Part shown: positions 1-64,000 of the stretch, piece after piece
Numbering within the stretch: position 1 is the first letter of the stretch
Layout of the letters: the number at the start of each line of letters is the position of its first letter
Assembly (NCBI RefSeq): GCF_000016065.1
Contig: NC_009092.1
Span: 3,410,001 to 3,474,000, forward strand
Source of the DNA: Shewanella loihica PV-4
GTDB lineage: Bacteria > Pseudomonadota > Gammaproteobacteria > Enterobacterales > Shewanellaceae
DNA length: 64,000 nucleotides
Direction of reading: 5' to 3'
Position numbers and translations under genes: made by a program
Notes under the pieces: generated by a model
Databases searched by the model: none
Told to the model about the DNA's origin: nothing
The model's input: the letters and a program-made list of their open reading frames with translations, nothing else

Positions 1-1158
1 CTGGGTGTAGTTGGTGATAGAGATCAGCGAGTAGTCGGAAAAATCCCAGTTCATGTTTAGCGACACTGAATGGTAGGTATCATCGTTAGGATGCACCCTG
101 GCATCGGCGCCGCTGTATGGGTCGCCATCGGCGCTGGCGCGGTTCATGTTGATACAGCTGGCATCCGGGATACCGGTTTGCAGCACTGCGTCACAATAGG
201 CCGGTGTACCATCCTGGTTGTAGGGAATATTCATCGACGGCAGCCCAGGGAAGCCCGCCAGCGGTCCCTCCCAGTAGGCGTTGCTGTCCAGCAAGCCCGT
301 GACCTCGGGGATCGATGCCTCTGAGGTGTCACGGCCATAGGTATATCTGAGATCTGCCGCAAAATAGTCGGCTGGCTCATAGTGCAGGGTAAAGCGTGCC
401 TGCTGCTTATCTTTGCCACCCTGATCGCGATTCAGATAGGTGTTGTAGTAGTAGCCGTCGCTGGTCTCTGACTGCACGGCGAGGCGCACAGCGGCAACCT
501 CGCCCAGCGGCAGGCTGGCACCGGCGCGGATGTTGAGCGAATTATAGTTACCGTAATCCACCGCCACATTGGCTTCAGTGGTCTCCAGCTCTGGTCGCTT
601 GGAGGAGAAAGAGATGGCGCCGCCGGTAGAGTTGCGTCCGTACAGACCGCCCTGAGGCCCCTTGAGCACCTCTACCCTATCGGTATCGAACATGGCAAAG
701 GCGCTATAGATGCCATAGGGCTGATAAACGTCGTCGACGACCACGGCCGTATTAGGCGTGTTGTTGGTGTTGTAGTCCTGTAGACCCACACCACGGATCA
801 CGAAGATAGGGATGCCGCTATCGTCTGAGACGGCGACCTCCATGTTAGGGATAAATTCCGCCAGAGCCGACGCCTGATAGGCACCGAGATCTTCCAGCTC
901 ATCGGCTTTAAACGCGGAGATCGCGATGCCGACATCTTGCATACGTTGCACACGTTTTTGCGCCGTCACCTCGATGACTTCGAACGCGCTCGCCTTCTGC
1001 TCTTTCGCTTCTTCTGGCGCCTGCGCTTCCTCTGCAAAAACTTGACCTGAAATAGCCCCAAAAACCGCCATGGCCAAACAACTTAGCTTCATGTTGCTCC
1101 GACTTACTGCTGCTCGGGAGCGTAATAAGTGATTGGGTTTAATGTATTTTTCCATCAT
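1..1158 (-). CDS. TonB-dependent outer-membrane receptor, N-terminal part
   Basis: Partial gene; the C-terminal part of the barrel lies beyond position 1. The visible 386 codons hold a signal peptide ending near GQVFA, a short linker (EVIEVTAQKR), a plug domain with MQDVGIAIS, VRGVGLQDY and LKGPQGGLYGRNSTGG, then the first barrel strands. This is the usual TonB-dependent transporter order, for energised uptake of a large ligand across the outer membrane; the ligand is unknown. Start choice: the ATG at 1092 lacks a good ribosome site, whereas ATG-ATG at 1158/1155 follows AGGAAGG by 5 to 8 nt. This gives a signal peptide with a long, basic N-region (MEKYIKPNHLLRSRAA), as often seen in Shewanella receptors. 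Confidence 0.88.
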   Translation of the reverse strand, partial: MMEKYIKPNHLLRSRAAVSRSNMKLSCLAMAVFGAISGQVFAEEAQAPEEAKEQKASAFEVIEVTAQKRVQRMQDVGIAISAFKADELEDLGAYQASALAEFIPNMEVAVSDDSGIPIFVIRGVGLQDYNTNNTPNTAVVVDDVYQPYGIYSAFAMFDTDRVEVLKGPQGGLYGRNSTGGAISFSSKRPELETTEANVAVDYGNYNSLNIRAGASLPLGEVAAVRLAVQSETSDGYYYNTYLNRDQGGKDKQQARFTLHYEPADYFAADLRYTYGRDTSEASIPEVTGLLDSNAYWEGPLAGFPGLPSMNIPYNQDGTPAYCDAVLQTGIPDASCINMNRASADGDPYSGADARVHPNDDTYHSVSLNMNWDFSDYSLISITNYTQ

Positions 1159-1429
1159 CCTATCCTTCCTTTATTACGTTTTATATTTATTAGGATGTTG
1201 GCGATGTGGAAATCAGCCGCACCTCCTTACCGAGTCCTGCACTAACTGCAATATTTATTGCCATAGCACCTATTCCCCCCGCGGTACATCAGGCCACAAA
1301 CATAAGCAAAGACTGTAAGAATCGAGTATATGGAGCGCGTTACCAATTTTTAAATTTATTATAATGATTGTGTAACATTCATGATGGTGATGATGAATCA
1401 TTCATCTGCCCCCATAGCTCCCCTAAAAA

Positions 1430-1458
1430 CCCCTACCCCTTGTAGGGGCTCGTTTTTT
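1430..1458. terminator. Intrinsic terminator hairpin
   Basis: A perfect 7-bp stem CCCCTAC/GTAGGGG (1430-1436 and 1442-1448) has a 5-nt loop. It is followed on the plus strand by CTCGTTTTTT and preceded by AAAAA, so it can act in both directions. Leftward it would end dinB transcripts; nothing obvious reads into it from the left. Confidence 0.6.
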
Positions 1459-1618
1459 AAGCAATGCTGGCTCTATTACACCTGGGCAAACGCAATGAAT
1501 GAGAGAGGAAAACAGCCCCATAGATGGCCCAAACCACCAAGCTCATCGGAGCTGTTACAGAGAATTAAAGCCAATTTGCGCCATAAAAAAGGTCAAATCG
1601 AAGAGATAGGATAACCCG

Positions 1619-1708
1619 GTGTAGATACGTCGGTGAGCTTCCGAAACAGGGATGTTTCGGCAGAGCCTAAAGGGACTTATTCACGGCGTCTCACAGACGT
1701 ATCTGCAC
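1619..1708. repeat. 90-bp palindromic element with nested hairpin
   Basis: Outer arms 1619-1637 and 1690-1708 are inverted copies with 2 mismatches in 19. A second perfect 8-bp hairpin (CCGAAACA / TGTTTCGG, loop GGGA) sits inside at 1641-1660. The size and symmetry suit a non-autonomous intergenic repeat or a structured RNA. This is its only copy in the window. Confidence 0.6.
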
Positions 1709-1829
1709 ATAAGCCCACCGCAGGTGATAGGTAAGCATTAAGGTTAACCCTTAAAATTCGCCAAATAGTTACAACGCAGCCAGCGGCTACTTCGAAAAAA
1801 GAAATGTCTAACCTTCATTTCAAGGTGCA

Positions 1830-2909
1830 CTAAAACCCGAGATCCATCTGCGCCCCATGCACCTCCTCATCGAGCCCGGCCCCCACAGCCTCGCTCTCAA
1901 GCCCAACCGACACCCCCAGCAGACGAATGCCTCGGCCCGCGCGGCGCTCCAGCGCCTGTTTAAGCAGGTCGTAAAACAGCTTCACCGAGACCTCGTCGCT
2001 GCGCTGCTCTATGGTGGTCTGTTTGAAGTCATCGAACTTGAGCTTAACCACCTGCTTGTGAATACGACGCGACTTGGCGCTGCGACTGATGCGCCCCGAC
2101 AGCTCCTGGATCAGCTGAGGCATCACCGCCTGACACTGCTCATAAGTGTAGATATCTTTGGCCAGGGTGGTCTCGACACCGACAGACTTACGTTCCCTGT
2201 GGGGCGAGATGCCGCGGGGGTCTATCCCCTGCGCCCTGTCATAGAGCACGCCGCCAAACTTACCGAAGCGCTCCATCAGGCTCTGACGGCTACAGGCCTG
2301 CACATCGGCGCAGGTAATCAGCCCCATGGTTTCCAACTTGGCGGCGGTCACCTTACCGACACCGGGGATCTTAATCAGCGCCAGTGTCTTCACAAACTCG
2401 GGGATCATCTGCGGAGTGATCACATACTGGCCGTTGGGCTTATTGAGATCCGAAGCTATCTTGGCCAGAAACTTCACCGGCGCGATACCGGCAGAGGCGG
2501 TGAGCCCGGTCACCTCGAAGATCTCCCGGCGAATCGCCTCGGCGATCAGCGTGGCCGAGCCCTGGTGTTGGGTGCAGTCACTGACATCCAGATAGGCTTC
2601 ATCCAGGGAGAGCGGCTCGATCAGCTCAGTGTAGCGGGCAAACACCTCACGGATCTGCGCCGACACCTCCTTGTAGACAGACATGCGTCCGGGCACCAGG
2701 ATGAGATCCGGGCAGAGCTTGAGGGCATAGGCGGAGGCCATGGCCGAGCGCACGCCAAACTTGCGCGCCTCGTAGTTACAGGTGCTGATGACACCGCGGC
2801 GATCGCTGCGTCCGCCGACGGCAATGGGCTTGCCCCTAAGCTCGGGAAAATCACGCATCTCGACCGCCGCGAAGAAGCAGTCCATGTCTACATGAATAAT
2901 CTTTTTCAC
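1830..2909 (-). CDS. dinB: DNA polymerase IV (Y-family translesion polymerase)
   Basis: 359 residues, near the 351 of E. coli DinB. The Y-family active site is intact: D8 in [12 protein letters not shown], and D103-E104 in [10 protein letters not shown]. Helix-hairpin-helix residues around [16 protein letters not shown] and a little-finger domain follow. The C-terminus QMDLGF fits a beta-clamp-binding hexamer. An upstream ATG at 2942 is possible, but GTG at 2909 has GGAGG 7 nt away and gives the family N-terminus (KKIIHVDMD). It copies past template lesions with low fidelity. A LexA box lies just upstream, so SOS control is expected. The gene is monocistronic. Confidence 0.95.
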
Positions 2910-2932
2910 CTTAATACCTCCACCGCCAAGAA

Positions 2933-2952
2933 TACTGTACATTTAAACAGTA
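2933..2952 (-). promoter_or_regulatory. LexA (SOS) box of dinB
   Basis: TACTGTTTAAATGTACAGTA on the minus strand matches the gammaproteobacterial consensus CTGT-N8-ACAG exactly, with symmetric TA flanks. It lies 24 bp upstream of the chosen dinB GTG and also overlaps the alternative ATG at 2942, which makes that ATG an unlikely start. Confidence 0.88.
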
Positions 2953-3003
2953 TTCAATCACTTCGCGATGAACGACAGCTATGCGTCAGATGACAGGCAG
3001 CAA

Positions 3004-3025
3004 AAAGCCACCCTAAGGTGGCTTT
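3004..3025 (-). terminator. Terminator after the bacterioferritin genes
   Basis: AAAGCCACC-TTAG-GGTGGCTTT on the minus strand forms a perfect 9-bp stem running into TTTTTG, about 50 nt after the downstream bfr stop codon. Confidence 0.85.
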
Positions 3026-3076
3026 ATCTCTGTTTCGTGGCGCCGAATGGCTAATGCATTATATCGGCTCAGTCTA

Positions 3077-3544
3077 TTACATTTTAGACTGGAGGTAGTT
3101 CTGCAGACCTATCTTGTCGATGAGGCCCAGCTGCTTCTCTAGCCAGTACATATGATCAGACTCTGTCTCTTCCAGCAAGACCTCTAACAGTTCACGGGAG
3201 ACGTAATCCTGCTTTTCCTCGCACAGGGCGATGGCTTCACGTAGGTTGGCCGCCACCTGATACTCATAGTTGAGATCATTCTGCAGCATCTCCTGGGGAT
3301 CTTTACCTATATTCAGCGCCTCGCGGCTGGCCACATCTGGCGTGCCCTCGAGGAACAGAATCCGCTGCACCAGCTTCTTGGCGTGTTCGCGCTCGTCGTC
3401 AGACTCGTGGGAGATCCGCTCGTGCAGCTCGTTAAGCCCCCAGTCTTCGTACATCAAGCCGTGGACAAAGTATTGATCCATCGCCGACAACTCACCGGTG
3501 AGCAGCTTGTTGAGGGTGTCGATCACTTCCTGATTGCCTTTCAT
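3077..3544 (-). CDS. bfr: Bacterioferritin subunit, ferroxidase type lacking the haem Met
   Basis: 155 residues. All di-iron ferroxidase ligands are present by alignment to E. coli Bfr: E18, E51, H54, E94, and the E128-S-D-H131 pair (one-residue insertion before it). The haem ligand Met52 is Arg here, so this subunit should oxidise and store iron but should not supply the haem sulphur ligand. It lies 10 nt downstream of a second bfr gene with the opposite pattern, in one operon, which suggests a mixed 24-mer as proposed for two-gene Bfr systems in Neisseria and other bacteria. Confidence 0.93.
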   Translation of the reverse strand: MKGNQEVIDTLNKLLTGELSAMDQYFVHGLMYEDWGLNELHERISHESDDEREHAKKLVQRILFLEGTPDVASREALNIGKDPQEMLQNDLNYEYQVAANLREAIALCEEKQDYVSRELLEVLLEETESDHMYWLEKQLGLIDKIGLQNYLQSKM

Positions 3545-3554
3545 GTTTCTCTCC

Positions 3555-4028
3555 CTATTCAGATTCCATCTGCGACTGCAGGTAATTTTGAATGCCCGTC
3601 ATCTTAATCAGATCTTGCTGCGCCTCGATCCAGTCCAGATACTCCTCCTCATCTTCGAGCAGGTCTTCGAGGATCTCGCGGCTCACATAGTCTCGCTCCG
3701 TCTCACACAGGGCGATCACGCTGCGCAGCTCGACCAGCTGCTCTTCGAGCATGGTCTTGTCGCACTGCAACATCTCTTCCGGGTTCTCACCTATGCGCAG
3801 CTTCTCGAGCTGTTGCAGATTAGGCAGGCCTTCGAGAAACAGCACCCGCTCGATCAGCTTGTCGGCATGCTTCATATCTTTGATCGACTTCTTGTAGCAC
3901 TTCTCATTGAGCTCTTCCAGACCCCAATTTTTGTACATGCGTGCGTGCAAGAAGTATTGGTTGATGGCCGTCAATTCGAAGGTCAGTATCTTGTTTAACT
4001 GACGAATGACGTTCGGATGACCCTTCAT
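3555..4028 (-). CDS. bfr: Bacterioferritin subunit, haem-binding type with degenerate ferroxidase site
   Basis: 157 residues, first gene of the bfr pair. Met52, the bis-Met haem ligand, is present (SIKDMKHAD). The di-iron site is damaged: E51 is Asp, E94 is Leu, and the H130 position is Tyr (DEEEYLDW); E18, H54 and E127 remain. It is therefore likely the haem-carrying partner that helps release stored iron by electron transfer, while the downstream subunit does the oxidation. GGAG upstream gives the ribosome site. An FNR-type site and a Fur-like site lie upstream. Confidence 0.93.
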   Translation of the reverse strand: MKGHPNVIRQLNKILTFELTAINQYFLHARMYKNWGLEELNEKCYKKSIKDMKHADKLIERVLFLEGLPNLQQLEKLRIGENPEEMLQCDKTMLEEQLVELRSVIALCETERDYVSREILEDLLEDEEEYLDWIEAQQDLIKMTGIQNYLQSQMESE

Positions 4029-4047
4029 TTGATCTCCTTAGTAAGAT

Positions 4048-4061
4048 TTGATCTAAATCAA
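4048..4061 (-). promoter_or_regulatory. FNR/EtrA-type site upstream of the bfr operon
   Basis: TTGATCTAAATCAA is a perfect TTGAT-N4-ATCAA palindrome. It ends only 20 bp before the bfr start codon, so it lies at or downstream of the likely transcription start; a bound regulator there would repress or tune the operon. Confidence 0.6.
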
Positions 4062-4125
4062 TATTTAAGCCTAGAGCAATTTTCACTCAATTACAAATAA
4101 ACATTAAGTTTCAATCAGTTATCAA

Positions 4126-4140
4126 AGAAAATCGTTCTCA
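4126..4140. promoter_or_regulatory. Possible Fur box
   Basis: TGAGAACGATTTTCT (minus strand) matches the 7-1-7 Fur consensus TGATAAT-N-ATTATCA at 10 or 11 of 14 positions. It lies about 100 bp upstream of the bfr pair, where iron control would make sense. Confidence 0.4.
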
Positions 4141-4262
4141 TTCGCGCTTTGATTACCAAGGCGATTAAAGATAATAAATCCAGCGTGTTAAGGCCGATAG
4201 TAAGCACAAGGCGCTAAGGAGCAGAGGAGTCTCGGAGAAGAGTAATGAAAAACAGGGGTAAC

Positions 4263-4288
4263 AAAAAAAGGCCCCGAATGGGACCTTT
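4263..4288 (-). terminator. Terminator after nqrM
   Basis: On the minus strand AAAGGtCCC-ATTC-GGGgCCTTT, with one internal mismatch, continues into a run of T, 25 nt after the nqrM stop. Confidence 0.75.
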
Positions 4289-4313
4289 AATAATGACGCC
4301 TCACAGGCGTGGG

Positions 4314-4538
4314 CTAGATGATACGATCTTTGGCCAGCTTCTCGCGACGGGCCTCTTCTTCGGCCATCTTCGCCTTACGCTTATCGCATGGGTCGTCACA
4401 GTCACAGGCCTTCTCGATACCCAGGGCACCCAGACCACCGCAGCTGCCGGCAACCGCCTTCTGTTTCACCAGGTAGCCGATAGACATAAGAACGAAAAAC
4501 AGTAGTAATACCACAAAAGCCGCTAAAAAAGTGCTCAT
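4314..4538 (-). CDS. nqrM: Na+-NQR maturation protein NqrM (DUF539)
   Basis: 74 residues: one membrane helix (about 4-23), then a Cys-rich stretch with C33, C45, C47 and C51 (GSCGGLGALG, ACDCDDPCDKR) and a charged tail. NqrM is known to be needed for assembly of the NQR complex, probably for delivering iron to the Cys4 site between NqrD and NqrE. The frame could be extended upstream by 17 codons, but MSTFLAAFVV at 4538 is the family start. It sits downstream of apbE, at the end of the nqr locus. Confidence 0.93.
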   Translation of the reverse strand: MSTFLAAFVVLLLFFVLMSIGYLVKQKAVAGSCGGLGALGIEKACDCDDPCDKRKAKMAEEEARREKLAKDRII

Positions 4539-4705
4539 CACTGACTCCAGATACACATAAGTGGCTGTTTCGCTTATGTGTCTAATCATTCGCTAACTAG
4601 TTGACTAGCTCATAGGCTAGCTAATCAACCGACATGCAAGACTGCATTCAAAATGCGCCTAGCCACTATATTAAGCGGGCCGGCGCACCGATGGACGCTA
4701 TTCTA

Positions 4706-5731
4706 TCACAAACCCACGTAGGGCTTAAAGGCATCGCTATAGTAGACCTTGAAACCTTGCGCTTGCTTCTCGATCAACATGATGGCCAGATGCTCACGTT
4801 CGGCCAGCGCCAGCGAGGCCTCTGTGCCCAGCACCATCATGGCGGTGGCGTAACCGTCGGCGATCATGCTCTCCTTAGCCAGCACGGTCACAGAGGCAAG
4901 CTTATGGTCGATCGGGTAGCCGTTGCGCGGGTCGATAATATGAGTGAAGCGTTGCCCCTCCTCCTCATAGTAGTTGCGATAGTCGCCCGAAGTCGCCATG
5001 GCGATGTTGCCAGGTTCCAGCAGCTGCTGCACCACGCGCTCATCCTCATCGGGCTGCTCTATGGCGATCACCCAAGGGCTGTCGTCGGCCTTGACGCCGA
5101 AGAGACTGATCTCGCCTCCTATCTCCACCAGATAACCTTTGGGCTGATACTTGCTCAGCAGCTTGGCCACCTTATCGACCCCAAAGCCCTTGGCGATGGA
5201 GGAAAGGTCGACATACAAAGCAGGATTGGTCTTGCTCAGCTTAAGGCCATCGACCTTAAGATACTCGATACCCGTCTTGGCCTTGGTCTCGGCGATCAGC
5301 TCGGCGCTTGGCACGCGAGTCGGACGCTTGTCGGGACCGAAGCCCCAGAGGTTTACCAGCGGGCCCAGGGTGATATCCAGGGCGCCATCTGTCTTGCGAT
5401 AGAGATCGATACCCGTCTGCACTACCTTGGCCGTATCGGGGGATACCGCCAGGCTAGATTCGAGTGTCATCTGATTGAAGCGCGACAGCTCTGAGTCTTT
5501 GCGATAGGTGGACATCTGATCGTTCACCTGCTCAAGCGCGAGGTCGATCTCCGCCTGCAGCAGTTGCTCGTCGGGCATCTGCTTGTCGCCGACAAATTTG
5601 ATGTGGTAGGTGGTGCCCATGGTCTGCCCAGACATGGAGATCATCTTGACAGGTTGGCTACAGGCCGAAATAAAAAAGGCTAGTCCCGCCAGGACTAACC
5701 CCTTGATAAAGGTCTTATACATATTGACCAT
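4706..5731 (-). CDS. apbE: FAD:protein FMN transferase (ApbE), lipoprotein
   Basis: 341 residues with a lipoprotein signal (FFISAC, modified Cys near 24), so it acts on the periplasmic side of the inner membrane. ApbE moves FMN from FAD onto Thr of SGAT motifs; its targets here are NqrB and NqrC, encoded just upstream. Family motifs are visible: MGTTYHIKF, LDLSSIAKGFGVDKV-like (VDLSSIAKGFGVD), EIGGEI and THIIDPRNGYP. The start may be the ATG at 5731 or the one three codons in; AAGGA lies 2 or 11 nt away respectively. It follows nqrF by about 96 nt with a hairpin in between. Confidence 0.94.
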   Translation of the reverse strand: MVNMYKTFIKGLVLAGLAFFISACSQPVKMISMSGQTMGTTYHIKFVGDKQMPDEQLLQAEIDLALEQVNDQMSTYRKDSELSRFNQMTLESSLAVSPDTAKVVQTGIDLYRKTDGALDITLGPLVNLWGFGPDKRPTRVPSAELIAETKAKTGIEYLKVDGLKLSKTNPALYVDLSSIAKGFGVDKVAKLLSKYQPKGYLVEIGGEISLFGVKADDSPWVIAIEQPDEDERVVQQLLEPGNIAMATSGDYRNYYEEEGQRFTHIIDPRNGYPIDHKLASVTVLAKESMIADGYATAMMVLGTEASLALAEREHLAIMLIEKQAQGFKVYYSDAFKPYVGL

Positions 5732-5758
5732 TGTCCTTAATGATAACCCGGTAACACA

Positions 5759-5789
5759 CTCCCTAAGGGCCTTTGGGCGCCTTAGGGAG
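5759..5789. promoter_or_regulatory. Stable hairpin between nqrF and apbE
   Basis: Perfect 10-bp arms CTCCCTAAGG (5759-5768) and CCTTAGGGAG (5780-5789) enclose an 11-nt loop, without a following U tract on either strand. It looks like an mRNA-processing or 3'-protecting stem-loop that could set apbE-nqrM expression below nqrA-F, rather than a full terminator. Confidence 0.55.
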
Positions 5790-5827
5790 CACGATAATCA
5801 CGGCAATAATATCACAAGAATGATTGC

Positions 5828-7075
5828 TTAGCCGCCGAAGTCATCCAGCAGGATGTTTTCATCTTCAACACCAAGATCTTTAAGCATACCGATAACGGCC
5901 GCGTTCATCATTGGAGGTCCACACATGTAGAACTCACAATCTTCTGGCGCGTCGTGGTCACGTAGGTAGTTTTCATACAATACGTTGTGGATGAAGCCAG
6001 TGTAACCATCCCAGTTATCTTCGGGTTGTGGGTCAGACAGGGCCACGTGCCATACAAAGTTATCGTTCTCAGCCGCCAGGCCGTCGAAATCTTCAACGTA
6101 GAACATCTCACGCTTAGAACGCGCACCGTACCAGAAGCTCATCTTACGCTTAGACTTAAGACGCTTGAGCTGGTCGAAGATGTGTGAACGCATAGGCGCC
6201 ATACCTGCACCACCACCGATGAATACCATCTCGGCATCGGTGTCTTTCGCGAAGAACTCACCGAATGGACCAGAGATAGTCACCTTGTCGCCAGCCTTCA
6301 GGCTCCAGATGTATGAAGACATCTTACCGCAAGGCAGTGACAGGTTACGTGGAGGCGGTGTCGCGATACGTACGTTCAGCATGATGATACCTTCCTCTTC
6401 AGGATAGTTCGCCATTGAGTACGCACGGATTGTCTCTTCGTCAACCTTAGACTCTAGCTTGAAGAAGCCAAAGTGCTCCCAGTCACCACGGTATTCTGCT
6501 GGTACGTCGAAATCGGCGTACTTAACATGGTGCGCAGGCGCTTCGATCTGGATGTAACCACCGGCACGGAAAGGCACAGACTCGCCATCAGGGATAGCCA
6601 GCTTAAGCTCTTTAATGAAGGTCGCCTTGTTATCGTTAGAGATAACGCTGCATTCCCACTTCTTGATACCGAAGATCTCTTCTTCCAGTTCGATCTCCAT
6701 ATCTGACTTAACGTTGACCTGACAAGACAGACGACAACCGTTACGGGCATCGCCCTTAGAGATATGGTCGAGTTCTGTTGGCAGAATATCACCGCCGCCA
6801 GACTTAACGATCACCTTACACTGGCCACAAGAACCACCGCCACCACAGGCTGACGATACGAAGATACCGTTACTAGCCAGAGCGCCCAATAGTTTACCGC
6901 CCGCCGGTGTTTTAATTGCTTTATCCGCATCATGGTTGATGCCGATAGTAATATCGCCACTCGGAACCAGTTTTGATTTGGCGAACAGAATCACCAACAC
7001 CAAGACCAGTACGATGGCTGTAAACATACTCACACCGAGGTATACATCGATTGGAGTAGATTCAATAATACCCAT
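5828..7075 (-). CDS. nqrF: Na+-translocating NADH:quinone reductase subunit F
   Basis: 415 residues. It is the electron entry subunit: an N-terminal membrane helix (about 17-33), a 2Fe-2S ferredoxin domain with C77, C83, C86 and C118 ([19 protein letters not shown]), an FAD domain (RAYSMAN) and a C-terminal NADH domain ([22 protein letters not shown]). It oxidises NADH in the cytoplasm and passes electrons to the complex. AAGGA lies 7 nt before the ATG; the N-terminus is about nine residues longer than the common MSTIIF-type start. It is the last of six tightly packed nqr genes. Confidence 0.97.
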
Positions 7076-7123
7076 TAACTTATCCTTAAAGGTTCAAAAT
7101 CAGAAGCCGTTAAGGTGTCTCTA

Positions 7124-7732
7124 TTACAGAGACACACCTGAGAACGACATGAAACCTAGCGCCATCAAACCCGCAGTCACGAAGGTAATACCTAGACCAC
7201 GCAGACCATTAGGGACATCAGCATATTTTAACTTCTCACGGATACCGGCCAGCAGCACAATCGCAAGTGCCCAACCGATACCTGAACCTATGCCGAACAC
7301 TAAACTTTCACCCAGGTTGTAGTCACGCTCAACCATGAAAGAAACCGCACCGAAAATCGCACAGTTTACTGTGATCAGCGGTAGGAAGATCCCCAGCGCG
7401 TTGTATAGCGGTGGGAAATACTTATCCAATGCCATCTCAAGGATTTGAACCAGCGCCGCGATCACACCGATGAAGGTGATGAACTTAAGGAAGCTCAGGT
7501 CTGCATCGGGTACACCAGCCCAGGCCAAGGCGCCCGGAGCCAAAATACCCTGATAGATGATTTGGTTAACAGGTACTGAAATTGCCAATACCACGATTAC
7601 GGCAACACCTAAGCCCATGGCCGTGGTGACTTTCTTAGACACAGCCAAGAAGGTACACATACCAAGGAAGAAGGATAACGCCATGTTTTCAATGAAAACA
7701 GAACGGATTAATAGACTAATATAATGTTCCAT
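7124..7732 (-). CDS. nqrE: Na+-translocating NADH:quinone reductase subunit E
   Basis: 202 residues, about six membrane helices, of the NqrE/RnfA family. It pairs with NqrD to form an inverted-topology half-channel; conserved Cys of NqrD/E hold an intramembrane iron centre (C26 in [12 protein letters not shown] and C113 in TVNCAIFG look right). AAGGA lies 8 nt before the ATG. It starts 5 nt after the nqrD stop. Confidence 0.96.
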
Positions 7733-7737
7733 TACGC

Positions 7738-8370
7738 TTATCCTTTTGCTTCAACTTGCTCTGGCTTGATGGTACGGATAATCCAGATCAACGATGCAAT
7801 CAGGAAGAACGCACTTGGTGGCAGCAGAAGCAGACCGTTTGGCTGATACCAGCCGCCCTCAGAGATCTTGCTTAGGATCTCGACACCAAATAGCGAACCG
7901 TTACCAAACAATTCACGCACGAAGCCAACTGACAACAAGATGGCACCATAACCCAGACCGTTACCGATACCATCCATGAAGCTCATCATAGGCGGCGTCT
8001 TCATCGCGTAAGCTTCGGCGCGGCCCATTACGATACAGTTGGTGATAATCAGACCCACGAATACCGACAGCTGCTTAGCCACGTCATAGGCATAAGCTTG
8101 CAGTACCTGGTCAACCACGATCACCAGTGAAGCGATAATGGTCATCTGAACGATAATACGCACACTGCTTGGAATGTGGTTACGTATCATAGAGATGAAC
8201 AAGTTAGACAAGGCCGTTACGGCAGTCAGAGCTATGGTCATTACCAAGGCAGTTTCCATCTTACTGGTTACCGCCAGGGCACTACATACCCCCAGGATCT
8301 GCAACGCAATCGGGTTGTTACTAATGATAGGTCCAGTCAGAACCTGTTTAAGTTCTTTTGCGTCAGCCAT
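7738..8370 (-). CDS. nqrD: Na+-translocating NADH:quinone reductase subunit D
   Basis: 210 residues, six predicted membrane helices, NqrD/RnfE family. [10 protein letters not shown] and [16 protein letters not shown] contain the Cys expected to bind the NqrD/E iron. The start codon overlaps the nqrC stop as TAATG, implying coupled translation. Confidence 0.96.
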
Positions 8371-9164
8371 TAGCTCAGTCCTCCGTTGCGCGCCTTCTCA
8401 AGAAAACGTGCAAAACCTTCTTTACCCAACCAGAAATCCAGTGAGTGCTGTACACCATTACTGGTCAGTGTTGCACCCGATAGTGCGTCAACACCGTGAA
8501 CGCTCTCTGCAACGGCAGGGTTCTTAGTCACTTTGATAGCCAGGTTGCCTTGGTCATCATAAAGCTTCTTACCCTTCCACTTGGCGATCCACTTAGGGTT
8601 CTGAACTTCACCACCTAGGCCCGGAGTTTCACCCGAACCGGTAAAGTCGTAGTACACCAAGCTGCGAACTGTGTTCAGGTCAGACTCAACGGCCAGGAAG
8701 GCGTACATGGTTGACCATAGGCCGTAACCTTTAACCGGAATGATCACTGTCTGTAGTGTGCCAGCGTCATCACGTACCAGGTAAACCACGCCCTTGTTCG
8801 CCACACGCTTAACTGAAGCGATGTCGTGCTCAGGCTTGAAAGAGGTCTCTAGGGTGCGAGCCGCTTTCTCTGTGTCGAATGTGTCGGCGTTGCCTTCAAC
8901 CCAGTCACCAGACTTAAGGTCAACCAGCTTAGCTTCAACATACTTGTCGTAAGTCTCAAGGATCTTAGCCTTGCTGACTTCACCAGACTTAGTGTCTACC
9001 AGGCCAGCGGCTTCAAGAATGTACTTTTGCTTATCAAGCAATTTGTTTTCTTGTTGAGTTGGCTTAAGCAGTACGGCCGCAGTAGAAACGAATACCGAAC
9101 AGATAAAACATAATCCAACAACAACAAACAGCGTTCTACCGAACGAATCTTTATTACTAGCCAC
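8370..9164 (-). CDS. nqrC: Na+-translocating NADH:quinone reductase subunit C
   Basis: 264 residues with one N-terminal membrane helix and a periplasmic FMN domain. The S229-G230-A231-T232 motif ([10 protein letters not shown]) is where ApbE attaches FMN to Thr. The reading frame is open further upstream inside nqrB, but the family N-terminus ([13 protein letters not shown]) begins at GTG 9164, preceded by GGAGG. It overlaps the end of nqrB by 8 nt. Confidence 0.95.
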
Positions 9165-10356
9165 GAGCAATCCTCCGCTTGATATTCGCTTGAACCACGA
9201 AGTGGTCGAATAGCGGCGCAAATAGGTTGGCAAACAGGATGGCCAACATCATACCTTCTGGGAAAGCAGGGTTAATGACACGGATGAATACGGCCATAGC
9301 ACCAATCAAAATACCGTACGCCCACTTCGCTTGGTTGGTGAAAGACGCAGAAACTGGGTCAGTCGCCATGAACATCATACCGAAGGCAAAGCCACCCAGT
9401 ACCATGTGCCAGTACCAAGGCATCGCAAACATAGGGTTAGTGTCGCTACCGATAGCGTTAAGCAGCAGAGAGACGGCAATCATACCGACCATCACACCAC
9501 CAACGATGCGCCATGACGCGATACGGGTATAGATGATGACCAGACCACCTAACAGAATCGCCAGCGTAGACACTTCACCAACAGAACCTGGGATGAAACC
9601 AAGGAAGGCGTCCCACCAAGCTTGGTTAAAGCCATATTCCAGTGTGCCCTGTGCCGCTTGGCTCAGCGCCGTCGCACCAGAGAAACCGTCAGCAACCACC
9701 CAAGTGGTGTCGCCTGACATGTTTAGCGGGTAAGCGAAGAACAGGAAGGCACGGCCAGCCAGTGCTGGGTTAAGGAAGTTACGTCCGGTACCACCGAAGA
9801 TCTCTTTCGCCACGACCACACCGAAGGTGATACCCAGCGCCACCATCCATAGCGGAATGGTTGCCGGCAGTGTCAGGGCAAACAGGATAGAGGTAACGAA
9901 GAAGCCTTCGTTAACTTCGTGGCCACGTACCGTAGCAAACAGCACTTCCCAGATACCACCCACGGCGAAGGTCACCGCGTAGATAGGCAGGAACCAACAG
10001 GCGCCATACCACATCAGGGCAGCAACACCCGAGTCAGCCGTCAGCTCAGTACCGAACAGGCCAAACAATGCAGTTTGCCAGGTATCCGGCGTCGCAAAGC
10101 CAGCGAGCAAGGCATCTTGTGCCTGAAGACCCACGTTGTACATACCCACGAACATCGCAGGGAATGCACAGGCCCAAACCGTAATCATCATACGCTTCAG
10201 GTCTAAGTTATCACGCACATGGGTACGCCCCTTGTTTACGTGACCTGGGGTATAAAATACCGTGTATGCCGCTTCGAACAGCGCATACCATTTCTCGTAT
10301 TTCCCGCCCTTCTCAAACTGGGGTTCAATACTTTTGAAAAACTGTTTCAAGCCCAT
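9157..10356 (-). CDS. nqrB: Na+-translocating NADH:quinone reductase subunit B
   Basis: 399 residues, about ten membrane helices. It carries covalent FMN on T229 in [10 protein letters not shown], matching the SGAT motif of Vibrio NqrB, as well as riboflavin and the main Na+ path. [20 protein letters not shown] is the conserved segment near the quinone and sodium region. The start codon overlaps the nqrA stop (TAATG). Confidence 0.97.
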
Positions 10357-11690
10357 TAGCCTTCCCTCACAATCGTATCTAGGCAGTCGCGTAGGTACGA
10401 CGCGTAGTCATACTTACCAGGACATACGAAAGTACATAGTGCCAAATCTTCTTCGTCTAACTCTAACGCGCCTAAGGCAGCTGCGCCGTCGGTATCGCCT
10501 GACACCAGGTCACGCAATAGCATGGTAGGAAGAATGTCGAGAGGCATAACACGCTCATAGTTGCCGATAGGCACCATGGCACGGTCAGAGCCCCCTGTGC
10601 TGGTCGTCATGTTAAACAGACGAGACGGTGACAGGTGACCCAGGAAAGCGCGCGTGATAGAGAACTTGTTGGCACCAGGCATAGCCCAGCCGATAAATTC
10701 TTGTTCGCGGCCTTCTTCAAGCAGAGAAACCTGGTTAAAGAAACGTCCCAAGTAGGCGTGTGGGCCAGTTGCCGTCTTACCAGAAAGCACAGAACCTGCG
10801 ATAACGCGTACATCGCCTTGGGCTGTTTCACCGGCAGTTAGCTCAGCAATAGAGGCGCCACTGTGAGTGCGTACGAGTCTAGGCTTAAGCGCCTTAGGAC
10901 CCGCAATCGCTACCACGCGCTGAGTGTTTAGCTCACCAGTAGTAAATAGTTGACCGATTGCGATCACATCTTGATAGCCAACATGCCAAACGGTGCGTTT
11001 AGCCGATGCAGGCAGAACAAAATGGATATGAGTACCAGCAAGACCCGCAGGGTGCGGACCGGCAAACTCTTCGACTTGTGCGTTGGCCGCAGGAATATCG
11101 GCTCCTGGCGCCTTACACAGATACACCTTACCTTCAGTCAATCGTGCAAGGACTCTTAAGCCATTGGCAAAGTCTTCCTTGTGCTCGTTAATGATAACGG
11201 CAGGATCGGCAGCAAGCGGTTGGGTATCGATAGCGGTCACAAAAATACCGGCAGGCGTTGAGTCAACTGCGGGTGCTTTGCTGAAAGGACGCGTGCGCAA
11301 TGCAGGCCACATACCTGATTCGATCAGGTTGTCGCGTACGAGTTGCGGCTCTAGGGTGTCTAACGCTGCGGCATCGTATTTAGCGAAAGAAACGCTGTCG
11401 TCTCCCTCTACTTCGATGACGACAGACTGAAGAACACGCTGGGCGCCCCGGTTAATTTCTGAGATGGTGCCACTGGCTAAAGCAGTATATTTAACGCCAG
11501 GATTCTTTTTGTCTTCAAAAATCACCTGACCTTTCTGCACTTTATCACCCACTTTGATCTTCATCGTGGGGCGCAGGCCAATATACTCTTCACCCAAAGT
11601 AGCTACGTGTTTAATGGCTGGGCCATTATGGATAACTTGCTCTGGTCCGCCTGTTATAGGCAGGTCCAATCCTTTCTTTATTGTAATCAT
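10356..11690 (-). CDS. nqrA: Na+-translocating NADH:quinone reductase subunit A
   Basis: 444 residues, the length expected for NqrA, the cytoplasmic peripheral subunit implicated in ubiquinone binding. It begins [14 protein letters not shown] as in the family. The frame extends 23 codons further upstream, without support. The ribosome site is weak (GTGGAT close to ATG), so the start is fixed by family similarity. First gene of the nqr operon; its promoter must lie in 11691-11900. Confidence 0.95.
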
Positions 11691-12268
11691 ATCCACAAGC
11701 ACTACGTTTATGAAGGAAAGATAATGCGTCGCGTTCCTGCTAAATGAGATAGATTTCAAACATCAGCTATCGCATTGAGCTAGCGCAGATTTATTACAGA
11801 AATGCGATCGCAATCACGCTGGTCGGGCGCATTTTACCGTAAATAATTGCTTATCGCCATGAAAAATACGGGTGTTTTAAAAGGGATGCGGGGATTTTTA
11901 CAGTGAGGAGTAGATCACAGTTCGAGAGATTTTTATGATTTAGGTAAACGGAAATTAATTTAGCCCCCTGTCCTAGCAGGGTTATATGGATTTGCGAAGC
12001 AAAATCGCCCCCTAAAACGCGCTTTTTTTCACCTCTTTTTAACGCATAAAAAATCGGCGAAAAGCCGGACTGTTCGACTAAAGTTTAACCACACCATAAG
12101 CCAAACTCAGGCAGAAGTCGGCGTCTATTTGAGCATCACGAGCCAGATGCACACTGCCACCAAGCACTAAAAAGACGATACAGATAGCCAAAAAGCAGCC
12201 TAAGCTGCTTTTTATGACATTTTACCACTCAGATTAGCACTCTGATGACGCTAAATTCCGAGGCGAAG
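11691..12268. other. 578-bp intergenic region between nqrA and luxS
   Basis: Holds the nqr promoter region (near the palindrome TGCGATCGCA at about 11804), a weak leftward terminator (12048-12068: short CGGC/GCCG stem then six T) and the luxS terminator (12190-12213). A 37-codon leftward frame at 12078-12191 with a hydrophobic start is discussed under findings. Nothing else was seen. Confidence 0.55.
12190..12213. terminator. Terminator after luxS
   Basis: Perfect 10-bp stem AAAAAGCAGC / GCTGCTTTTT with a CTAA loop, symmetric so usable in both directions. It is about 55 nt after the luxS stop. Confidence 0.85.
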
Positions 12269-12778
12269 TTACAGACCCTTTAGGATCTCATCGCTAAGTT
12301 TCAGATCGTCATTGCGATTCACATTCACCCCGGCGGCGATGATGTTCTTGGCGATCTCCTTGGCCTGCTCCAAAGAGTGCATCTCATAGGTGCCACACTG
12401 GTATTCGTTCAGCTCAGGGATCTCAGACTGCTGCTTGACCTTGAGCACATCTTCCATGGCGGCCAACCAACACTCGGCCACTTCGGCCTCTTTCGGCGTG
12501 CCGATGAGGCTCATGTAGAAACCGGTACGACAACCCATGGGCGAGATATCGATGATCTCGACACGATCGCTGTTGAGGTGGTCACGCATAAAGCCAGCAA
12601 AGAGATGCTCCAGGGTGTGAATGCCGCGCTCGCTCAGGATCTCCTTATTAGGCACGCAGAAACGCAGATCGAAGACGGTAATGGTATCGCCCTTGGGGGT
12701 GGTCATCGTCTTGGCGACGCGCACGGCAGGGGCGTTCATGCGGGTATGATCTACGGTGAAGCTATCGAGTAACGGCAT
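12269..12778 (-). CDS. luxS: S-ribosylhomocysteine lyase (AI-2 synthase)
   Basis: 169 residues. The metal site is intact: H54-T-L-E57-H58 plus the Cys of [10 protein letters not shown] (83). It splits S-ribosylhomocysteine into homocysteine and the autoinducer-2 precursor DPD, in the activated methyl cycle. GGGAG lies 9 nt before the ATG. The gene stands alone, with a leader that can form two hairpins (12824-12874). Confidence 0.97.
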
Positions 12779-12823
12779 TATTATTCTCCCAAAATGGTGA
12801 TGCTCAAACTATCTACTTGCCAA

Positions 12824-12874
12824 CATACTGAGCACCAGTATGGCGTGCGGCGACAGGGTGTTCCCTCGCGCCGC
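12824..12874 (-). promoter_or_regulatory. Two tandem hairpins in the luxS leader region
   Basis: CATACTG-loop-CAGTATG (7-bp stem, 12824-12842), and a second stem GCGGCG/CGCCGC with an inner GGG/CCC pair (12847-12874), lie 46 to 96 nt upstream of luxS. They would be transcribed only if the promoter is further upstream, which I could not locate. Confidence 0.35.
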
Positions 12875-12948
12875 GATAGACCTACACAATATGCGGTAGG
12901 TGCCGGGGAAAGTAAAGTGAACTTAGCTCAAGGCCTAGAAACCAAAAA

Positions 12949-12975
12949 ACCACAGCGGCGGTTACCTGCTGTGGT
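12949..12975 (-). terminator. Terminator after bolA
   Basis: On the minus strand ACCACAGC and GCTGTGGT pair (8 bp, 11-nt loop) and run into TTTTTTGG. It is 63 nt after the bolA stop and lies just ahead of the luxS leader, so it insulates the two genes. Confidence 0.8.
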
Positions 12976-13037
12976 CTTTGTATGGCGCAATCATATGGGT
13001 CATTAGGGCCGGTTGCTAGGGTTGAGCCCTTACACCT

Positions 13038-13337
13038 TTAGCCCTTACATTTTGGCGAGTTAGGCACCTGCACCTCTTGGTCCCACTCTTCGGGGGTAAA
13101 GGTGTGCATAGACAGGGCATGGAGCCCGGCGTCGAACTGCGCCTTGAGCGCCTCGTTGACTGCTCGATGACGGCCGATGAGACGCTGGCCCTCGAACGCG
13201 GCGCTGGCGACGATCACCTTAAAGTGGGTCTCGGAATTTGGCGGCACATGGTGGTTGTCGCTCTCGTTGATCACCTCAAGATGCACAGGGGCTAAGACTT
13301 GGGTGAGCGTATCGATTATCTGCTGTTTTACTGACAT
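13038..13337 (-). CDS. bolA: BolA family protein
   Basis: 99 residues of the BolA/IbaG fold. FKVIVASAAFEGQRLIGRHRAVNEAL carries the signature loop and helix-turn-helix-like region, and GLHALSMHTFTPEEW is the conserved C-terminal part. BolA proteins bind monothiol glutaredoxin with a shared 2Fe-2S cluster and affect iron handling and cell shape. It ends with a Cys near the C-terminus (SPKCKG). In E. coli bolA neighbours yajG and ampG; here those genes lie 5 kb away. Confidence 0.93.
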   Translation of the reverse strand: MSVKQQIIDTLTQVLAPVHLEVINESDNHHVPPNSETHFKVIVASAAFEGQRLIGRHRAVNEALKAQFDAGLHALSMHTFTPEEWDQEVQVPNSPKCKG

Positions 13338-13462
13338 GGCTATCGTCTCTATCGAATAGAAAACTTAAGTGGCCGCAGAGTACTGTGAGTGGCAACAAAG
13401 ATCAACTCTCCATCACCCAGACTCCGCAGGCGATCACTTAACCCACAGTCCTTGCCTCTAGC

Positions 13463-13966
13463 TTAGGTCAGGCTGACTCTGGCATCTTGGGAGACGTTTT
13501 CCAACAGCTCGATAATGCTGTCGCCGCTGATCTCATCGGGCACGGATACAGCCAACTTGGCCGAGAATACCGTCTGCCCCAGGGTAGAGACATGGACCCG
13601 GTTGCACTCCATCTGCTCCACCTCGAGATCCAGGTTGGAGAGGATATCGACTATCTCCCGCGTCAGTCCGGGCCTGTCTGAGCAGTCCACATTAAATCTC
13701 AGGCTGCGGGTGTGTTCGCTCAAAACCTCGGCCATGTCGCTGAAGCTAAAGACAAGTTCGGGGAACTGCTGCACAAAATCGGCCTGCAGTGAGGCGACTT
13801 TATCCCCGGCGATCGCTACCTTCATCAAGGCGGCAAACCAGGCATCCATCTTGATCACCTTGCTGCTTAACCACTCGCCACCCGCCTCACGGGTCAGGTT
13901 AGCCATCGCCTTCACCACCCCAGGGGTGACAATACCCGTTACCGTGGTCACGAACATCTTATTCAT
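13463..13966 (-). CDS. ACT-domain regulator, GcvR-like
   Basis: 167 residues made of two ACT domains (about 4-80 and 88-165; the second starts RFNVDCSDRPGLTREIVDIL). The architecture is that of GcvR, which restrains the glycine-cleavage activator GcvA, but this copy is shorter than E. coli GcvR and could be a related paralogue. ATG at 13966 follows AAGGAG by 6 nt; a TTG two codons upstream is unlikely. The function is inferred from the architecture only. Confidence 0.8.
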   Translation of the reverse strand: MNKMFVTTVTGIVTPGVVKAMANLTREAGGEWLSSKVIKMDAWFAALMKVAIAGDKVASLQADFVQQFPELVFSFSDMAEVLSEHTRSLRFNVDCSDRPGLTREIVDILSNLDLEVEQMECNRVHVSTLGQTVFSAKLAVSVPDEISGDSIIELLENVSQDARVSLT

Positions 13967-14095
13967 AAGCAACTCCTTCTGGTGGTTATAGGGTCACACA
14001 GACATTGTGCGACACACCTGCTCACGATGAGAATAAAACTTTCATCCCTGCAAAGGTGAGAGCTAGCTTACACTTCCCGCCTCGGCGCGATCACT

Positions 14096-14743
14096 TTACC
14101 CCTGATGAAAGTGTGGAATTAAATGCCGATAGGTCAAGTTTAGTCTAGGCTGGGTTACCTTGGCTCGTTTCGGCAGCGCATGTTGCCAGCTCGACTGCAT
14201 GGGCCAGTGCATGATCAACAGATCGCCGCTATTGAGCATCAGCTCGACCTTGGTGTTACTCTGAGTATGGCGCAGAAAGAAAGAGCGACTGGCCCCGAGT
14301 GTCACTGAGGCGATATCCGAGCCCGGCACGATCTCGGCCTCATCGTCGCTGTGCCAGCCCATGGTGTCGCTGCCGTCACGATAATGATTGACCAGCACGC
14401 CATTGCTTACCAGGCCAAAGTCACGCTGCAGTTTCTGCCGCAGGCGCAGGGCATACTTGGGCCAAGGCTCGGCGCGAATGAAGAGGCCTGAATAGAGATA
14501 ATCGCAGCCGTCGTCGCCAAACCATACCTGACGTCTGGGGATGGGATGGGTGCGGCCAAAGAGTGTCAGCGCTGGTCGGCTGAAGGGATAGTGCTCGGCC
14601 TCATCGATCAAGGCGCCTTGCTGAGCCTGATTGAGATACCCAGGGATCAGGGTAATAGGCGGCCTGGGAGTCTGTTGCTGCGCAGCCCCTTCATCTTTGG
14701 CCTCGTGACCTATATCTTCAAACCCAAACCCTTGCTGTTGCAT
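14096..14743 (-). CDS. alkB: AlkB-like 2-oxoglutarate/Fe(II) dioxygenase
   Basis: 215 residues. The iron ligands are H131-S-D133 and H188 (WQHALPKR); R200 and R206 in PRLNLTYR bind 2-oxoglutarate. [17 protein letters not shown] is closer to the ALKBH2/3-type subgroup than to E. coli AlkB. It is likely to remove alkyl groups from 1-methyladenine and 3-methylcytosine in DNA or RNA. The first 25 residues are Gln-rich and probably disordered. Not linked to ada. Confidence 0.9.
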
Positions 14744-14853
14744 TTGTCGCTTCCTACTCGCCTAGTCACCTAACTCACACATCGCCAGGCATATACCTCG
14801 CGGAGCAAATCTGCGATAATCGCCGCCCCAATTTTCAAAGTAGCAGCCTAGCC

Positions 14854-16059
14854 ATGACAACTCAATTCTCCGTTGCCGATATCGAGCTGAGTCTCTCCCG
14901 TTATCCCGCCAATCAGGTCTCTAACCTGCAGGCCTGGGATGCAGCGGACGAGCACCTGATAAAACACCTAAAGGAGATTGAGCAGAAGGCTGATAACACA
15001 GCCGTCATCAACGACAGCTTCGGCGCCCTGTGCGCCGCCCTCACCGCCCAGGCGGCCGACTGGCCTATCTGGGTAGAGACAGATGCTAAGACGAGTCAGC
15101 TAGGCACGCTGCAAAACTTCAACGCTAATCGGCTTAGCGATAGTAACCTCACCTGGCTCAACAGCCGCGAGCTGCCGCCCCAAGGCATAAACCTGGTGCT
15201 GATGAAACTGCCGAAGAACCTCAACTATTTTATCCACCAGCTGCAGCGCCTGTCTCAGTCGCTGGCGCCCAACACCCCTGTGTATATTGGCGCCAAGGCC
15301 AAGTCGATCAATAAGGCGCTGCTGGAGACCATCGCCAAGCATCTGGGGCCTGCCAGCGCCAGCCTGGCCTGGAAGAAGACCCGGGTGATCACCTGTATCG
15401 CCGACGGTAAACCAAGAGCCCTGCCGAGCGAGGTGAGCTGGGCGGTGAAGGAGTTTAACCTCAGCATCAGCAACCTTAGCAATGTCTTCGCCGCCAACAA
15501 GCTGGATATCGGCGCCCGCATCATGCTGGACAATCTGCCCGAAGGCCATTTCGACACCATAGTGGATCTCGGCTGCGGCAACGGCATCCTGGGGCTGCGG
15601 GCCAAGCAGTGTTATCCGAACGCTGAGGTTCATTTCGTAGATGACTCAGAGATGGCCATCACCTCGGCGAGACAAAACTGGCAGGCGAACAAGCTCGATA
15701 ACCCAGAGCAAGCCAAGCCTCAGGGGCACTTTCACTGGGATGACTGCCTGACCCACCTGGGCGATGAGGTGAAACCGGATCTGGTGCTCTGTAATCCCCC
15801 CTTTCATCAGGGTGAGGCTATTACAGATCATATCGCCTGGCAGATGTTTCTAGATGCCTTCCACCAGCTCAGGCCAGGCGGCATGTTGCAGGTGGTGGGC
15901 AATCGCCACCTGGGCTACCACGTCAAGCTCAAGCGGATCTTTAAAAACTGCGAAACAGCCGCCTCTAACGGCAAGTTTGTGATCTTGCGGGCCATCAAGT
16001 CAGCAAAAGAGCCGGTTAAACCGGCTAAAGATGTGAACGAGCCAGACCACCAAAGCTGA
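14854..16059 (+). CDS. rlmG: 23S rRNA (guanine-1835 N2) methyltransferase
   Basis: 401 residues with two methyltransferase-like halves: a degenerate N-terminal one and an active C-terminal one. The latter has [14 protein letters not shown] for SAM binding and C313-N-P-P-F317 as the catalytic NPPF motif. The layout and length fit RlmG (378 in E. coli) rather than RsmC. It transcribes away from alkB, and a strong terminator follows. Confidence 0.93.
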
Positions 16060-16118
16060 TGGCTCGGCCAGCAGACCGAATCTGACCAGCGCGTAACTTA
16101 ACTTGCGAACACAAAAAA

Positions 16119-16142
16119 CAGGGCCTGGGCCCTGTTTTTTTT
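16119..16142 (+). terminator. Terminator after rlmG
   Basis: CAGGGC/GCCCTG stem with a CTGG loop, A-tract before and nine T after. It can also serve the leftward gene at 16234-17148 in the reverse direction. Confidence 0.85.
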
Positions 16143-16233
16143 TATGAGTCGAGCTTAACGGTTAATTAGAGACTACTTCCCTCTAGATCACCAAGCGATT
16201 CTTTTATTAATCTTGCTTTTATTAACCTTGCTT

Positions 16234-17148
16234 TTATGAGGCAAGCTTACGCTCGGGCTCGGCATCGGCATCGGCATCGGCAATCTTATCTTGCGGCTCA
16301 GGCGCCGCCGGCGGTGCAAACATCAAAGCAAGGCGCTGCTTAAGGCTTAGCCCAGGCGAGAAAGCCTCGCTAAACATCGCCTTCCACTCGCTAAAGGTAA
16401 CCACCAAGGGATTAAAGCTGTTCACCGGCTTGGTGATGCCATACTCCACCGTCTCCTCTTCCTTAACATAGGTGCCAAACAGGCGATCCCAGATGATCAA
16501 CACCCCGGCGTAGTTCTTATCTATATATTGCGGATTGCGCCCATGGTGCACCCTGTGATGGGATGGGGTGTTAAACACCCACTCCAGCGGCCCCAGCGTC
16601 TTAATCGCCTGGGTATGGACGAAAAACTGCAGTCCCAGATTAAGCAGCACGGCAAACACCACCCAGTTAGGATCGAAGCCGACCACCACCAGCGGCAGCC
16701 AGAAGATCCACATGCCGGCAAAGGGGTACATCAGGCTCTGCCTGAAGGCGGTGCTGAAGTTCATGCGCTCCGAGCTATGGTGCGCCACGTGGGCCGCCCA
16801 CATCCAGCGCACCCTGTGGCTGGCGCGGTGGAACCAGTAATAACAGAAGTCCTGGGCAATAATCAGTGCGATAAAGCTGCCCAGGCCCATCTGAATATCC
16901 AGCAGACGCCAGTCGAACGCCCACAGATAAAGCTTGGCGATCAATAACCCGGTGAGAATATCAGCTCCCTGATGCAGGCCCGCCAGGGTAAAGTTACACA
17001 GCACCTCGGGCAGATGATAGCGGGCATTATCGGGCAGACGACCACGACGGTCCCCAAAATACCACTCGGCCAGGATACAGACAAAAAACAGCGGCGCCAG
17101 CACGAGTAACAGCACCTCGGGGTGCGCGATGAGTGAATTAAAATCCAT
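16234..17148 (-). CDS. Sterol desaturase / fatty acid hydroxylase family membrane protein
   Basis: 304 residues with four or five membrane helices. The di-iron histidine clusters are complete: WFHRASHRVRWMW, HVAHHSS and HHRVHHGRNP, with the late NYAGVLIIWDRLFGTY motif. The family uses O2 to hydroxylate or desaturate lipid chains; the lipid substrate cannot be told from sequence. The tail holds a 6-bp repeat (16261-16278) encoding Asp-Ala pairs. It is 63 nt downstream of the DUF2804 gene on the same strand, so the two may be cotranscribed. Confidence 0.9.
   Translation of the reverse strand: MDFNSLIAHPEVLLLVLAPLFFVCILAEWYFGDRRGRLPDNARYHLPEVLCNFTLAGLHQGADILTGLLIAKLYLWAFDWRLLDIQMGLGSFIALIIAQDFCYYWFHRASHRVRWMWAAHVAHHSSERMNFSTAFRQSLMYPFAGMWIFWLPLVVVGFDPNWVVFAVLLNLGLQFFVHTQAIKTLGPLEWVFNTPSHHRVHHGRNPQYIDKNYAGVLIIWDRLFGTYVKEEETVEYGITKPVNSFNPLVVTFSEWKAMFSEAFSPGLSLKQRLALMFAPPAAPEPQDKIADADADAEPERKLAS
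16261..16278 (-). repeat. GGCATC hexamer repeat in the hydroxylase tail
   Basis: Three perfect GGCATC units followed by a partial one encode the Asp-Ala-Asp-Ala-Asp-Ala run near the C-terminus. In-frame copy changes would only vary tail length. Confidence 0.6.
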
Positions 17149-17211
17149 CTAATTATTCCTTTATATTCCCTAAGTTATTTCCTAAGCACGTCCTACCAGC
17201 GAGCAACGTCC

Positions 17212-18264
17212 CTACCAGCGGGCAAAGTGATCTTCGGTTAAGCCAAGCAGATTATCTATGTAGTGAGTACGCCCCAGGCCATCGCGGATCTCGCCGTCGA
17301 AATAGCCCAGGTACTGCCTGAAGTTACTCTTCAGCAGCCAGAGGTTGAGCTTCTCCTGGCGGCGATTGAGCGGGCGGAAGTTGAGCGCCACCCGGCCGTC
17401 CTGGGAGCTTATCTGCCAGCTGGCATCGTCATGTACTTCGGGCGCGCGGCTAAAGGCAAAATGCACCGGCCCCAGCAGATGACGCTCGCCGTTGACCCAA
17501 AATACATTCTCGTTGCAGCCGGTCTCATTCACCCCCGCCGCCAGGTTGAGGCCGAGCAAATCATCGCCCTGATAGCCATTGATACTGGCCCAGCGCCAGC
17601 TGGTCTCACGGCGCATATAACCGGCGGAAAAATCATAGCCCGCCAGGGCACGGTTGAGGGGCTGTGGCTCATGATGAATGGTGAGGCTGCCGCCTACCTT
17701 GAGGCCGTTGTGCTTCTGGGTATAGGTCCAGCCGCTATAGCCTGTCGGGTTGCACATGGCCATGGGCAGGCTAAGGGGCATAGGCGTGAGCACCAACTCG
17801 GCCTTGATCTGCCCCGTGTCGACATTAAGCTGCCATATTCCCTCGACTATCTCTATGGTCACCTTCCCTTTGCCGCTAGAGAGCTGCGCCCGGCCATTCC
17901 AGGGGGAGTCTGCCAGTTGGCAGCCCATGGCCAGGGGCTTGAGCCAGGTGGTTTCCACCAGCTGATTGGCCTTGATGTCATAGAGGTAACAGAAACCTGT
18001 GCCGGCGTAGCGGATATCGGCGATGGCGACCCCAATCACGTACCTTGGCGTCACCACAGAGACAAACTGAAACTGCTTAAAATGAAAATGCCGCGCGAGA
18101 TGACTGGCGGGCTTGTCCATCACATTGGTATAGCGAAAGTGCTCCAGGCCAAAGGATTTGACCGGACCATCGAAGTGACCATATTGCACCTGGCCCGAGT
18201 TTGAGATCAGGCTATCCGGCGCCCCCAGGGTCTGCACCGCGCCGGATTGAATATCCATCTTCAT
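17212..18264 (-). CDS. DUF2804 protein
   Basis: 350 residues of the DUF2804 family, whose biochemical role I do not know. No signal peptide or membrane helix. The protein is beta-rich with many Trp and Tyr; notable segments are NPTGYSGWTYTQKH, RRETSWRWASINGY and NLAAGVNETGCNENVFWVNG. Similar folds occur in lipocalin-like or carotenoid-hydratase-like lipid proteins, but that is only a suggestion. It lies upstream of the fatty acid hydroxylase gene on the same strand. Confidence 0.75.
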   Translation of the reverse strand: MKMDIQSGAVQTLGAPDSLISNSGQVQYGHFDGPVKSFGLEHFRYTNVMDKPASHLARHFHFKQFQFVSVVTPRYVIGVAIADIRYAGTGFCYLYDIKANQLVETTWLKPLAMGCQLADSPWNGRAQLSSGKGKVTIEIVEGIWQLNVDTGQIKAELVLTPMPLSLPMAMCNPTGYSGWTYTQKHNGLKVGGSLTIHHEPQPLNRALAGYDFSAGYMRRETSWRWASINGYQGDDLLGLNLAAGVNETGCNENVFWVNGERHLLGPVHFAFSRAPEVHDDASWQISSQDGRVALNFRPLNRRQEKLNLWLLKSNFRQYLGYFDGEIRDGLGRTHYIDNLLGLTEDHFARW

Positions 18265-18465
18265 TGCTTGTTATCTTTCTTATCTTTGTTATCTGGCTGA
18301 CGGCCACTTGGCCGCGCCTTTTTAGTGGAATTTTTACTCTAACGCTTTCTGGTTTAAGTTAAAACCCCGGCGAGCAACAAAGCCTTAACAAACAGGTCAC
18401 CCACTGGCATCCAATGAGGATTCTGGTATGCTGATGCCACCTTTTTTACAGCATGATTTTCCGCT

Positions 18466-19032
18466 ATGAAACGATTTATTCCCATCATCGCCTGTGCTGG
18501 CCTGCTGTTTGGCTGCGCCTCTCATACGCCGACCCATATGGCGCTCAATCCGCAACTGCCTGCGATTGAATCTCAAGGGGTCCCGGCCAAGCCCATCGCC
18601 ATCGAGATGATAGATACCCGCTCGGCTAACTTTATTGCCCGCTTTAATAATGAAGGGGATGCCGCCAGGCTGGTGAGCCCATCTGAGTCGCCACGCCGCC
18701 AGTTAGAGCAGGTGTTTCGCGACGGCTTTACCAAGGCGGGATATCGCATCGACCCAAGCTCGGTGAACCATATGCAGCTGCAACTGGAAAAGCTGCTGAC
18801 CGATGTCAGCGACACCACCTTTGGCTATCAGGCGACCAACGATATCATTATCAATGTGATCGCCAGTAACGAAAGCAAGACCTTTACCAAGCGTTATACT
18901 GCCCGTAACCTGGTATCGGGCCCCTTTAGCGCAGATTTTGCGACCCTGGAGTTGTCGGTCAACGATCTGCTCGGCGATCTGACCGCAAAGATAATCAACG
19001 ACCCCGAACTCAACCAGTTCATCCAACAATAA
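18466..19032 (+). CDS. yajG: YajG family lipoprotein
   Basis: 188 residues with a type II signal peptide, LLFGCAS, giving a lipidated Cys near residue 17. The body matches YajG (E. coli 192 residues), a periplasm-facing lipoprotein of uncertain function. In E. coli yajG sits next to ampG; here a cyclophilin and a small gene lie between them, on the same strand. Confidence 0.88.
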   Translation: MKRFIPIIACAGLLFGCASHTPTHMALNPQLPAIESQGVPAKPIAIEMIDTRSANFIARFNNEGDAARLVSPSESPRRQLEQVFRDGFTKAGYRIDPSSVNHMQLQLEKLLTDVSDTTFGYQATNDIIINVIASNESKTFTKRYTARNLVSGPFSADFATLELSVNDLLGDLTAKIINDPELNQFIQQ

Positions 19033-19051
19033 CTAAGATAAGGAAGTTCAC

Positions 19052-19636
19052 ATGAGAATCTGGCTTGGCGCCCTACTATTACTCGCTTTTTCCGGCCTGG
19101 CGCAGGCACTGGACATTCAGAGCGACACCATCTATCCCAAGGTCAAACTGGAAACCACCATGGGTAATATAGTGGTCGAGCTGGATCGTAAGCGTGCCCC
19201 CATCACGGTAGATAACTTTCTCACCTATGTGGTCAAGGGCCACTACGACAACACCCTGTTTCACCGCATCATCCCTGGCTTCGTGGTGCAGGGCGGCGGC
19301 CTCAATCCCAAGCTGGAAGAGAAGCCCTATGGCAAGCCTATCGTTAACGAGTCGGGCAATGGCCTGAGCAACGGCCTGGGCACCATCGCCATGGCCCGCG
19401 AAGACGATCCACACTCTGCCACTGCGCAATTTTACTTTAACGTAGGTGACAACAAGCGTCTTGACCCCTCTAAGCGTCGCTGGGGTTACGCCGTCTTCGG
19501 TGAAGTCACCGAGGGGATGGAAGTACTGGAAGCCATGGCCGAAGTAGAGACGCAGATCAATACCAAGCTGGGCTGGCCCGACTTCCCGGTGCAGCCGATC
19601 ATCCTCAAGAAGGCGACCCTGCTACCTAGGCAATAG
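19052..19636 (+). CDS. ppiA: Periplasmic peptidyl-prolyl cis-trans isomerase (cyclophilin)
   Basis: 194 residues with a cleavable signal peptide (about 1-19, ending AQA). The cyclophilin core is intact: FLTYVVKGHYDNTLFHRIIPGFVVQGGG, then SATAQFYFNVGDN and VFGEVTEGMEV. It speeds proline isomerisation during folding of exported proteins. AAGGAAG lies 8 nt before the ATG, and it starts 19 nt after yajG, so the pair is probably an operon. Confidence 0.92.
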   Translation: MRIWLGALLLLAFSGLAQALDIQSDTIYPKVKLETTMGNIVVELDRKRAPITVDNFLTYVVKGHYDNTLFHRIIPGFVVQGGGLNPKLEEKPYGKPIVNESGNGLSNGLGTIAMAREDDPHSATAQFYFNVGDNKRLDPSKRRWGYAVFGEVTEGMEVLEAMAEVETQINTKLGWPDFPVQPIILKKATLLPRQ

Positions 19637-19689
19637 ATGGTGTCTGCTGGCTTGAAAAACCTATAAGGCTTTGCATTCATTCAATATTA

Positions 19690-19735
19690 ATGGCACTTTA
19701 ATTCAAGATTGATGTTTCTTTCATTAAAGTGCCAT
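19690..19735. repeat. Perfect 13-bp inverted repeat, 20-nt spacer
   Basis: ATGGCACTTTAAT (19690-19702) and ATTAAAGTGCCAT (19723-19735) are exact inverted copies. There is no U tract, so it is not a typical terminator. It lies 54 nt after ppiA and 88 nt before the next gene. Confidence 0.6.
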
Positions 19736-19822
19736 AAATCAGAACATTAAATTTTTTATCTCAGACAACTGGCGTTCAATCCACTGGCTATACTTAGGCC
19801 TGTAGTAGCAAGGAGGCGGACG

Positions 19823-20155
19823 ATGACACCCAATGAGTTCATCGATAATAAAGCGCCCCAGCTGGCTCAATATGGAAAAGCGTTTTTAAATAATCAACTC
19901 GATTTCAATGAGATCCAGCTTTACTTATGGGACACCCTTGAAGAGTGGGCACAGTTCAATCATCAGGGTGATGCGCAAACCGATATCGAGCGAGTGTTTT
20001 GGCACTTGATACACGCCTTCGACAGGTGGCCCGACTGGACCATACGGGGCAATCAGTTTTTGCGAAAGCAGATAGACGATTGCTGCGATTTTCTCAGTCT
20101 CGGTGGCACCTGCCCAAGTTGTTGTGTCGGTACCAGGCCAAGCTCAATGTCATAG
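19823..20155 (+). CDS. Conserved hypothetical protein, Cys-rich tail
   Basis: 110 residues, no signal or membrane segment. It is rich in Trp and acidic residues (LYLWDTLEEW, HAFDRWPDWTIRG) and ends with a Cys cluster (DDCCDF, GTCPSCCVGTRP) that could bind metal. AAGGAGG lies 9 nt before the ATG and a terminator follows, so it is very likely a real gene. I do not recognise the family. Confidence 0.72.
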   Translation: MTPNEFIDNKAPQLAQYGKAFLNNQLDFNEIQLYLWDTLEEWAQFNHQGDAQTDIERVFWHLIHAFDRWPDWTIRGNQFLRKQIDDCCDFLSLGGTCPSCCVGTRPSSMS

Positions 20156-20190
20156 CGACTATCTTTACTAAGGTAAGTCGTCAAAAAGCC

Positions 20191-20220
20191 AAGCTCAGTC
20201 TTTCGGGACTGGGCTTTTTT
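20191..20220 (+). terminator. Terminator after the 110-residue gene
   Basis: AAGCTCAGTC-TTTCGG-GACTGGGCTT (one G-U pair) is followed by TTTT, 36 nt after the stop. Confidence 0.8.
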
Positions 20221-20300
20221 CATGACGGATTTTTCACTTTTTATTTGCGGCGCCAGCGTTTAAGCTAACCCCACCTAGCCTGACAACGCCGACTGCTATT

Positions 20301-21719
20301 TTGATTGCATCCCGAGTTTCCCGATTGCGAGACGCCCTCACCATTTATTTCCACAAGCGGGTATTGATTCTGCTGTTTCTCGGCTTCTCCGCCGGCCTGC
20401 CCTTGATGCTGGTGTTCTCCACCCTCTCCTTCTGGCTGCGGGAAGCAGGCATAGATCGCACCGCCATCGGCTACTTCAGCTGGATAGCCCTCGCCTATGG
20501 CTTTAAGTGGGCCTGGTCGCCTCTGGTGGATCGCATGTCGCTGCCCTTCTTCACCCAAATATTGGGACGGCGCCGCGGCTGGATGCTCTTCGCCCAAATG
20601 CTGTTGGTGCTCGCCATCTTAGGCATGAGCCAGAGTGATCCCTTGGCCGACCTGGAGCGCCTGGCGCTGTTCGCCCTCATGGTGGCCTTCGCCTCGGCCA
20701 CCCAAGATATTGTTATCGATGCCTTTCGTATCGAATCGGCGCCGCAGAAGATGCAGGCCGCCCTCGCCGCCGCCTATCAGGTGGGCTATCGTAGCGCCAT
20801 GATTGTCGCCACCGCCGGCGCCCTGACCATAGCCGCCTGGGTCGATCCCAATAGCGAGAGCTATGATCTCGCCTCCTGGCAGACTGCTTACCTGGTCATG
20901 GCTGGCCTGATGTTTATCGGTATCTTCACCACCCTATTGAGCAGCGAGCCCAAGGTCGAGGCCAAGGAGGCGGACCAGATAGAATCAGACCTGAAGCAGT
21001 GCCTATCAGAGCGCTACCCCAGGCCCGTGGCTGCGGCGGCCTCCTGGCTCTATACCGCCAGCATACTGCCCTTCATCGATTTCTTTAAGCGCTATGGGCG
21101 TAGCGCCATACTGATCCTGCTGCTGATCTCCTGCTACCGGATCTCAGATATCGTCATGGGGATCATGGCCAACGTCTTCTATGTGGACATGGGCTTCTCT
21201 AAGACGGAAATAGCCACCCTCAGTAAGGTCTACGGCCTGATCATGACTTTAGTGGGAGCAGGCGCCGGCGGCATGCTGCTGGCCCGTTACGGCACCATGA
21301 AGATCCTCTTTTTGGGCGCCTTCATGGTGGCGGTCACCAACCTACTCTTCGCCTATCAGGCGATGATCGGCTACAACCTAGAGCTATTGACTGTGGTGAT
21401 CTCCATAGACAACTTCAGCGCCGGCGTCGCCACCGCGGCCTTTATCGCCTACCTCTCCAGCCTGACCAGCAGTGGCTACAGCGCGACTCAGTATGCCCTG
21501 CTCTCCTCCATCATGCTGCTGTTTCCCAAGTTTGTGGCGGGCTTCTCGGGCCAATATATCGATGCCTACGGCTATGTGAACTTCTTCGTCGCCGCCAGCG
21601 TCATCGGCTTCCCTGTGCTGGGGCTGATTGTCTTGGTGCAGAAATACGCCCCCCATCCCAATGGCGACGAGCAGGCCGAGTCTCTGGACTCATCTAATGG
21701 GCAGCAGGCGAGAGACTAG
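20301..21719 (+). CDS. ampG: AmpG-like muropeptide MFS transporter
   Basis: 472 residues, 12 or more membrane helices. LLFLGFSAGLPLMLVFSTLSFWLREAGI and ATQDIVIDAFRIE are the AmpG signatures. AmpG imports GlcNAc-anhydroMurNAc peptides from the periplasm for cell-wall recycling, and so feeds beta-lactamase induction signals. No ATG fits the family N-terminus; TTG at 20301 is the best start, but it has no clear ribosome site, so the first residues are uncertain. A strong terminator follows. Confidence 0.9.
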   Translation: MIASRVSRLRDALTIYFHKRVLILLFLGFSAGLPLMLVFSTLSFWLREAGIDRTAIGYFSWIALAYGFKWAWSPLVDRMSLPFFTQILGRRRGWMLFAQMLLVLAILGMSQSDPLADLERLALFALMVAFASATQDIVIDAFRIESAPQKMQAALAAAYQVGYRSAMIVATAGALTIAAWVDPNSESYDLASWQTAYLVMAGLMFIGIFTTLLSSEPKVEAKEADQIESDLKQCLSERYPRPVAAAASWLYTASILPFIDFFKRYGRSAILILLLISCYRISDIVMGIMANVFYVDMGFSKTEIATLSKVYGLIMTLVGAGAGGMLLARYGTMKILFLGAFMVAVTNLLFAYQAMIGYNLELLTVVISIDNFSAGVATAAFIAYLSSLTSSGYSATQYALLSSIMLLFPKFVAGFSGQYIDAYGYVNFFVAASVIGFPVLGLIVLVQKYAPHPNGDEQAESLDSSNGQQARD

Positions 21720-21761
21720 CTGTCTAAGCGTATGTAATCGACGGTATAAACAACAGACAAT

Positions 21762-21791
21762 AAAAAGCCCCGCTCACCGGCGGGGCTTTTT
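21762..21791. terminator. Bidirectional terminator between ampG and yajQ
   Basis: 12-bp perfect stem AAAAAGCCCCGC / GCGGGGCTTTTT with a 6-nt loop, between two convergent genes. Confidence 0.92.
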
Positions 21792-21831
21792 AATCAGAGC
21801 TTGACGCTCCTTAGCCTGAAACAGACAAGAA

Positions 21832-22317
21832 TTAGTCTCTGAAGTTATTGAACTGGAACGGCTGGCCTAGATCCGATTCGCGGGCAATCGCCATCACCGC
21901 CTGTAGATCATCACGCTTCTTGCCGGTCACTCGAATCGAGTCGCCCTGAATGGCGGCCTGCACCTTAAGCTTGCTGTCTTTGATCAGCTTCACCAGCTTC
22001 TTGGCCACCAGGCTGTCGATCCCCTCTTTAAAGGTCACCTTGAGCGAGAAGGTCTTGCCACTGTGAATCGCCTTCTCGGCCACGTCCATAGAGGCAGGGT
22101 CTACGTTACGCTTGCTCAGCTGATTACGCAGCATGTCGACCATCTGCTGGCACTGGAAATCAGACTCAGATGACAGGGTCACCTGATGATCTTTATAGGA
22201 GACTTCGCTCTCGACACCGCGAAAATCGAAACGGCTATCCAGTTCGCGGCGCGTATTGTCTACCGCGTTACGCAGTTCAACTTCGTTTACTTCCGATACG
22301 ATATCCATCGAAGGCAT
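21832..22317 (-). CDS. yajQ: YajQ family nucleotide-binding protein
   Basis: 161 residues, two ferredoxin-like repeats. FDIVSEV-type N-terminus ([21 protein letters not shown]), [10 protein letters not shown] and [15 protein letters not shown] are typical. Members bind nucleotides, and in Xanthomonas a YajQ binds cyclic di-GMP; the role here is unknown. ATG at 22317 has GAGG 9 nt upstream. The in-frame ATG three codons earlier abuts the ribosome site and is unlikely. Confidence 0.93.
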
Positions 22318-22474
22318 ATTTATCATCCTCTATTTAGCCACTTTATCTGCCCGCTAGTTTACCCGCTCGGGCCTGTGAGCGCCAAAAATTCTTAATGTTA
22401 CAACAGGCGTTTCTTAATGACTTTAAGATGACATTTTCCTATGATTGGGCAAAACCACTTAACCTAAGCGACCC

Positions 22475-22855
22475 GTGAATTCTCGAAAAACCTTTTTTAA
22501 GATAGCGCTTCTTCTTGCCATCATAGTGATCAGTTACCTGGTATTCTCCCGCCCTAACTACCCACAAGTGATCCCACACATGGATAAACTTGGTCATCTG
22601 GGCAGCTTCTTCTGTCTGGCGCTATTGACCCATCTCGCCTTCGAACCTAAGTGGTACAGCCTGGCAGGCATACTGGCCGGCTATGCCCTCTTTATCGAAC
22701 TGGTGCAGTCGCGCCTGCCCTATCGCAGCGCCTCCAGCGCCGATTTCATCGCCGACATGGTGGGTGTGCTGCTGTTCTACTTCGGCCTCTGGCTCTACCG
22801 CCGCTATATCAAGGCCGCCGTGATCGGTAAAACCCGGGCCAAGACCCAGTCATGA
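22475..22855 (+). CDS. VanZ-like family membrane protein
   Basis: 126 residues, four membrane helices, GTG start. HMDKLGHLGSFFCLALL and FIELVQSRLPYRSASSADFIADMVG are the VanZ-like motifs. The name comes from a teicoplanin-resistance protein, but most members have no known role. It overlaps panE by 4 nt (ATGA), so translation is coupled. Confidence 0.82.
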   Translation: MNSRKTFFKIALLLAIIVISYLVFSRPNYPQVIPHMDKLGHLGSFFCLALLTHLAFEPKWYSLAGILAGYALFIELVQSRLPYRSASSADFIADMVGVLLFYFGLWLYRRYIKAAVIGKTRAKTQS

Positions 22856-23772
22856 CGACAAGTGATATGACTCATGCGAGTAAGATAGTGATCCTGGGCG
22901 CCGGCGCCATAGGTCAGCTGATCTTCCACCAGCTATCGGCATACGGAGTCATGCCCGCGCTGCTGGGTAGAGACGCAAGCGCGGATAGCCAGACGCTGGA
23001 ATTCACCAATCTCGAAGGCAAGACAGTTACGCGCCAGGCGCAGTTTATCGACAAATCAATGCTGGCCAGCTGCGAGCTGCTAATCGTCTGCGTCAAGGCC
23101 TATCAGGTCGAGGCGGCCCTGCTACCACTATTAGATGCCCTCCCGACCGATGCCCACATACTCTTGCTGCACAATGGCCTGGGCCCACACCTTAGCGTGG
23201 CGCCCCATCTAGCTGGTCGTGGCCTTAGCCTGGGGACCACCTCGCAGGGCGCCCTGAAACTGGGGAGGTGGCAGATCAGACAAACCGGTGCAGGGCTGAC
23301 ACAAGTTGGTCACGCTCAGGGACCAAGGCTTGCGGACAATCTACGCCAAGCGCTACTTGGAGCGATCCACAACAGCGAGTGGTGCGAGCCCATTCTGCCC
23401 ATGCTGTGGCAGAAGCTCGCCATCAATATCGCCATCAACCCACTGACCGCCATCAACGACTGCCGCAACGGCGAGCTGGCCGGTGCTGAGTTCGAACCAA
23501 CCATATTTGCACTTGTCCAGGAGGTAGTTACCGTCGCAAACGCCGACGGGATAACACTGGACCAAGCGCAGCTGACCGAGCGCGTCTATCAGGTGATCCA
23601 GCTTACCGCTAGTAATTACTCCTCCATGCACCAAGATATCCACCATGGCCGCCAGACGGAGATCGAGGCGATCACCGGCTACCTACTGAGCCGCGCCGCC
23701 AAGTACAGCATAGCCACACCGGCCAATAAGGCTATCTACCGCCAGCTAAAATCCCTCGAGCGGGGCAACTAA
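22852..23772 (+). CDS. panE: 2-dehydropantoate 2-reductase (ketopantoate reductase)
   Basis: 306 residues. N-terminal NADPH site ILGAGAIGQ, then LIVCVKAYQVEAAL and the C-terminal catalytic Lys region MLWQKLAINIAINPLTAI. It reduces ketopantoate to pantoate for pantothenate and CoA synthesis. Upstream coding overlap with the VanZ-like gene puts both in one transcript. Confidence 0.9.
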   Translation: MTTSDMTHASKIVILGAGAIGQLIFHQLSAYGVMPALLGRDASADSQTLEFTNLEGKTVTRQAQFIDKSMLASCELLIVCVKAYQVEAALLPLLDALPTDAHILLLHNGLGPHLSVAPHLAGRGLSLGTTSQGALKLGRWQIRQTGAGLTQVGHAQGPRLADNLRQALLGAIHNSEWCEPILPMLWQKLAINIAINPLTAINDCRNGELAGAEFEPTIFALVQEVVTVANADGITLDQAQLTERVYQVIQLTASNYSSMHQDIHHGRQTEIEAITGYLLSRAAKYSIATPANKAIYRQLKSLERGN

Positions 23773-23918
23773 CTCCAAGTATTAAGCTGTGCAATAACCG
23801 ACTCTCTAGTCAGCTCTCTAACCAACTATCTAGCCAAGCATGGGCAGGACAATTTCTGCCCCACCTCGACATAAGCGTCTAGAATTACTGTTAAAAGGCG
23901 CGAGGCTCGAGGTGATCG

Positions 23919-25430
23919 ATGAAACGAGAGCAGTGGAACTCTAGGGTAGGTTTTATTTTGGCGGCAGTCGGCTCTGCCATCGGCCTGGGCAACATCTGGC
24001 GGTTCCCCTACATGGCCTATGACAACGGCGGCGGTGCCTTCTTCATCCCCTATCTGTTCGCCATGATCACCGCCGGCATCCCCTTTATGATCATGGAATT
24101 TAGCCTGGGCCATAAGATAAAGAAGACCTCACCGCGCATCTTCGCCCAGCTCGGCCACACCCTCGGCTTTAGACTCGAATGGCTCGGCTGGTTTCAGGTG
24201 TTTATCGCCGCGGTGATCGCCGTCTATTATGTGGCCATCATAGGCTGGACCCTCTCCTATCTCGGCTTCTCCTTCAGTCAGGCCTGGGGAGACAATCCCA
24301 ATGACTTCTTCTTCAATCATTATCTTAAACTCGGCAACAACTCACCCTCTCACTTGGGCGAGTTTCAAATCGGCATAGCTATCGCCATGAGCATCGCCTG
24401 GCTGATGACCTTTATGGCGGTCTTTACCGGCGTCAAAGGGGGAATCGAACGCGCCAACAAGATCATGATGCCCATGCTGTTTATCATGGTGCTGGTCCTT
24501 ATTGGCCGAATAATGTTTCTGCCCGGCGCCCTGTCGGGGCTCAACTATTTGTTCGAGCCCGACTTTAGCCGCCTGCTGGATGCCCAGGTCTGGTCCGCCG
24601 CCTACGGCCAGATCTTCTTCACCCTCAGCGTCGGCTTCGCCATCATGCTCGCCTACTCAAGCTACCTGCCGACCAAGGCCGACATCAACAACAACGCCTT
24701 CATGACGGTACTGATCAACTGCGGCTTCTCGATTCTGGCGGGGATTCTGATCTTCGGCGTGCTCGGCTATATGGCAGAGGAGCAGATGAAACCGCTGACC
24801 GAAGTGGTCAGCTCGGGGATAGGCCTGGCATTTGTCACCATACCCACGGCCATCAACCTGATGCCAGCGCCCTATATTCTCGGGCCCCTCTTCTTCATCG
24901 CCCTGGTGATCGCCGGACTGAGCTCTCACATCTCCATCATAGAGGCGGTGACCAGTGCAGTGATCGACAAGTTTCATGTGCGCCGCAAGCCCGCGGCCGT
25001 GCTGGTGTGTAGCCTGGGCTATCTGGTCTCCATGGCCTTTGCCACCAATGGCGGCCTGCTGCTATTGGACTTAGTAGACTACTTTATTAACAATATCGCC
25101 CTGCTGCTCAGCTGCCTGCTGGAGCTGGTGATCATCACCTGGCTGCTCAAGGTGACGGTGATCCATCAGCATGCCAATGAAAATTCGGAGTTTAGGGTCG
25201 GCGGCTGGTTTGTTGTCTGTCTGCGCTTCATCAGCCCGGCGATTCTGGCCACCATATTGGCGAAGAATCTCTACAACACCTTAGTCAACGGTTATGGCGA
25301 CTACCCCATTGCCGATCAGCTCTTCTTAGGCTGGGGCCTGGTGGGCACCATGCTCTTCTTTGCGGTGCTGATCAACTTCACCAGCAAGTCGCCCGGCTAT
25401 CCAGACCAACATCCGGGAGGTAAAACATGA
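23919..25430 (+). CDS. Sodium-dependent NSS family transporter
   Basis: 503 residues, about 12 membrane helices. The Na+/substrate motif of helix 1 is intact (AAVGSAIGLGNIWRFPYMAYDNGGGAF). The amino acid substrate is not certain. The MetP branch of this family imports methionine or alanine and needs a tiny partner; such a partner gene overlaps the stop codon here, which favours that branch. Confidence 0.92.
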   Translation: MKREQWNSRVGFILAAVGSAIGLGNIWRFPYMAYDNGGGAFFIPYLFAMITAGIPFMIMEFSLGHKIKKTSPRIFAQLGHTLGFRLEWLGWFQVFIAAVIAVYYVAIIGWTLSYLGFSFSQAWGDNPNDFFFNHYLKLGNNSPSHLGEFQIGIAIAMSIAWLMTFMAVFTGVKGGIERANKIMMPMLFIMVLVLIGRIMFLPGALSGLNYLFEPDFSRLLDAQVWSAAYGQIFFTLSVGFAIMLAYSSYLPTKADINNNAFMTVLINCGFSILAGILIFGVLGYMAEEQMKPLTEVVSSGIGLAFVTIPTAINLMPAPYILGPLFFIALVIAGLSSHISIIEAVTSAVIDKFHVRRKPAAVLVCSLGYLVSMAFATNGGLLLLDLVDYFINNIALLLSCLLELVIITWLLKVTVIHQHANENSEFRVGGWFVVCLRFISPAILATILAKNLYNTLVNGYGDYPIADQLFLGWGLVGTMLFFAVLINFTSKSPGYPDQHPGGKT

Positions 25431-25543
25431 GTCACAGCGCCCTTATCATGATGCTGTTTGCATTGACGCTGACCTGGGGCGGCGCCGCCTTGTGTATTGG
25501 CATCGCCATCAAGCGCAAACAAAAAGAGGAGGCCGACGATTAG
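25427..25543 (+). CDS. Small subunit of NSS transporter (MetS-like)
   Basis: 38 residues: one membrane helix (about 4-26, LIMMLFALTLTWGGAALCIGIAI) and a charged tail KRKQKEEADD. Its ATG overlaps the transporter stop as ATGA, and GGGAGG lies 6 nt upstream. Length, topology and position match the methionine/alanine import small subunit described for Corynebacterium MetPS. It is easily missed in annotation because of its size. Confidence 0.9.
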   Translation: MSHSALIMMLFALTLTWGGAALCIGIAIKRKQKEEADD

Positions 25544-25586
25544 CCGGTCTCCTCTTACTCATTTCACCAGAGTCAGTTCAAGCAGA

Positions 25587-26471
25587 TCAGCCCAGCTGAC
25601 CTATCTGCTGCAGGCTGAAGGCGGTCAGAGGGTCTATCTCCTTGACCAGCTCCTCAATCTTGATGATCGCCTCCAGCGACCCGCTGTCTTTGCGGTAGGA
25701 GAGATAGATGGGACGATTCCAGGGCTCCACCCCTTCTACTAGATAGAGTTGCTTAGATTGCAGGAACGGCTCGACGATAGACAGCGGCAGATAGGCCGCC
25801 CCCGCCTTATCCAGAATAAAATCCAGCGCGATACGCCCGGTGGAGGTACGCAGATAAGGTGGCGGCATGCGATAGTGGCGCTCGGCGTGCTCGGAGGCGA
25901 AACGTGTGCCCCAATCCACATAGACATACTTGTCGCTCAGCGCCTCGCTCTGATCGCAGGGGCGAGTCGAGACCAACACCAGGATAAGGTCGGCCACCTG
26001 CTTACACACCAGCTCCTCCGACTTAAGCGGATCGAAGGCAAAAGCCATGTCTAGGGTTCGCTCCAGCAGGTTGCGGTTGAGCTGCTCGCGACTCAGCGCC
26101 TCGGCCAGAAAGCCATAGCCACCGAAGGCATCGGTCACCTTACTCAAACAGTGCTGCAGGTAGGCATCCCAGATGTTAGGCGTCCCCGCCATGGTCAGCT
26201 GCAACGCCTTATGGTTGGTCAGGGCCAACTCGTTCTTCGCCTGCTCCAGGGTGCTCACCATCACCTCGGCGTAGGGCACCAGACGCTCACCCGAGGTGGT
26301 GAGTTGAATGCTGTTGCGATTACGCACAAACAGCGCGGAGTCGAAGAAGGACTCCAGCTGCTTAATACGGGCGCTCACGGCTGCCTGGGTGATATAGAGA
26401 TTCTCCGCCGCACGGCCGAAATGCCGGGTTCTGGCCACCTCTAAAAAGGTCTTAAATACTTTGACGTCCAT
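25587..26471 (-). CDS. hdfR: LysR-type regulator HdfR
   Basis: 294 residues. MDVKVFKTFLEVARTRHFGRAAENLY with the helix-turn-helix AAVSARIKQLE closely follows E. coli HdfR (RTRHFGRAAESLYLTQ). HdfR represses flhDC in E. coli. The frame runs 29 codons further upstream, but the family start is the ATG at 26471. Its ribosome site (GAGAG) lies inside one arm of a perfect inverted repeat. Divergent from maoP, as in E. coli. Confidence 0.92.
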   Translation of the reverse strand: MDVKVFKTFLEVARTRHFGRAAENLYITQAAVSARIKQLESFFDSALFVRNRNSIQLTTSGERLVPYAEVMVSTLEQAKNELALTNHKALQLTMAGTPNIWDAYLQHCLSKVTDAFGGYGFLAEALSREQLNRNLLERTLDMAFAFDPLKSEELVCKQVADLILVLVSTRPCDQSEALSDKYVYVDWGTRFASEHAERHYRMPPPYLRTSTGRIALDFILDKAGAAYLPLSIVEPFLQSKQLYLVEGVEPWNRPIYLSYRKDSGSLEAIIKIEELVKEIDPLTAFSLQQIGQLG

Positions 26472-26472
26472 T

Positions 26473-26505
26473 TTATTCTCTCGGTCAATTTCACCGAGAG
26501 AATAA
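26473..26505. promoter_or_regulatory. Perfect 13-bp inverted repeat covering the hdfR ribosome site
   Basis: TTATTCTCTCGGT (26473-26485) and ACCGAGAGAATAA (26493-26505) pair exactly around a 7-nt spacer, 1 nt from the hdfR start codon. In hdfR mRNA the GAGAG ribosome site lies in the 3' arm and would be closed. As DNA it is an ideal dimer-binding operator. See findings. Confidence 0.7.
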
Positions 26506-26623
26506 CAACTAATCCTAATGGTGACGATAAAAAAGTTTTGTTTCTCTTTTAACGACAAAAATCATAATTTCGCGATCGAAAAACCCTGTAGTTACAGCGT
26601 TGCTATCACAGTGAGAGGTTGTT

Positions 26624-26983
26624 ATGTCAGAAGATTCATTTCGTTTTGGTCAAAAGCGTTTTTTTGATGACAAAAACTTTCCCCGCGGCTTCAGTAAGTC
26701 CGGAGAGTTCACCTTGTCTGAAGCTGAATTGTTGAGCCTATATGGCGACACTATGCAGGCCTTTGAAGCAGGCGATCTCGAGCCTGAAACTGCAGAGGAA
26801 AAACACTTTGTTAAGGTACTAAAACACCCCAACAAGGCTAATACCAAGCTTGAGCATGTATGGTTGAAATACACTAAGCTTACCCGCGAACCAAAAAAGT
26901 TCCACACCCTAAACAGCACGACTAATAAGCGTGTTGAACAGTATGAATATGTGGAATCTCCCCCAGAAGATGAGGTTGCTTAA
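26624..26983 (+). CDS. maoP: Macrodomain Ori organisation protein MaoP (DUF413)
   Basis: 119 residues, DUF413 (formerly YifE). FDDKNFPRGFSKSGEFTLSEAELL is the family signature. In E. coli MaoP, with a nearby site maoS, is needed to organise the Ori macrodomain. It faces hdfR across 152 bp, the same order as in E. coli. GAGAGG lies 5 nt before the ATG. The next gene starts 3 nt after its stop. Confidence 0.92.
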   Translation: MSEDSFRFGQKRFFDDKNFPRGFSKSGEFTLSEAELLSLYGDTMQAFEAGDLEPETAEEKHFVKVLKHPNKANTKLEHVWLKYTKLTREPKKFHTLNSTTNKRVEQYEYVESPPEDEVA

Positions 26984-26986
26984 AGA

Positions 26987-28021
26987 ATGCACATCTGTTT
27001 TTTGATGTACCCGTGGGAGCGTATCGATCCTGAAACCGATACCACCCTGAGATTAGTTCATGAGTGCGCGCAGCGTGGTCATACCGTTGCCATCACCACG
27101 ACCAGTGGCCTGACCATTCGTGACAGTAGCGTCTACGGGTTTTGTCAAATCATCAAGAAAGGGATGAAGATATCGGACAACATTCCCCGCTTTTACCGCT
27201 CCGCCGAATTTCATAAGGCGCGCCTGCCCATGGCCGGCTTCGACTGCATCTTTATGCGCGCCAATCCGCCGCTGGATAACCTGGCGCTTAACTTCCTGGA
27301 TTCGGTAAAGGGCGACACCCTGATCATCAACGATCTCGAAGGGTTAAGAGTCGCTAACAACAAACTCTACACCGCCAGCATGAGCGGTGCGGCGAGCCAA
27401 TATATTCCTGCCACCCACGTGTCGAAGAACCGCGACTACCTGCAACGTGTGCTGGAAGAGAGCGAAAGCGATAAGATGATCCTCAAGCCACTCAACGGCT
27501 TCGGCGGTCATGGCGTTATCGTAATCGAAAAGAGCGCCCGCCAAAACTTCAGCTCGCTGCTGGACTTCTATATCGGCACCGACGAGCAGAGCAACTATGT
27601 GATCCTGCAAGATTACATCGAAGGCGCCGAGGAAGGCGACAAGCGCATCCTGATGCTCAACGGCGAGCCTATTGGCGCCATGCGCCGCGTACCCGCCTCT
27701 GGCGAGTTCAGATCTAACGTCCATGCCGGCGGCAGCGTGGTCAGACACACAATTACACGTGAAGAGCGCGAGCTGTGCGCCGCCATCGGCCCTAAGCTGG
27801 TGCGCGACGGCCTCTACTTCACAGGCCTGGATGTGATCGGCAACAAGCTGGTCGAGGTTAACGTCCTCAGCCCAGGCGGCATCACGCGTATCAACAAGCT
27901 TAACCGCGTCCGCCTGCAGAAGCAGGTGATCGATTTCGCCGAAAACATCATCAACTCCAAAGAGCTATTGGTGCAACGTAAGAGTGCATATCGTCAAGCG
28001 GTAGAAAATGCAAATCTATAG
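26987..28021 (+). CDS. ATP-grasp ligase, glutathione-synthetase-like
   Basis: 344 residues. ATP-grasp signature K167-PLNGFGGHGV, then VILQDYIEG and the metal-binding DVIGNKLVEVNVLSPGG (N292), all close to GshB. These enzymes form an amide bond through an acyl-phosphate. The usual gshB neighbours (gshA, rsmE, yqgE) are absent, so glutathione synthesis is not assured; it may ligate another amino acid or peptide. Overlaps the next gene by 14 nt and follows maoP by 3 nt, so it is the middle gene of a three-gene operon. Confidence 0.88.
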   Translation: MHICFLMYPWERIDPETDTTLRLVHECAQRGHTVAITTTSGLTIRDSSVYGFCQIIKKGMKISDNIPRFYRSAEFHKARLPMAGFDCIFMRANPPLDNLALNFLDSVKGDTLIINDLEGLRVANNKLYTASMSGAASQYIPATHVSKNRDYLQRVLEESESDKMILKPLNGFGGHGVIVIEKSARQNFSSLLDFYIGTDEQSNYVILQDYIEGAEEGDKRILMLNGEPIGAMRRVPASGEFRSNVHAGGSVVRHTITREERELCAAIGPKLVRDGLYFTGLDVIGNKLVEVNVLSPGGITRINKLNRVRLQKQVIDFAENIINSKELLVQRKSAYRQAVENANL

Positions 28022-29999
28022 TCTCGACCAGATGCTCTCCCTGATTAAACGCGGGGAGACATTCTCAGGCCAACTGGCCTCCTCCGGCTGTGTGATAACC
28101 ATCCAAGAGTATCTGCCCGTAGTGTGCACCGCGATTCACGCGGGGCACAACCTGCGCCCTGAGCTGATCAAATTATGTCAGCTGAGCGCAGAGGAGCGTT
28201 ACTTCGAGGAAGATCCCTTCACCGACGAGGTGATCGCCTCCCAGCCTATTACCCTGGCCGGCAGCGACTCGCGCTTCGAGTACGATCTCAATCGCCCTAA
28301 GAGCTTGAGTACCTACTACAAGTCCGCCTGGATGAAGCAGGTGTGGCGCAAGCCGCTAAGTGCCAAGCAGCGCGCCATCAGCCATGCCAAACACCAGGAT
28401 TTCTATCGACTCTACGAGGCGCTGATCGCCAAGTTGGAGAGCATGTTCGGCATGGTGATCGTGTTCGACCTGCACTCCTACAACTACAAGCGTATCGAGA
28501 AGGCGACCCCCGTGTTTAACATAGGCACCTCGCAGATCGATATGGAGCGCTGGGGCAGCGTGGTCCACAAGTTCCAGCGTGAACTCAAGACCATCACCCT
28601 GCCCAACGTAGAGGTGGACGCCGAGCTGGACGTGGCCTTCGAGGGCCGCGGCTACCTGATCGCCCACACCAACGCCCGCTTCGACCGCACCTTAGTGCTG
28701 CCGACGGAGATCAAGAAGGTTTTTATGGATGAGTTGACCGGCGAGGTCTACCCCATAGTGCTGGACGATCTCAAGCTGGGACTTAAGAACGCCTTTAGCG
28801 CCACCAGCGCCTACTTCCAGCGCAAGCTCAATCGCCAGAGCAAGACCCGTAGCGCCGACATGCTCAGCAGCGCCATCGAGCCCGAGGTGCTGGAGATAGA
28901 CGCCGCCCTGTTCCGCCTGGCACAGAAGGTCGACACGCTGAAGTATGTCAACCCGACCAACCTGGCGGCCGAGCGTCGACGCTTCATGAAGGCGCCGAGT
29001 CGTTTCAAGCCAAATTTTGCCTATCGTCAGCTGCCTATCGATGCCAACGAGTTCAAGTATCGTCTCTATCGTCTGCCCATAGACAATATTGCCGATCCCG
29101 CGCTTAAGCAGCTCTACAAGGATATCGTTAACAAGCTGGGCGAACAGATAGATCTCCTGACCAGCGTCGGTCAGGAAGGCTTCGTCTACAACTCGCTGCG
29201 TTATCATGGCCGCCCGGATAAGAGTGCCATCGCCAACGCCAAGTTCCTGCTGTACGCCAAGGAGATCCCCGAAGAGAGAGGGGAAAGCCTGGATGCCCAT
29301 CAGGTGTGCGAGATGATGAAGCAGAGCGCCGAGCAGTGGCAGATGCGCTGTAAGATTGGCCTCAGCGGCGCCATCGTTGCCCGCGCCATGGTCTGCTCCA
29401 ATCCGGCGCAGCTGGCGATCAGCACCCATGCCCAGTTCCACGAGAGTGAGGTGCAGCGGCTGATCCAACATGAGCTTGGGGTACACATGGCCACCACGCT
29501 CAACGCCAAGCAGCAGTCGCTTAAGGTGTTGCGTCTGGGTCTACCCGGCTCGACCTATACCCAGGAAGGTTTGGCGATTCTGGCGGAGCTTAAGGCGGGC
29601 TTCATGGCCCACTCACGCCTCAACACCCTGGCGGCGCGCGTGCTGGCGGTAGACTCAATGCTCAAGGAGCAGGACTTCTATCTCACCTACAGCTATCTCA
29701 TCGATGAGCTGGAGATGGACAAGGATGATGCCTTCATGACCACGGCCCGCGTCTATCGCGGCGGCGGCTTCACTAAGGATCACCTCTACCTGAGCGGCTT
29801 CCTGGATATGTTACACCTGTCTAAGACCCGCAGCCTGGACAACCTACTCGTGGGTAAGACCAGCGTGCAATACCTGGATCTACTCGACGAGCTGGTGCAG
29901 CGCGACTGGCTGGTGCCGCCTAAGTACAACGTCATCCCGACCAGTAACTTAGAAGAGAGCCCTAGCCTCAACTACCTGATCGAGAGCCTGCGCAGCTAA
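28008..29999 (+). CDS. N-formylglutamate amidohydrolase-like / DUF1704 (QEGLA) zinc peptidase fusion
   Basis: 663 residues, two domains. Residues 1 to about 260 resemble N-formylglutamate amidohydrolase (AIHAGHNLRPEL, SRFEYDLNR, MVIVFDLHSYNYKR). The C-terminal part, about 300-663, is DUF1704, annotated in TIGR02421 as flavohaemoglobin expression-modulating QEGLA protein. It has a gluzincin-like H488-E-L-G-V-H493 and E520 in TQEGLAIL, which fit a zinc site. Human MATCAP, a DUF1704 protein, removes C-terminal Tyr from tubulin. Both halves thus look like hydrolases of amide bonds. The substrate is unknown. Last gene of the maoP operon. Confidence 0.85.
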   Translation: MQIYSLDQMLSLIKRGETFSGQLASSGCVITIQEYLPVVCTAIHAGHNLRPELIKLCQLSAEERYFEEDPFTDEVIASQPITLAGSDSRFEYDLNRPKSLSTYYKSAWMKQVWRKPLSAKQRAISHAKHQDFYRLYEALIAKLESMFGMVIVFDLHSYNYKRIEKATPVFNIGTSQIDMERWGSVVHKFQRELKTITLPNVEVDAELDVAFEGRGYLIAHTNARFDRTLVLPTEIKKVFMDELTGEVYPIVLDDLKLGLKNAFSATSAYFQRKLNRQSKTRSADMLSSAIEPEVLEIDAALFRLAQKVDTLKYVNPTNLAAERRRFMKAPSRFKPNFAYRQLPIDANEFKYRLYRLPIDNIADPALKQLYKDIVNKLGEQIDLLTSVGQEGFVYNSLRYHGRPDKSAIANAKFLLYAKEIPEERGESLDAHQVCEMMKQSAEQWQMRCKIGLSGAIVARAMVCSNPAQLAISTHAQFHESEVQRLIQHELGVHMATTLNAKQQSLKVLRLGLPGSTYTQEGLAILAELKAGFMAHSRLNTLAARVLAVDSMLKEQDFYLTYSYLIDELEMDKDDAFMTTARVYRGGGFTKDHLYLSGFLDMLHLSKTRSLDNLLVGKTSVQYLDLLDELVQRDWLVPPKYNVIPTSNLEESPSLNYLIESLRS

Positions 30000-30020
30000 G
30001 CGAACCCTTTCTCGGTCGCT

Positions 30021-30057
30021 CGTCATGGCGGCAAGGTTAATGCCTGCCGTCATGACG
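30021..30057 (+). terminator. Hairpin after the maoP operon
   Basis: 13-bp arms CGTCATGGCGGCA and TGCCGTCATGACG, one mismatch, 11-nt loop, 21 nt after the stop. The U tract is poor (CTTACTTATTC), so termination may be partial or Rho-assisted. Confidence 0.55.
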
Positions 30058-30233
30058 CTTACTTATTCTCTTCTCTCTTTTATAGATACTCACTTCTCAC
30101 GCCACCCGTTGTTTTCACGCCCTGACAAACGCTGCGTACAGGCGCTGCGAGAACCAGCTAAAATAAGCAGAGTGTGAAGTAGCAAACTTTGCAAGCTCTC
30201 GGATTTGCCTTAGGCTAGGGCTTTCTCCCAAAG

Positions 30234-30908
30234 ATGCACAATTCCATGCTAAAACACCTATTTCCCGGTAGCGCCAAGGGCGCCCTGCTCCTCTATGGCC
30301 TGCTGCTTACCCTGGTGCTTATCTCGGTTCACCTTATCGATCGCCAGCTGGCGGATCTGATGCACGCCCAGCAGCTGTCTCACCCCGCACTAAAGCTTCT
30401 GAGTAAGACCCCTCTGTTACTGGAGTTTCTGGCAGGGCTGACTATCTTTGCCTGCATCAGCGCGCGCTTTCGCGCCAGGTTCCAGGCCCTCGCCATTGAG
30501 CTGGTGCTCACCCTGGCGCTGGCCTTCTCGATTCGCTGGATCGCTAAGTTGCTCTTTGGCCGCACCTGGCCTGAGAGCTGGATAAGTTTAGGCAATGGCC
30601 ATAATCCCTCCTGGGTAGCCGATCGTATCGAGGCGTTTCATCCCTTTGCCCAAGGGTTCGCCTATGACTCCTTCCCCTCGGGACATGCGCTGCTAACCTT
30701 CGCCCTCGCCTTCACCTTCTGGCGCCACACGCCTAAGCTGATGCCCCTCTGGCTTGGCTGCATGTTTGCCGTCATCACCGGGCAGTTGAGCCTCAACTAT
30801 CACTATCTCGGGGATCTGCTGGCCGGAGCAAGCTTTGGTCTGCTGGCCAGCCAATTGGCGCTGACGCTATACCGCGCCCTCAAGGGACGAATGGCAAGCT
30901 TGACCTAG
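30234..30908 (+). CDS. PAP2 family lipid phosphatase
   Basis: 224 residues, about six membrane helices. The three phosphatase motifs are present: KLLFGRTWP, YDSFPSGHALL and LNYHYLGDLLAG. It probably dephosphorylates undecaprenyl pyrophosphate or a phosphatidate-type lipid on the outer face of the inner membrane. A start four codons in (MLKHLF) is also possible. Stands alone. Confidence 0.88.
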   Translation: MHNSMLKHLFPGSAKGALLLYGLLLTLVLISVHLIDRQLADLMHAQQLSHPALKLLSKTPLLLEFLAGLTIFACISARFRARFQALAIELVLTLALAFSIRWIAKLLFGRTWPESWISLGNGHNPSWVADRIEAFHPFAQGFAYDSFPSGHALLTFALAFTFWRHTPKLMPLWLGCMFAVITGQLSLNYHYLGDLLAGASFGLLASQLALTLYRALKGRMASLT

Positions 30909-31051
30909 GACAGGTGCGCCGCAACCTATGTAAAAAAAACGTTAAACCATCCTGTATTTATTGGTAAAAAAGGCGTAATTTTAAGGATGTCGCCGCATTT
31001 TATTCTACTATTGTCTAAGGCCTCAGCCTTAATTCGAGACGGAAAAAAACT

Positions 31052-32491
31052 ATGAGAGAAGTTAATTTTCGCACCATAGACAAACTCTTCATCAAGATGT
31101 CTATTAACGATAAATTTTGGGTCATTGGGGCGCTGTTTTTCATCGCCATCACCTGCATCGGCGTCAGCCGCTATCAAGGCAGCATAGATGCCATAGAACA
31201 AGCCTCGATGACGGCGCTGGAAAGTGAGCTATCGGGCATGGTACGCGCCCTGGAAACCAGCGGCCAGACCGATAAGTTTACCAGCCTAAATATTCAACCC
31301 AGCGGCCAGGCAAGCTCAAGCCGCAGCCAAGACAGCGTCACCGCCGTGGTGCGCAGCGCCGCGGGGCAAAACCTGTCACTGACGCAGAATGTCGCCAGCC
31401 GCGAGCGCGACGCCAAACAATCGGCCCTCTACAGCCTGCTGCTCACCTATCTCTGGTTACTGCCGTTCGCCGTCCTGCTCTACTGGAACGCCACCTTCAT
31501 CGGCGGCGCCCTCTGGGTGCTATGGACCACCACCAAGAATATCGCCAAGGGTGACCTCACCTCGCGCCTGGGCTTTCATCCGGGGCGTGACGAGTTTGGC
31601 ACCATAGGCTGCGCACTGGACAACGCCATGGACACACTCACCGAGCTTGTGGTCACGGTGAAAGATAATGCCGAGACGCTGCATCACACCGCCAGCTCCT
31701 TTGCCTCGGAGAATCAGGAAAGCGAGCGTCAGATAGAGCAGCAATACCAATCTCTCGACTCGGTTGCCACCGCCATGGAGGAGATGACGGCCTCCGCCGG
31801 TGAGGTATCCAACATCTCCAACAGCTCGGTAGAGAAAGTGGAGCAAAACTCACAGTCTATCCGTCAGAGCTATGAGCGGGTGCAGAAGGCGATCAAGGAT
31901 ATCGAGCAGCTGTCGGGCTTTATCGAGCAGACCTCAGATTCGGTCAGCACCCTCAAGGTCAACGCCACCAAGATCAACGAAGTGATCACCACAATCAACG
32001 CCATCTCTGAGCAGACCAACCTGCTGGCCCTTAACGCCGCCATCGAGGCCGCCCGCGCCGGCGAGATGGGCCGCGGCTTCGCCGTGGTTGCCGACGAGGT
32101 GAGAACCCTGGCCAGCCGCACTCAGTCGGCCACGGTGGAAATTCAGGCGATGATCGAGAACCTGCAGCAGGAAACCAACAACATAGACAACATCACCCAG
32201 CGCACGGTGAAGCAGGCCGAATCCAGCCAGTCGCTGATCACCGAGATAGGCACAGACGTCAGCGCCATCAACGAGTCGTCGCAATCGGTTATCGACATGA
32301 GCTTCCAGATCGCCGCCTCCTCGGAGGAGCAGAGCGCCGTGGCCAACGATATCGCCTCCGAGTTGAGTGAGATACGCCAGCAGGCCAATGTGATCAAGGA
32401 GCTGGCCAACCAATCTTCAATCGGCGTCAGTCAGCTGTCACAAGCCTCTGAGAGTCTGGGCAAGATCCTCGCCCGCTACCAGACAGCCTAA
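31052..32491 (+). CDS. Methyl-accepting chemotaxis protein
   Basis: 479 residues. Helix 1 about 23-40; a short periplasmic part of about 90 residues, Ser- and Gln-rich with no known sensor fold; helix 2 about 128-158; a HAMP-like stretch ([20 protein letters not shown]), then a coiled-coil signalling domain with the hairpin tip [34 protein letters not shown]. No C-terminal CheR-docking pentapeptide. The signal sensed is unknown. GAGACGG lies about 10 nt before the ATG. Confidence 0.92.
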
Positions 32492-32498
32492 GACCGCA

Positions 32499-33431
32499 TC
32501 ATCCCCAAATCACCAAGATGGCCGCCACTGCGATAAGCAGCAAGGCGGTCATCTCCTTCGGCTTCACCTTCTGCTTCAGATAACTCCCCGCCACGATTAG
32601 GGTAAAAAACACCTCTACCTGACCTAAGGTCTTCACATAGGGCACCGCCTGCAAGGCCATGGCGCTGAACCAACCGATGGAGCCCAGGCAGCTGGTCACG
32701 CTGATAGCCAGGGTCAACTTAGGCCGACGCCACAGGGCCGCCAGGGTCTGACGGTCCCGCAAGTAGAGAAACAGCAGCAAGATGACAGTTTGCACGCTTA
32801 TCACCCAGAACAGCACCCAGGCGGCGCTGTGGGGAAAAGGCAGAGTCAGCACCAGACTTGCCTCTCTGACCCAGAGCGAGGTGAGCGCGAAGGCGCTGCC
32901 GCAGGCGAGTCCCAGCAGCAACACCTGAGGCGAGAGCCTGGCAACCCCAGCGCCCTTGCTCATCAGGAGCACGGCCACCGCGCCAATCACCACGCCGAGC
33001 CAGCCCAGCGGGCTCAGTTGGGTGCCGAAAAACAGGGCACCAAACACGGCAGCGACGATCGCCTCGCTCTTGGCAAGGCCAGCGCCTATGGCGAAGTCTC
33101 TGAGCTGAAACAGTTTCACCATCAAACCCGTGGCCACAATCTGCATCAAGGCAGCGCCGAGCACGAAACCCCAGAAAGGGGCGGGAAACAGCTGCAGGCT
33201 CTCTTGCCCCACTTGTTGCCCTGCTTGTTGACCCACTTGTTGCCCCGCTTGTTGCAGGTCGGGCGGCAGGAAGAGGTAAAGCGCGGCAAGATAACAGGCG
33301 GCGATGGGTCCGGCCCAGAGAAAACGCGCCAGCGTTACCCCGGCCACCTTGACATCGCGGCTCAGCTGACTCTGCAGGGCATTACGCCAGGACTGCATGA
33401 AGGCGGCGAGAAAGGTAAAGACTATCCACAT
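32499..33431 (-). CDS. EamA/DMT family transporter
   Basis: 310 residues, about ten helices in two EamA repeats (LAKSEAIVAAVFGALFFG; GQVEVFFTLIVAGSYLKQK). Probable metabolite exporter, substrate unknown. Between helices 2 and 3 lies an extra Gln-Gln-Ala/Val-Gly run encoded by a tandem repeat (33210-33257). Convergent with the chemoreceptor gene, whose stop is 7 nt away. Confidence 0.88.
   Translation of the reverse strand: MWIVFTFLAAFMQSWRNALQSQLSRDVKVAGVTLARFLWAGPIAACYLAALYLFLPPDLQQAGQQVGQQAGQQVGQESLQLFPAPFWGFVLGAALMQIVATGLMVKLFQLRDFAIGAGLAKSEAIVAAVFGALFFGTQLSPLGWLGVVIGAVAVLLMSKGAGVARLSPQVLLLGLACGSAFALTSLWVREASLVLTLPFPHSAAWVLFWVISVQTVILLLFLYLRDRQTLAALWRRPKLTLAISVTSCLGSIGWFSAMALQAVPYVKTLGQVEVFFTLIVAGSYLKQKVKPKEMTALLLIAVAAILVIWG
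33210..33257 (-). repeat. 24-bp tandem repeat in the EamA transporter gene
   Basis: Two 24-bp units (33210-33233 and 33234-33257) differ at a few bases, and each is made of two related 12-mers built on CTTGTTG. They encode the repeated QQAGQQVG loop. In frame, so copy-number change would alter loop length only. Confidence 0.7.
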
Positions 33432-33580
33432 AAGCGACTCTCACAAAAAGGGACTACTAGCCTAACGCCTAACCAGCTGCCGGGCGAGTGAAAATGCCTC
33501 ATGGAAAGTGAGCCGTGTGATTAAGCTATAGGACGATGGCAGGCTAAAGCGCTGGTGCCAGAGACAATTCAACGGACATC

Positions 33581-33605
33581 AAAAAGCCCCGCACAGGCGG
33601 GGCTT
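33581..33605 (-). terminator. Terminator after kdsA
   Basis: AAGCCCCGC and GCGGGGCTT pair (9 bp, 4-nt loop), and on the minus strand run into TTTTTG, 48 nt after the kdsA stop. Confidence 0.88.
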
Positions 33606-33652
33606 CAGCATTATGTCGACCTCGATTTACAGCAGTCTGAGTGAAGGCTCGC

Positions 33653-34543
<891 letters not shown>

Positions 34544-34563
34544 TCAAATTCTTTATTGGCCTA

Positions 34564-35841
34564 TCACTGAGCCACGACCTGCAGTATCTGACCACACACC
34601 CACGCCATATAGGTGCCTACAGCATAGCCTAATACGGCCAGGAGTACACCGACAGGTGCCAGGGCCGGATGGAAGGCCGCGGCCACCACGGGCGCCGAGG
34701 CCGCACCGCCGACGTTGGCCTGACTGCCCACCGCCATGTAAAACAGTGGCGCGCGGATAAGCTTGGCCACCAGCAACATGAAACCGGCGTGGACTATCAT
34801 CCAGATGATGCCGATGGCGAAATACCAGAGGTTGGCCGGGTCAAACAGTTTGAACACATCCATATGCAGGCCGATAGTCGCCACCAGGATATAGAGGAAC
34901 GCCGAGGCGACCTTAGAGGCGCCCGCCGCCTCAAGATGGCGCACAGGGGTAAAGGACATGGCCAGACCTATGGTGGTTACCGTCACGATCAGCCAGAAGA
35001 ACTTAGAGGTCAGGCTGTAATCGCGAGTCCAGGGATAGTTGGCCTCGAAGAAGGGCCCGAGGAAATCGGCGATCACATGGGCCAGGCCCGTGATACCAAA
35101 GCCCACGGCGACTATCATCATTAGATCTCGCAAGCTGGCGATACGGGCGTTTTCGGCGTGATACTTCTCCACCTTCTGCTTGAGGGTCTCGATGGCGCGG
35201 GTATCGGCGCCCGTCTTGGCATCGATCTCCTTGGCCTTAGAGGCCATAAACAGCAGCACGGCCATCCAGATGTTGGCCACGATCACATCGACCGTCACCA
35301 TGATAGAGAAGATGTTGCCACCGGCCTCGTAGATCTCCTTCATCGCCGCCTGGTTGGCGCCGCCGCCGATCCAGCTGCCGGCCAGGGTAGTCATGCCGCG
35401 CCAGACCGCATCTGGCCCGCTCACCCCGAGGATCTCAGGGTTGAGGGTCGACACGATAAGTAAGGCAATTGGCCCCCCTATCACTATGCCGACGGTACCG
35501 GTTAAAAACATCACAATCGCCTTGGGGCCAAGGCTTAGGATCGCCTTGAGGTCGACACTTAAGATCAGCAGCACCAGACAGGCGGGTAACAGGTAACGGG
35601 AGGCGACAAAATAGAGGTTTGAGGTATCGCCATCCAGGATATTAAAGGAGTTTAGCAGCGAAGGCAGAAAGTAGCACAGCAGCAGCGCAGGAATGAAACG
35701 ATAAAACTTCACCCAGAATGGGTGCTGGCTGCTATTGGTATAAAACACGAATCCTAAGATCACCGCCAACAGGCCCAGGCCCGTGGCATCATTGGTGACT
35801 AATGCCGTGGCGTCATTGCTGACTAACGCGGTACTGCTCAT
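34564..35841 (-). CDS. DUF819 (YjcL-like) membrane protein
   Basis: 425 residues, 10 or 11 helices of the DUF819 family, which has a two-repeat transporter-like layout (WIGGGANQAAM in the first half, SQANVGGAASAPVVAAAF in the second). The substrate is unknown. The first 20 residues repeat: ALVSNDATALVTNDAT, from a roughly 24-bp duplication near 35790-35835. It sits between sirB1 and kdsA, where E. coli has no gene. Confidence 0.88.
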   Translation of the reverse strand: MSSTALVSNDATALVTNDATGLGLLAVILGFVFYTNSSQHPFWVKFYRFIPALLLCYFLPSLLNSFNILDGDTSNLYFVASRYLLPACLVLLILSVDLKAILSLGPKAIVMFLTGTVGIVIGGPIALLIVSTLNPEILGVSGPDAVWRGMTTLAGSWIGGGANQAAMKEIYEAGGNIFSIMVTVDVIVANIWMAVLLFMASKAKEIDAKTGADTRAIETLKQKVEKYHAENARIASLRDLMMIVAVGFGITGLAHVIADFLGPFFEANYPWTRDYSLTSKFFWLIVTVTTIGLAMSFTPVRHLEAAGASKVASAFLYILVATIGLHMDVFKLFDPANLWYFAIGIIWMIVHAGFMLLVAKLIRAPLFYMAVGSQANVGGAASAPVVAAAFHPALAPVGVLLAVLGYAVGTYMAWVCGQILQVVAQ

Positions 35842-35967
35842 CTCATCTCCCTTTTATTTTGTATGGGTTATTTATTGTTGTAGTTATAGTAGTGGCCGCT
35901 AAAGCCGATTGGCAATCGCGGTAAATTTCGCCCCCGCGCCAGGCCATCCCGGCCTGGACGCTAAGGG

Positions 35968-36756
35968 TTAATGATAGACCTCAACCTCGTCGTTGAGCTC
36001 TTTTAACTGTAATTTGACCAGCTCGGTTACCGGGTCGTGGGGACTGTTATCGACAAAGTGTCGCAGGTCCGCCGCCGCGACGCTGATACAACCTAGCTGC
36101 TGGGCGATAAAGGCCCGCTCCCGGTTAAGATTCAGATCGTCTTGGTGCCACTGCAGCAATAAGTTACAGCACTCCATGGCGCTCTCAAATTTGCTCGCCA
36201 GGATGGCGCCGGCCTTGAGCTCATGCAGCATGCGTGACAGCAGGCGCTTGAGGCTCGCAGGCTTCAGATAACGCGGCTTAAAGGGCGCGCCATTACCTAA
36301 CTCGCCGCGCACCAACACGTGAAGTTGGTGACGAGTCAGGGATTGCCCGGTGAGCGGGTCGATATAGCGAACCTTATCGTCGATACGACAGCTCAGCACT
36401 GTGGTGCCCGGCAACAGCAACGGCTGCAATACCAGGTCCAGTTGCTTACCCAGCAGCATGAGCACGCTTGCCAGTGTGGTACTGTTACCCTGCCGCGTGG
36501 TGATGCAGCTGGCGAGATCCGCCGCCTCGATACTGAAATAGGACTCTCGCGCACAGAAGCCGAGATCCTGATAGAACCACTGCAACAGCGCCTCGAGACG
36601 GGCTTCTCTGTCGACCAGATAGTGGCTAAGTACAGAGCCCGCCAGCTCGTACCAGGCCCACTTAGCCGCTTCCTTATCGGAAAATCCCAGGTGCTCGGAA
36701 ATATCAAAGGCGCTCTCTGGAAGGGAGAGCGCCTCGTTTAAGATCAGGTTTGTCAT
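35968..36756 (-). CDS. sirB1: SirB1 family protein (transglutaminase-like, TPR)
   Basis: 262 residues. The N-terminal transglutaminase-like part lacks a catalytic Cys at the expected place (QGNSTTLASVLMLLGKQL), and a helical TPR-like C-terminus follows. Function unknown in E. coli (YchA). Its start overlaps the sirB2 stop (TAATG). In the conserved hemA-prfA-prmC-sirB2-sirB1-kdsA gene order it belongs next to prmC. Confidence 0.87.
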   Translation of the reverse strand: MTNLILNEALSLPESAFDISEHLGFSDKEAAKWAWYELAGSVLSHYLVDREARLEALLQWFYQDLGFCARESYFSIEAADLASCITTRQGNSTTLASVLMLLGKQLDLVLQPLLLPGTTVLSCRIDDKVRYIDPLTGQSLTRHQLHVLVRGELGNGAPFKPRYLKPASLKRLLSRMLHELKAGAILASKFESAMECCNLLLQWHQDDLNLNRERAFIAQQLGCISVAAADLRHFVDNSPHDPVTELVKLQLKELNDEVEVYH

Positions 36757-37142
36757 TAGCTCATTAATATTGCTTGTTTAAACATGGCAATTTTCGCAGC
36801 GTACATCACCCAGGCCAGCGCGCCTAGGGCGGCGAAGGTCTTGAAGAGTTTGTTACGGTTAGCCTTAAGCGAGATGGCCGCCAGGAAGATGTAAGCGATC
36901 ACTGCGCCTATCTTCTCGGTCAACCAGGCATCCTGAAACGGATACTGCTTGATGATGAAGCATAAGGTTAGGCCGGAGAGCAGCAGGAAGGTATCGATCA
37001 CATGGGGCGCAATCTTAACAAATTTCTTGTCCATGATGGCTGATTGTTTAAGATGCAGCACAAATCGTACGATAAAAAACAGCACACTCACGGCAATCAA
37101 AGTGAGGTGTATATGCTTAATAGCTGGGTATAAACTGTCCAT
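36756..37142 (-). CDS. sirB2: SirB2 family membrane protein
   Basis: 128 residues, four membrane helices. HIHLTLIAVSVLFFIVRF and the final AKIAMFKQAI are typical of SirB2/YchQ. Role unknown. Start taken at ATG 37142 (MDSLYPAIKHIHL) with GAAGA nearby; eight more in-frame codons upstream are unlikely. Confidence 0.88.
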   Translation of the reverse strand: MDSLYPAIKHIHLTLIAVSVLFFIVRFVLHLKQSAIMDKKFVKIAPHVIDTFLLLSGLTLCFIIKQYPFQDAWLTEKIGAVIAYIFLAAISLKANRNKLFKTFAALGALAWVMYAAKIAMFKQAILMS

Positions 37143-37268
37143 TATATCTTCTTTCGTGGCTCGCAAAGGCGCTAGTGTACCCGATCAAAGGCCGGGGCAC
37201 CAATATCGGCACAACCGATTTCAACATATCCACTTAAATTGAGTTAACACCTTGGATGATCACGCCTC

Positions 37269-38174
37269 TCAGGTGTCGAACAGCTCGTTTATCTGCTCCC
37301 TCAGCCAAAGGTTTTCTGAGGTGTTTTCGGTCGGCTTATAACTCATCAACGTCAACTTGTAGCTTGGCATAGGCAGAGGGACGTCGAACTCATTGAGCGG
37401 TAGGCTATGGGCAAGCAGGCGCGCCGCCTGACGCGGCAGGGTCACCAGATACCCCGACTCCTCCACCAGAAATGGCGCGTTGATGACATTTGGCAGCTGT
37501 ATGGCGATATCCCGGCTCAGCCCCTGTGAGGCAAGTACCTGATCCACTATCCCTGTATCAGTTCCCCAGGGGGAAACCAGGATATGCCGACTGGCGAGAA
37601 AGATGTCACGGTTCATCTTAGTCACCTTGGAGCTTGCCAGGGTGCAATAGTCTCCCTCCCACCATAGGGACTCGCTGATGAGTCTGTGACCCTGGCCCTC
37701 GTCATGGGAGAAGTCCAAGGCGAAATCCAATTGACCCGACTCGAAACGGCTCAGGGGCATACGCTGCTCATCGTGAATCAGATTGAGGCGCACCTTGGGC
37801 GCCAGGGTGCTGAGCCGCTTGGCAAGACGCGACATTAACATCAGGGCGGTAAAGTCAGTCACCGCAATGCGAAATGCATGCTGACTCTGCACCGGAGAAA
37901 ATGCCTGTTTGGGTAATAGGCAGTCGCTGAGCCTGTCCAGCACCTGGCCGACCTCGACGCTGATGGAGTCGGCATAGGGAGTTGGGAGCATCGCGCTGGC
38001 CGAGCGGATAAACAGTGGGTCATCCAATTGCTGGCGTAGCCTGGAGAGCGCGTGACTAAACGCCGACTGACTCAGATGCATCTGCTGCGCCGCTTGGGTT
38101 ACACTGCGACAGCAATAGAGCGAATGAAACAACTTAAGAAGATTTAAATCAACATGATACAAACCTTTATGCAC
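37269..38174 (-). CDS. LysR family transcriptional regulator
   Basis: About 301 residues. Helix-turn-helix SVTQAAQQMHLSQSAFSHALSRLRQQ, then a LysR effector domain (FRIAVTDFTALML). It resembles the NodD/LeuO-type subgroup with DLNLLKLFHSLY. Start uncertain: GTG at 38174 is 9 nt from GGGAG; ATG at 38183 abuts that site; GTG at 38204 is also in frame. Divergent from a GNAT gene 95 nt away, a likely target. Confidence 0.87.
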   Translation of the reverse strand: MHKGLYHVDLNLLKLFHSLYCCRSVTQAAQQMHLSQSAFSHALSRLRQQLDDPLFIRSASAMLPTPYADSISVEVGQVLDRLSDCLLPKQAFSPVQSQHAFRIAVTDFTALMLMSRLAKRLSTLAPKVRLNLIHDEQRMPLSRFESGQLDFALDFSHDEGQGHRLISESLWWEGDYCTLASSKVTKMNRDIFLASRHILVSPWGTDTGIVDQVLASQGLSRDIAIQLPNVINAPFLVEESGYLVTLPRQAARLLAHSLPLNEFDVPLPMPSYKLTLMSYKPTENTSENLWLREQINELFDT

Positions 38175-38268
38175 AGATTTCATCTCCCAATGCAGATAAT
38201 GCACTTATCAGATTTATCCCGCTAGTTTAAGCTAGTCGGCATAGGAATCAACATCAAGGTAGTTAATC

Positions 38269-38682
38269 ATGAGCATCACTTTTACCCAAGACGCCAGCCC
38301 CGAATTTGCCGAGGCAGTGCAGCAAAAAATCGCCGAGTTTAACTGGCAGCGTTGGGAGGTGAGCGAGCGCTTACCCCTAGGGCTTAAGCTGGAGAATGAG
38401 GCAGGAGAGATGATCGCCGGCCTGTCGGCGCGCACATTCGGCAACTGGCTGATGATAGATAACTTCTGGGTGAGCGAGTCGCTCAGAGGACAACAGATCG
38501 GCAGCCAGATGTTAGAAGAGGCCGAACGTATCGCCAGGGAACGCGGCTGCATCTACGCCATCTTAGATACCCTAAACTTTCAGGCGCGACCCTTCTACGA
38601 GGCCAGAGGCTATTCTCTAGAGTGGACTCAGGAGCAATACCCTAAGACGGGCTGTAAATACTTCATGACCAAGACGCTCTAA
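38269..38682 (+). CDS. GNAT family N-acetyltransferase
   Basis: 137 residues. The acetyl-CoA loop is seen in VSESLRGQQIGSQMLEEAE, followed by the late strand ARPFYEARGYSLEWTQ. Substrate unknown. It faces the LysR gene, an arrangement typical for a regulator and its target. A hairpin follows the stop. Confidence 0.88.
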   Translation: MSITFTQDASPEFAEAVQQKIAEFNWQRWEVSERLPLGLKLENEAGEMIAGLSARTFGNWLMIDNFWVSESLRGQQIGSQMLEEAERIARERGCIYAILDTLNFQARPFYEARGYSLEWTQEQYPKTGCKYFMTKTL

Positions 38683-38691
38683 GCAATTAAA

Positions 38692-38712
38692 TCTAAGCTA
38701 ACCAAGCTTAGA
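38692..38712 (+). terminator. Hairpin after the GNAT gene
   Basis: Perfect 8-bp stem TCTAAGCT/AGCTTAGA with a 5-nt loop; the U tract is weak (GAATCAATTTT). Confidence 0.5.
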
Positions 38713-38769
38713 GAATCAATTTTGACCGCCTGAGGCTTCTTCAAACATTAACGGCCTCTCTTTTAAGCG

Positions 38770-39012
38770 CTACTGGCCCTCGGCTTCTTTTAACGCCTTG
38801 GCCCGCTTCTCGGCCTCCTCCTGCATCAGGGCGTTCATCTCCTTATCGAAGGTGGCGAGCTCGTCGGGCCGGGTCGGCACCTTAGGACCTGTGCCTTGAG
38901 TGGCCTCCAGGGCCGCCTCGGTCTGCTCGCTGAGCACAGGTTGCTTGGCGAGTTGCTGATAATACAAGAGGCCGATGATTAACAAGGCCAGTAACATAGC
39001 GATCATTTTCAT
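38770..39012 (-). CDS. Small single-helix membrane protein, unknown
   Basis: 80 residues: an N-terminal membrane helix (about 3-19, MIAMLLALLIIGLLYY) and a long charged, Glu/Ala/Lys-rich tail likely helical (EEAEKRAKALKEAEGQ). GGAAAA precedes the ATG (AGGAAAACACC, weak site). No family recognised. It stands alone between the GNAT gene and prmC. Confidence 0.65.
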   Translation of the reverse strand: MKMIAMLLALLIIGLLYYQQLAKQPVLSEQTEAALEATQGTGPKVPTRPDELATFDKEMNALMQEEAEKRAKALKEAEGQ

Positions 39013-39110
39013 GGTGTTTTCCTGAGACGCCAGGTCAGCCCTAGCCTGCGACCTGTTGAGTATGGACTATCCTGGGAGGCATTAAAACAGAACGACAATA
39101 TTACGAAAAG

Positions 39111-39143
39111 AAAACGCCACAGGCTCAGGCCCATGGCGTTTTT
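39111..39143 (-). terminator. Terminator after prmC
   Basis: AAAACGCCA (39111-39119) pairs with TGGCGTTTT (39134-39142) over a 14-nt loop that itself holds CAGGC repeats. T-rich on both strands, so it is bidirectional. Confidence 0.7.
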
Positions 39144-39201
39144 AGTGTCGCGCGGTGAAGTGCTAGTGCTGTGGCTTAAGCTAAGAAGCTATCAAACCCA
39201 A

Positions 39202-40044
39202 CTATCTTGGCCAGCGACCCAGGGTACATCTGTCGTTGCTGCCAAAATCGCGTACCGTCGCGACCGCCTCGTAACCCAGCTCGATCATCTTATCGCGCAC
39301 CGTAAGAGCCTGGCCGAAACCATGCTCAAGCAGCAGATAGCCACCGGGCGCCAGATAGTCGCGCGCCGCCTCGGCGATGTAGAAGAGATCCGCATAGCCG
39401 TGTTCACCTGCGGTGAGCGCGCTATGGGGTTCGAAACGCACGTCCCCTTGGGACAGGTGCTCATCTTCCTCATCGATATAGGGCGGATTGGAGACGATCA
39501 GGTTGAAGTCGTAGCGATTGATGGCGTCGAACCAGTCACTCTGCAGTACCTCCACCTGAGGCAACTTGAGGTTGTCACGGTTGGCCTTGGCCAGGGCAAC
39601 GGCCTCGAGCACCTTGTCTACCGCAGTGATCTGCCAGTTACTACGCTCGAAGGCCAGCGACAGGGCGATAGCCCCGGTACCAGTCCCCAGGTCCAGCACC
39701 TTAGCATTCTCCGCCAGCGGCAGATTAAGGGCTGTCTCTACCAAAATCTCGGTATCCGGGCGCGGGATCAGCGTGGTGGGATTAACCATGAAGGGCAGCG
39801 ACCAGAACTCCCGTTCGCCGACGATGTGAGCGATGGGAGTACCTAACTCGCGGCGACCGACCATCTGCTTATACTCGGTCACCTGCTCGCTGGTCAGACG
39901 CTCGTCTGGCCAGGTATAGAGATAACTGCGCTGCTTATGAATGATATGCAGCAGCATCACCTCGGCATCGAGCTTGGCACTGTCAGACACATCCTGGAGT
40001 CGAGTCGAGGCCCATTCGAGGGCCTGTGCTAACGTCTGGAACAA
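39202..40044 (-). CDS. prmC: Peptide chain release factor N5-glutamine methyltransferase
   Basis: 280 residues (E. coli 277). VLDLGTGTGAIALSLA binds SAM and LIVSNPPYIDE is the NPPY catalytic motif for methylating the GGQ glutamine of release factors. It lies directly downstream of prfA, its substrate gene, in the hemA-prfA-prmC operon. Confidence 0.96.
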   Translation of the reverse strand: MFQTLAQALEWASTRLQDVSDSAKLDAEVMLLHIIHKQRSYLYTWPDERLTSEQVTEYKQMVGRRELGTPIAHIVGEREFWSLPFMVNPTTLIPRPDTEILVETALNLPLAENAKVLDLGTGTGAIALSLAFERSNWQITAVDKVLEAVALAKANRDNLKLPQVEVLQSDWFDAINRYDFNLIVSNPPYIDEEDEHLSQGDVRFEPHSALTAGEHGYADLFYIAEAARDYLAPGGYLLLEHGFGQALTVRDKMIELGYEAVATVRDFGSNDRCTLGRWPR

Positions 40045-40082
40045 AGCATATCCTTAATCACCTAGCGGCAATGATAGCAAGA

Positions 40083-41168
40083 TTAACCTTCGGAAAGGGC
40101 TGCTAACAGGTCGGCTTGGTTTTCCTGCATCAAGGGGCCGAGGATGGCATCGAGGTCGCCTTCCATCACTTCGCTGAGGCGATAGAGAGTCAGGTTGATT
40201 CTGTGCTCGCTCACACGTCCCTGAGGGAAGTTATAGGTACGCACACGCTCCGAGCGGTCACCACTGGCAACCAGGTTACGACGTGTCGATTCCTCTTCGC
40301 TGCGGCGCTTCTCATCTTCCACCGCCTGAATACGGGCGGCCAAGACGCTCATCGCCTGGGCGCGGTTTTTATGCTGCGAGCGCTGATCCTGACACTCCAC
40401 CACGATACCCGAAGGAATATGGGTAATACGGATGGCTGAATCTGTCTTGTTTACGTGCTGACCACCGGCACCCGAGGCGCGGAAGGTGTCGACCTTTAGA
40501 TCGGCAGGATTGATTTCGATCGCTTCGGCTTCTGGGATCTCAGGCATTACCACCACGGTACAGGCTGAGGTATGCACACGTCCTTGAGATTCTGTTTCAG
40601 GCACGCGCTGTACTCGGTGTCCGCCCGACTCGAACTTGAGCTTGCCATAGACGCCATCGCCTGACACTTTAACGATGATCTCTTTGAAGCCACCATGTTC
40701 GCCTTCGTTGGCGTTCATGATCTCCATCTGCCAGCGGTTTGCCTCGCAGTAGCGACTGTACATGCGGAACAGGTCACCGGCAAAGATAGCCGCCTCGTCA
40801 CCACCGGCACCGGCGCGGATCTCGAGGAAGGCGTTGTTGTCATCTTTAGGATCTTTTGGCAGCAGCAGGATCTGCAGCTCGCCTTCCAAGACATCCAGGG
40901 TCGCCTTGGCTTCTTTAATCTCTTCTTGCGCCATCTCTTTCAGATCGGCGTCATCTTCGGCGAGCATCTCCTGCGCCGAGGCAAGATCTTCTTCGGCCTG
41001 GCGGTAGGCCTTGAAGCTCTTTACCACATCTTCGAGTTGAGAATACTCTTTGGACAGAGCGCGAAAACGCTCCTGATCGGCGATGATTTCCGCATCACTC
41101 AGCAGCGCCAAAACCTCTTCATTACGCTCAAGCAAGCCTTCGAGCTTGCGAATAACACTGTCCTTCAT
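40083..41168 (-). CDS. prfA: Peptide chain release factor 1
   Basis: 361 residues, standard length. The GGQ peptidyl-release loop ([18 protein letters not shown]) and the PxT-type stop-codon motif region ([14 protein letters not shown]) are present. It ends translation at UAA and UAG. It starts 13 nt after the hemA stop. Confidence 0.97.
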
Positions 41169-41181
41169 TACAACGCTAACC

Positions 41182-42432
41182 TTAGTCTTTATCTAGTCCG
41201 AGCGCTGCTCTTAATTGTCCTAAGCTATTGAGGTCACCGCGGCGACTCGCCTGGGTGAGCGCCTGGGTCGGGGCGTGGATCAACTTATTGGTCAACTTGT
41301 TCGCCAGTTCCAGTATTAGCTGCTCGCTATCACCACCCTGGGCCAACTTATTGATCGCTCGCTCGACCAACTCATCTCTGATCGCCATACTCTGGCTTCG
41401 GTATTCACGGATGCTGTCGACCGACTCTAACGATCGAATCCACTCCATGAAATGATGAGATTCCTCTTCAACAATTAATTCAGCTTTCTCGGCCGCCTCA
41501 CGTCGGGAGGCCATATTCTGTTCAATGATGCTTTGCAGATCGTCAACCGTGTATAAGAAGGCATCGTCCAGATCGGCAACTTCGGCCTCGATATCTCTAG
41601 GAACTGCTATATCAACCAATAACATAGGTTGATGACGACGCTGCTTAAGCGCTTTTTCTACCATGCCTTTACCCAGTATAGGTAATGGGCTGGCGGTAGA
41701 GGATATCACGATATCGGCCTTAGGGAGAAAATCTGGTATCTGTTCGAGCGTAATTGCCGTCGCACCGAACTCTTCACACATGGCTTCGGCGCGGGAAATG
41801 GTACGGTTGGCGACTATCATGGAGTCGACACCATTGTCTTTCAGGTGGCGTGCCACCAGCTCTATGGTCTCGCCGGCACCGATCAGCAGCACCTTAGTGG
41901 CGCTCAGCGCCGAGAAAATATGTTTGGCCATGCTCACGGCCGCAAAGGCGACCGATACGGCGGCGGCACCGATCTCTGTCTCGGTGCGCACCTTCTTGGC
42001 CACCGAGAAGGTATTTTGGAACAGTCTGTCCATGGTGACCGCAACCGTGCCGGCCTCTTTGGCCTTCACGAAAGATTGTTTCACCTGACCTAAGATCTGC
42101 GGTTCGCCCAAAATGAGCGAGTCGAGTCCCGACGAGACTCGCATCAGATGCTGTACCACCTGCTGCCCTTGATACTTGTACAGGCAGGGCAATACGTCAT
42201 CATGAGATAACTGATGATAAGACTCCAGCCAGCTGATCACATCCGCCTCATCACCCGTGTTGCAATAGAGCTCAGTGCGGTTACAGGTCGAGACGATCAC
42301 TGCCTCCCCTGTCTTAGTCCGACTGGCAAGACTCTTCATCGCTTCATGAATTTTATCAGGCGCAAACGCTACCTTTTCTCGTAGGTCTACAGTGGCTGTT
42401 TTATGATTAATACCGATTGCTACAAGGCTCAT
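41182..42432 (-). CDS. hemA: Glutamyl-tRNA reductase
   Basis: 416 residues. Catalytic C50 in [15 protein letters not shown] domain with [17 protein letters not shown]-terminal dimer helices. It makes glutamate-1-semialdehyde, the first step of tetrapyrrole synthesis. First gene of the leftward hemA-prfA-prmC operon, divergent from lolB. Confidence 0.97.
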
Positions 42433-42751
42433 CTGACTCTTTCTGGTCTCTAGGGTCTGTTAATCTTGCGAGTTCATTGACTACCGGCCATAGGCCCGAA
42501 TCATCTCACTTAATGCCAGTCATTCTACGCAATTGAGTCGACTAAAAACAGAATACGCTTAACAAAACCGAACAATAATCTGGCTTGTCACAACTTTTTT
42601 CTATTAAACCTGAGGCTTAAAATCAAGCCCTCAGGCCCTTGCGAAAATTAGCCATTGCTAACCCTAGCCTAGGCTGGCAGGAAATTTGGGATTAGTCGTT
42701 GGTATTTAAAGTCAGCCCTCGTATGATATGCGCTAGTGATTTTAGCCATAG
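42433..42751. other. 319-bp divergent promoter region of hemA and lolB
   Basis: Holds a clear rightward promoter (42699-42727). Upstream, CCTAGCCTAGGCTGG near 42664 is a short palindrome of unknown meaning. AT-rich sequence around 42540-42620 probably carries the hemA promoter, but I see no certain elements. Confidence 0.5.
42699..42727 (+). promoter_or_regulatory. Sigma-70 promoter of lolB
   Basis: TTGGTA and TATGAT are separated by exactly 17 nt. The predicted start lies about 18 nt before the lolB ATG, giving a very short leader with no evident ribosome site. Confidence 0.6.
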
Positions 42752-43402
42752 ATGAATAATTTGAACTACTTCACAAAAATTTCGGCAAGCTGTGCGGCCT
42801 TAGCGCTAATGACCCTCGCCGGCTGTGCCTCCCACAAACCGATCGACTACGCCCCCACACAGGTAGAAAGTGCTAACCAGGCAGAGGCCTGGGAGCTGCA
42901 GGGCAAGTTGGCGGTGCGCACCCCAGAAGATAAATTCAGCACCAACCTCTACTGGTTCCATACCCAGACCAATGACGACCTGACCCTGACCACTATGCTG
43001 GGCACTACAGTCATGACCCTTAACAAGACCCCTAGCCAGGCGAGCCTGCAGATAGAAGACAAGGTGTATCAGGACAGCGACGCCGAAGAGCTGCTCAGGC
43101 GCCTCACCGGCTGGTCGATACCGGTCGACACCCTGCCCCTGTGGATCACGGGGCAGGTTTCCGCTCAGGATGAGGTGGTCGCCGTCGACGAGCAAGGTCG
43201 CCCCAAGGAGGTACTCAACCACACAGGCAGTAGCCCCTGGCACGTCAGCTTCAACAGTTGGCAAGAGCAGAGCGGCGCCGAGCTGCCGAGACTGCTGCAG
43301 CTAGAGCGCGACGACATTCGTTTAAAGCTACAGGTCAGCCAGTGGCAGGCACTGACACCCAAGCGCGCATCACAACCGGAATCGACAGATGACAAGCAAT
43401 AG
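42752..43402 (+). CDS. lolB: Outer-membrane lipoprotein receptor LolB
   Basis: 216 residues with lipobox LAGCAS (Cys about 25). [23 protein letters not shown] and the [17 protein letters not shown] stretch match LolB, which takes lipoproteins from LolA and inserts them in the outer membrane. It overlaps ispE by 14 nt. Order lolB-ispE-prs, divergent from hemA, is the same as in E. coli. Confidence 0.94.
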
Positions 43403-44243
43403 ATCCACCGCCTGGCCGGCACCGGCTAAACTCAACCTGTTTCTCCACGTCAACGGCCGCCGCGCCGATGGCTACCATGAACTACAGACCCTGTTTCAGT
43501 TTATCGACTACTGCGACTACCTGGATTTTGCCGTCAACGACAGCGGCAGCCTCACCCTGCATTCCGAGATGGAAGCTGTTGTTGCAAATAGCGATAACTT
43601 AATTCTAAAAGCTGCAAAATCTTTGCAGGAGTACACAGGTACCCATCAAGGCGCCGAGATCTGGCTGGATAAAAAACTGCCAATGGGCGGCGGCATAGGT
43701 GGCGGCTCATCCGATGCGGCCACCACACTGGTCGCCCTGAATCATCTGTGGCAGACTCAATTATCACAGGATGAACTGGCAAAGATTGGCCTGTCTCTTG
43801 GCGCTGATGTCCCTGTTTTTATTAATGGTTTAGCGGCATTTGCCGAAGGGGTTGGCGAGAAGTTGATCCCGGTCGAGGCGCCGGAAAATTGGTACCTGAT
43901 CCTGACCCCGGATGTTCACGTTTCCACCGCCGAGGTGTTTAACGATCCCCTGCTACCACGGGATACGCCTAAGCTCTCCATGGATGATTTAATGAGCAGT
44001 GACTGGCACAACGATTGCCAACCCAGAGTCGCCGAGCGATACCCCCAAGTTGCCAAAGCATTGGCGTGGCTGATAGAATATGCGCCGTCCAGAATGACGG
44101 GAACCGGAGCATGTGTATTCGGTATCTTCGACACACGCCAGCAGGCAGAGCATGTTTTTGCCAAATTGCCAGCGGGTTTGTGCGGTTTCATCGCCAAGGG
44201 GACAAATAAATCACCATTAGCGTTGCGGTTAACGCAGCACTAA
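43389..44243 (+). CDS. ispE: 4-diphosphocytidyl-2-C-methyl-D-erythritol kinase
   Basis: 284 residues, GHMP kinase fold. N-terminal [21 protein letters not shown] and the ATP loop [16 protein letters not shown] are intact, as is the late TGTGACVFG motif. It performs the fourth step of the MEP isoprenoid pathway. Confidence 0.96.
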
Positions 44244-44308
44244 GTTCATGCGGGATAGCCTAGGTTATCCCGACAATTACAATGAAGCATACGCCTGAGG
44301 TCCATACA

Positions 44309-45256
44309 GTGCCTGACATTAAACTATTTGCTGGTAACGCAACCCCCAGTCTCGCCAAGAAGATAGCAGATCGCCTATTTTGTAAACTCGGAGACGCTGA
44401 GGTTGGCGTTTTCAGTGACGGTGAAATCAGTGTCCAGATTAACGAAAATGTACGTGGGGCGGATGTATTTATCATTCAATCTACGTGTGCACCTACTAAC
44501 GATAACCTGATGGAACTTATCGTTATGGTAGACGCGTTACGTCGCGCATCTGCTGGCCGTATTACTGCGGTTATTCCTTACTTCGGTTACGCTCGTCAAG
44601 ACCGTCGTGTACGCAGTGCTCGTGTACCTATTACCGCTAAGGTAGTCGCCGACTTTCTATCAAGCGTTGGTGTTGACCGCGTATTGACCTGTGACCTGCA
44701 CGCCGAGCAGATCCAGGGCTTCTTCGATGTACCTGTAGACAACGTATTCGGTAGCCCAGTGCTGCTGGAAGATATGCTGGCCAAACAGCTGGACAACCCA
44801 GTCGTGGTTTCACCAGATATCGGTGGTGTAGTACGTGCCCGCGCCGTAGCCAAGCTACTGGACGATTCAGATCTGGCTATCATCGACAAGCGTCGCCCAC
44901 AGGCGAACGTTGCTCAGGTGATGCACATCATTGGTGACGTTCAAGGCCGCGACTGCATCATAGTCGACGACATGATCGACACCGGCGGTACCCTGTGTAA
45001 GGCAGCCGAAGCGCTTAAAGAACACGGTGCTAACCGCGTATTCGCCTACGCCACTCACCCAGTATTCTCAGGCAACGCGCCTAAGAACATCGCCGAGTCT
45101 GTGATCGACGAAGTGATCGTGACCGACACCATCCCACTGAGTGAAGAGATGGCGGCACTGGATAAAGTGACCCAGCTGACCATGTCTAGCGTGATGGCTG
45201 AAGCTATCCGCCGCGTAAGCAACGAAGAGTCTATCTCTGCGATGTTTAAGCACTAA
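44309..45256 (+). CDS. prs: Ribose-phosphate pyrophosphokinase
   Basis: 315 residues when started at GTG 44309 ([17 protein letters not shown]), the same length as E. coli Prs; GAGG lies 8 nt upstream. The ATG nine codons earlier is not supported. PRPP-binding loop [13 protein letters not shown] and the FGYARQDRR flexible loop are intact. It makes PRPP for nucleotide, His, Trp and NAD synthesis. Confidence 0.97.
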
Positions 45257-45278
45257 TCACCCGCTTTCAAGGGTAACG

Positions 45279-45308
45279 AAAAAAGCCACTCAATCGAGTG
45301 GCTTTTTT
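45279..45308 (+). terminator. Terminator after prs
   Basis: AAAAAGCCACTC / GAGTGGCTTTTTT stem with an AATC loop, 23 nt after the stop; symmetric, so also usable by the leftward gene at 45356. Confidence 0.92.
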
Positions 45309-45355
45309 GTATCTAGCATGACTTAGTGTCAGCGAATGCTTATCTATGCCTACTC

Positions 45356-45769
45356 TTATCTGACCGTGCGCCTCAAGGCGTCATCACGCACCGCCAGGGT
45401 AAGATCATAGGCGATGGTGCGGCGCAGTTTGACCAGCCAGCCACTGACCTTATCCATGTCGACGTCACACTTCTTGGTGCAGCCTTCGCGCTTGGCATCG
45501 ATCAGCGTGATGGCGATGCCCTTGTCACTCTCAACCAGCTCGACGTTTATCTCGTAGGTCTTGTAGCTCAGTCTGGCGAAGCGTTTGTCCCCCTCACGCT
45601 CGAAGCGCCAGTGGTTGCGAGACACGGCCTTGTCCAGCATATCGTCGTAATCTGTCACATAGCTGCCCAGTGGAATGGGATCTTGATAGAGGTGCAGCCC
45701 CTGTGCCTGCAATGGCGCCGCAAGACTCAAACCTATGAGCATTCCTAGCATAATCTTTTTCATCTTCAC
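45356..45769 (-). CDS. Small exported protein, unknown
   Basis: 137 residues with a clear signal peptide (cleaved after PLQAQ, about 22). The mature part has two Cys (EGCTKKCDVD) that may form a disulphide. No family recognised. It starts 6 nt after the gene at 45776-46249 and is probably in one operon with it; both are exported and of similar size. Confidence 0.72.
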   Translation of the reverse strand: MKMKKIMLGMLIGLSLAAPLQAQGLHLYQDPIPLGSYVTDYDDMLDKAVSRNHWRFEREGDKRFARLSYKTYEINVELVESDKGIAITLIDAKREGCTKKCDVDMDKVSGWLVKLRRTIAYDLTLAVRDDALRRTVR

Positions 45770-45775
45770 GCTTCC

Positions 45776-46249
45776 TTAACGCATTTGCAGCTGTCTGGCG
45801 ATGCTGGCTCTGAGGTTCTTGATGTAGTTGAAGTAGCCTCGGCCATTCTTATAGCAGATCCCGTCGATGAGATTTGCACACTGATAATCGCCCAGGGCAT
45901 CTTGATACTTGAGCTGCACCAGGGACTCGTCGTATTCGATGCGCATCACATTGGTGTCGCCGCGATAGTCGAAGCGCGCCAGGATATAACCCTCGCCCTC
46001 GCCGTCATACACCCAGGCGAAACCCTTGGTATTCAGCATGCCCATCAGGATGGCGTAACGGGTCTTTTCGAGCCCTATGTTGTGGGTCTCTATCTCTTGA
46101 TGCACCGCGCGAATATAGCGGTCTGAAGACTTAGGCTTGGTGTTTTGCTTTATCGTTAGTGTGCTGGGCTGTGCCAGCACCAGAGGGCTAATCATAAAAG
46201 AGCTAAGCGCCAGCAGGCTCAGACCGCAGACTAATGTTTTAATGCTCAA
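45776..46249 (-). CDS. Small exported protein, unknown
   Basis: 157 residues with a signal peptide (LVCGLSLLALSSFMISPLVLA). Two Cys in the second half (DYQCANLIDGICYKNGRG) could pair. Start: TTG at 46249 has GGGAG 8 nt upstream and gives a proper signal peptide; ATG at 46282 would add 11 residues. Upstream gene of a two-gene exported-protein operon. No family recognised. Confidence 0.68.
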   Translation of the reverse strand: MSIKTLVCGLSLLALSSFMISPLVLAQPSTLTIKQNTKPKSSDRYIRAVHQEIETHNIGLEKTRYAILMGMLNTKGFAWVYDGEGEGYILARFDYRGDTNVMRIEYDESLVQLKYQDALGDYQCANLIDGICYKNGRGYFNYIKNLRASIARQLQMR

Positions 46250-46503
46250 GGTTGTCACTCCCTGTGATAATAAAAAACTCATGCTATCACAGGGGCCTAG
46301 CAGCGACTAGCCAGTTAGATCAAAGCTTGAGTCGGCTCGTGACTTGAAGGCTTCTCGCAAGGATTGAAGCGACGCTTAAATCTCGAATCAGAGGAATCAG
46401 ATTCAGGCCTGACAGGCAACTGATTGATAAACAAACGACAGATAGGTAAAAGACAGATACAAAAAAACCTGTCACTTGGACAGGCTCTTTGCAATCTTAA
46501 TAA

Positions 46504-46588
<85 letters not shown>

Positions 46589-46642
46589 ATCGCTTTACAT
46601 CTGATTCGATGGCTTAGTTTAACATCTTAAGCTAGATAAAAA

Positions 46643-46717
46643 TGGCTGGGGTACTAGGATTCGAACCTAGGAATGCCGAGATCAAAACCCGGTGCCTTAC
46701 CGCTTGGCGATACCCCA
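46643..46717 (-). tRNA. tRNA-Gln (TTG)
   Basis: 75 nt. Anticodon loop TTTTGAT; acceptor TGGGGTA pairs with TACCCCA; GCCA end encoded. Confidence 0.95.
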
Positions 46718-46762
46718 ACAAGCTCGGCTTAGATTACAGGATACACCTATAACCTCAAATAA

Positions 46763-46847
<85 letters not shown>

Positions 46848-46979
46848 TTAGCATCTAGTTTTCTATCTTGATGAAGATTCTAGTCATATGTCTGAGCCGA
46901 GGCTCAACTAACTAGCAGACCTCAAGTTTTACATCTTGAGCAGATGGCGCCGACAACGGCGGATTTACCTGAAATAAGA

Positions 46980-47056
46980 TGGTAGCTATGGCGGGACTTG
47001 AACCTGCGACCCCAGCATTATGAGTGCTGTGCTCTAACCAGCTGAGCTACATAGCC
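46980..47056 (-). tRNA. tRNA-Met (CAT), elongator
   Basis: 77 nt. GGCTATGTAGCTCAGCTGG start and the CTCATAA anticodon loop match elongator tRNA-Met (metT type), not initiator or the Ile-CAT tRNA. CCA encoded. Confidence 0.93.
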
Positions 47057-47076
47057 ACATTTATCTTACTGATAAA

Positions 47077-47151
47077 TGGCTGGGGTACTAGGATTCGAAC
47101 CTAGGAATGCCGAGATCAAAACCCGGTGCCTTACCGCTTGGCGATACCCCA
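47077..47151 (-). tRNA. tRNA-Gln (TTG)
   Basis: 75 nt, same sequence as the other two Gln genes of the array; 20 nt from the tRNA-Met downstream. Confidence 0.95.
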
Positions 47152-47176
47152 AGAATCAAATTAAGCAAGAGGAAAA

Positions 47177-47251
47177 TGGCTGGGGTACTAGGATTCGAAC
47201 CTAGGAATGCCGAGATCAAAACCCGGTGCCTTACCGCTTGGCGATACCCCA
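47177..47251 (-). tRNA. tRNA-Gln (TTG)
   Basis: 75 nt, adjacent tandem copy of the preceding Gln gene with a 25-nt spacer. Confidence 0.95.
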
Positions 47252-47299
47252 ATTTTCTTGCTTAAGACTAAAGGTAGACAACCTCTAGTCAAAAATAAA

Positions 47300-47384
<85 letters not shown>

Positions 47385-47453
47385 ACTGCTTCTAGTTTTA
47401 CATCTTGAACAGATGGTGGCGTCTGCCACTATCAATTTTACATCTTGAAAGGA

Positions 47454-47530
47454 TGGTAGCTATGGCGGGACTTGAACCTGCGACCCCAGCATTATGAGTG
47501 CTGTGCTCTAACCAGCTGAGCTACATAGCC
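47454..47530 (-). tRNA. tRNA-Met (CAT), elongator
   Basis: 77 nt, identical to the copy at 46980-47056; first gene of the array, about 40 nt after the promoter. Confidence 0.93.
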
Positions 47531-47569
47531 ATCGATATTTCGCGCCCCTCTTGCTGAGGAACGGGGCGT

Positions 47570-47598
47570 ATTATGCTTATTCAGCGTAGGCAGGTCAA
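47570..47598 (-). promoter_or_regulatory. Promoter of the tRNA array
   Basis: On the minus strand TTGACC and CATAAT are separated by exactly 17 nt, followed by a GC-rich discriminator (ACGCCCCG), the hallmark of stringently controlled stable-RNA promoters. Confidence 0.82.
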
Positions 47599-47725
47599 CA
47601 GCTTTTTTTCGCTAATTTAAACTATCTTAGCCGTTCGCCTATAAACTCACCAAAGTGAACAGGCCTTATGCAATTCGCCCCTAAAAACCTGCAATTAACG
47701 CCTATTTTTCCCCGTGGGATAAAGC

Positions 47726-47752
47726 AAAACGGCCCGATGGAGTATCGAGCCG
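47726..47752 (-). terminator. Terminator after ychF
   Basis: CGGCTCGAT and ATCGGGCCG pair (one G-U), 5-nt loop, then TTTT on the minus strand; 44 nt after the ychF stop. Confidence 0.75.
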
Positions 47753-47796
47753 CTTAAGCGTTTATTGGTTTTCGCCGCCAAGAACGGCGTCAACCG

Positions 47797-48888
47797 CTAA
47801 ACGTTGAAGAGGAAATGCATCACATCGCCATCTTTAACCACATAGGTCTTACCTTCAACGCGCAGTTTACCCGCTTCTTTGGCACCCGCCTCACCCTTGT
47901 AGGCGATGAAATCGTCATAAGACATCACCTGGGCACGAATGAAGCCACGTTCGAAGTCGGTGTGGATAACGCCAGCCGCCTGCGGCGCACAGGCGCCAAC
48001 TGGTACTGTCCAGGCGCGAACCTCTTTCACACCGGCGGTAAAGTAGGTGTGAAGATCCAGCAGTTGGTAACCGGCGCGGATCACGCGATCTAGACCAGGC
48101 TCTTCCAGGCCAAGGTCGGCCATGAACTCGTCACGGTCTTCAGGATCCATCTCGGCCAGCTCAGATTCGATAGCCGCGCACACGGCCACAACTACCGCAT
48201 TCTCTTTCGCCGCGATCTCGCGTACCGCATCCAGGTGTGGGTTGTTCTCGAAACCATCCTCGGCAACGTTAGCGATATACATGGTTGGCTTGAGGGTCAG
48301 GAAGTTAAGGTAGTTAACCGCCGCCAGCTCCTCTTTGCTCAGATCCATAGAGCGCAGCATGTGACCTTCGTCCAGTACTGGGCGCATCTTCTCCAGCACG
48401 CTCACCTCGAACTTAGCGTCTTTGTCGCCGCCCTTGGCACGCTTTTGCTGACGCAAAATGGCGCGCTCGCAAGAATCTAAGTCAGCCAGTGCCAGTTCGG
48501 TGTTGATCACCTCGATGTCGCTCGCAGGCGAAACCTTGTTGGCGACGTGTACGATATTCTCATCTTCGAAACAACGCACCACGTGACCGATAGCATCGGT
48601 TTCACGAATGTTTGCCAGGAACTTGTTACCCAGGCCTTCCCCTTTCGAAGCGCCCGCCACCAGGCCGGCGATATCGACGAATTCCATGGTAGTCGGCAGA
48701 ACACGTTCAGGCTTAACGATTTCCGCCAGGGCCTCCAAACGTGGATCCGGCACAGGTACCACACCCGTGTTAGGCTCGATCGTACAAAACGGGAAGTTTG
48801 ACGCTTCGATACCCGCCTTAGTCAAGGCGTTGAACAGAGTCGATTTACCTACGTTTGGTAGGCCGACGATGCCACATTTAAAACCCAT
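47797..48888 (-). CDS. ychF: Redox-regulated ATPase YchF (Obg family)
   Basis: 363 residues, standard length. P-loop [35 protein letters not shown] switch II; C-terminal TGS-like domain (FNV end). Despite its GTPase fold it prefers ATP and associates with ribosomes. Follows pth by about 70 nt, the same pairing as in E. coli. Confidence 0.97.
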
Positions 48889-48958
48889 ATTATTACCTTT
48901 ATTTAATTAACCTTATCGCCGAGGCGATAATAAAGCTGTTCATTGCCGACGAATCGAC

Positions 48959-49546
48959 TTAACCGGCCTTGTAAGAGTGCAACCTGTGCATCGCCTTACT
49001 CATGTCTTCCTTAAAGAGCACCTCGGTGGCGCGCACCGCCTCGTCAATCACCTCTTCGATGAGGCGTTGCTCGGTCTGCGGCGCCTTACCCAGCACATAG
49101 TTGCTGACCATGCTCTTGTCGCCTGGATGGCCAATGCCGATCCGCAGTCGATAGAAACCTTTGTCGTTAGCGAGCTTGGCGATGATATCTTTGAGGCCAT
49201 TATGACCGCCATGACCGCCGCCCAATTTAAACTTAGCCACACCCGGCGGCATATCCAGCTCATCGTGAGCCACTAAGATCTCATCGGGTGCAATACGAAA
49301 GAAGTTTGCCAAGGCCCCCACCGACTTGCCACTGAGGTTCATAAAGGTGGTCGGGATCAAAAGGCGCACATCTTTACCGTACAGAGTTGCCCTGGCGGTC
49401 AGGCCATAGTATTTGCTGTCGGCCACTAGGCTGACACCGCATACCCGTGCCAGCTCGTTGACATACCATGCACCTGCGTTGTGCCGAGTCTGCTCATATT
49501 TGTCGCCTGGATTAGCCAAGCCTACGATAAGCTTTATATTGCTCAT
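48959..49546 (-). CDS. pth: Peptidyl-tRNA hydrolase
   Basis: 195 residues (E. coli 194). [22 protein letters not shown] contains the catalytic His (about 23), and [12 protein letters not shown] is the tRNA-contacting loop. It frees tRNA from dropped-off peptidyl-tRNA. Start ATG 49546 with AAGGG 5 nt upstream; 17 upstream codons in frame are not supported. Confidence 0.97.
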
Positions 49547-49649
49547 TTCACCCTTGTCCATTCGCAAGTGCCAATAAAAAACGCGGCATTTTAGCACTCA
49601 ATCGAGTCGGCAACAAATTTATCCCGGACAAGGGCAATATGGCCAGAGC

Positions 49650-50843
49650 TTATAGCCCCATGGCGTATTTGAGTACCTTCTGCTTGATGGGCCCGTCTAT
49701 GTTCGCCAGCTTGAGGGCGCCGTTTCGCAGCAGTTTCAGCGGCAAGAGCTCGTTGCTAAAGCCGGCGTAGAAGAGATCCATGGTGGTCATCATCAGCTGA
49801 TTGTCGGTGTAACGCTTAGCCTGATAACTCTTGAGCACCTCGTTATCCCACCAGCATTTATGGTTAGCGATGGCATCAGCGAAGGTGTCTATCAGGGCGC
49901 TGACATCCTTAAAGCCCAGGTTGACACCCTGGCCGGCCAGGGGGTTGATGGTATGGGCGGCGTCGCCCAGAATCACCAGGTGATCGTCGAAGTAGCGCTG
50001 GGCGTGGCGACGGGTCAGCTTGAAACTTCCCTTAGAGAGTACCTTAAACTCACGCTCCAGACGTTTAGGAAAATGGGCATCTATCTGCTCATACAGCGCC
50101 TGATTACTTAGGCTTTGCAGCTGCGCGATACGACTGGCATCGTCGTACCACACCAGGGAGGCGTGCTTACCCGGTAGCGGCAACAGGGAGCGCGGCCCCT
50201 TAGGGGTAAACTGCTGCCAGGTGACATCCTGCTCTTCCTGCTCGGTGGCGATATTGATCAGCATGGCCGACTGGGCGTAATCCCAACCCGTCACGCCGAT
50301 CCCTGCCCACTGGCGCACTTGAGAGTTGGCGCCATCGGCCCCCACCAATAGCCGCGTCTCTATCTCGCTGCCATCCTCCAGCGTGAGACGAATGCCGTCT
50401 TCCATGCGGGCAAACTGGCTGACCTTGGCTGGGCAAAGCAGGCTGAGATTGTCATGTCGGTCAAATTGCTGCCACAGGGCCAGCTGCACCAGACGGTTCT
50501 CGACGATATGACCAAGATGAGAGGCGCCAATCTGGTCGCTATGAAACTGGGTGATGCAGCCTTCCATCTCCCAGGTCTCCAGCCCCTTGTAGGCCACCTG
50601 ACGCATCTCGCCGAGTGCCGACAGGGCGCCGAGGCGCTCGAGCAACTGCTCAGAGGCCACGCTGATGGCCGATACCCTAAGATCCAGTTCCTGCTCACTG
50701 TCGTAGGCCTTGGGCCCATAGGCCTCAACCACCGCCACCGACAGGCCAAGCTGCGCCAACCCGAGGGCCGTCGCCGCCCCCACCATACCGCCGCCTAACA
50801 CGACAACATCTTTCACTAAGGTCTTGCGCTGGTTCTGACTCAC
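49650..50843 (-). CDS. ubiF: Ubiquinone-synthesis FAD monooxygenase, UbiF-like
   Basis: 397 residues. FAD motifs VVVLGGGMVGAATALGL, LLVGADGANS and GDAAHTINPLAGQGVNLG define the UbiH/UbiF/VisC family. The place next to miaB and close to a Met-Leu-Gln tRNA array is that of ubiF in E. coli, which hydroxylates C6 of demethoxyubiquinol. Position, more than sequence, supports UbiF over its paralogues. Confidence 0.87.
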   Translation of the reverse strand: MSQNQRKTLVKDVVVLGGGMVGAATALGLAQLGLSVAVVEAYGPKAYDSEQELDLRVSAISVASEQLLERLGALSALGEMRQVAYKGLETWEMEGCITQFHSDQIGASHLGHIVENRLVQLALWQQFDRHDNLSLLCPAKVSQFARMEDGIRLTLEDGSEIETRLLVGADGANSQVRQWAGIGVTGWDYAQSAMLINIATEQEEQDVTWQQFTPKGPRSLLPLPGKHASLVWYDDASRIAQLQSLSNQALYEQIDAHFPKRLEREFKVLSKGSFKLTRRHAQRYFDDHLVILGDAAHTINPLAGQGVNLGFKDVSALIDTFADAIANHKCWWDNEVLKSYQAKRYTDNQLMMTTMDLFYAGFSNELLPLKLLRNGALKLANIDGPIKQKVLKYAMGL

Positions 50844-51041
50844 CTTGGGTTCGACTCCCTACTTCTTATTACCAAATATGTCACATCGACGGATTGCGTG
50901 TATAAATGTTACCAGGCAGGCAACTACTCACACTCAGTTACAAAGGCGCGGCGCATAACGCCATTTGCGCCTTTACACTCTCAGTTCACAGCTAACTTGC
51001 AATACAGCTACCCATTACTGCTGAGTGTCACGGAGTGTCCT

Positions 51042-51344
51042 ATGAAAAAGTTACTGCTAGCCAGCCTAATCACCGCCGCCAGTCTAGTGTCGGCCTCGGC
51101 CCTTGCCACGCCCACCTCTGGGATGGAGAGGATGACTGTAACCTATCGCAACTCGCTTGATTATGCCCTATATCAATATACGATTGAATTAATGAGCCAT
51201 TATAGGGCGGAGATCCAAACAAGCATACAGCGTCAGGCCAAAAACAGCAGCCAGGCGATGGCCGATGCCTTCTTTACTCAGACGCCCGAGGCGCAGGTCG
51301 CCCTGGTGGATTTCCCGGTCAAAGGATCCGCGCGCACCGAGTAA
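51042..51344 (+). CDS. Small exported protein, unknown
   Basis: 100 residues. Signal peptide (MKKLLLASLITAASLVSASALA), then a short mature chain with YRNSLDYALYQYTIELMSHYRAEI, probably helical. The frame is open 48 codons further upstream, but this ATG gives a perfect signal peptide and has CGGAGTG 7 nt before it. No family recognised. Lies between ubiF and miaB, diverging from ubiF. Confidence 0.75.
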   Translation: MKKLLLASLITAASLVSASALATPTSGMERMTVTYRNSLDYALYQYTIELMSHYRAEIQTSIQRQAKNSSQAMADAFFTQTPEAQVALVDFPVKGSARTE

Positions 51345-51442
51345 ATTCATCCTTATGACGTGCAAAAGCTAGCCAGCAGGCGGCGCAGAGGGTAAAATGT
51401 CGCGCTATTTTTCCCAGTAGTTGCAACAACGGCGCAAAACTG

Positions 51443-52867
51443 ATGAGTAAGAAACTCCACATTAAAACCTGGGGCTGTCAGATGAATGAGTATGACTCAT
51501 CAAAGATGGCCGACCTGCTCGACGAATATCAAGGCTACACCTTGACCGAAGAGGCCGAGGAAGCAGATGTACTGCTACTCAATACCTGCTCTATTCGCGA
51601 AAAAGCACAGGAAAAAGTATTCCACCAGCTGGGTCGCTGGAAGACGCTAAAAGACAAGAACCCTAACCTTATCATAGGTGTAGGTGGTTGCGTGGCGTCT
51701 CAAGAAGGTAAGGCAATCAAAGACAGAGCTCAGTGTGTCGACCTGATCTTCGGCCCACAGACGCTACATCGTCTGCCAGAGATGATCGAACAGATCCAGC
51801 AAGGCGGCAAGGCCGTCATCGACGTCAGCTTCCCCGAGATTGAGAAGTTCGACCGCCTGCCAGAGCCGCGCGCCGAGGGCCCGAGCGCCTTCGTCTCCAT
51901 CATGGAAGGCTGTAGCAAATATTGCTCTTTCTGCGTGGTGCCATACACACGCGGTGAAGAGGTGAGCCGTCCGGTGGACGACGTGATCCTAGAGATCGCC
52001 CAGCTCGCCGAGCAAGGCGTGCGTGAGGTTAACCTGCTAGGCCAGAACGTGAACGCCTATCGCGGCGCGACCCACGATGACGATATCTGTACCTTCGCAG
52101 AGCTGCTACGTTATGTGGCCGCCATCGACGGTATCGATCGTATTCGTTTCACTACCAGCCACCCGATCGAGTTTACCCAAGACATCATAGACGTGTATGA
52201 AGACACGCCTGAGTTGGTGAGCTTCCTGCATCTGCCGGTGCAATCTGGTTCAGATCTGATCCTCACCCAGATGAAGCGTGGCCACATGGCTATCGAATAC
52301 AAGTCGATCATCCGTCGTCTACGTAAGGCCAGACCCGACATTCAGATCAGCTCTGACTTCATCGTCGGCTTCCCTGGCGAGTCTAAGCAGGACTTTGCCG
52401 ATACCATGAAGCTGATTGAAGATGTGCAGTTCGACCACAGCTTCAGCTTTATCTACAGCGCACGCCCGGGTACACCGGCATCGGATCTACCCGATGATGT
52501 CTCGCTGGATGAGAAGAAGGAGCGCCTGGCGATTCTGCAAGACAGGATCACCCAGCAGGCGATGCGCTACAGCCGTCAGATGCTAGGCACAGTGCAGCGT
52601 ATCCTGGTAGAAGGCCCATCGGTTAAGAACCCTATGGAGCTGCGTGGCCGCACCGAAAACAACCGCGTGGTGAACTTCGAAGCCGATCCTAAGCACATAG
52701 GTAGCTTCGTCGACGTCGAGATCGTCGATGTGTTTACCAACTCGCTGCGTGGCAAATTCATTCGCGGCGAAGATGAGATGGACCTGCGCCGTGACCTGCG
52801 TCCATCAGACATCCTGGCCAAGCATAAGAAAGATGACGATCTTGGGGTGACTCAGTTTATCCCTTAG
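51443..52867 (+). CDS. miaB: tRNA-2-methylthio-N6-dimethylallyladenosine synthase
   Basis: 474 residues, as in E. coli. Auxiliary cluster ligands C12, C49, C83; radical-SAM cluster C158, C162, C165 ([16 protein letters not shown]); C-terminal TRAM domain. It methylthiolates A37 of tRNAs reading UNN codons. First gene before ybeZ; a terminator lies between, so ybeZ has its own promoter. Confidence 0.97.
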
Positions 52868-52888
52868 GCATCTCTAAAATGCGAATTG

Positions 52889-52914
52889 AAAGCGACCCCA
52901 GGGTCGCTTTTTTA
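52889..52914 (+). terminator. Terminator after miaB
   Basis: AAAGCGACCC / GGGTCGCTTT (10 bp, CA between) then TTTA, 21 nt after the stop. Confidence 0.88.
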
Positions 52915-53108
52915 TTGCACATTTCTATCGTGCATTTTTACTGCGCCTTGAATCCATAAACCTTTTAGGGGCGGCGAATTTTCAATCAAATGGTGCAATC
53001 AAATAGCATTAGCAATTAAACTTAATGCCTCGTAAACTGTCACTATAGTCTGTCGGGCATGACACCCGACGGCACACGCATTCACGACAAACGCAACTGG
53101 AGCTATTT

Positions 53109-54152
53109 TTGTCAAACAAACTCACCACGCTCAATCTGTATCTCGAGCCGTCTGATACCCGTAGGCTAGCGTCGCTCTGCGGCCCCTTTGATGACAACAT
53201 CAAACAGCTCGAGCGTCGCATCGGCGTCGAGATCAACTATCGCAATAACCATTTTCAAATTGTCGGTCAAGCCCGCAACTGCCTGACGGTCAATAATCTG
53301 CTCAAAGAACTCTATGTCGAGACGCAGCCGGTACGCGGCAGCACGCCAGACCTCGAGCCCGATAAGGTGCACATGGCGATACAAGAGGCTATCGCCCTCG
53401 AGGCCGACGCCCCCCGCGACGACAAAGAGCTCTATATCAAGACCAAGCGCGGCGTGGTCAAGCCCCGCAATCCCAACCAGAGCGATTATGTGGCCAACAT
53501 AGTGCGCCACGACATCACCTTCGGTATTGGTCCGGCCGGTACGGGTAAGACCTACCTGGCGGTCGCCGCGGCGGTCGATGCCCTGGAGCGTCAGGAAGTG
53601 AGACGCATACTGCTGACCCGCCCAGCTGTCGAGGCCGGCGAGAAACTCGGCTTCCTGCCCGGCGATCTCAGCCAGAAGGTCGACCCTTACCTGCGTCCAC
53701 TGTATGACGCCCTGTTTGAGATGATGGGGTTCGAGAAGGTCGAGCGCCTGATCGAGCGCAGCGTCATCGAAGTCGCGCCCCTGGCCTATATGCGTGGTCG
53801 TACCCTGAATGATGCCTTTATTATCCTGGATGAGAGCCAGAACACCACTGTAGAGCAGATGAAGATGTTCCTCACCCGTATCGGCTTCAACTCCCGCGCG
53901 GTGATCACCGGCGACATCACCCAGATCGATCTGCCCAAGCATCAGAAATCTGGTCTGCGCCATGCCATCGAGGTGCTTAGCGAAGTCGACGAGGTCAGCT
54001 TTAACTTCTTCCAGGCCAAGGATGTGGTGCGCCACCCCGTGGTTGCCCGTATCGTCGAGGCCTATGAGGCGCACGATCAAAAAGTCGCCAGCGAAAAAGC
54101 CAAGCGAGAGAGCCAGTTTAAGGCAGAGGAGCCTAAGCACCATGATGCCTGA
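53109..54152 (+). CDS. ybeZ: PhoH-like ATPase YbeZ
   Basis: 347 residues from a TTG start with GGAG 6 nt upstream; no ATG fits. Walker [18 protein letters not shown] and Walker [11 protein letters not shown] (helicase/PhoH fold). Partner of YbeY in RNA metabolism. A hairpin (GTCGGG/CCCGAC, 53052-53070) lies in its leader. Overlaps ybeY by 11 nt. Confidence 0.95.
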
Positions 54153-54615
54153 TAGCCCAATAGCACTGCACCTGGATCTACAAGTTGCGACCCAGGCCGA
54201 ACAATTGCCGAGCCAGGAAGAGTTCGAGTCTTGGGTACGTCTGGCTCTAGGCAACGTCATGCCCGAGGCCGAGATGACCATACGCCTGGTGGATGAGGCT
54301 GAAAGTCAGCAGTTAAATCATACCTATAGAGGCAAAGACAAGCCGACAAATGTGCTATCATTCCCGTTCGAGTCGCCACCTGAGGTTGAACTGCCCCTGC
54401 TGGGCGACTTAGTTATCTGTGTGCCTGTGGTCGAGCAGGAGGCTGAGATCCAAGGAAAAAGCCTTACAGCCCACTGGGCCCACATGGTTGTACATGGTTG
54501 TCTGCATCTGCTAGGGTATGATCATATTATCGATAGCGAAGCAGAAGAAATGGAGTCTTTAGAGACTCAACTTATTGAAAGTTTGGGATTTCCCAATCCT
54601 TACAAGGAGCAATAG
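54142..54615 (+). CDS. ybeY: Endoribonuclease YbeY
   Basis: 157 residues. The zinc motif is [11 protein letters not shown], as in all YbeY. It is involved in 16S rRNA 3' maturation and ribosome quality control. ATG-ATG at 54142/54145, with AGGAG 10 to 13 nt upstream inside ybeZ; either is possible. Much of the open frame further upstream is a shadow of ybeZ. Confidence 0.95.
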
Positions 54616-54642
54616 CCGGCCAATTCTGGTCAGGAAATTACT

Positions 54643-55518
54643 ATGAGTGACGATAACCCACCGAGTAGCAACGCCCATAAGAAGGGCTGGTTTGAAAAAG
54701 TAAGTCAGTTATTCCAGGGCGAACCACAGAGTCGCGACGAGTTAGTGGAGGTGATCCACGACGCTGAACAGAGAGAAGTGATCAGCGAAGACACGCGCGA
54801 AATGATTAAAGGTGTTTTAGAAGTCTCCGATCTGCGCGTGCGTGACATCATGATCCCACGTGCACAAATTGTGGCGCTAAAAATAGACAACACGGTAGAG
54901 GAGCTGCTGTCGACCGTCATAGGCTCGGCCCATTCCCGCTTCCCCGTGGTCAACGAAGATAAAGATCATATCGAAGGCATACTGCTGGCTAAAGACCTGT
55001 TGCAGTATGGCTTTAAAAATAACGACGAGCCCTTTTCCCTCGAGCAGGTGATCCGTCCGGCCGTCGTGGTGCCAGAGAGCAAACGTGTCGACGTGCTCCT
55101 GAAGGAATTCCGTTCCCAGCGTTACCATATGGCGATCGTCGTCGATGAATATGGTGGCGTTTCCGGTCTGGTCACCATCGAGGATATTCTCGAAGAGATC
55201 GTCGGCGAGATCGAAGATGAGTTCGATCACGACTCCGCCGAAGAGACAGAGATCCGCAAGGTGGGCAAACAGATCTACATGGTCAAGGCACTGACCCCTA
55301 TCGACGACTTCAACGAGACCTTCGGCACTCAGTTTAGTGACGAAGAGTTCGATACCGTCGGCGGCTTGGTCTCCCACGCCTTTGGCCACCTGCCCGAGCG
55401 CAACGAGAAGATCACCATAGATGAGATTGAATTTAAGGTGATTAGCGCCGACACCCGCAGGCTGGTTCAGCTCAGGGTGAAACTTCCCGATCCCCAGACC
55501 GAAGAAGAAAACGCGTAA
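54643..55518 (+). CDS. corC: CorC/YbeX CBS-domain protein
   Basis: 291 residues (E. coli 292). Two CBS domains ([41 protein letters not shown]) and a C-terminal CorC/HlyC domain. Linked to Mg2+/Co2+ efflux and to ribosome handling. Same operon as ybeZ, ybeY and lnt. Confidence 0.95.
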
Positions 55519-55544
55519 ACCTTCGGTCCCCTGATGAGGCTATA

Positions 55545-57158
55545 ATGCTGCTACGACTTAGGGCAATTGCCCATCATCCTGTAATACGGCTGGTACTCGC
55601 CTATCTGGCGGGTGCCAGTACCGCTCTGGCCTTTGCCCCCTATGCACTTTGGCCCATCTATCCGCTGGCCATGGCGTTCGCCCTCTGGCACAGCCGCCGG
55701 CTTACCCCGAAGCAGACATTTCTCTACTGGCTAAGCTTTGGCTTTGGCAGTTTCTCTGTGGGGATCAGCTGGGTGCATGTCAGCATAGACACCTACGGTG
55801 GCCTGCCGCTTATCGCCTCACTGGGCCTGATGGCCATCCTGGCCCTCTACCTGGCGCTCTACCCGGCGCTGGCGGCCTACCTCAGCATCAAGCTGGTGCC
55901 TAAGTCGCTCACACTGCGCTTTCTAGCCGTCTTCCCTGCCGCTTGGGTGCTGACCGAGTGGGCCAGAGGTTGGGTGCTGACCGGCTTTCCTTGGCTTTGG
56001 GGCGGCTATAGCCAAACCAATGGACCACTGGCGCCCCTTGCCAGCAACATAGGCGCCCTGGGTCTCAGCCTGGTACTAGCCATGATCGCCGGCGCCTTAG
56101 CCCTTGCCTTTACCCATAGTGCTGAAGGGCAAGGCTCAAATGGGGTGAGCTCAAATGGGGTAAGCTCAAATCGGCCGCGCTCATTGAGCTTGCAAGCAGC
56201 ACCGCTGCTGATTATCACCTCCCTTGCCGGCCTGGGGTCATTTGCCAGCGCGCAACTATCGCCCATTACCCCGACGGGCAAGTCGGTCAAGGTGGCGCTG
56301 GTCCAGGGCAACATCGCCCAGAGCATGAAATGGCAGCCCGAGGCGCTCTGGCCAACCATGATTAAGTATATGGATCTCTCAAGGCAGTCACTGGCCGACA
56401 CAGATCTGTTTATCTGGCCGGAGGCGGCGATCCCCGCCCCCGAGTATATGGTGGAAGAGTTTCTCGACAACGCCAACAAGGTCGCCAACCTGAATAACAG
56501 CGCCATCATCACGGGCATCATCAGCAAGCAGCAGAATCGCTTCTATAACTCGCTGATCGTCCTGGGTAACCACCAGCAGCTACAACAAGAGAGCGCCGAT
56601 TATCGCGGCGATGGCAGCAACGAGTTTCGTAAGCACCACCTGCTGCCCATCGGCGAGTTTGTGCCGCTGGAAGATCTATTAAGGCCGCTGGCGCCCTTTT
56701 TTAACCTGCCCATGTCCTCCTTCGCCAGAGGCGACTTCCAGCAGCCTAACCTGGACGCCGTGGGGCATCAGCTGGCGCCGGCCATCTGTTATGAAATCGC
56801 CTTCCCCGAGCAACTCAGGGCTAATGTGAATGCCGGAACAGAGCTGCTGCTCACCGTCTCCAACGATGCCTGGTTCGGCCGCTCAAATGGGCCGTTGCAG
56901 CACATGGAGATCGCCCAGATGCGCGCCATCGAACTGGGCAGGCCGCTACTAAGAGCCACCAACAATGGTATCACCGCCGTGGTCGACTCACAGGGCAAGA
57001 TCACCCACAGCCTGCCGCAGTTTGAAACCGGAGTGCTCAAGGCCGAGGTGCCGCTGGTGTCCGGCAGCACAGGCTTCGCCCGCTGGGGCCAGACGCCACT
57101 CCTGCTGCTGTGCACCATCATCTTAATCGGCGCCGTGATCCGCAGACTAAGGCTCTAG
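55545..57158 (+). CDS. lnt: Apolipoprotein N-acyltransferase
   Basis: 537 residues against 512 in E. coli. Six or so N-terminal helices, then a nitrilase-like periplasmic domain with the triad E293 (IWPEAAIP), K363 (FRKHHLLPIGEF) and C415 (AICYEIAF). It adds the third acyl chain to lipoproteins, making substrates for LolCDE-LolA-LolB. Part of the extra length is a 15-bp repeat (56134-56178) coding SNGVSSNGVSSN. Followed by a terminator. Confidence 0.95.
   Translation: MLLRLRAIAHHPVIRLVLAYLAGASTALAFAPYALWPIYPLAMAFALWHSRRLTPKQTFLYWLSFGFGSFSVGISWVHVSIDTYGGLPLIASLGLMAILALYLALYPALAAYLSIKLVPKSLTLRFLAVFPAAWVLTEWARGWVLTGFPWLWGGYSQTNGPLAPLASNIGALGLSLVLAMIAGALALAFTHSAEGQGSNGVSSNGVSSNRPRSLSLQAAPLLIITSLAGLGSFASAQLSPITPTGKSVKVALVQGNIAQSMKWQPEALWPTMIKYMDLSRQSLADTDLFIWPEAAIPAPEYMVEEFLDNANKVANLNNSAIITGIISKQQNRFYNSLIVLGNHQQLQQESADYRGDGSNEFRKHHLLPIGEFVPLEDLLRPLAPFFNLPMSSFARGDFQQPNLDAVGHQLAPAICYEIAFPEQLRANVNAGTELLLTVSNDAWFGRSNGPLQHMEIAQMRAIELGRPLLRATNNGITAVVDSQGKITHSLPQFETGVLKAEVPLVSGSTGFARWGQTPLLLLCTIILIGAVIRRLRL
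56134..56178 (+). repeat. 15-bp tandem repeat inside lnt
   Basis: Two near-perfect copies of GCTCAAATGGGGTGA and a third diverged copy; in frame, encoding Ser-Asn-Gly-Val-Ser units in a loop between the membrane part and the catalytic domain. Confidence 0.65.
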
Positions 57159-57202
57159 CTTTAGCTCTAGAACTGGCCCTCCAAAAAATTTCGAGCAGAT
57201 AC

Positions 57203-57231
57203 AAAAATCCCCGCATTGGCGGGGATTTTTT
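57203..57231. terminator. Bidirectional terminator between lnt and ybeL
   Basis: AAAAATCCCCGC / GCGGGGATTTTTT stem with a 4-nt loop, between convergent genes. Confidence 0.92.
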
Positions 57232-57304
57232 ATGAGCCGGTCAGACTCACAACTCAGGTTAGATGCTTATGGGTCTGGCGCTCAGGCACCAAGCGCACAA
57301 CAGA

Positions 57305-57805
57305 TTAAGGCGCTAGCGCCTCACGGGTAAACTGATCGCCATCGCACTCGGGGCAGTCGGGGATCACCCCGGGGAATTCGATGCGCATCTCATGGCCGCA
57401 GCCGGTGCAGACCATCACCCCCTGACCCACTATCTCGCCGCTCTGATAATAGCCGTGATGTTTGAAGTCTTGGGTCACCTCATGCCACTCCACCTGGCTC
57501 CTGTCGGTGATCTCACTCAACCAATGCCACAGGGTATTCTCGGCGGCGATGACTGTAGGGCTGTGGCTAAGATCCGTGGCGTTCTTTTCGGCCAGGTAGC
57601 TGCCGATATCACGCTTTAAAAATTCTTCCACCAGGGCAAGCTCCTCCTCCTTGGCCTGCTCCTTGAGCAGCAAGAACTCCTTACTCGCCGTGACAGTCTT
57701 ATATAATTCCTTTGCAGTCATTGAGTTATCTTCAGAGAAATCCGATTTCACCTGCTCGAATAGGGCCTGGTAAAGCGCTAGCAACTCGGTACTTCTTTCA
57801 CTCAT
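57305..57805 (-). CDS. ybeL: Zinc-ribbon protein YbeL (DUF1451)
   Basis: 166 residues: helical, acidic N-terminal part and a C-terminal zinc ribbon with VCTGCGHEM and DCPECDGDQF (four Cys). Function unknown. In E. coli ybeL also lies beside leuS, facing away. ATG 57805 follows AAGGAG by 8 nt; a TTG two codons upstream is too close. Confidence 0.9.
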   Translation of the reverse strand: MSERSTELLALYQALFEQVKSDFSEDNSMTAKELYKTVTASKEFLLLKEQAKEEELALVEEFLKRDIGSYLAEKNATDLSHSPTVIAAENTLWHWLSEITDRSQVEWHEVTQDFKHHGYYQSGEIVGQGVMVCTGCGHEMRIEFPGVIPDCPECDGDQFTREALAP

Positions 57806-57926
57806 GTTCAATACTCCTTCATGCGAACCTTTTTAATGACTCACTTCTAGTTTATTCTATGCAGATCTAACTCGCGCGCAAGATGCGCAAGATCAAATAA
57901 ATAGGCGGCATGGCCGGGAATCATCA

Positions 57927-60518
57927 ATGCAAGAGCAATATCTACCTTCAGAGATTGAAGCTAAGGTGCAGCAGCACTGGCAAGACACTAAAACATTTGA
58001 AGTAACCGAGGACGAAAGCAAAGAGAAGTTTTACTGTCTCTCTATGTTTCCATACCCTTCTGGCCGACTGCATATGGGCCATGTCCGCAACTACACCATA
58101 GGCGATGTCGTTGCCCGTTACCAGCGTCTGCAAGGAAAAAACGTATTACAACCCATAGGTTGGGACTCTTTCGGTCTGCCTGCTGAGAACGCCGCCATCA
58201 ACAACAAGACGGCACCGGCCCCTTGGACCTATGAAAACATCGATTACATGAAAAACCAGCTGAAGATGCTGGGTTTCGGCTACGACTGGAGCCGTGAGAT
58301 CGCCACCTGTACACCTGAATACTACCGCTGGGAGCAGTGGTTCTTCACCAAGCTGTACGAGAAAGGCCTGGTCTACAAGAAGACCGCCTCGGTTAACTGG
58401 TGTCCAAACGATGAAACCGTACTGGCCAACGAGCAGGTTCAAGACGGCTGCTGCTGGCGCTGTGACACCCAAGTGGTGCAAAAAGAGATCCCTCAGTGGT
58501 TCATCAAGATCACCGACTACGCCGAAGAGCTGCTGAACGACATCGACCAGCTGGACGAATGGCCAGAGCAGGTCAAGACGATGCAGCGCAACTGGATCGG
58601 CCGTAGCGAAGGCATCGAGATGACCTTCCAGGTCGAGGGTAGCGATCAAAGCTTCGACATCTATACCACTCGCCCAGACACAGTAATGGGCGTGACCTAT
58701 GTGGCGATCGCCGCCGGGCACCCGCTGGCGCAACAAGCGGCCGAGAACAACCCTGTGCTGGCCGAGTTTATCGAAGAGTGCAAGAACGCCGACACCACAG
58801 AAGCCGCCATGGCCGCCATGGAGAAGAAGGGTGTCGACACAGGCCTTAAGGCCATCCACCCGCTGACAGGCAAGCTGGTACCTATCTGGGCCGCTAACTT
58901 TGTGCTGATGAACTATGGTACTGGCGCCGTGATGTCGGTACCGGGTCACGACCAACGCGACTACGAATTTGCCACTAAGTATGGCCTGCCGATCGTAGGC
59001 GTGATCAAGCCTGCAGATGGCGAGCTGGATATCAGCGAAGAAGCCTACACTGAGAAGGGTATCCTGTTTAACTCTGGCGACTCATTCCCAGAGCTGGACG
59101 GCCTAGACTTCCAGGCGGCGTTCGATGCCATCGACGCTAAGCTGTCCAGCGAAGGCAAGGGTAAGCGCCAGGTGAACTATCGTCTGCGTGACTGGGGTGT
59201 CTCTCGTCAACGTTACTGGGGCGCGCCAATTCCTATGGTCACCCTGGCCGACGGTACCGTGATGCCAACGCCTGAAGATCAACTGCCGGTGATCCTGCCT
59301 GAAGATGTGGTCATGGATGGTATCCAGAGCCCAATCAAGGCCGACAAAGAGTGGGCCAAGACCCAGGTTAACGGTCAGGAAGCCTTCAGAGAAACCGATA
59401 CCTTCGACACCTTTATGGAGTCTTCTTGGTACTATGCCCGCTACTGTAGCCCTAAGGCCGACCAGATGCTGGATCCAGCCAAGGCCAACTACTGGCTGCC
59501 GGTGGATCAATATATCGGTGGTATCGAGCACGCCTGTATGCACCTGCTCTACTTCCGTTTCTTCCACAAGCTGCTGCGCGACATCGGCCTGGTTAACAGC
59601 GATGAGCCAGCCAAGCGTCTGCTGACCCAGGGCATGGTGCTGGCCGATGCCTTCTACTACACAGACGACAAGGGTGCCCGTGTCTGGGTATCGCCAAACG
59701 ATGCCAAGGTTACCGAAACCGACGACAAGGGCCGTATCGTCAAGGCCGTCGACAGCCAAGGTCATGAACTGGTTTACACCGGCATGAGCAAGATGTCTAA
59801 GTCGAAGAACAATGGTATCGACCCACAAGAGATGGTAGACAAGTACGGCGCCGATACCGTACGTCTATTCATGATGTTCGCCTCGCCACCAGAGCTGACC
59901 CTGGAATGGCAAGAGTCGAGCGTCGAAGGAGCTCACCGCTTCATCAAGCGTCTGTGGAAACTGGCCCACGACCATGTGTCACAAGGCCCAACCGTTGCCC
60001 TGAATGTTGCCTCACTCGATAGCGCTCAAAAAGAGCTGCGCCGTGAGCTGCACAAGACCATCGCCAAGGTAGGTGACGATATCGAACGTCGTCAGATGTT
60101 CAACACCGCCATCGCCTCTGTGATGGAGCTGATGAACCGTCTGCAAAAGGCGCCGATGGAGAGCGAGCAAGACAGAGCCCTGATGCAGGAAGCCCTGTGC
60201 GCCGTGGTGCGTCTGCTCTACCCTATCATCCCGCACACCAGCTTCGAGCTGTGGCAGGCACTGGGTCACGAAGAGACAATTGAAAACGTGCTTTGGCCGG
60301 TCGTCGATGAGTCGGCGCTGGTCGAAGACAGCAAGCTGATCATAGTACAGGTGAACGGTAAGCTACGCGCCAAGGTAACTGTGGCCGCCGACGCCGACAA
60401 AGACACTGTGGAAGCCGCCGGTATGGCAGAGGAAGGCGTTATCAAGCACACCGAAGGCAAGACGGTACGTAAGGTGATTTATGTACCTGGTAAGCTACTC
60501 AATATCGTAGCCAACTAA
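57927..60518 (+). CDS. leuS: Leucyl-tRNA synthetase
   Basis: 863 residues (E. coli 860). Class I motifs: [11 protein letters not shown] (HIGH) and KMSKSKNNG (KMSKS); the editing domain [12 protein letters not shown] lies between. It charges tRNA-Leu, three copies of which are in the array upstream. First gene of the leuS-lptE-holA-nadD-rsfS-rlmH-mrdA block, the same order as in E. coli. Confidence 0.98.
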
Positions 60519-60586
60519 CTGCCCGCTTTACTCGGCCACCTCTGGTGGCCGAGTCTTATCAAACATGGAAATAGATGGCTTAGCCT

Positions 60587-61081
60587 ATGCTTATTAAACG
60601 CTTATGTTTTGCAATCTTAGCCCTCTCGGTGCTGCTTAGCGCCGGATGTGGTTTTAAACTTCAGCGCAGCTACTCGATCCCAGATTCTCTTAAGACGCTC
60701 ACCCTGAGCAGCCAGGACGAATATAGCGAGCTGACCCGCCTGGTGCGCGAACGCCTGCGTCTCAACAGCATCACAGTGGTGGAAGATGACGCCAGCGTGC
60801 CTGTCGTTAGGATCCTCAACGACTCGCTGGACAGAAGCACTCTCTCCCTCTACCCCACGGGAAATGTGGCGGAATATGAGCTCAACTATCATGTGCGCTT
60901 CGCGGTGCAGTATCCCGAGCGTGAGGCCAAGGCCTTCGATGTCGACATTCACCGCGACTACCTGGACGATCCCCGCACCGCACTGGCAAAGAGCCGTGAG
61001 ATGGAGCTACTCGTAAAAGAGATGCGCATCCAGGCCGCCGACCAGATCATCCAGATCCTGGCCTCTATCGAGACCAACTGA
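60587..61081 (+). CDS. lptE: LPS-assembly lipoprotein LptE
   Basis: 164 residues with lipobox LLSAGCGF. Outer-membrane partner that plugs the LptD barrel for LPS insertion. The stop codon overlaps the holA start. Usual position after leuS. Confidence 0.94.
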   Translation: MLIKRLCFAILALSVLLSAGCGFKLQRSYSIPDSLKTLTLSSQDEYSELTRLVRERLRLNSITVVEDDASVPVVRILNDSLDRSTLSLYPTGNVAEYELNYHVRFAVQYPEREAKAFDVDIHRDYLDDPRTALAKSREMELLVKEMRIQAADQIIQILASIETN

Positions 61082-62112
61082 TGCGCGTCTACCCGGACCA
61101 GCTCGCCAAGCAGCTCTCGCCGCTCAAGCCCTGTTATCTCATCTTTGGTGATGACCCCTGGCTGTGTGAAACCAGCAAGCGGGCGATCTTCGATCAGGCC
61201 AAGCGAGAAGGTTTCGAGGAGCGCATAGTGCTCACTCAGGAGACAGGCTTTAACTGGCGCGAATTGCAGGATGAGTGGAATACCATGAGCCTGTTCGCCA
61301 GTCGCCGCATCATAGAGCTGCACCTGCCCCAGGCCAAACCCGGCAGCGAGGGCAGTAGCCAGCTACAGAGTCTGATGCAGCAGGTAAATCCGGATATTCT
61401 GTTGGTGATCACAGGGCCAAAGCTTGCCAGCGAACAGACCAAGTCGAAATGGTTTAAGCAGCTGGATGACAAAGGGGTTTATATCCCCTGCGCCACGCCA
61501 GAAGGGCCACAGTTTCAGCGCTGGTTACAGACCCGCATTCGCGAGGCAGGGCTAAACCTGACTCTGGACGCCCAGCAGCTGTTGCTGAGTCTGTATGAAG
61601 GCAACCTGCTGGCGGCGGATCAGGCGATACAACTGCTGGTGCTACTCAGCCCCAGCAGCCAGATCACCAGCGAGCAACTGCAAAGCTACTTCGAAGATCA
61701 GTCCCGTTTCAGCGTGTTTCAGCTGGCCGATTGCCTGCTGGCTAATCAACAGGAGAAGGCCCAGCATATCCTGGCCCAGCTCCAGGCAGAGGGCACAGCC
61801 CTGCCGATACTGCTGTGGGGCCAGTTTAAGGAGCTGACCACACTGTTACAGCTCAAGCAGGCCCAGGAGGCGGGAACGCCGCTGCAGAGTCTGTGGAGTC
61901 AGTTCAGGATCTGGGACAAGCGCAAGGGGCTGTATCAGGGCGCGCTGTCTCGCCTGAGTCTAAGTCAGATAGAGACTGCCCTGGCCAGCGCCTCGAAGAT
62001 CGAGCTAAAGCTCAAGCAGCAGGGGGCTGAGGATTGGACCGCCATGAGTCACCTTTGCCTGCTGTACGATCCCAAGGCTCACAGCCATCTTAGCCATATC
62101 GAACTCGGCTAG
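61081..62112 (+). CDS. holA: DNA polymerase III subunit delta
   Basis: 343 residues, as in E. coli. MRVYPDQLAKQL, CYLIFGDDPWLCETSKRAI and the AAA+-like clamp-loader fold without a P-loop, as expected for delta. It opens the beta clamp. Starts on the last base of the lptE stop. Confidence 0.95.
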   Translation: MRVYPDQLAKQLSPLKPCYLIFGDDPWLCETSKRAIFDQAKREGFEERIVLTQETGFNWRELQDEWNTMSLFASRRIIELHLPQAKPGSEGSSQLQSLMQQVNPDILLVITGPKLASEQTKSKWFKQLDDKGVYIPCATPEGPQFQRWLQTRIREAGLNLTLDAQQLLLSLYEGNLLAADQAIQLLVLLSPSSQITSEQLQSYFEDQSRFSVFQLADCLLANQQEKAQHILAQLQAEGTALPILLWGQFKELTTLLQLKQAQEAGTPLQSLWSQFRIWDKRKGLYQGALSRLSLSQIETALASASKIELKLKQQGAEDWTAMSHLCLLYDPKAHSHLSHIELG

Positions 62113-62123
62113 GGATAAGCAAG

Positions 62124-62765
62124 ATGAAGATAGGCATACTGGGCGGCACCTTCGACCCCATTCACTATGGTCATATCAAGCCATTGCTTGAGGTACAGGC
62201 CGCCCTGGGACTAGACGAAGTCTGGCTGATGCCCAACCATATTCCGCCCCACAAGGACGGCACCAACACCTCTACCCGGCATCGTCTGGCGATGGCCCAG
62301 CTGGTGTGTCATCAATACCCACAGCTCAAGCTGTGTGATATAGAGGCAAACCGCGACCAGCCCTCCTATTCGGTAGAGACCCTGAAGCACCTGCGTCAGA
62401 CCCACGGCCAGGATCAGCTAGTGTTTATCATGGGGATGGACTCCTTCGTCGGCCTACCGACCTGGTATCACTGGCGGCAGCTGTTCGATCTCTGTCATAT
62501 CGCCGTCTGTCAACGCCCGGGCTGGACGTTGTGTGATGACAGCGAGATGGCTGCACAGATTAATACTCGCCGCGCAGACAAGACGGGGCTTGATAAGGCT
62601 GCCGAGTCAGATTGCTACGCCGGTCTCATCTTCCCGGTGACCATCACACCTCAGCCCTACTCCTCTACCGAGATTCGCCGGCAGCTGGCCCAAAATCAGC
62701 TGGCGACCGATGCCATGCCGCAAGCTATCGCCGACTATATCGCCGCCCATCGGCTCTACCGCTAA
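62124..62765 (+). CDS. nadD: Nicotinate-nucleotide adenylyltransferase
   Basis: 213 residues. GGTFDPIHYGHIK is the nucleotidyltransferase HxGH motif; SSTEIRRQLA is the late ISSTxIR-type motif. It makes deamido-NAD. It starts 11 nt after holA. Confidence 0.95.
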   Translation: MKIGILGGTFDPIHYGHIKPLLEVQAALGLDEVWLMPNHIPPHKDGTNTSTRHRLAMAQLVCHQYPQLKLCDIEANRDQPSYSVETLKHLRQTHGQDQLVFIMGMDSFVGLPTWYHWRQLFDLCHIAVCQRPGWTLCDDSEMAAQINTRRADKTGLDKAAESDCYAGLIFPVTITPQPYSSTEIRRQLAQNQLATDAMPQAIADYIAAHRLYR

Positions 62766-62910
62766 CAGCCAGATAACAAGGCCTCAACCTTTAGCCAAAC
62801 TCACGCCCATTAGGGTGCAGACAGGCATTTCGCGCACCGCTAATAGCAATTACTTTAGGGGCATAACCTGTTATACTGCCTCGCTGTTAAAAATGAATGA
62901 GGAATTTAGC

Positions 62911-63240
62911 GTGCAAAGCGCCGAGCTTAAACAGTTTGTAGTCGACAAGGTCGAAGATTTAAAAGCAAAAGATGTTGTAGTACTGGAAGTCACCGACAAG
63001 TCGAATGTGACCGACTATATGGTGGTCTGTTCGGGTACTTCTAAGACCCACGTCAGAGCGATCGCCGAGAACGTGGTACTCGAGGCCAAACGTGCCAACC
63101 TACATATCCATGGCGTCGAAGGCCGTGACAGCAGCGAATGGGTGCTGGTCGACCTGGGCGACGTGATTGTTCATGTGATGCAAGACAAGACCCGCGACTT
63201 CTATCAGCTTGAAAAGCTGTGGTCTGAAAAGCCAGCTTAA
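62911..63240 (+). CDS. rsfS: Ribosomal silencing factor RsfS
   Basis: 109 residues from GTG 62911, with GAGGA 7 nt upstream; a longer frame from 62710 is not supported because the family starts near [27 protein letters not shown] is typical. It binds L14 and blocks subunit joining in starvation. The stop overlaps the rlmH ATG (TAATG). Confidence 0.95.
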
Positions 63241-63710
63241 TGAAGTTACAACTCGTTGCCGTGGGCACTCGCATGCCCGCCTGGGTCACCACAGGTTTCG
63301 AAGAGTATCAGCGCCGTTTCCCCAGGGACATGGCGTTCGAACTGATTGAGATCCCTGCCGGCAAGCGCGGTAAGAATGCCGACATCGCCCGCATCTTGCA
63401 AAAAGAGGGCGAACAGATGCTGGCGGCTATCCCTAAGGGAAACCATATCGTCAGCCTGGATCTGCCGGGTAAAAACTGGACCACGCCCGAGCTTGCCACT
63501 CAGCTCAATCGCTGGCAACTGGACGGTCGCGATGTTAGCCTGCTTATCGGCGGCCCCGAGGGGCTGGCCCCCGCCTGCAAACAGGCGGCGAATCAAAGCT
63601 GGTGTTTATCGGCCTTGACCCTGCCCCACCCCTTGGTACGCGTCTTGGTGGCCGAGAGCCTATACCGTGCCTGGAGCATCAACAACAACCACCCGTATCA
63701 TAGAGAGTAG
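63240..63710 (+). CDS. rlmH: 23S rRNA (pseudouridine-1915 N3) methyltransferase
   Basis: 156 residues, SPOUT fold. [17 protein letters not shown] and the knot-forming [23 protein letters not shown] end are intact. It methylates pseudouridine 1915 in helix 69. Coupled to rsfS by a 1-nt overlap. Confidence 0.97.
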
Positions 63711-63787
63711 TGCGCCGCGCGATACTCGAGTCAATCGAGGGATAGACGATGATAGTGACAACCAACATACTGCCGGAGAGAGTATAA

Positions 63788-64000
63788 TTGGCGCCACGTA
63801 AACGGATGGCCATGCATGATCATGCCGCCGAAGCCTCGCTGTTCAAACGCCGCGCCATCTTCACCTTTGCCTGCGTGGTGGTCTTGCTAAGCATACTGCT
63901 AGGTAACCTCTATCATCTGCAAGTCTTGTCCTACAAGGACTACGAGACCCGCTCCAACGACAACCGCATCCGCGTCGTGCCCGTGGCGCCAAGCCGCGGT
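63788..64000 (+). CDS. mrdA: Penicillin-binding protein 2 (MrdA), N-terminal part
   Basis: Only the first 71 codons lie in the window. TTG 63788 has GGAGAG about 7 nt upstream and gives MAPRKRMAMHDHAAEASLFKRR, then a membrane helix (FTFACVVVLLSILLGNLYHL), then YKDYETRSNDNRIR leading into the periplasmic part. ATG starts 6 or 8 codons later are also in frame. It is the elongasome transpeptidase; its place after rlmH is the E. coli order. Confidence 0.93.
   Translation, partial: MAPRKRMAMHDHAAEASLFKRRAIFTFACVVVLLSILLGNLYHLQVLSYKDYETRSNDNRIRVVPVAPSRG

Follow-up and report, generated by a model that had tools for sequence, protein, structure and literature searches.

A recurring maoP- and HdfR-associated gene neighbourhood joins a GshB-like ATP-grasp ligase to an FGase-MATCAP fusion protein in Shewanella loihica and other bacteria

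What do an ATP-grasp ligase and a two-domain hydrolase, encoded one after the other directly downstream of the chromosome-organisation gene maoP, accomplish in Shewanella loihica PV-4? A preliminary description of this locus proposed that the ligase and the DUF1704 (MATCAP) half of the hydrolase write and erase an amino acid, in the manner of tubulin tyrosination. The window analysed here is a stretch of 64,000 nt, bases 3410001-3474000 of the single-contig 4.60-Mb genome (NC_009092.1), and its relevant features are the following, FGase denoting the N-formylglutamate amidohydrolase-like half.

26624-26983, + strand: DUF413/MaoP gene (open frame; PF04219, 119.5 bits, cut-off 25)
26987-28021, + strand: GshB-like ATP-grasp ligase of the NF009110 subfamily (open frame; profile matches)
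28008-29999, + strand: FGase-MATCAP fusion of 663 aa (open frame; Pfam and NCBIfam profiles; predicted model)
28080-28832, + strand: FGase half, residues 25-275, part of the fusion
28938-29996, + strand: MATCAP half, residues 311-663, part of the fusion
29469-29486, + strand: HELGVH metal motif, residues 488-493, with E520 as candidate third ligand
25587-26471, - strand: LysR regulator resembling HdfR, its start placed at 26471 from aligned relatives
26473-26505, no strand: inverted repeat of 13 bp located at the ribosome-binding site of hdfR, a predicted RNA hairpin
26521-26546, + strand: 26-bp shared intergenic element GTGACGATAAAAAAGTTTTGTTTCTC, a candidate HdfR operator

The three genes on the + strand are separated by a 3-nt gap (maoP/ligase) and a 14-nt overlap (ligase/fusion), and the coordinates, spacing and motifs reported earlier were recovered exactly from the open frames and Pfam matches. 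Their tight spacing suggests a single operon, as the preliminary description stated; a scan of the stretch for consensus promoters returned 0, against 2.1 expected in shuffles. The fusion is 97% identical to its Shewanella aquimarina counterpart, and profile searches of the S. loihica genome recovered a single PF08014 gene and, in maoP, its only DUF413 match.

The GshB-like ATP-grasp identity of the ligase is supported by matches to PF02955 (194.8 bits), PF02951 (82.9 bits) and the NF009110 'glutathione synthetase' subfamily (485.4 bits; cut-off 408). The ligase matches families of the GshB and RimK type, whereas the seven Pfam families reported for it at E 0.1 or better include no TTL profile, which leaves the tubulin-like link to a C-terminal tyrosine as a family resemblance. 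An alternative is that the locus supplies the cell with an additional glutathione synthetase, perhaps one used under certain conditions, or with a homoglutathione-type thiol synthase, accompanied by two thiol-peptide hydrolases. GshB proteins are the closest relatives of the ligase, the NF003573 'glutathione synthase' model is passed (283.2 bits; cut-off 272), which counts against a non-glutathione reading, and the Photobacterium annotation names the ligase GshB; two type B-like ligases scanned fell below the NF003573 cut-off, at 208.1 and 213.7 bits. However, the score on TIGR01380 (GshB) is 251.2 bits, below the cut-off of 299.05, and a separate S. loihica gene passes this model at 458 bits as the canonical gshB. 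This rules out the ligase as the only GshB of the cell. A second gene in the GshB range was found in 12/12 genomes, all five of those examined being canonical, and canonical gshB genes score 401-467 bits on TIGR01380. When module ligases were compared with 20 canonical GshB sequences, 30 positions were common to all three groups at 90% or more, and the ATP-grasp core is likewise shared with GshB (1gsa); yet the substrate-loop residues that are invariant or nearly so in the canonical set (E124, T288, C/G289, E292) are replaced in module ligases by N125, G297, G298 and R301 or S.

Evidence from Sinorhizobium bears on the same alternative. The pSymB replicon of S. meliloti 2011 holds FGase, MATCAP and ligase genes, and, as stated in an excerpt of PMC7063052, disruption of gshB (SMc00419) in this strain leaves no GSH detectable by HPLC, gamma-glutamylcysteine being said to accumulate. 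Since the mutant lacks GSH despite carrying the module, synthesis of GSH by the module is argued against if the genes are expressed; they may perhaps simply be silent under the conditions used. In addition, no gshA-like neighbour recurs at the loci. Taken with the altered substrate loop, these observations make a second glutathione synthetase an unlikely explanation. At one further locus (L068:1835-3980) the module ligase gene is duplicated in tandem, and one copy has diverged more.

Both halves of the fusion match, in profile and fold, the families to which the preliminary description likened them. PF05013 (FGase) covers residues 37-224 with 61.4 bits (cut-off 28.9), and the predicted model of the fusion (mean pLDDT 92.4, pTM 0.89) matches both the FGase and the MATCAP fold. 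The nearest FGase structures are of the N-formylglutamate amidohydrolase fold (2q7s, 2odf), the phage poly-gamma-glutamate hydrolase 3a9l lying further off, and the half is distinct from HutG (TIGR02017, 13.4 bits against an equivalog cut-off of 278.75). In type B proteins, HMM comparison of the N-terminal part with free FGase by hhalign was weak (probability 9.3%). The other half matches PF08014 over residues 325-650 (313 bits; cut-off 27), and in an alignment with human KIAA0895L (7z5g) its HELGVH (488-493) falls on HEIGTH and the TQEGLA that contains E520 on TEEGLA, although by sequence alone this similarity is weak (E 0.012). A HExxxH motif with a third ligand in an EEG-type motif has been described for TMCP1 (excerpt of PMC10499314). 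Among proteins longer than 350 aa, HExxxH and xEGxA are in register in 34/34 type A fusions, 14/14 type B, 32/32 type C and 5/5 type D proteins, so the pairing is not due to chance. Types C and D are MATCAP homologues that occur without ligase or FGase, type D nesting inside type A in the tree. With respect to human MATCAP1/KIAA0895L and MATCAP2 (TMCP1/2), the bacterial protein is fused to an FGase, shares 22% identity, adjoins a GshB-type rather than a TTL-type ligase in cells without tubulin, and has a putative carboxypeptidase activity.

The distribution of the genes was analysed in 185 genomes. Scores of at least 355 bits on NF009110 occur in nine of them, the next score being 244, a clear gap, and these nine are exactly the genomes with a long-form MATCAP, except for G105, which has no ligase. 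The expected co-occurrence of ligase and fusion is therefore strong (Fisher 1.7e-14, kinship ignored). Linkage is not strict: outside the sampled class, two inspected Ensifer plasmids have the ligase (450.7 bits at one of them, L222) with no FGase or MATCAP within the 6-7 kb fetched on each side, and among type B MATCAP loci L113 has neither ligase nor FGase and L115 no FGase. The Ensifer adhaerens ligase (L222:7001-8047) is a lone copy whose neighbours are small genes of the stress type (CsbD, ferritin-like, PRC-barrel). Of 77 Shewanella genomes, 22 contain type A, four of these together with the MATCAP-only type D, while 32 contain only type C-like proteins, most of them assigned by score and frame length only, and one has fragments. 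Types A and C never occur together in this set, an exclusion that kinship could explain.

The presence of the ligase goes together with an intact FGase site. In the first 35 fusions H156 was kept in 29/29 proteins with a ligase, vs 1/6 without. Over 63 loci (21 having been removed as same-genome repeats or near-identical rows, with some near-copies remaining), H156 was kept in 53/53 with a ligase vs 1/10 without, and the site H44/E68/R89/D93/N95/R96/H156, whose seven residues were picked after the first 35 rows were known, was intact in 53/53 vs 0/10. The MATCAP tetrad was intact in 63/63 loci, ligase or not. Four ligase-less loci added later (L154, L158, L159, L226) have all lost H156; fusions at G568:C35, G591:C1:1369277, G575 and G590 were left out of the locus set. 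No module-type ligase was found elsewhere in the genomes of G185, G193, G251 and G105; in G198 and G231 a separate locus still carries one. The tree implies about four changes of ligase state, with three well-supported independent pairs, or four with weak branches; because such pairs are too few, co-decay is not significant (sign test, p 0.25 or more). Even so, a functional coupling of ligase and FGase appears likely. Decayed remnants of the module, with MATCAP fragments, were seen at L103 and L108, and G205 retains a ligase remnant with stops.

These results support the proposed writer/eraser pair in part: no outcome named in advance as refuting it was observed, and ligase and fusion do co-occur, but MATCAP is not the best-coupled partner. 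An exclusive ligase-MATCAP pair is weakened, given that loci lacking the ligase retain an intact MATCAP site and that types C and D stand alone. The results also bear on a cycle acting on a protein tail, in which an amino acid would be attached by the ligase to a C-terminus or side chain and taken off again by MATCAP, FGase or both. Such a cycle would fit the studied MATCAP relatives, which cut tubulin tails and deglutamylate (excerpt of PMC10499314), the charged tail of MaoP and its frequent place at the head of the cluster, and two of 21 class-sample loci in which a lone type C MATCAP lies near RimK and a RimB-like gene (L051:7200-9601 and L052:5058-8824). The RimK proteins (S6--L-glutamate ligase) score 441 and 438 bits (cut-off 331), and the RimB-like ones 121 and 105, below the cut-off of 200. 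However, the MATCAP site is kept where the ligase is missing, the ligase belongs to a GshB and not a TTL subfamily, and types A and B have no recurring adjacent protein that could be a dedicated target. MaoP itself is missing as DUF413 from 6/18 tested genomes with the full module and its tail differs among linked copies, which rules it out as a general substrate. A protein-tail cycle thus seems unlikely, if somewhat less so than a second glutathione synthetase. In the 21 type C stretches, where neighbours within 5.5 kb were clustered by blastp and clusters also holding type A or B genes set aside, no partner is common to more than three. The rimK and rimB-like neighbours in L051 and L052 are genes of ribosomal S6 glutamylation.

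The module might instead scavenge or detoxify N-acyl or glutamyl peptides of foreign origin, which the hydrolases would degrade while the ligase reconjugates a breakdown product. This would fit the hydrolase nature of both FGase and MATCAP and the FGase homologues that stand alone in Desulfobacterota; it leaves the ligase-FGase coupling unexplained and finds no recurring transporter at the loci, and is considered improbable. Two of the Desulfobacterota homologues (L040:3198-4982 and L042:6001-9717) lie near genes that, judged by eye from a motif, resemble sirtuins. Finally, independent housekeeping genes might be held together by descent only, and as most sampled loci come from one order, descent alone would preserve much of the arrangement. 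Yet the trio occurs in different order and fusion state across Gammaproteobacteria, Alphaproteobacteria and Planctomycetota, and loci without the ligase have a damaged FGase site. Mere inertia is thus very improbable, and the genes almost certainly constitute a real functional module.

The linkage to maoP, unexplained in the preliminary description, is a real recurring feature: of 18 genomes tested, 12 have both, and in 9 of these the gene immediately preceding the ligase or fusion gene is a DUF413 gene. In L199:4562-8528 two DUF413 genes flank a ligase-fusion pair. The divergent LysR gene, which had gone unmentioned, belongs to the same neighbourhood. Its best NCBIfam match is HdfR (NF002946, 191.9 bits, below the equivalog cut-off of 240), 105 bits ahead of the next family (86.6); the ORF tool starts it at 26558, a longer frame than the alignment-based one. 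LysR proteins beside two distant modules, one of them from a type B locus, pick the S. loihica gene among 32 and 33 LysR matches in its genome (188.8 vs 56 bits and 175.7 vs 49.3). Relatives scoring at least 175 bits to it lie by maoP-linked Shewanella loci, by the loci of 3/4 f169, 3/4 f2, 1/1 f241 and 2/2 f226 genomes and one f236 genome (the second is cut by a contig end), by L036 and by type B loci L111, L112, L114 and L115. No such gene was found around the Zooshikella, Fangia, L066, L067 and L041 loci or, a 25-bit LysR near L070 aside, around gammaproteobacterial type B loci L068-L074; for Shewanella loci away from maoP the survey covered short flanks.

The 26-bp element exceeds 200/200 mononucleotide shuffles by leave-one-out score in 16/20 regions. 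Nine of these 16 were used to train the matrix, and the other seven, E. coli hdfR-maoP among them, were not; the element was not found in L206, L111, L114 and L115, which include all three type B regions tried. The predicted hairpin at the hdfR ribosome-binding site folds with -20.2 kcal/mol in S. loihica and more weakly (-18.0 to -9.4) in five other Shewanella sequences, L077 folding differently. In E. coli, too, the HdfR and DUF413 genes diverge and a related element accompanies them, but this genome lacks MATCAP and the NF009110 ligase, the pair standing alone with yifB after maoP. E. coli HdfR directly induces gltBD. Chromosome-organising activity was shown for E. coli MaoP (excerpt of PMC5023128), and deletions of hdfR and maoP have near-identical effects on an RpoS-dependent promoter (excerpt of PMC11188689). 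In Photobacterium damselae, RS17020 ('GshB') and RS17025 (QEGLA) are raised 38.4-fold and 27.5-fold at 1% NaCl relative to 3% (excerpt of PMC10308900); we infer that they are the cassette, because the tags are consecutive and two other Photobacterium second replicons carry LysR, DUF413, ligase and fusion genes. Control of the module by HdfR is probable, with slightly less assurance than the ligase-FGase coupling.

Together, the three enzymes probably make and break a small glutamate-like compound that is not ordinary glutathione. The GshB-type ligase, with its ATP and core residues conserved and its substrate loop changed, would attach an amino acid or an amine to the carboxylate of a small glutamyl compound or peptide, the substrate pair being presumably other than gamma-Glu-Cys and Gly. 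The FGase-type metal amidohydrolase would cut the kind of bond made by the ligase, and the two would therefore be a make/break pair. MATCAP, as a putative metallocarboxypeptidase, would trim the C-terminal residue of the product or of a commoner, ligase-independent peptide. The pair, acting on a glutamyl-type amide, would be inducible and, like the trimming enzyme, stand under HdfR, which probably senses a pathway metabolite; MaoP would be a passenger or effector, often present but not required. A small molecule is modestly favoured over a protein as the substrate, and this cytoplasmic, HdfR-associated amide-bond module has, as a whole, about even chances of being correct. More speculatively, and on balance doubtfully, HdfR, MaoP, ligase, FGase and MATCAP would be parts of a single ancient circuit that responds to stress and centres on a glutamyl metabolite or a glutamylated tail, written by the ligase, unwritten by FGase, trimmed by MATCAP and read as product by HdfR; E. 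coli hdfR-maoP would be its remnant, and animal MATCAPs would descend from this bacterial family, a glutamyl-processing ancestry to which the lone relatives by rimK-rimB also point.

Synthesis and hydrolysis of one amide are combined in the ATP-grasp enzyme glutathionylspermidine synthetase/amidase, whose hydrolase fold differs; the likeness may be one of logic only. Gene neighbourhoods with ATP-grasp peptide ligases and peptidases were reportedly surveyed in 2009 by Iyer, Aravind and colleagues, who may already list the trio. Searches of the open-licence literature found no publication combining ATP-grasp, N-formylglutamate amidohydrolase and peptide ligase, only unrelated work for DUF1704, one relevant paper for the QEGLA family (TIGR02421) with the other matches listed dealing with Plasmodium, only longer DUF numbers or unrelated topics among the matches listed for DUF413, and no origin for the name 'flavohemoglobin expression-modulating'; PMC2912261 and PMC10315480 do not mention the terms sought. 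The module places MATCAP-type peptidases in a concrete bacterial context, gives the poorly understood E. coli hdfR-maoP a testable biochemical one, corrects a likely misannotation of a 'GshB' among the most salt-regulated P. damselae genes and, if the proposed chemistry is true, would represent a new reversible amide modification.

Terminator-like signals numbered 5, against 3.7 expected in shuffles, and tRNAs were the only Rfam family at the gathering threshold, with a cluster of eight (Leu, Gln and Met repeats) on the minus strand at 46504-47530.
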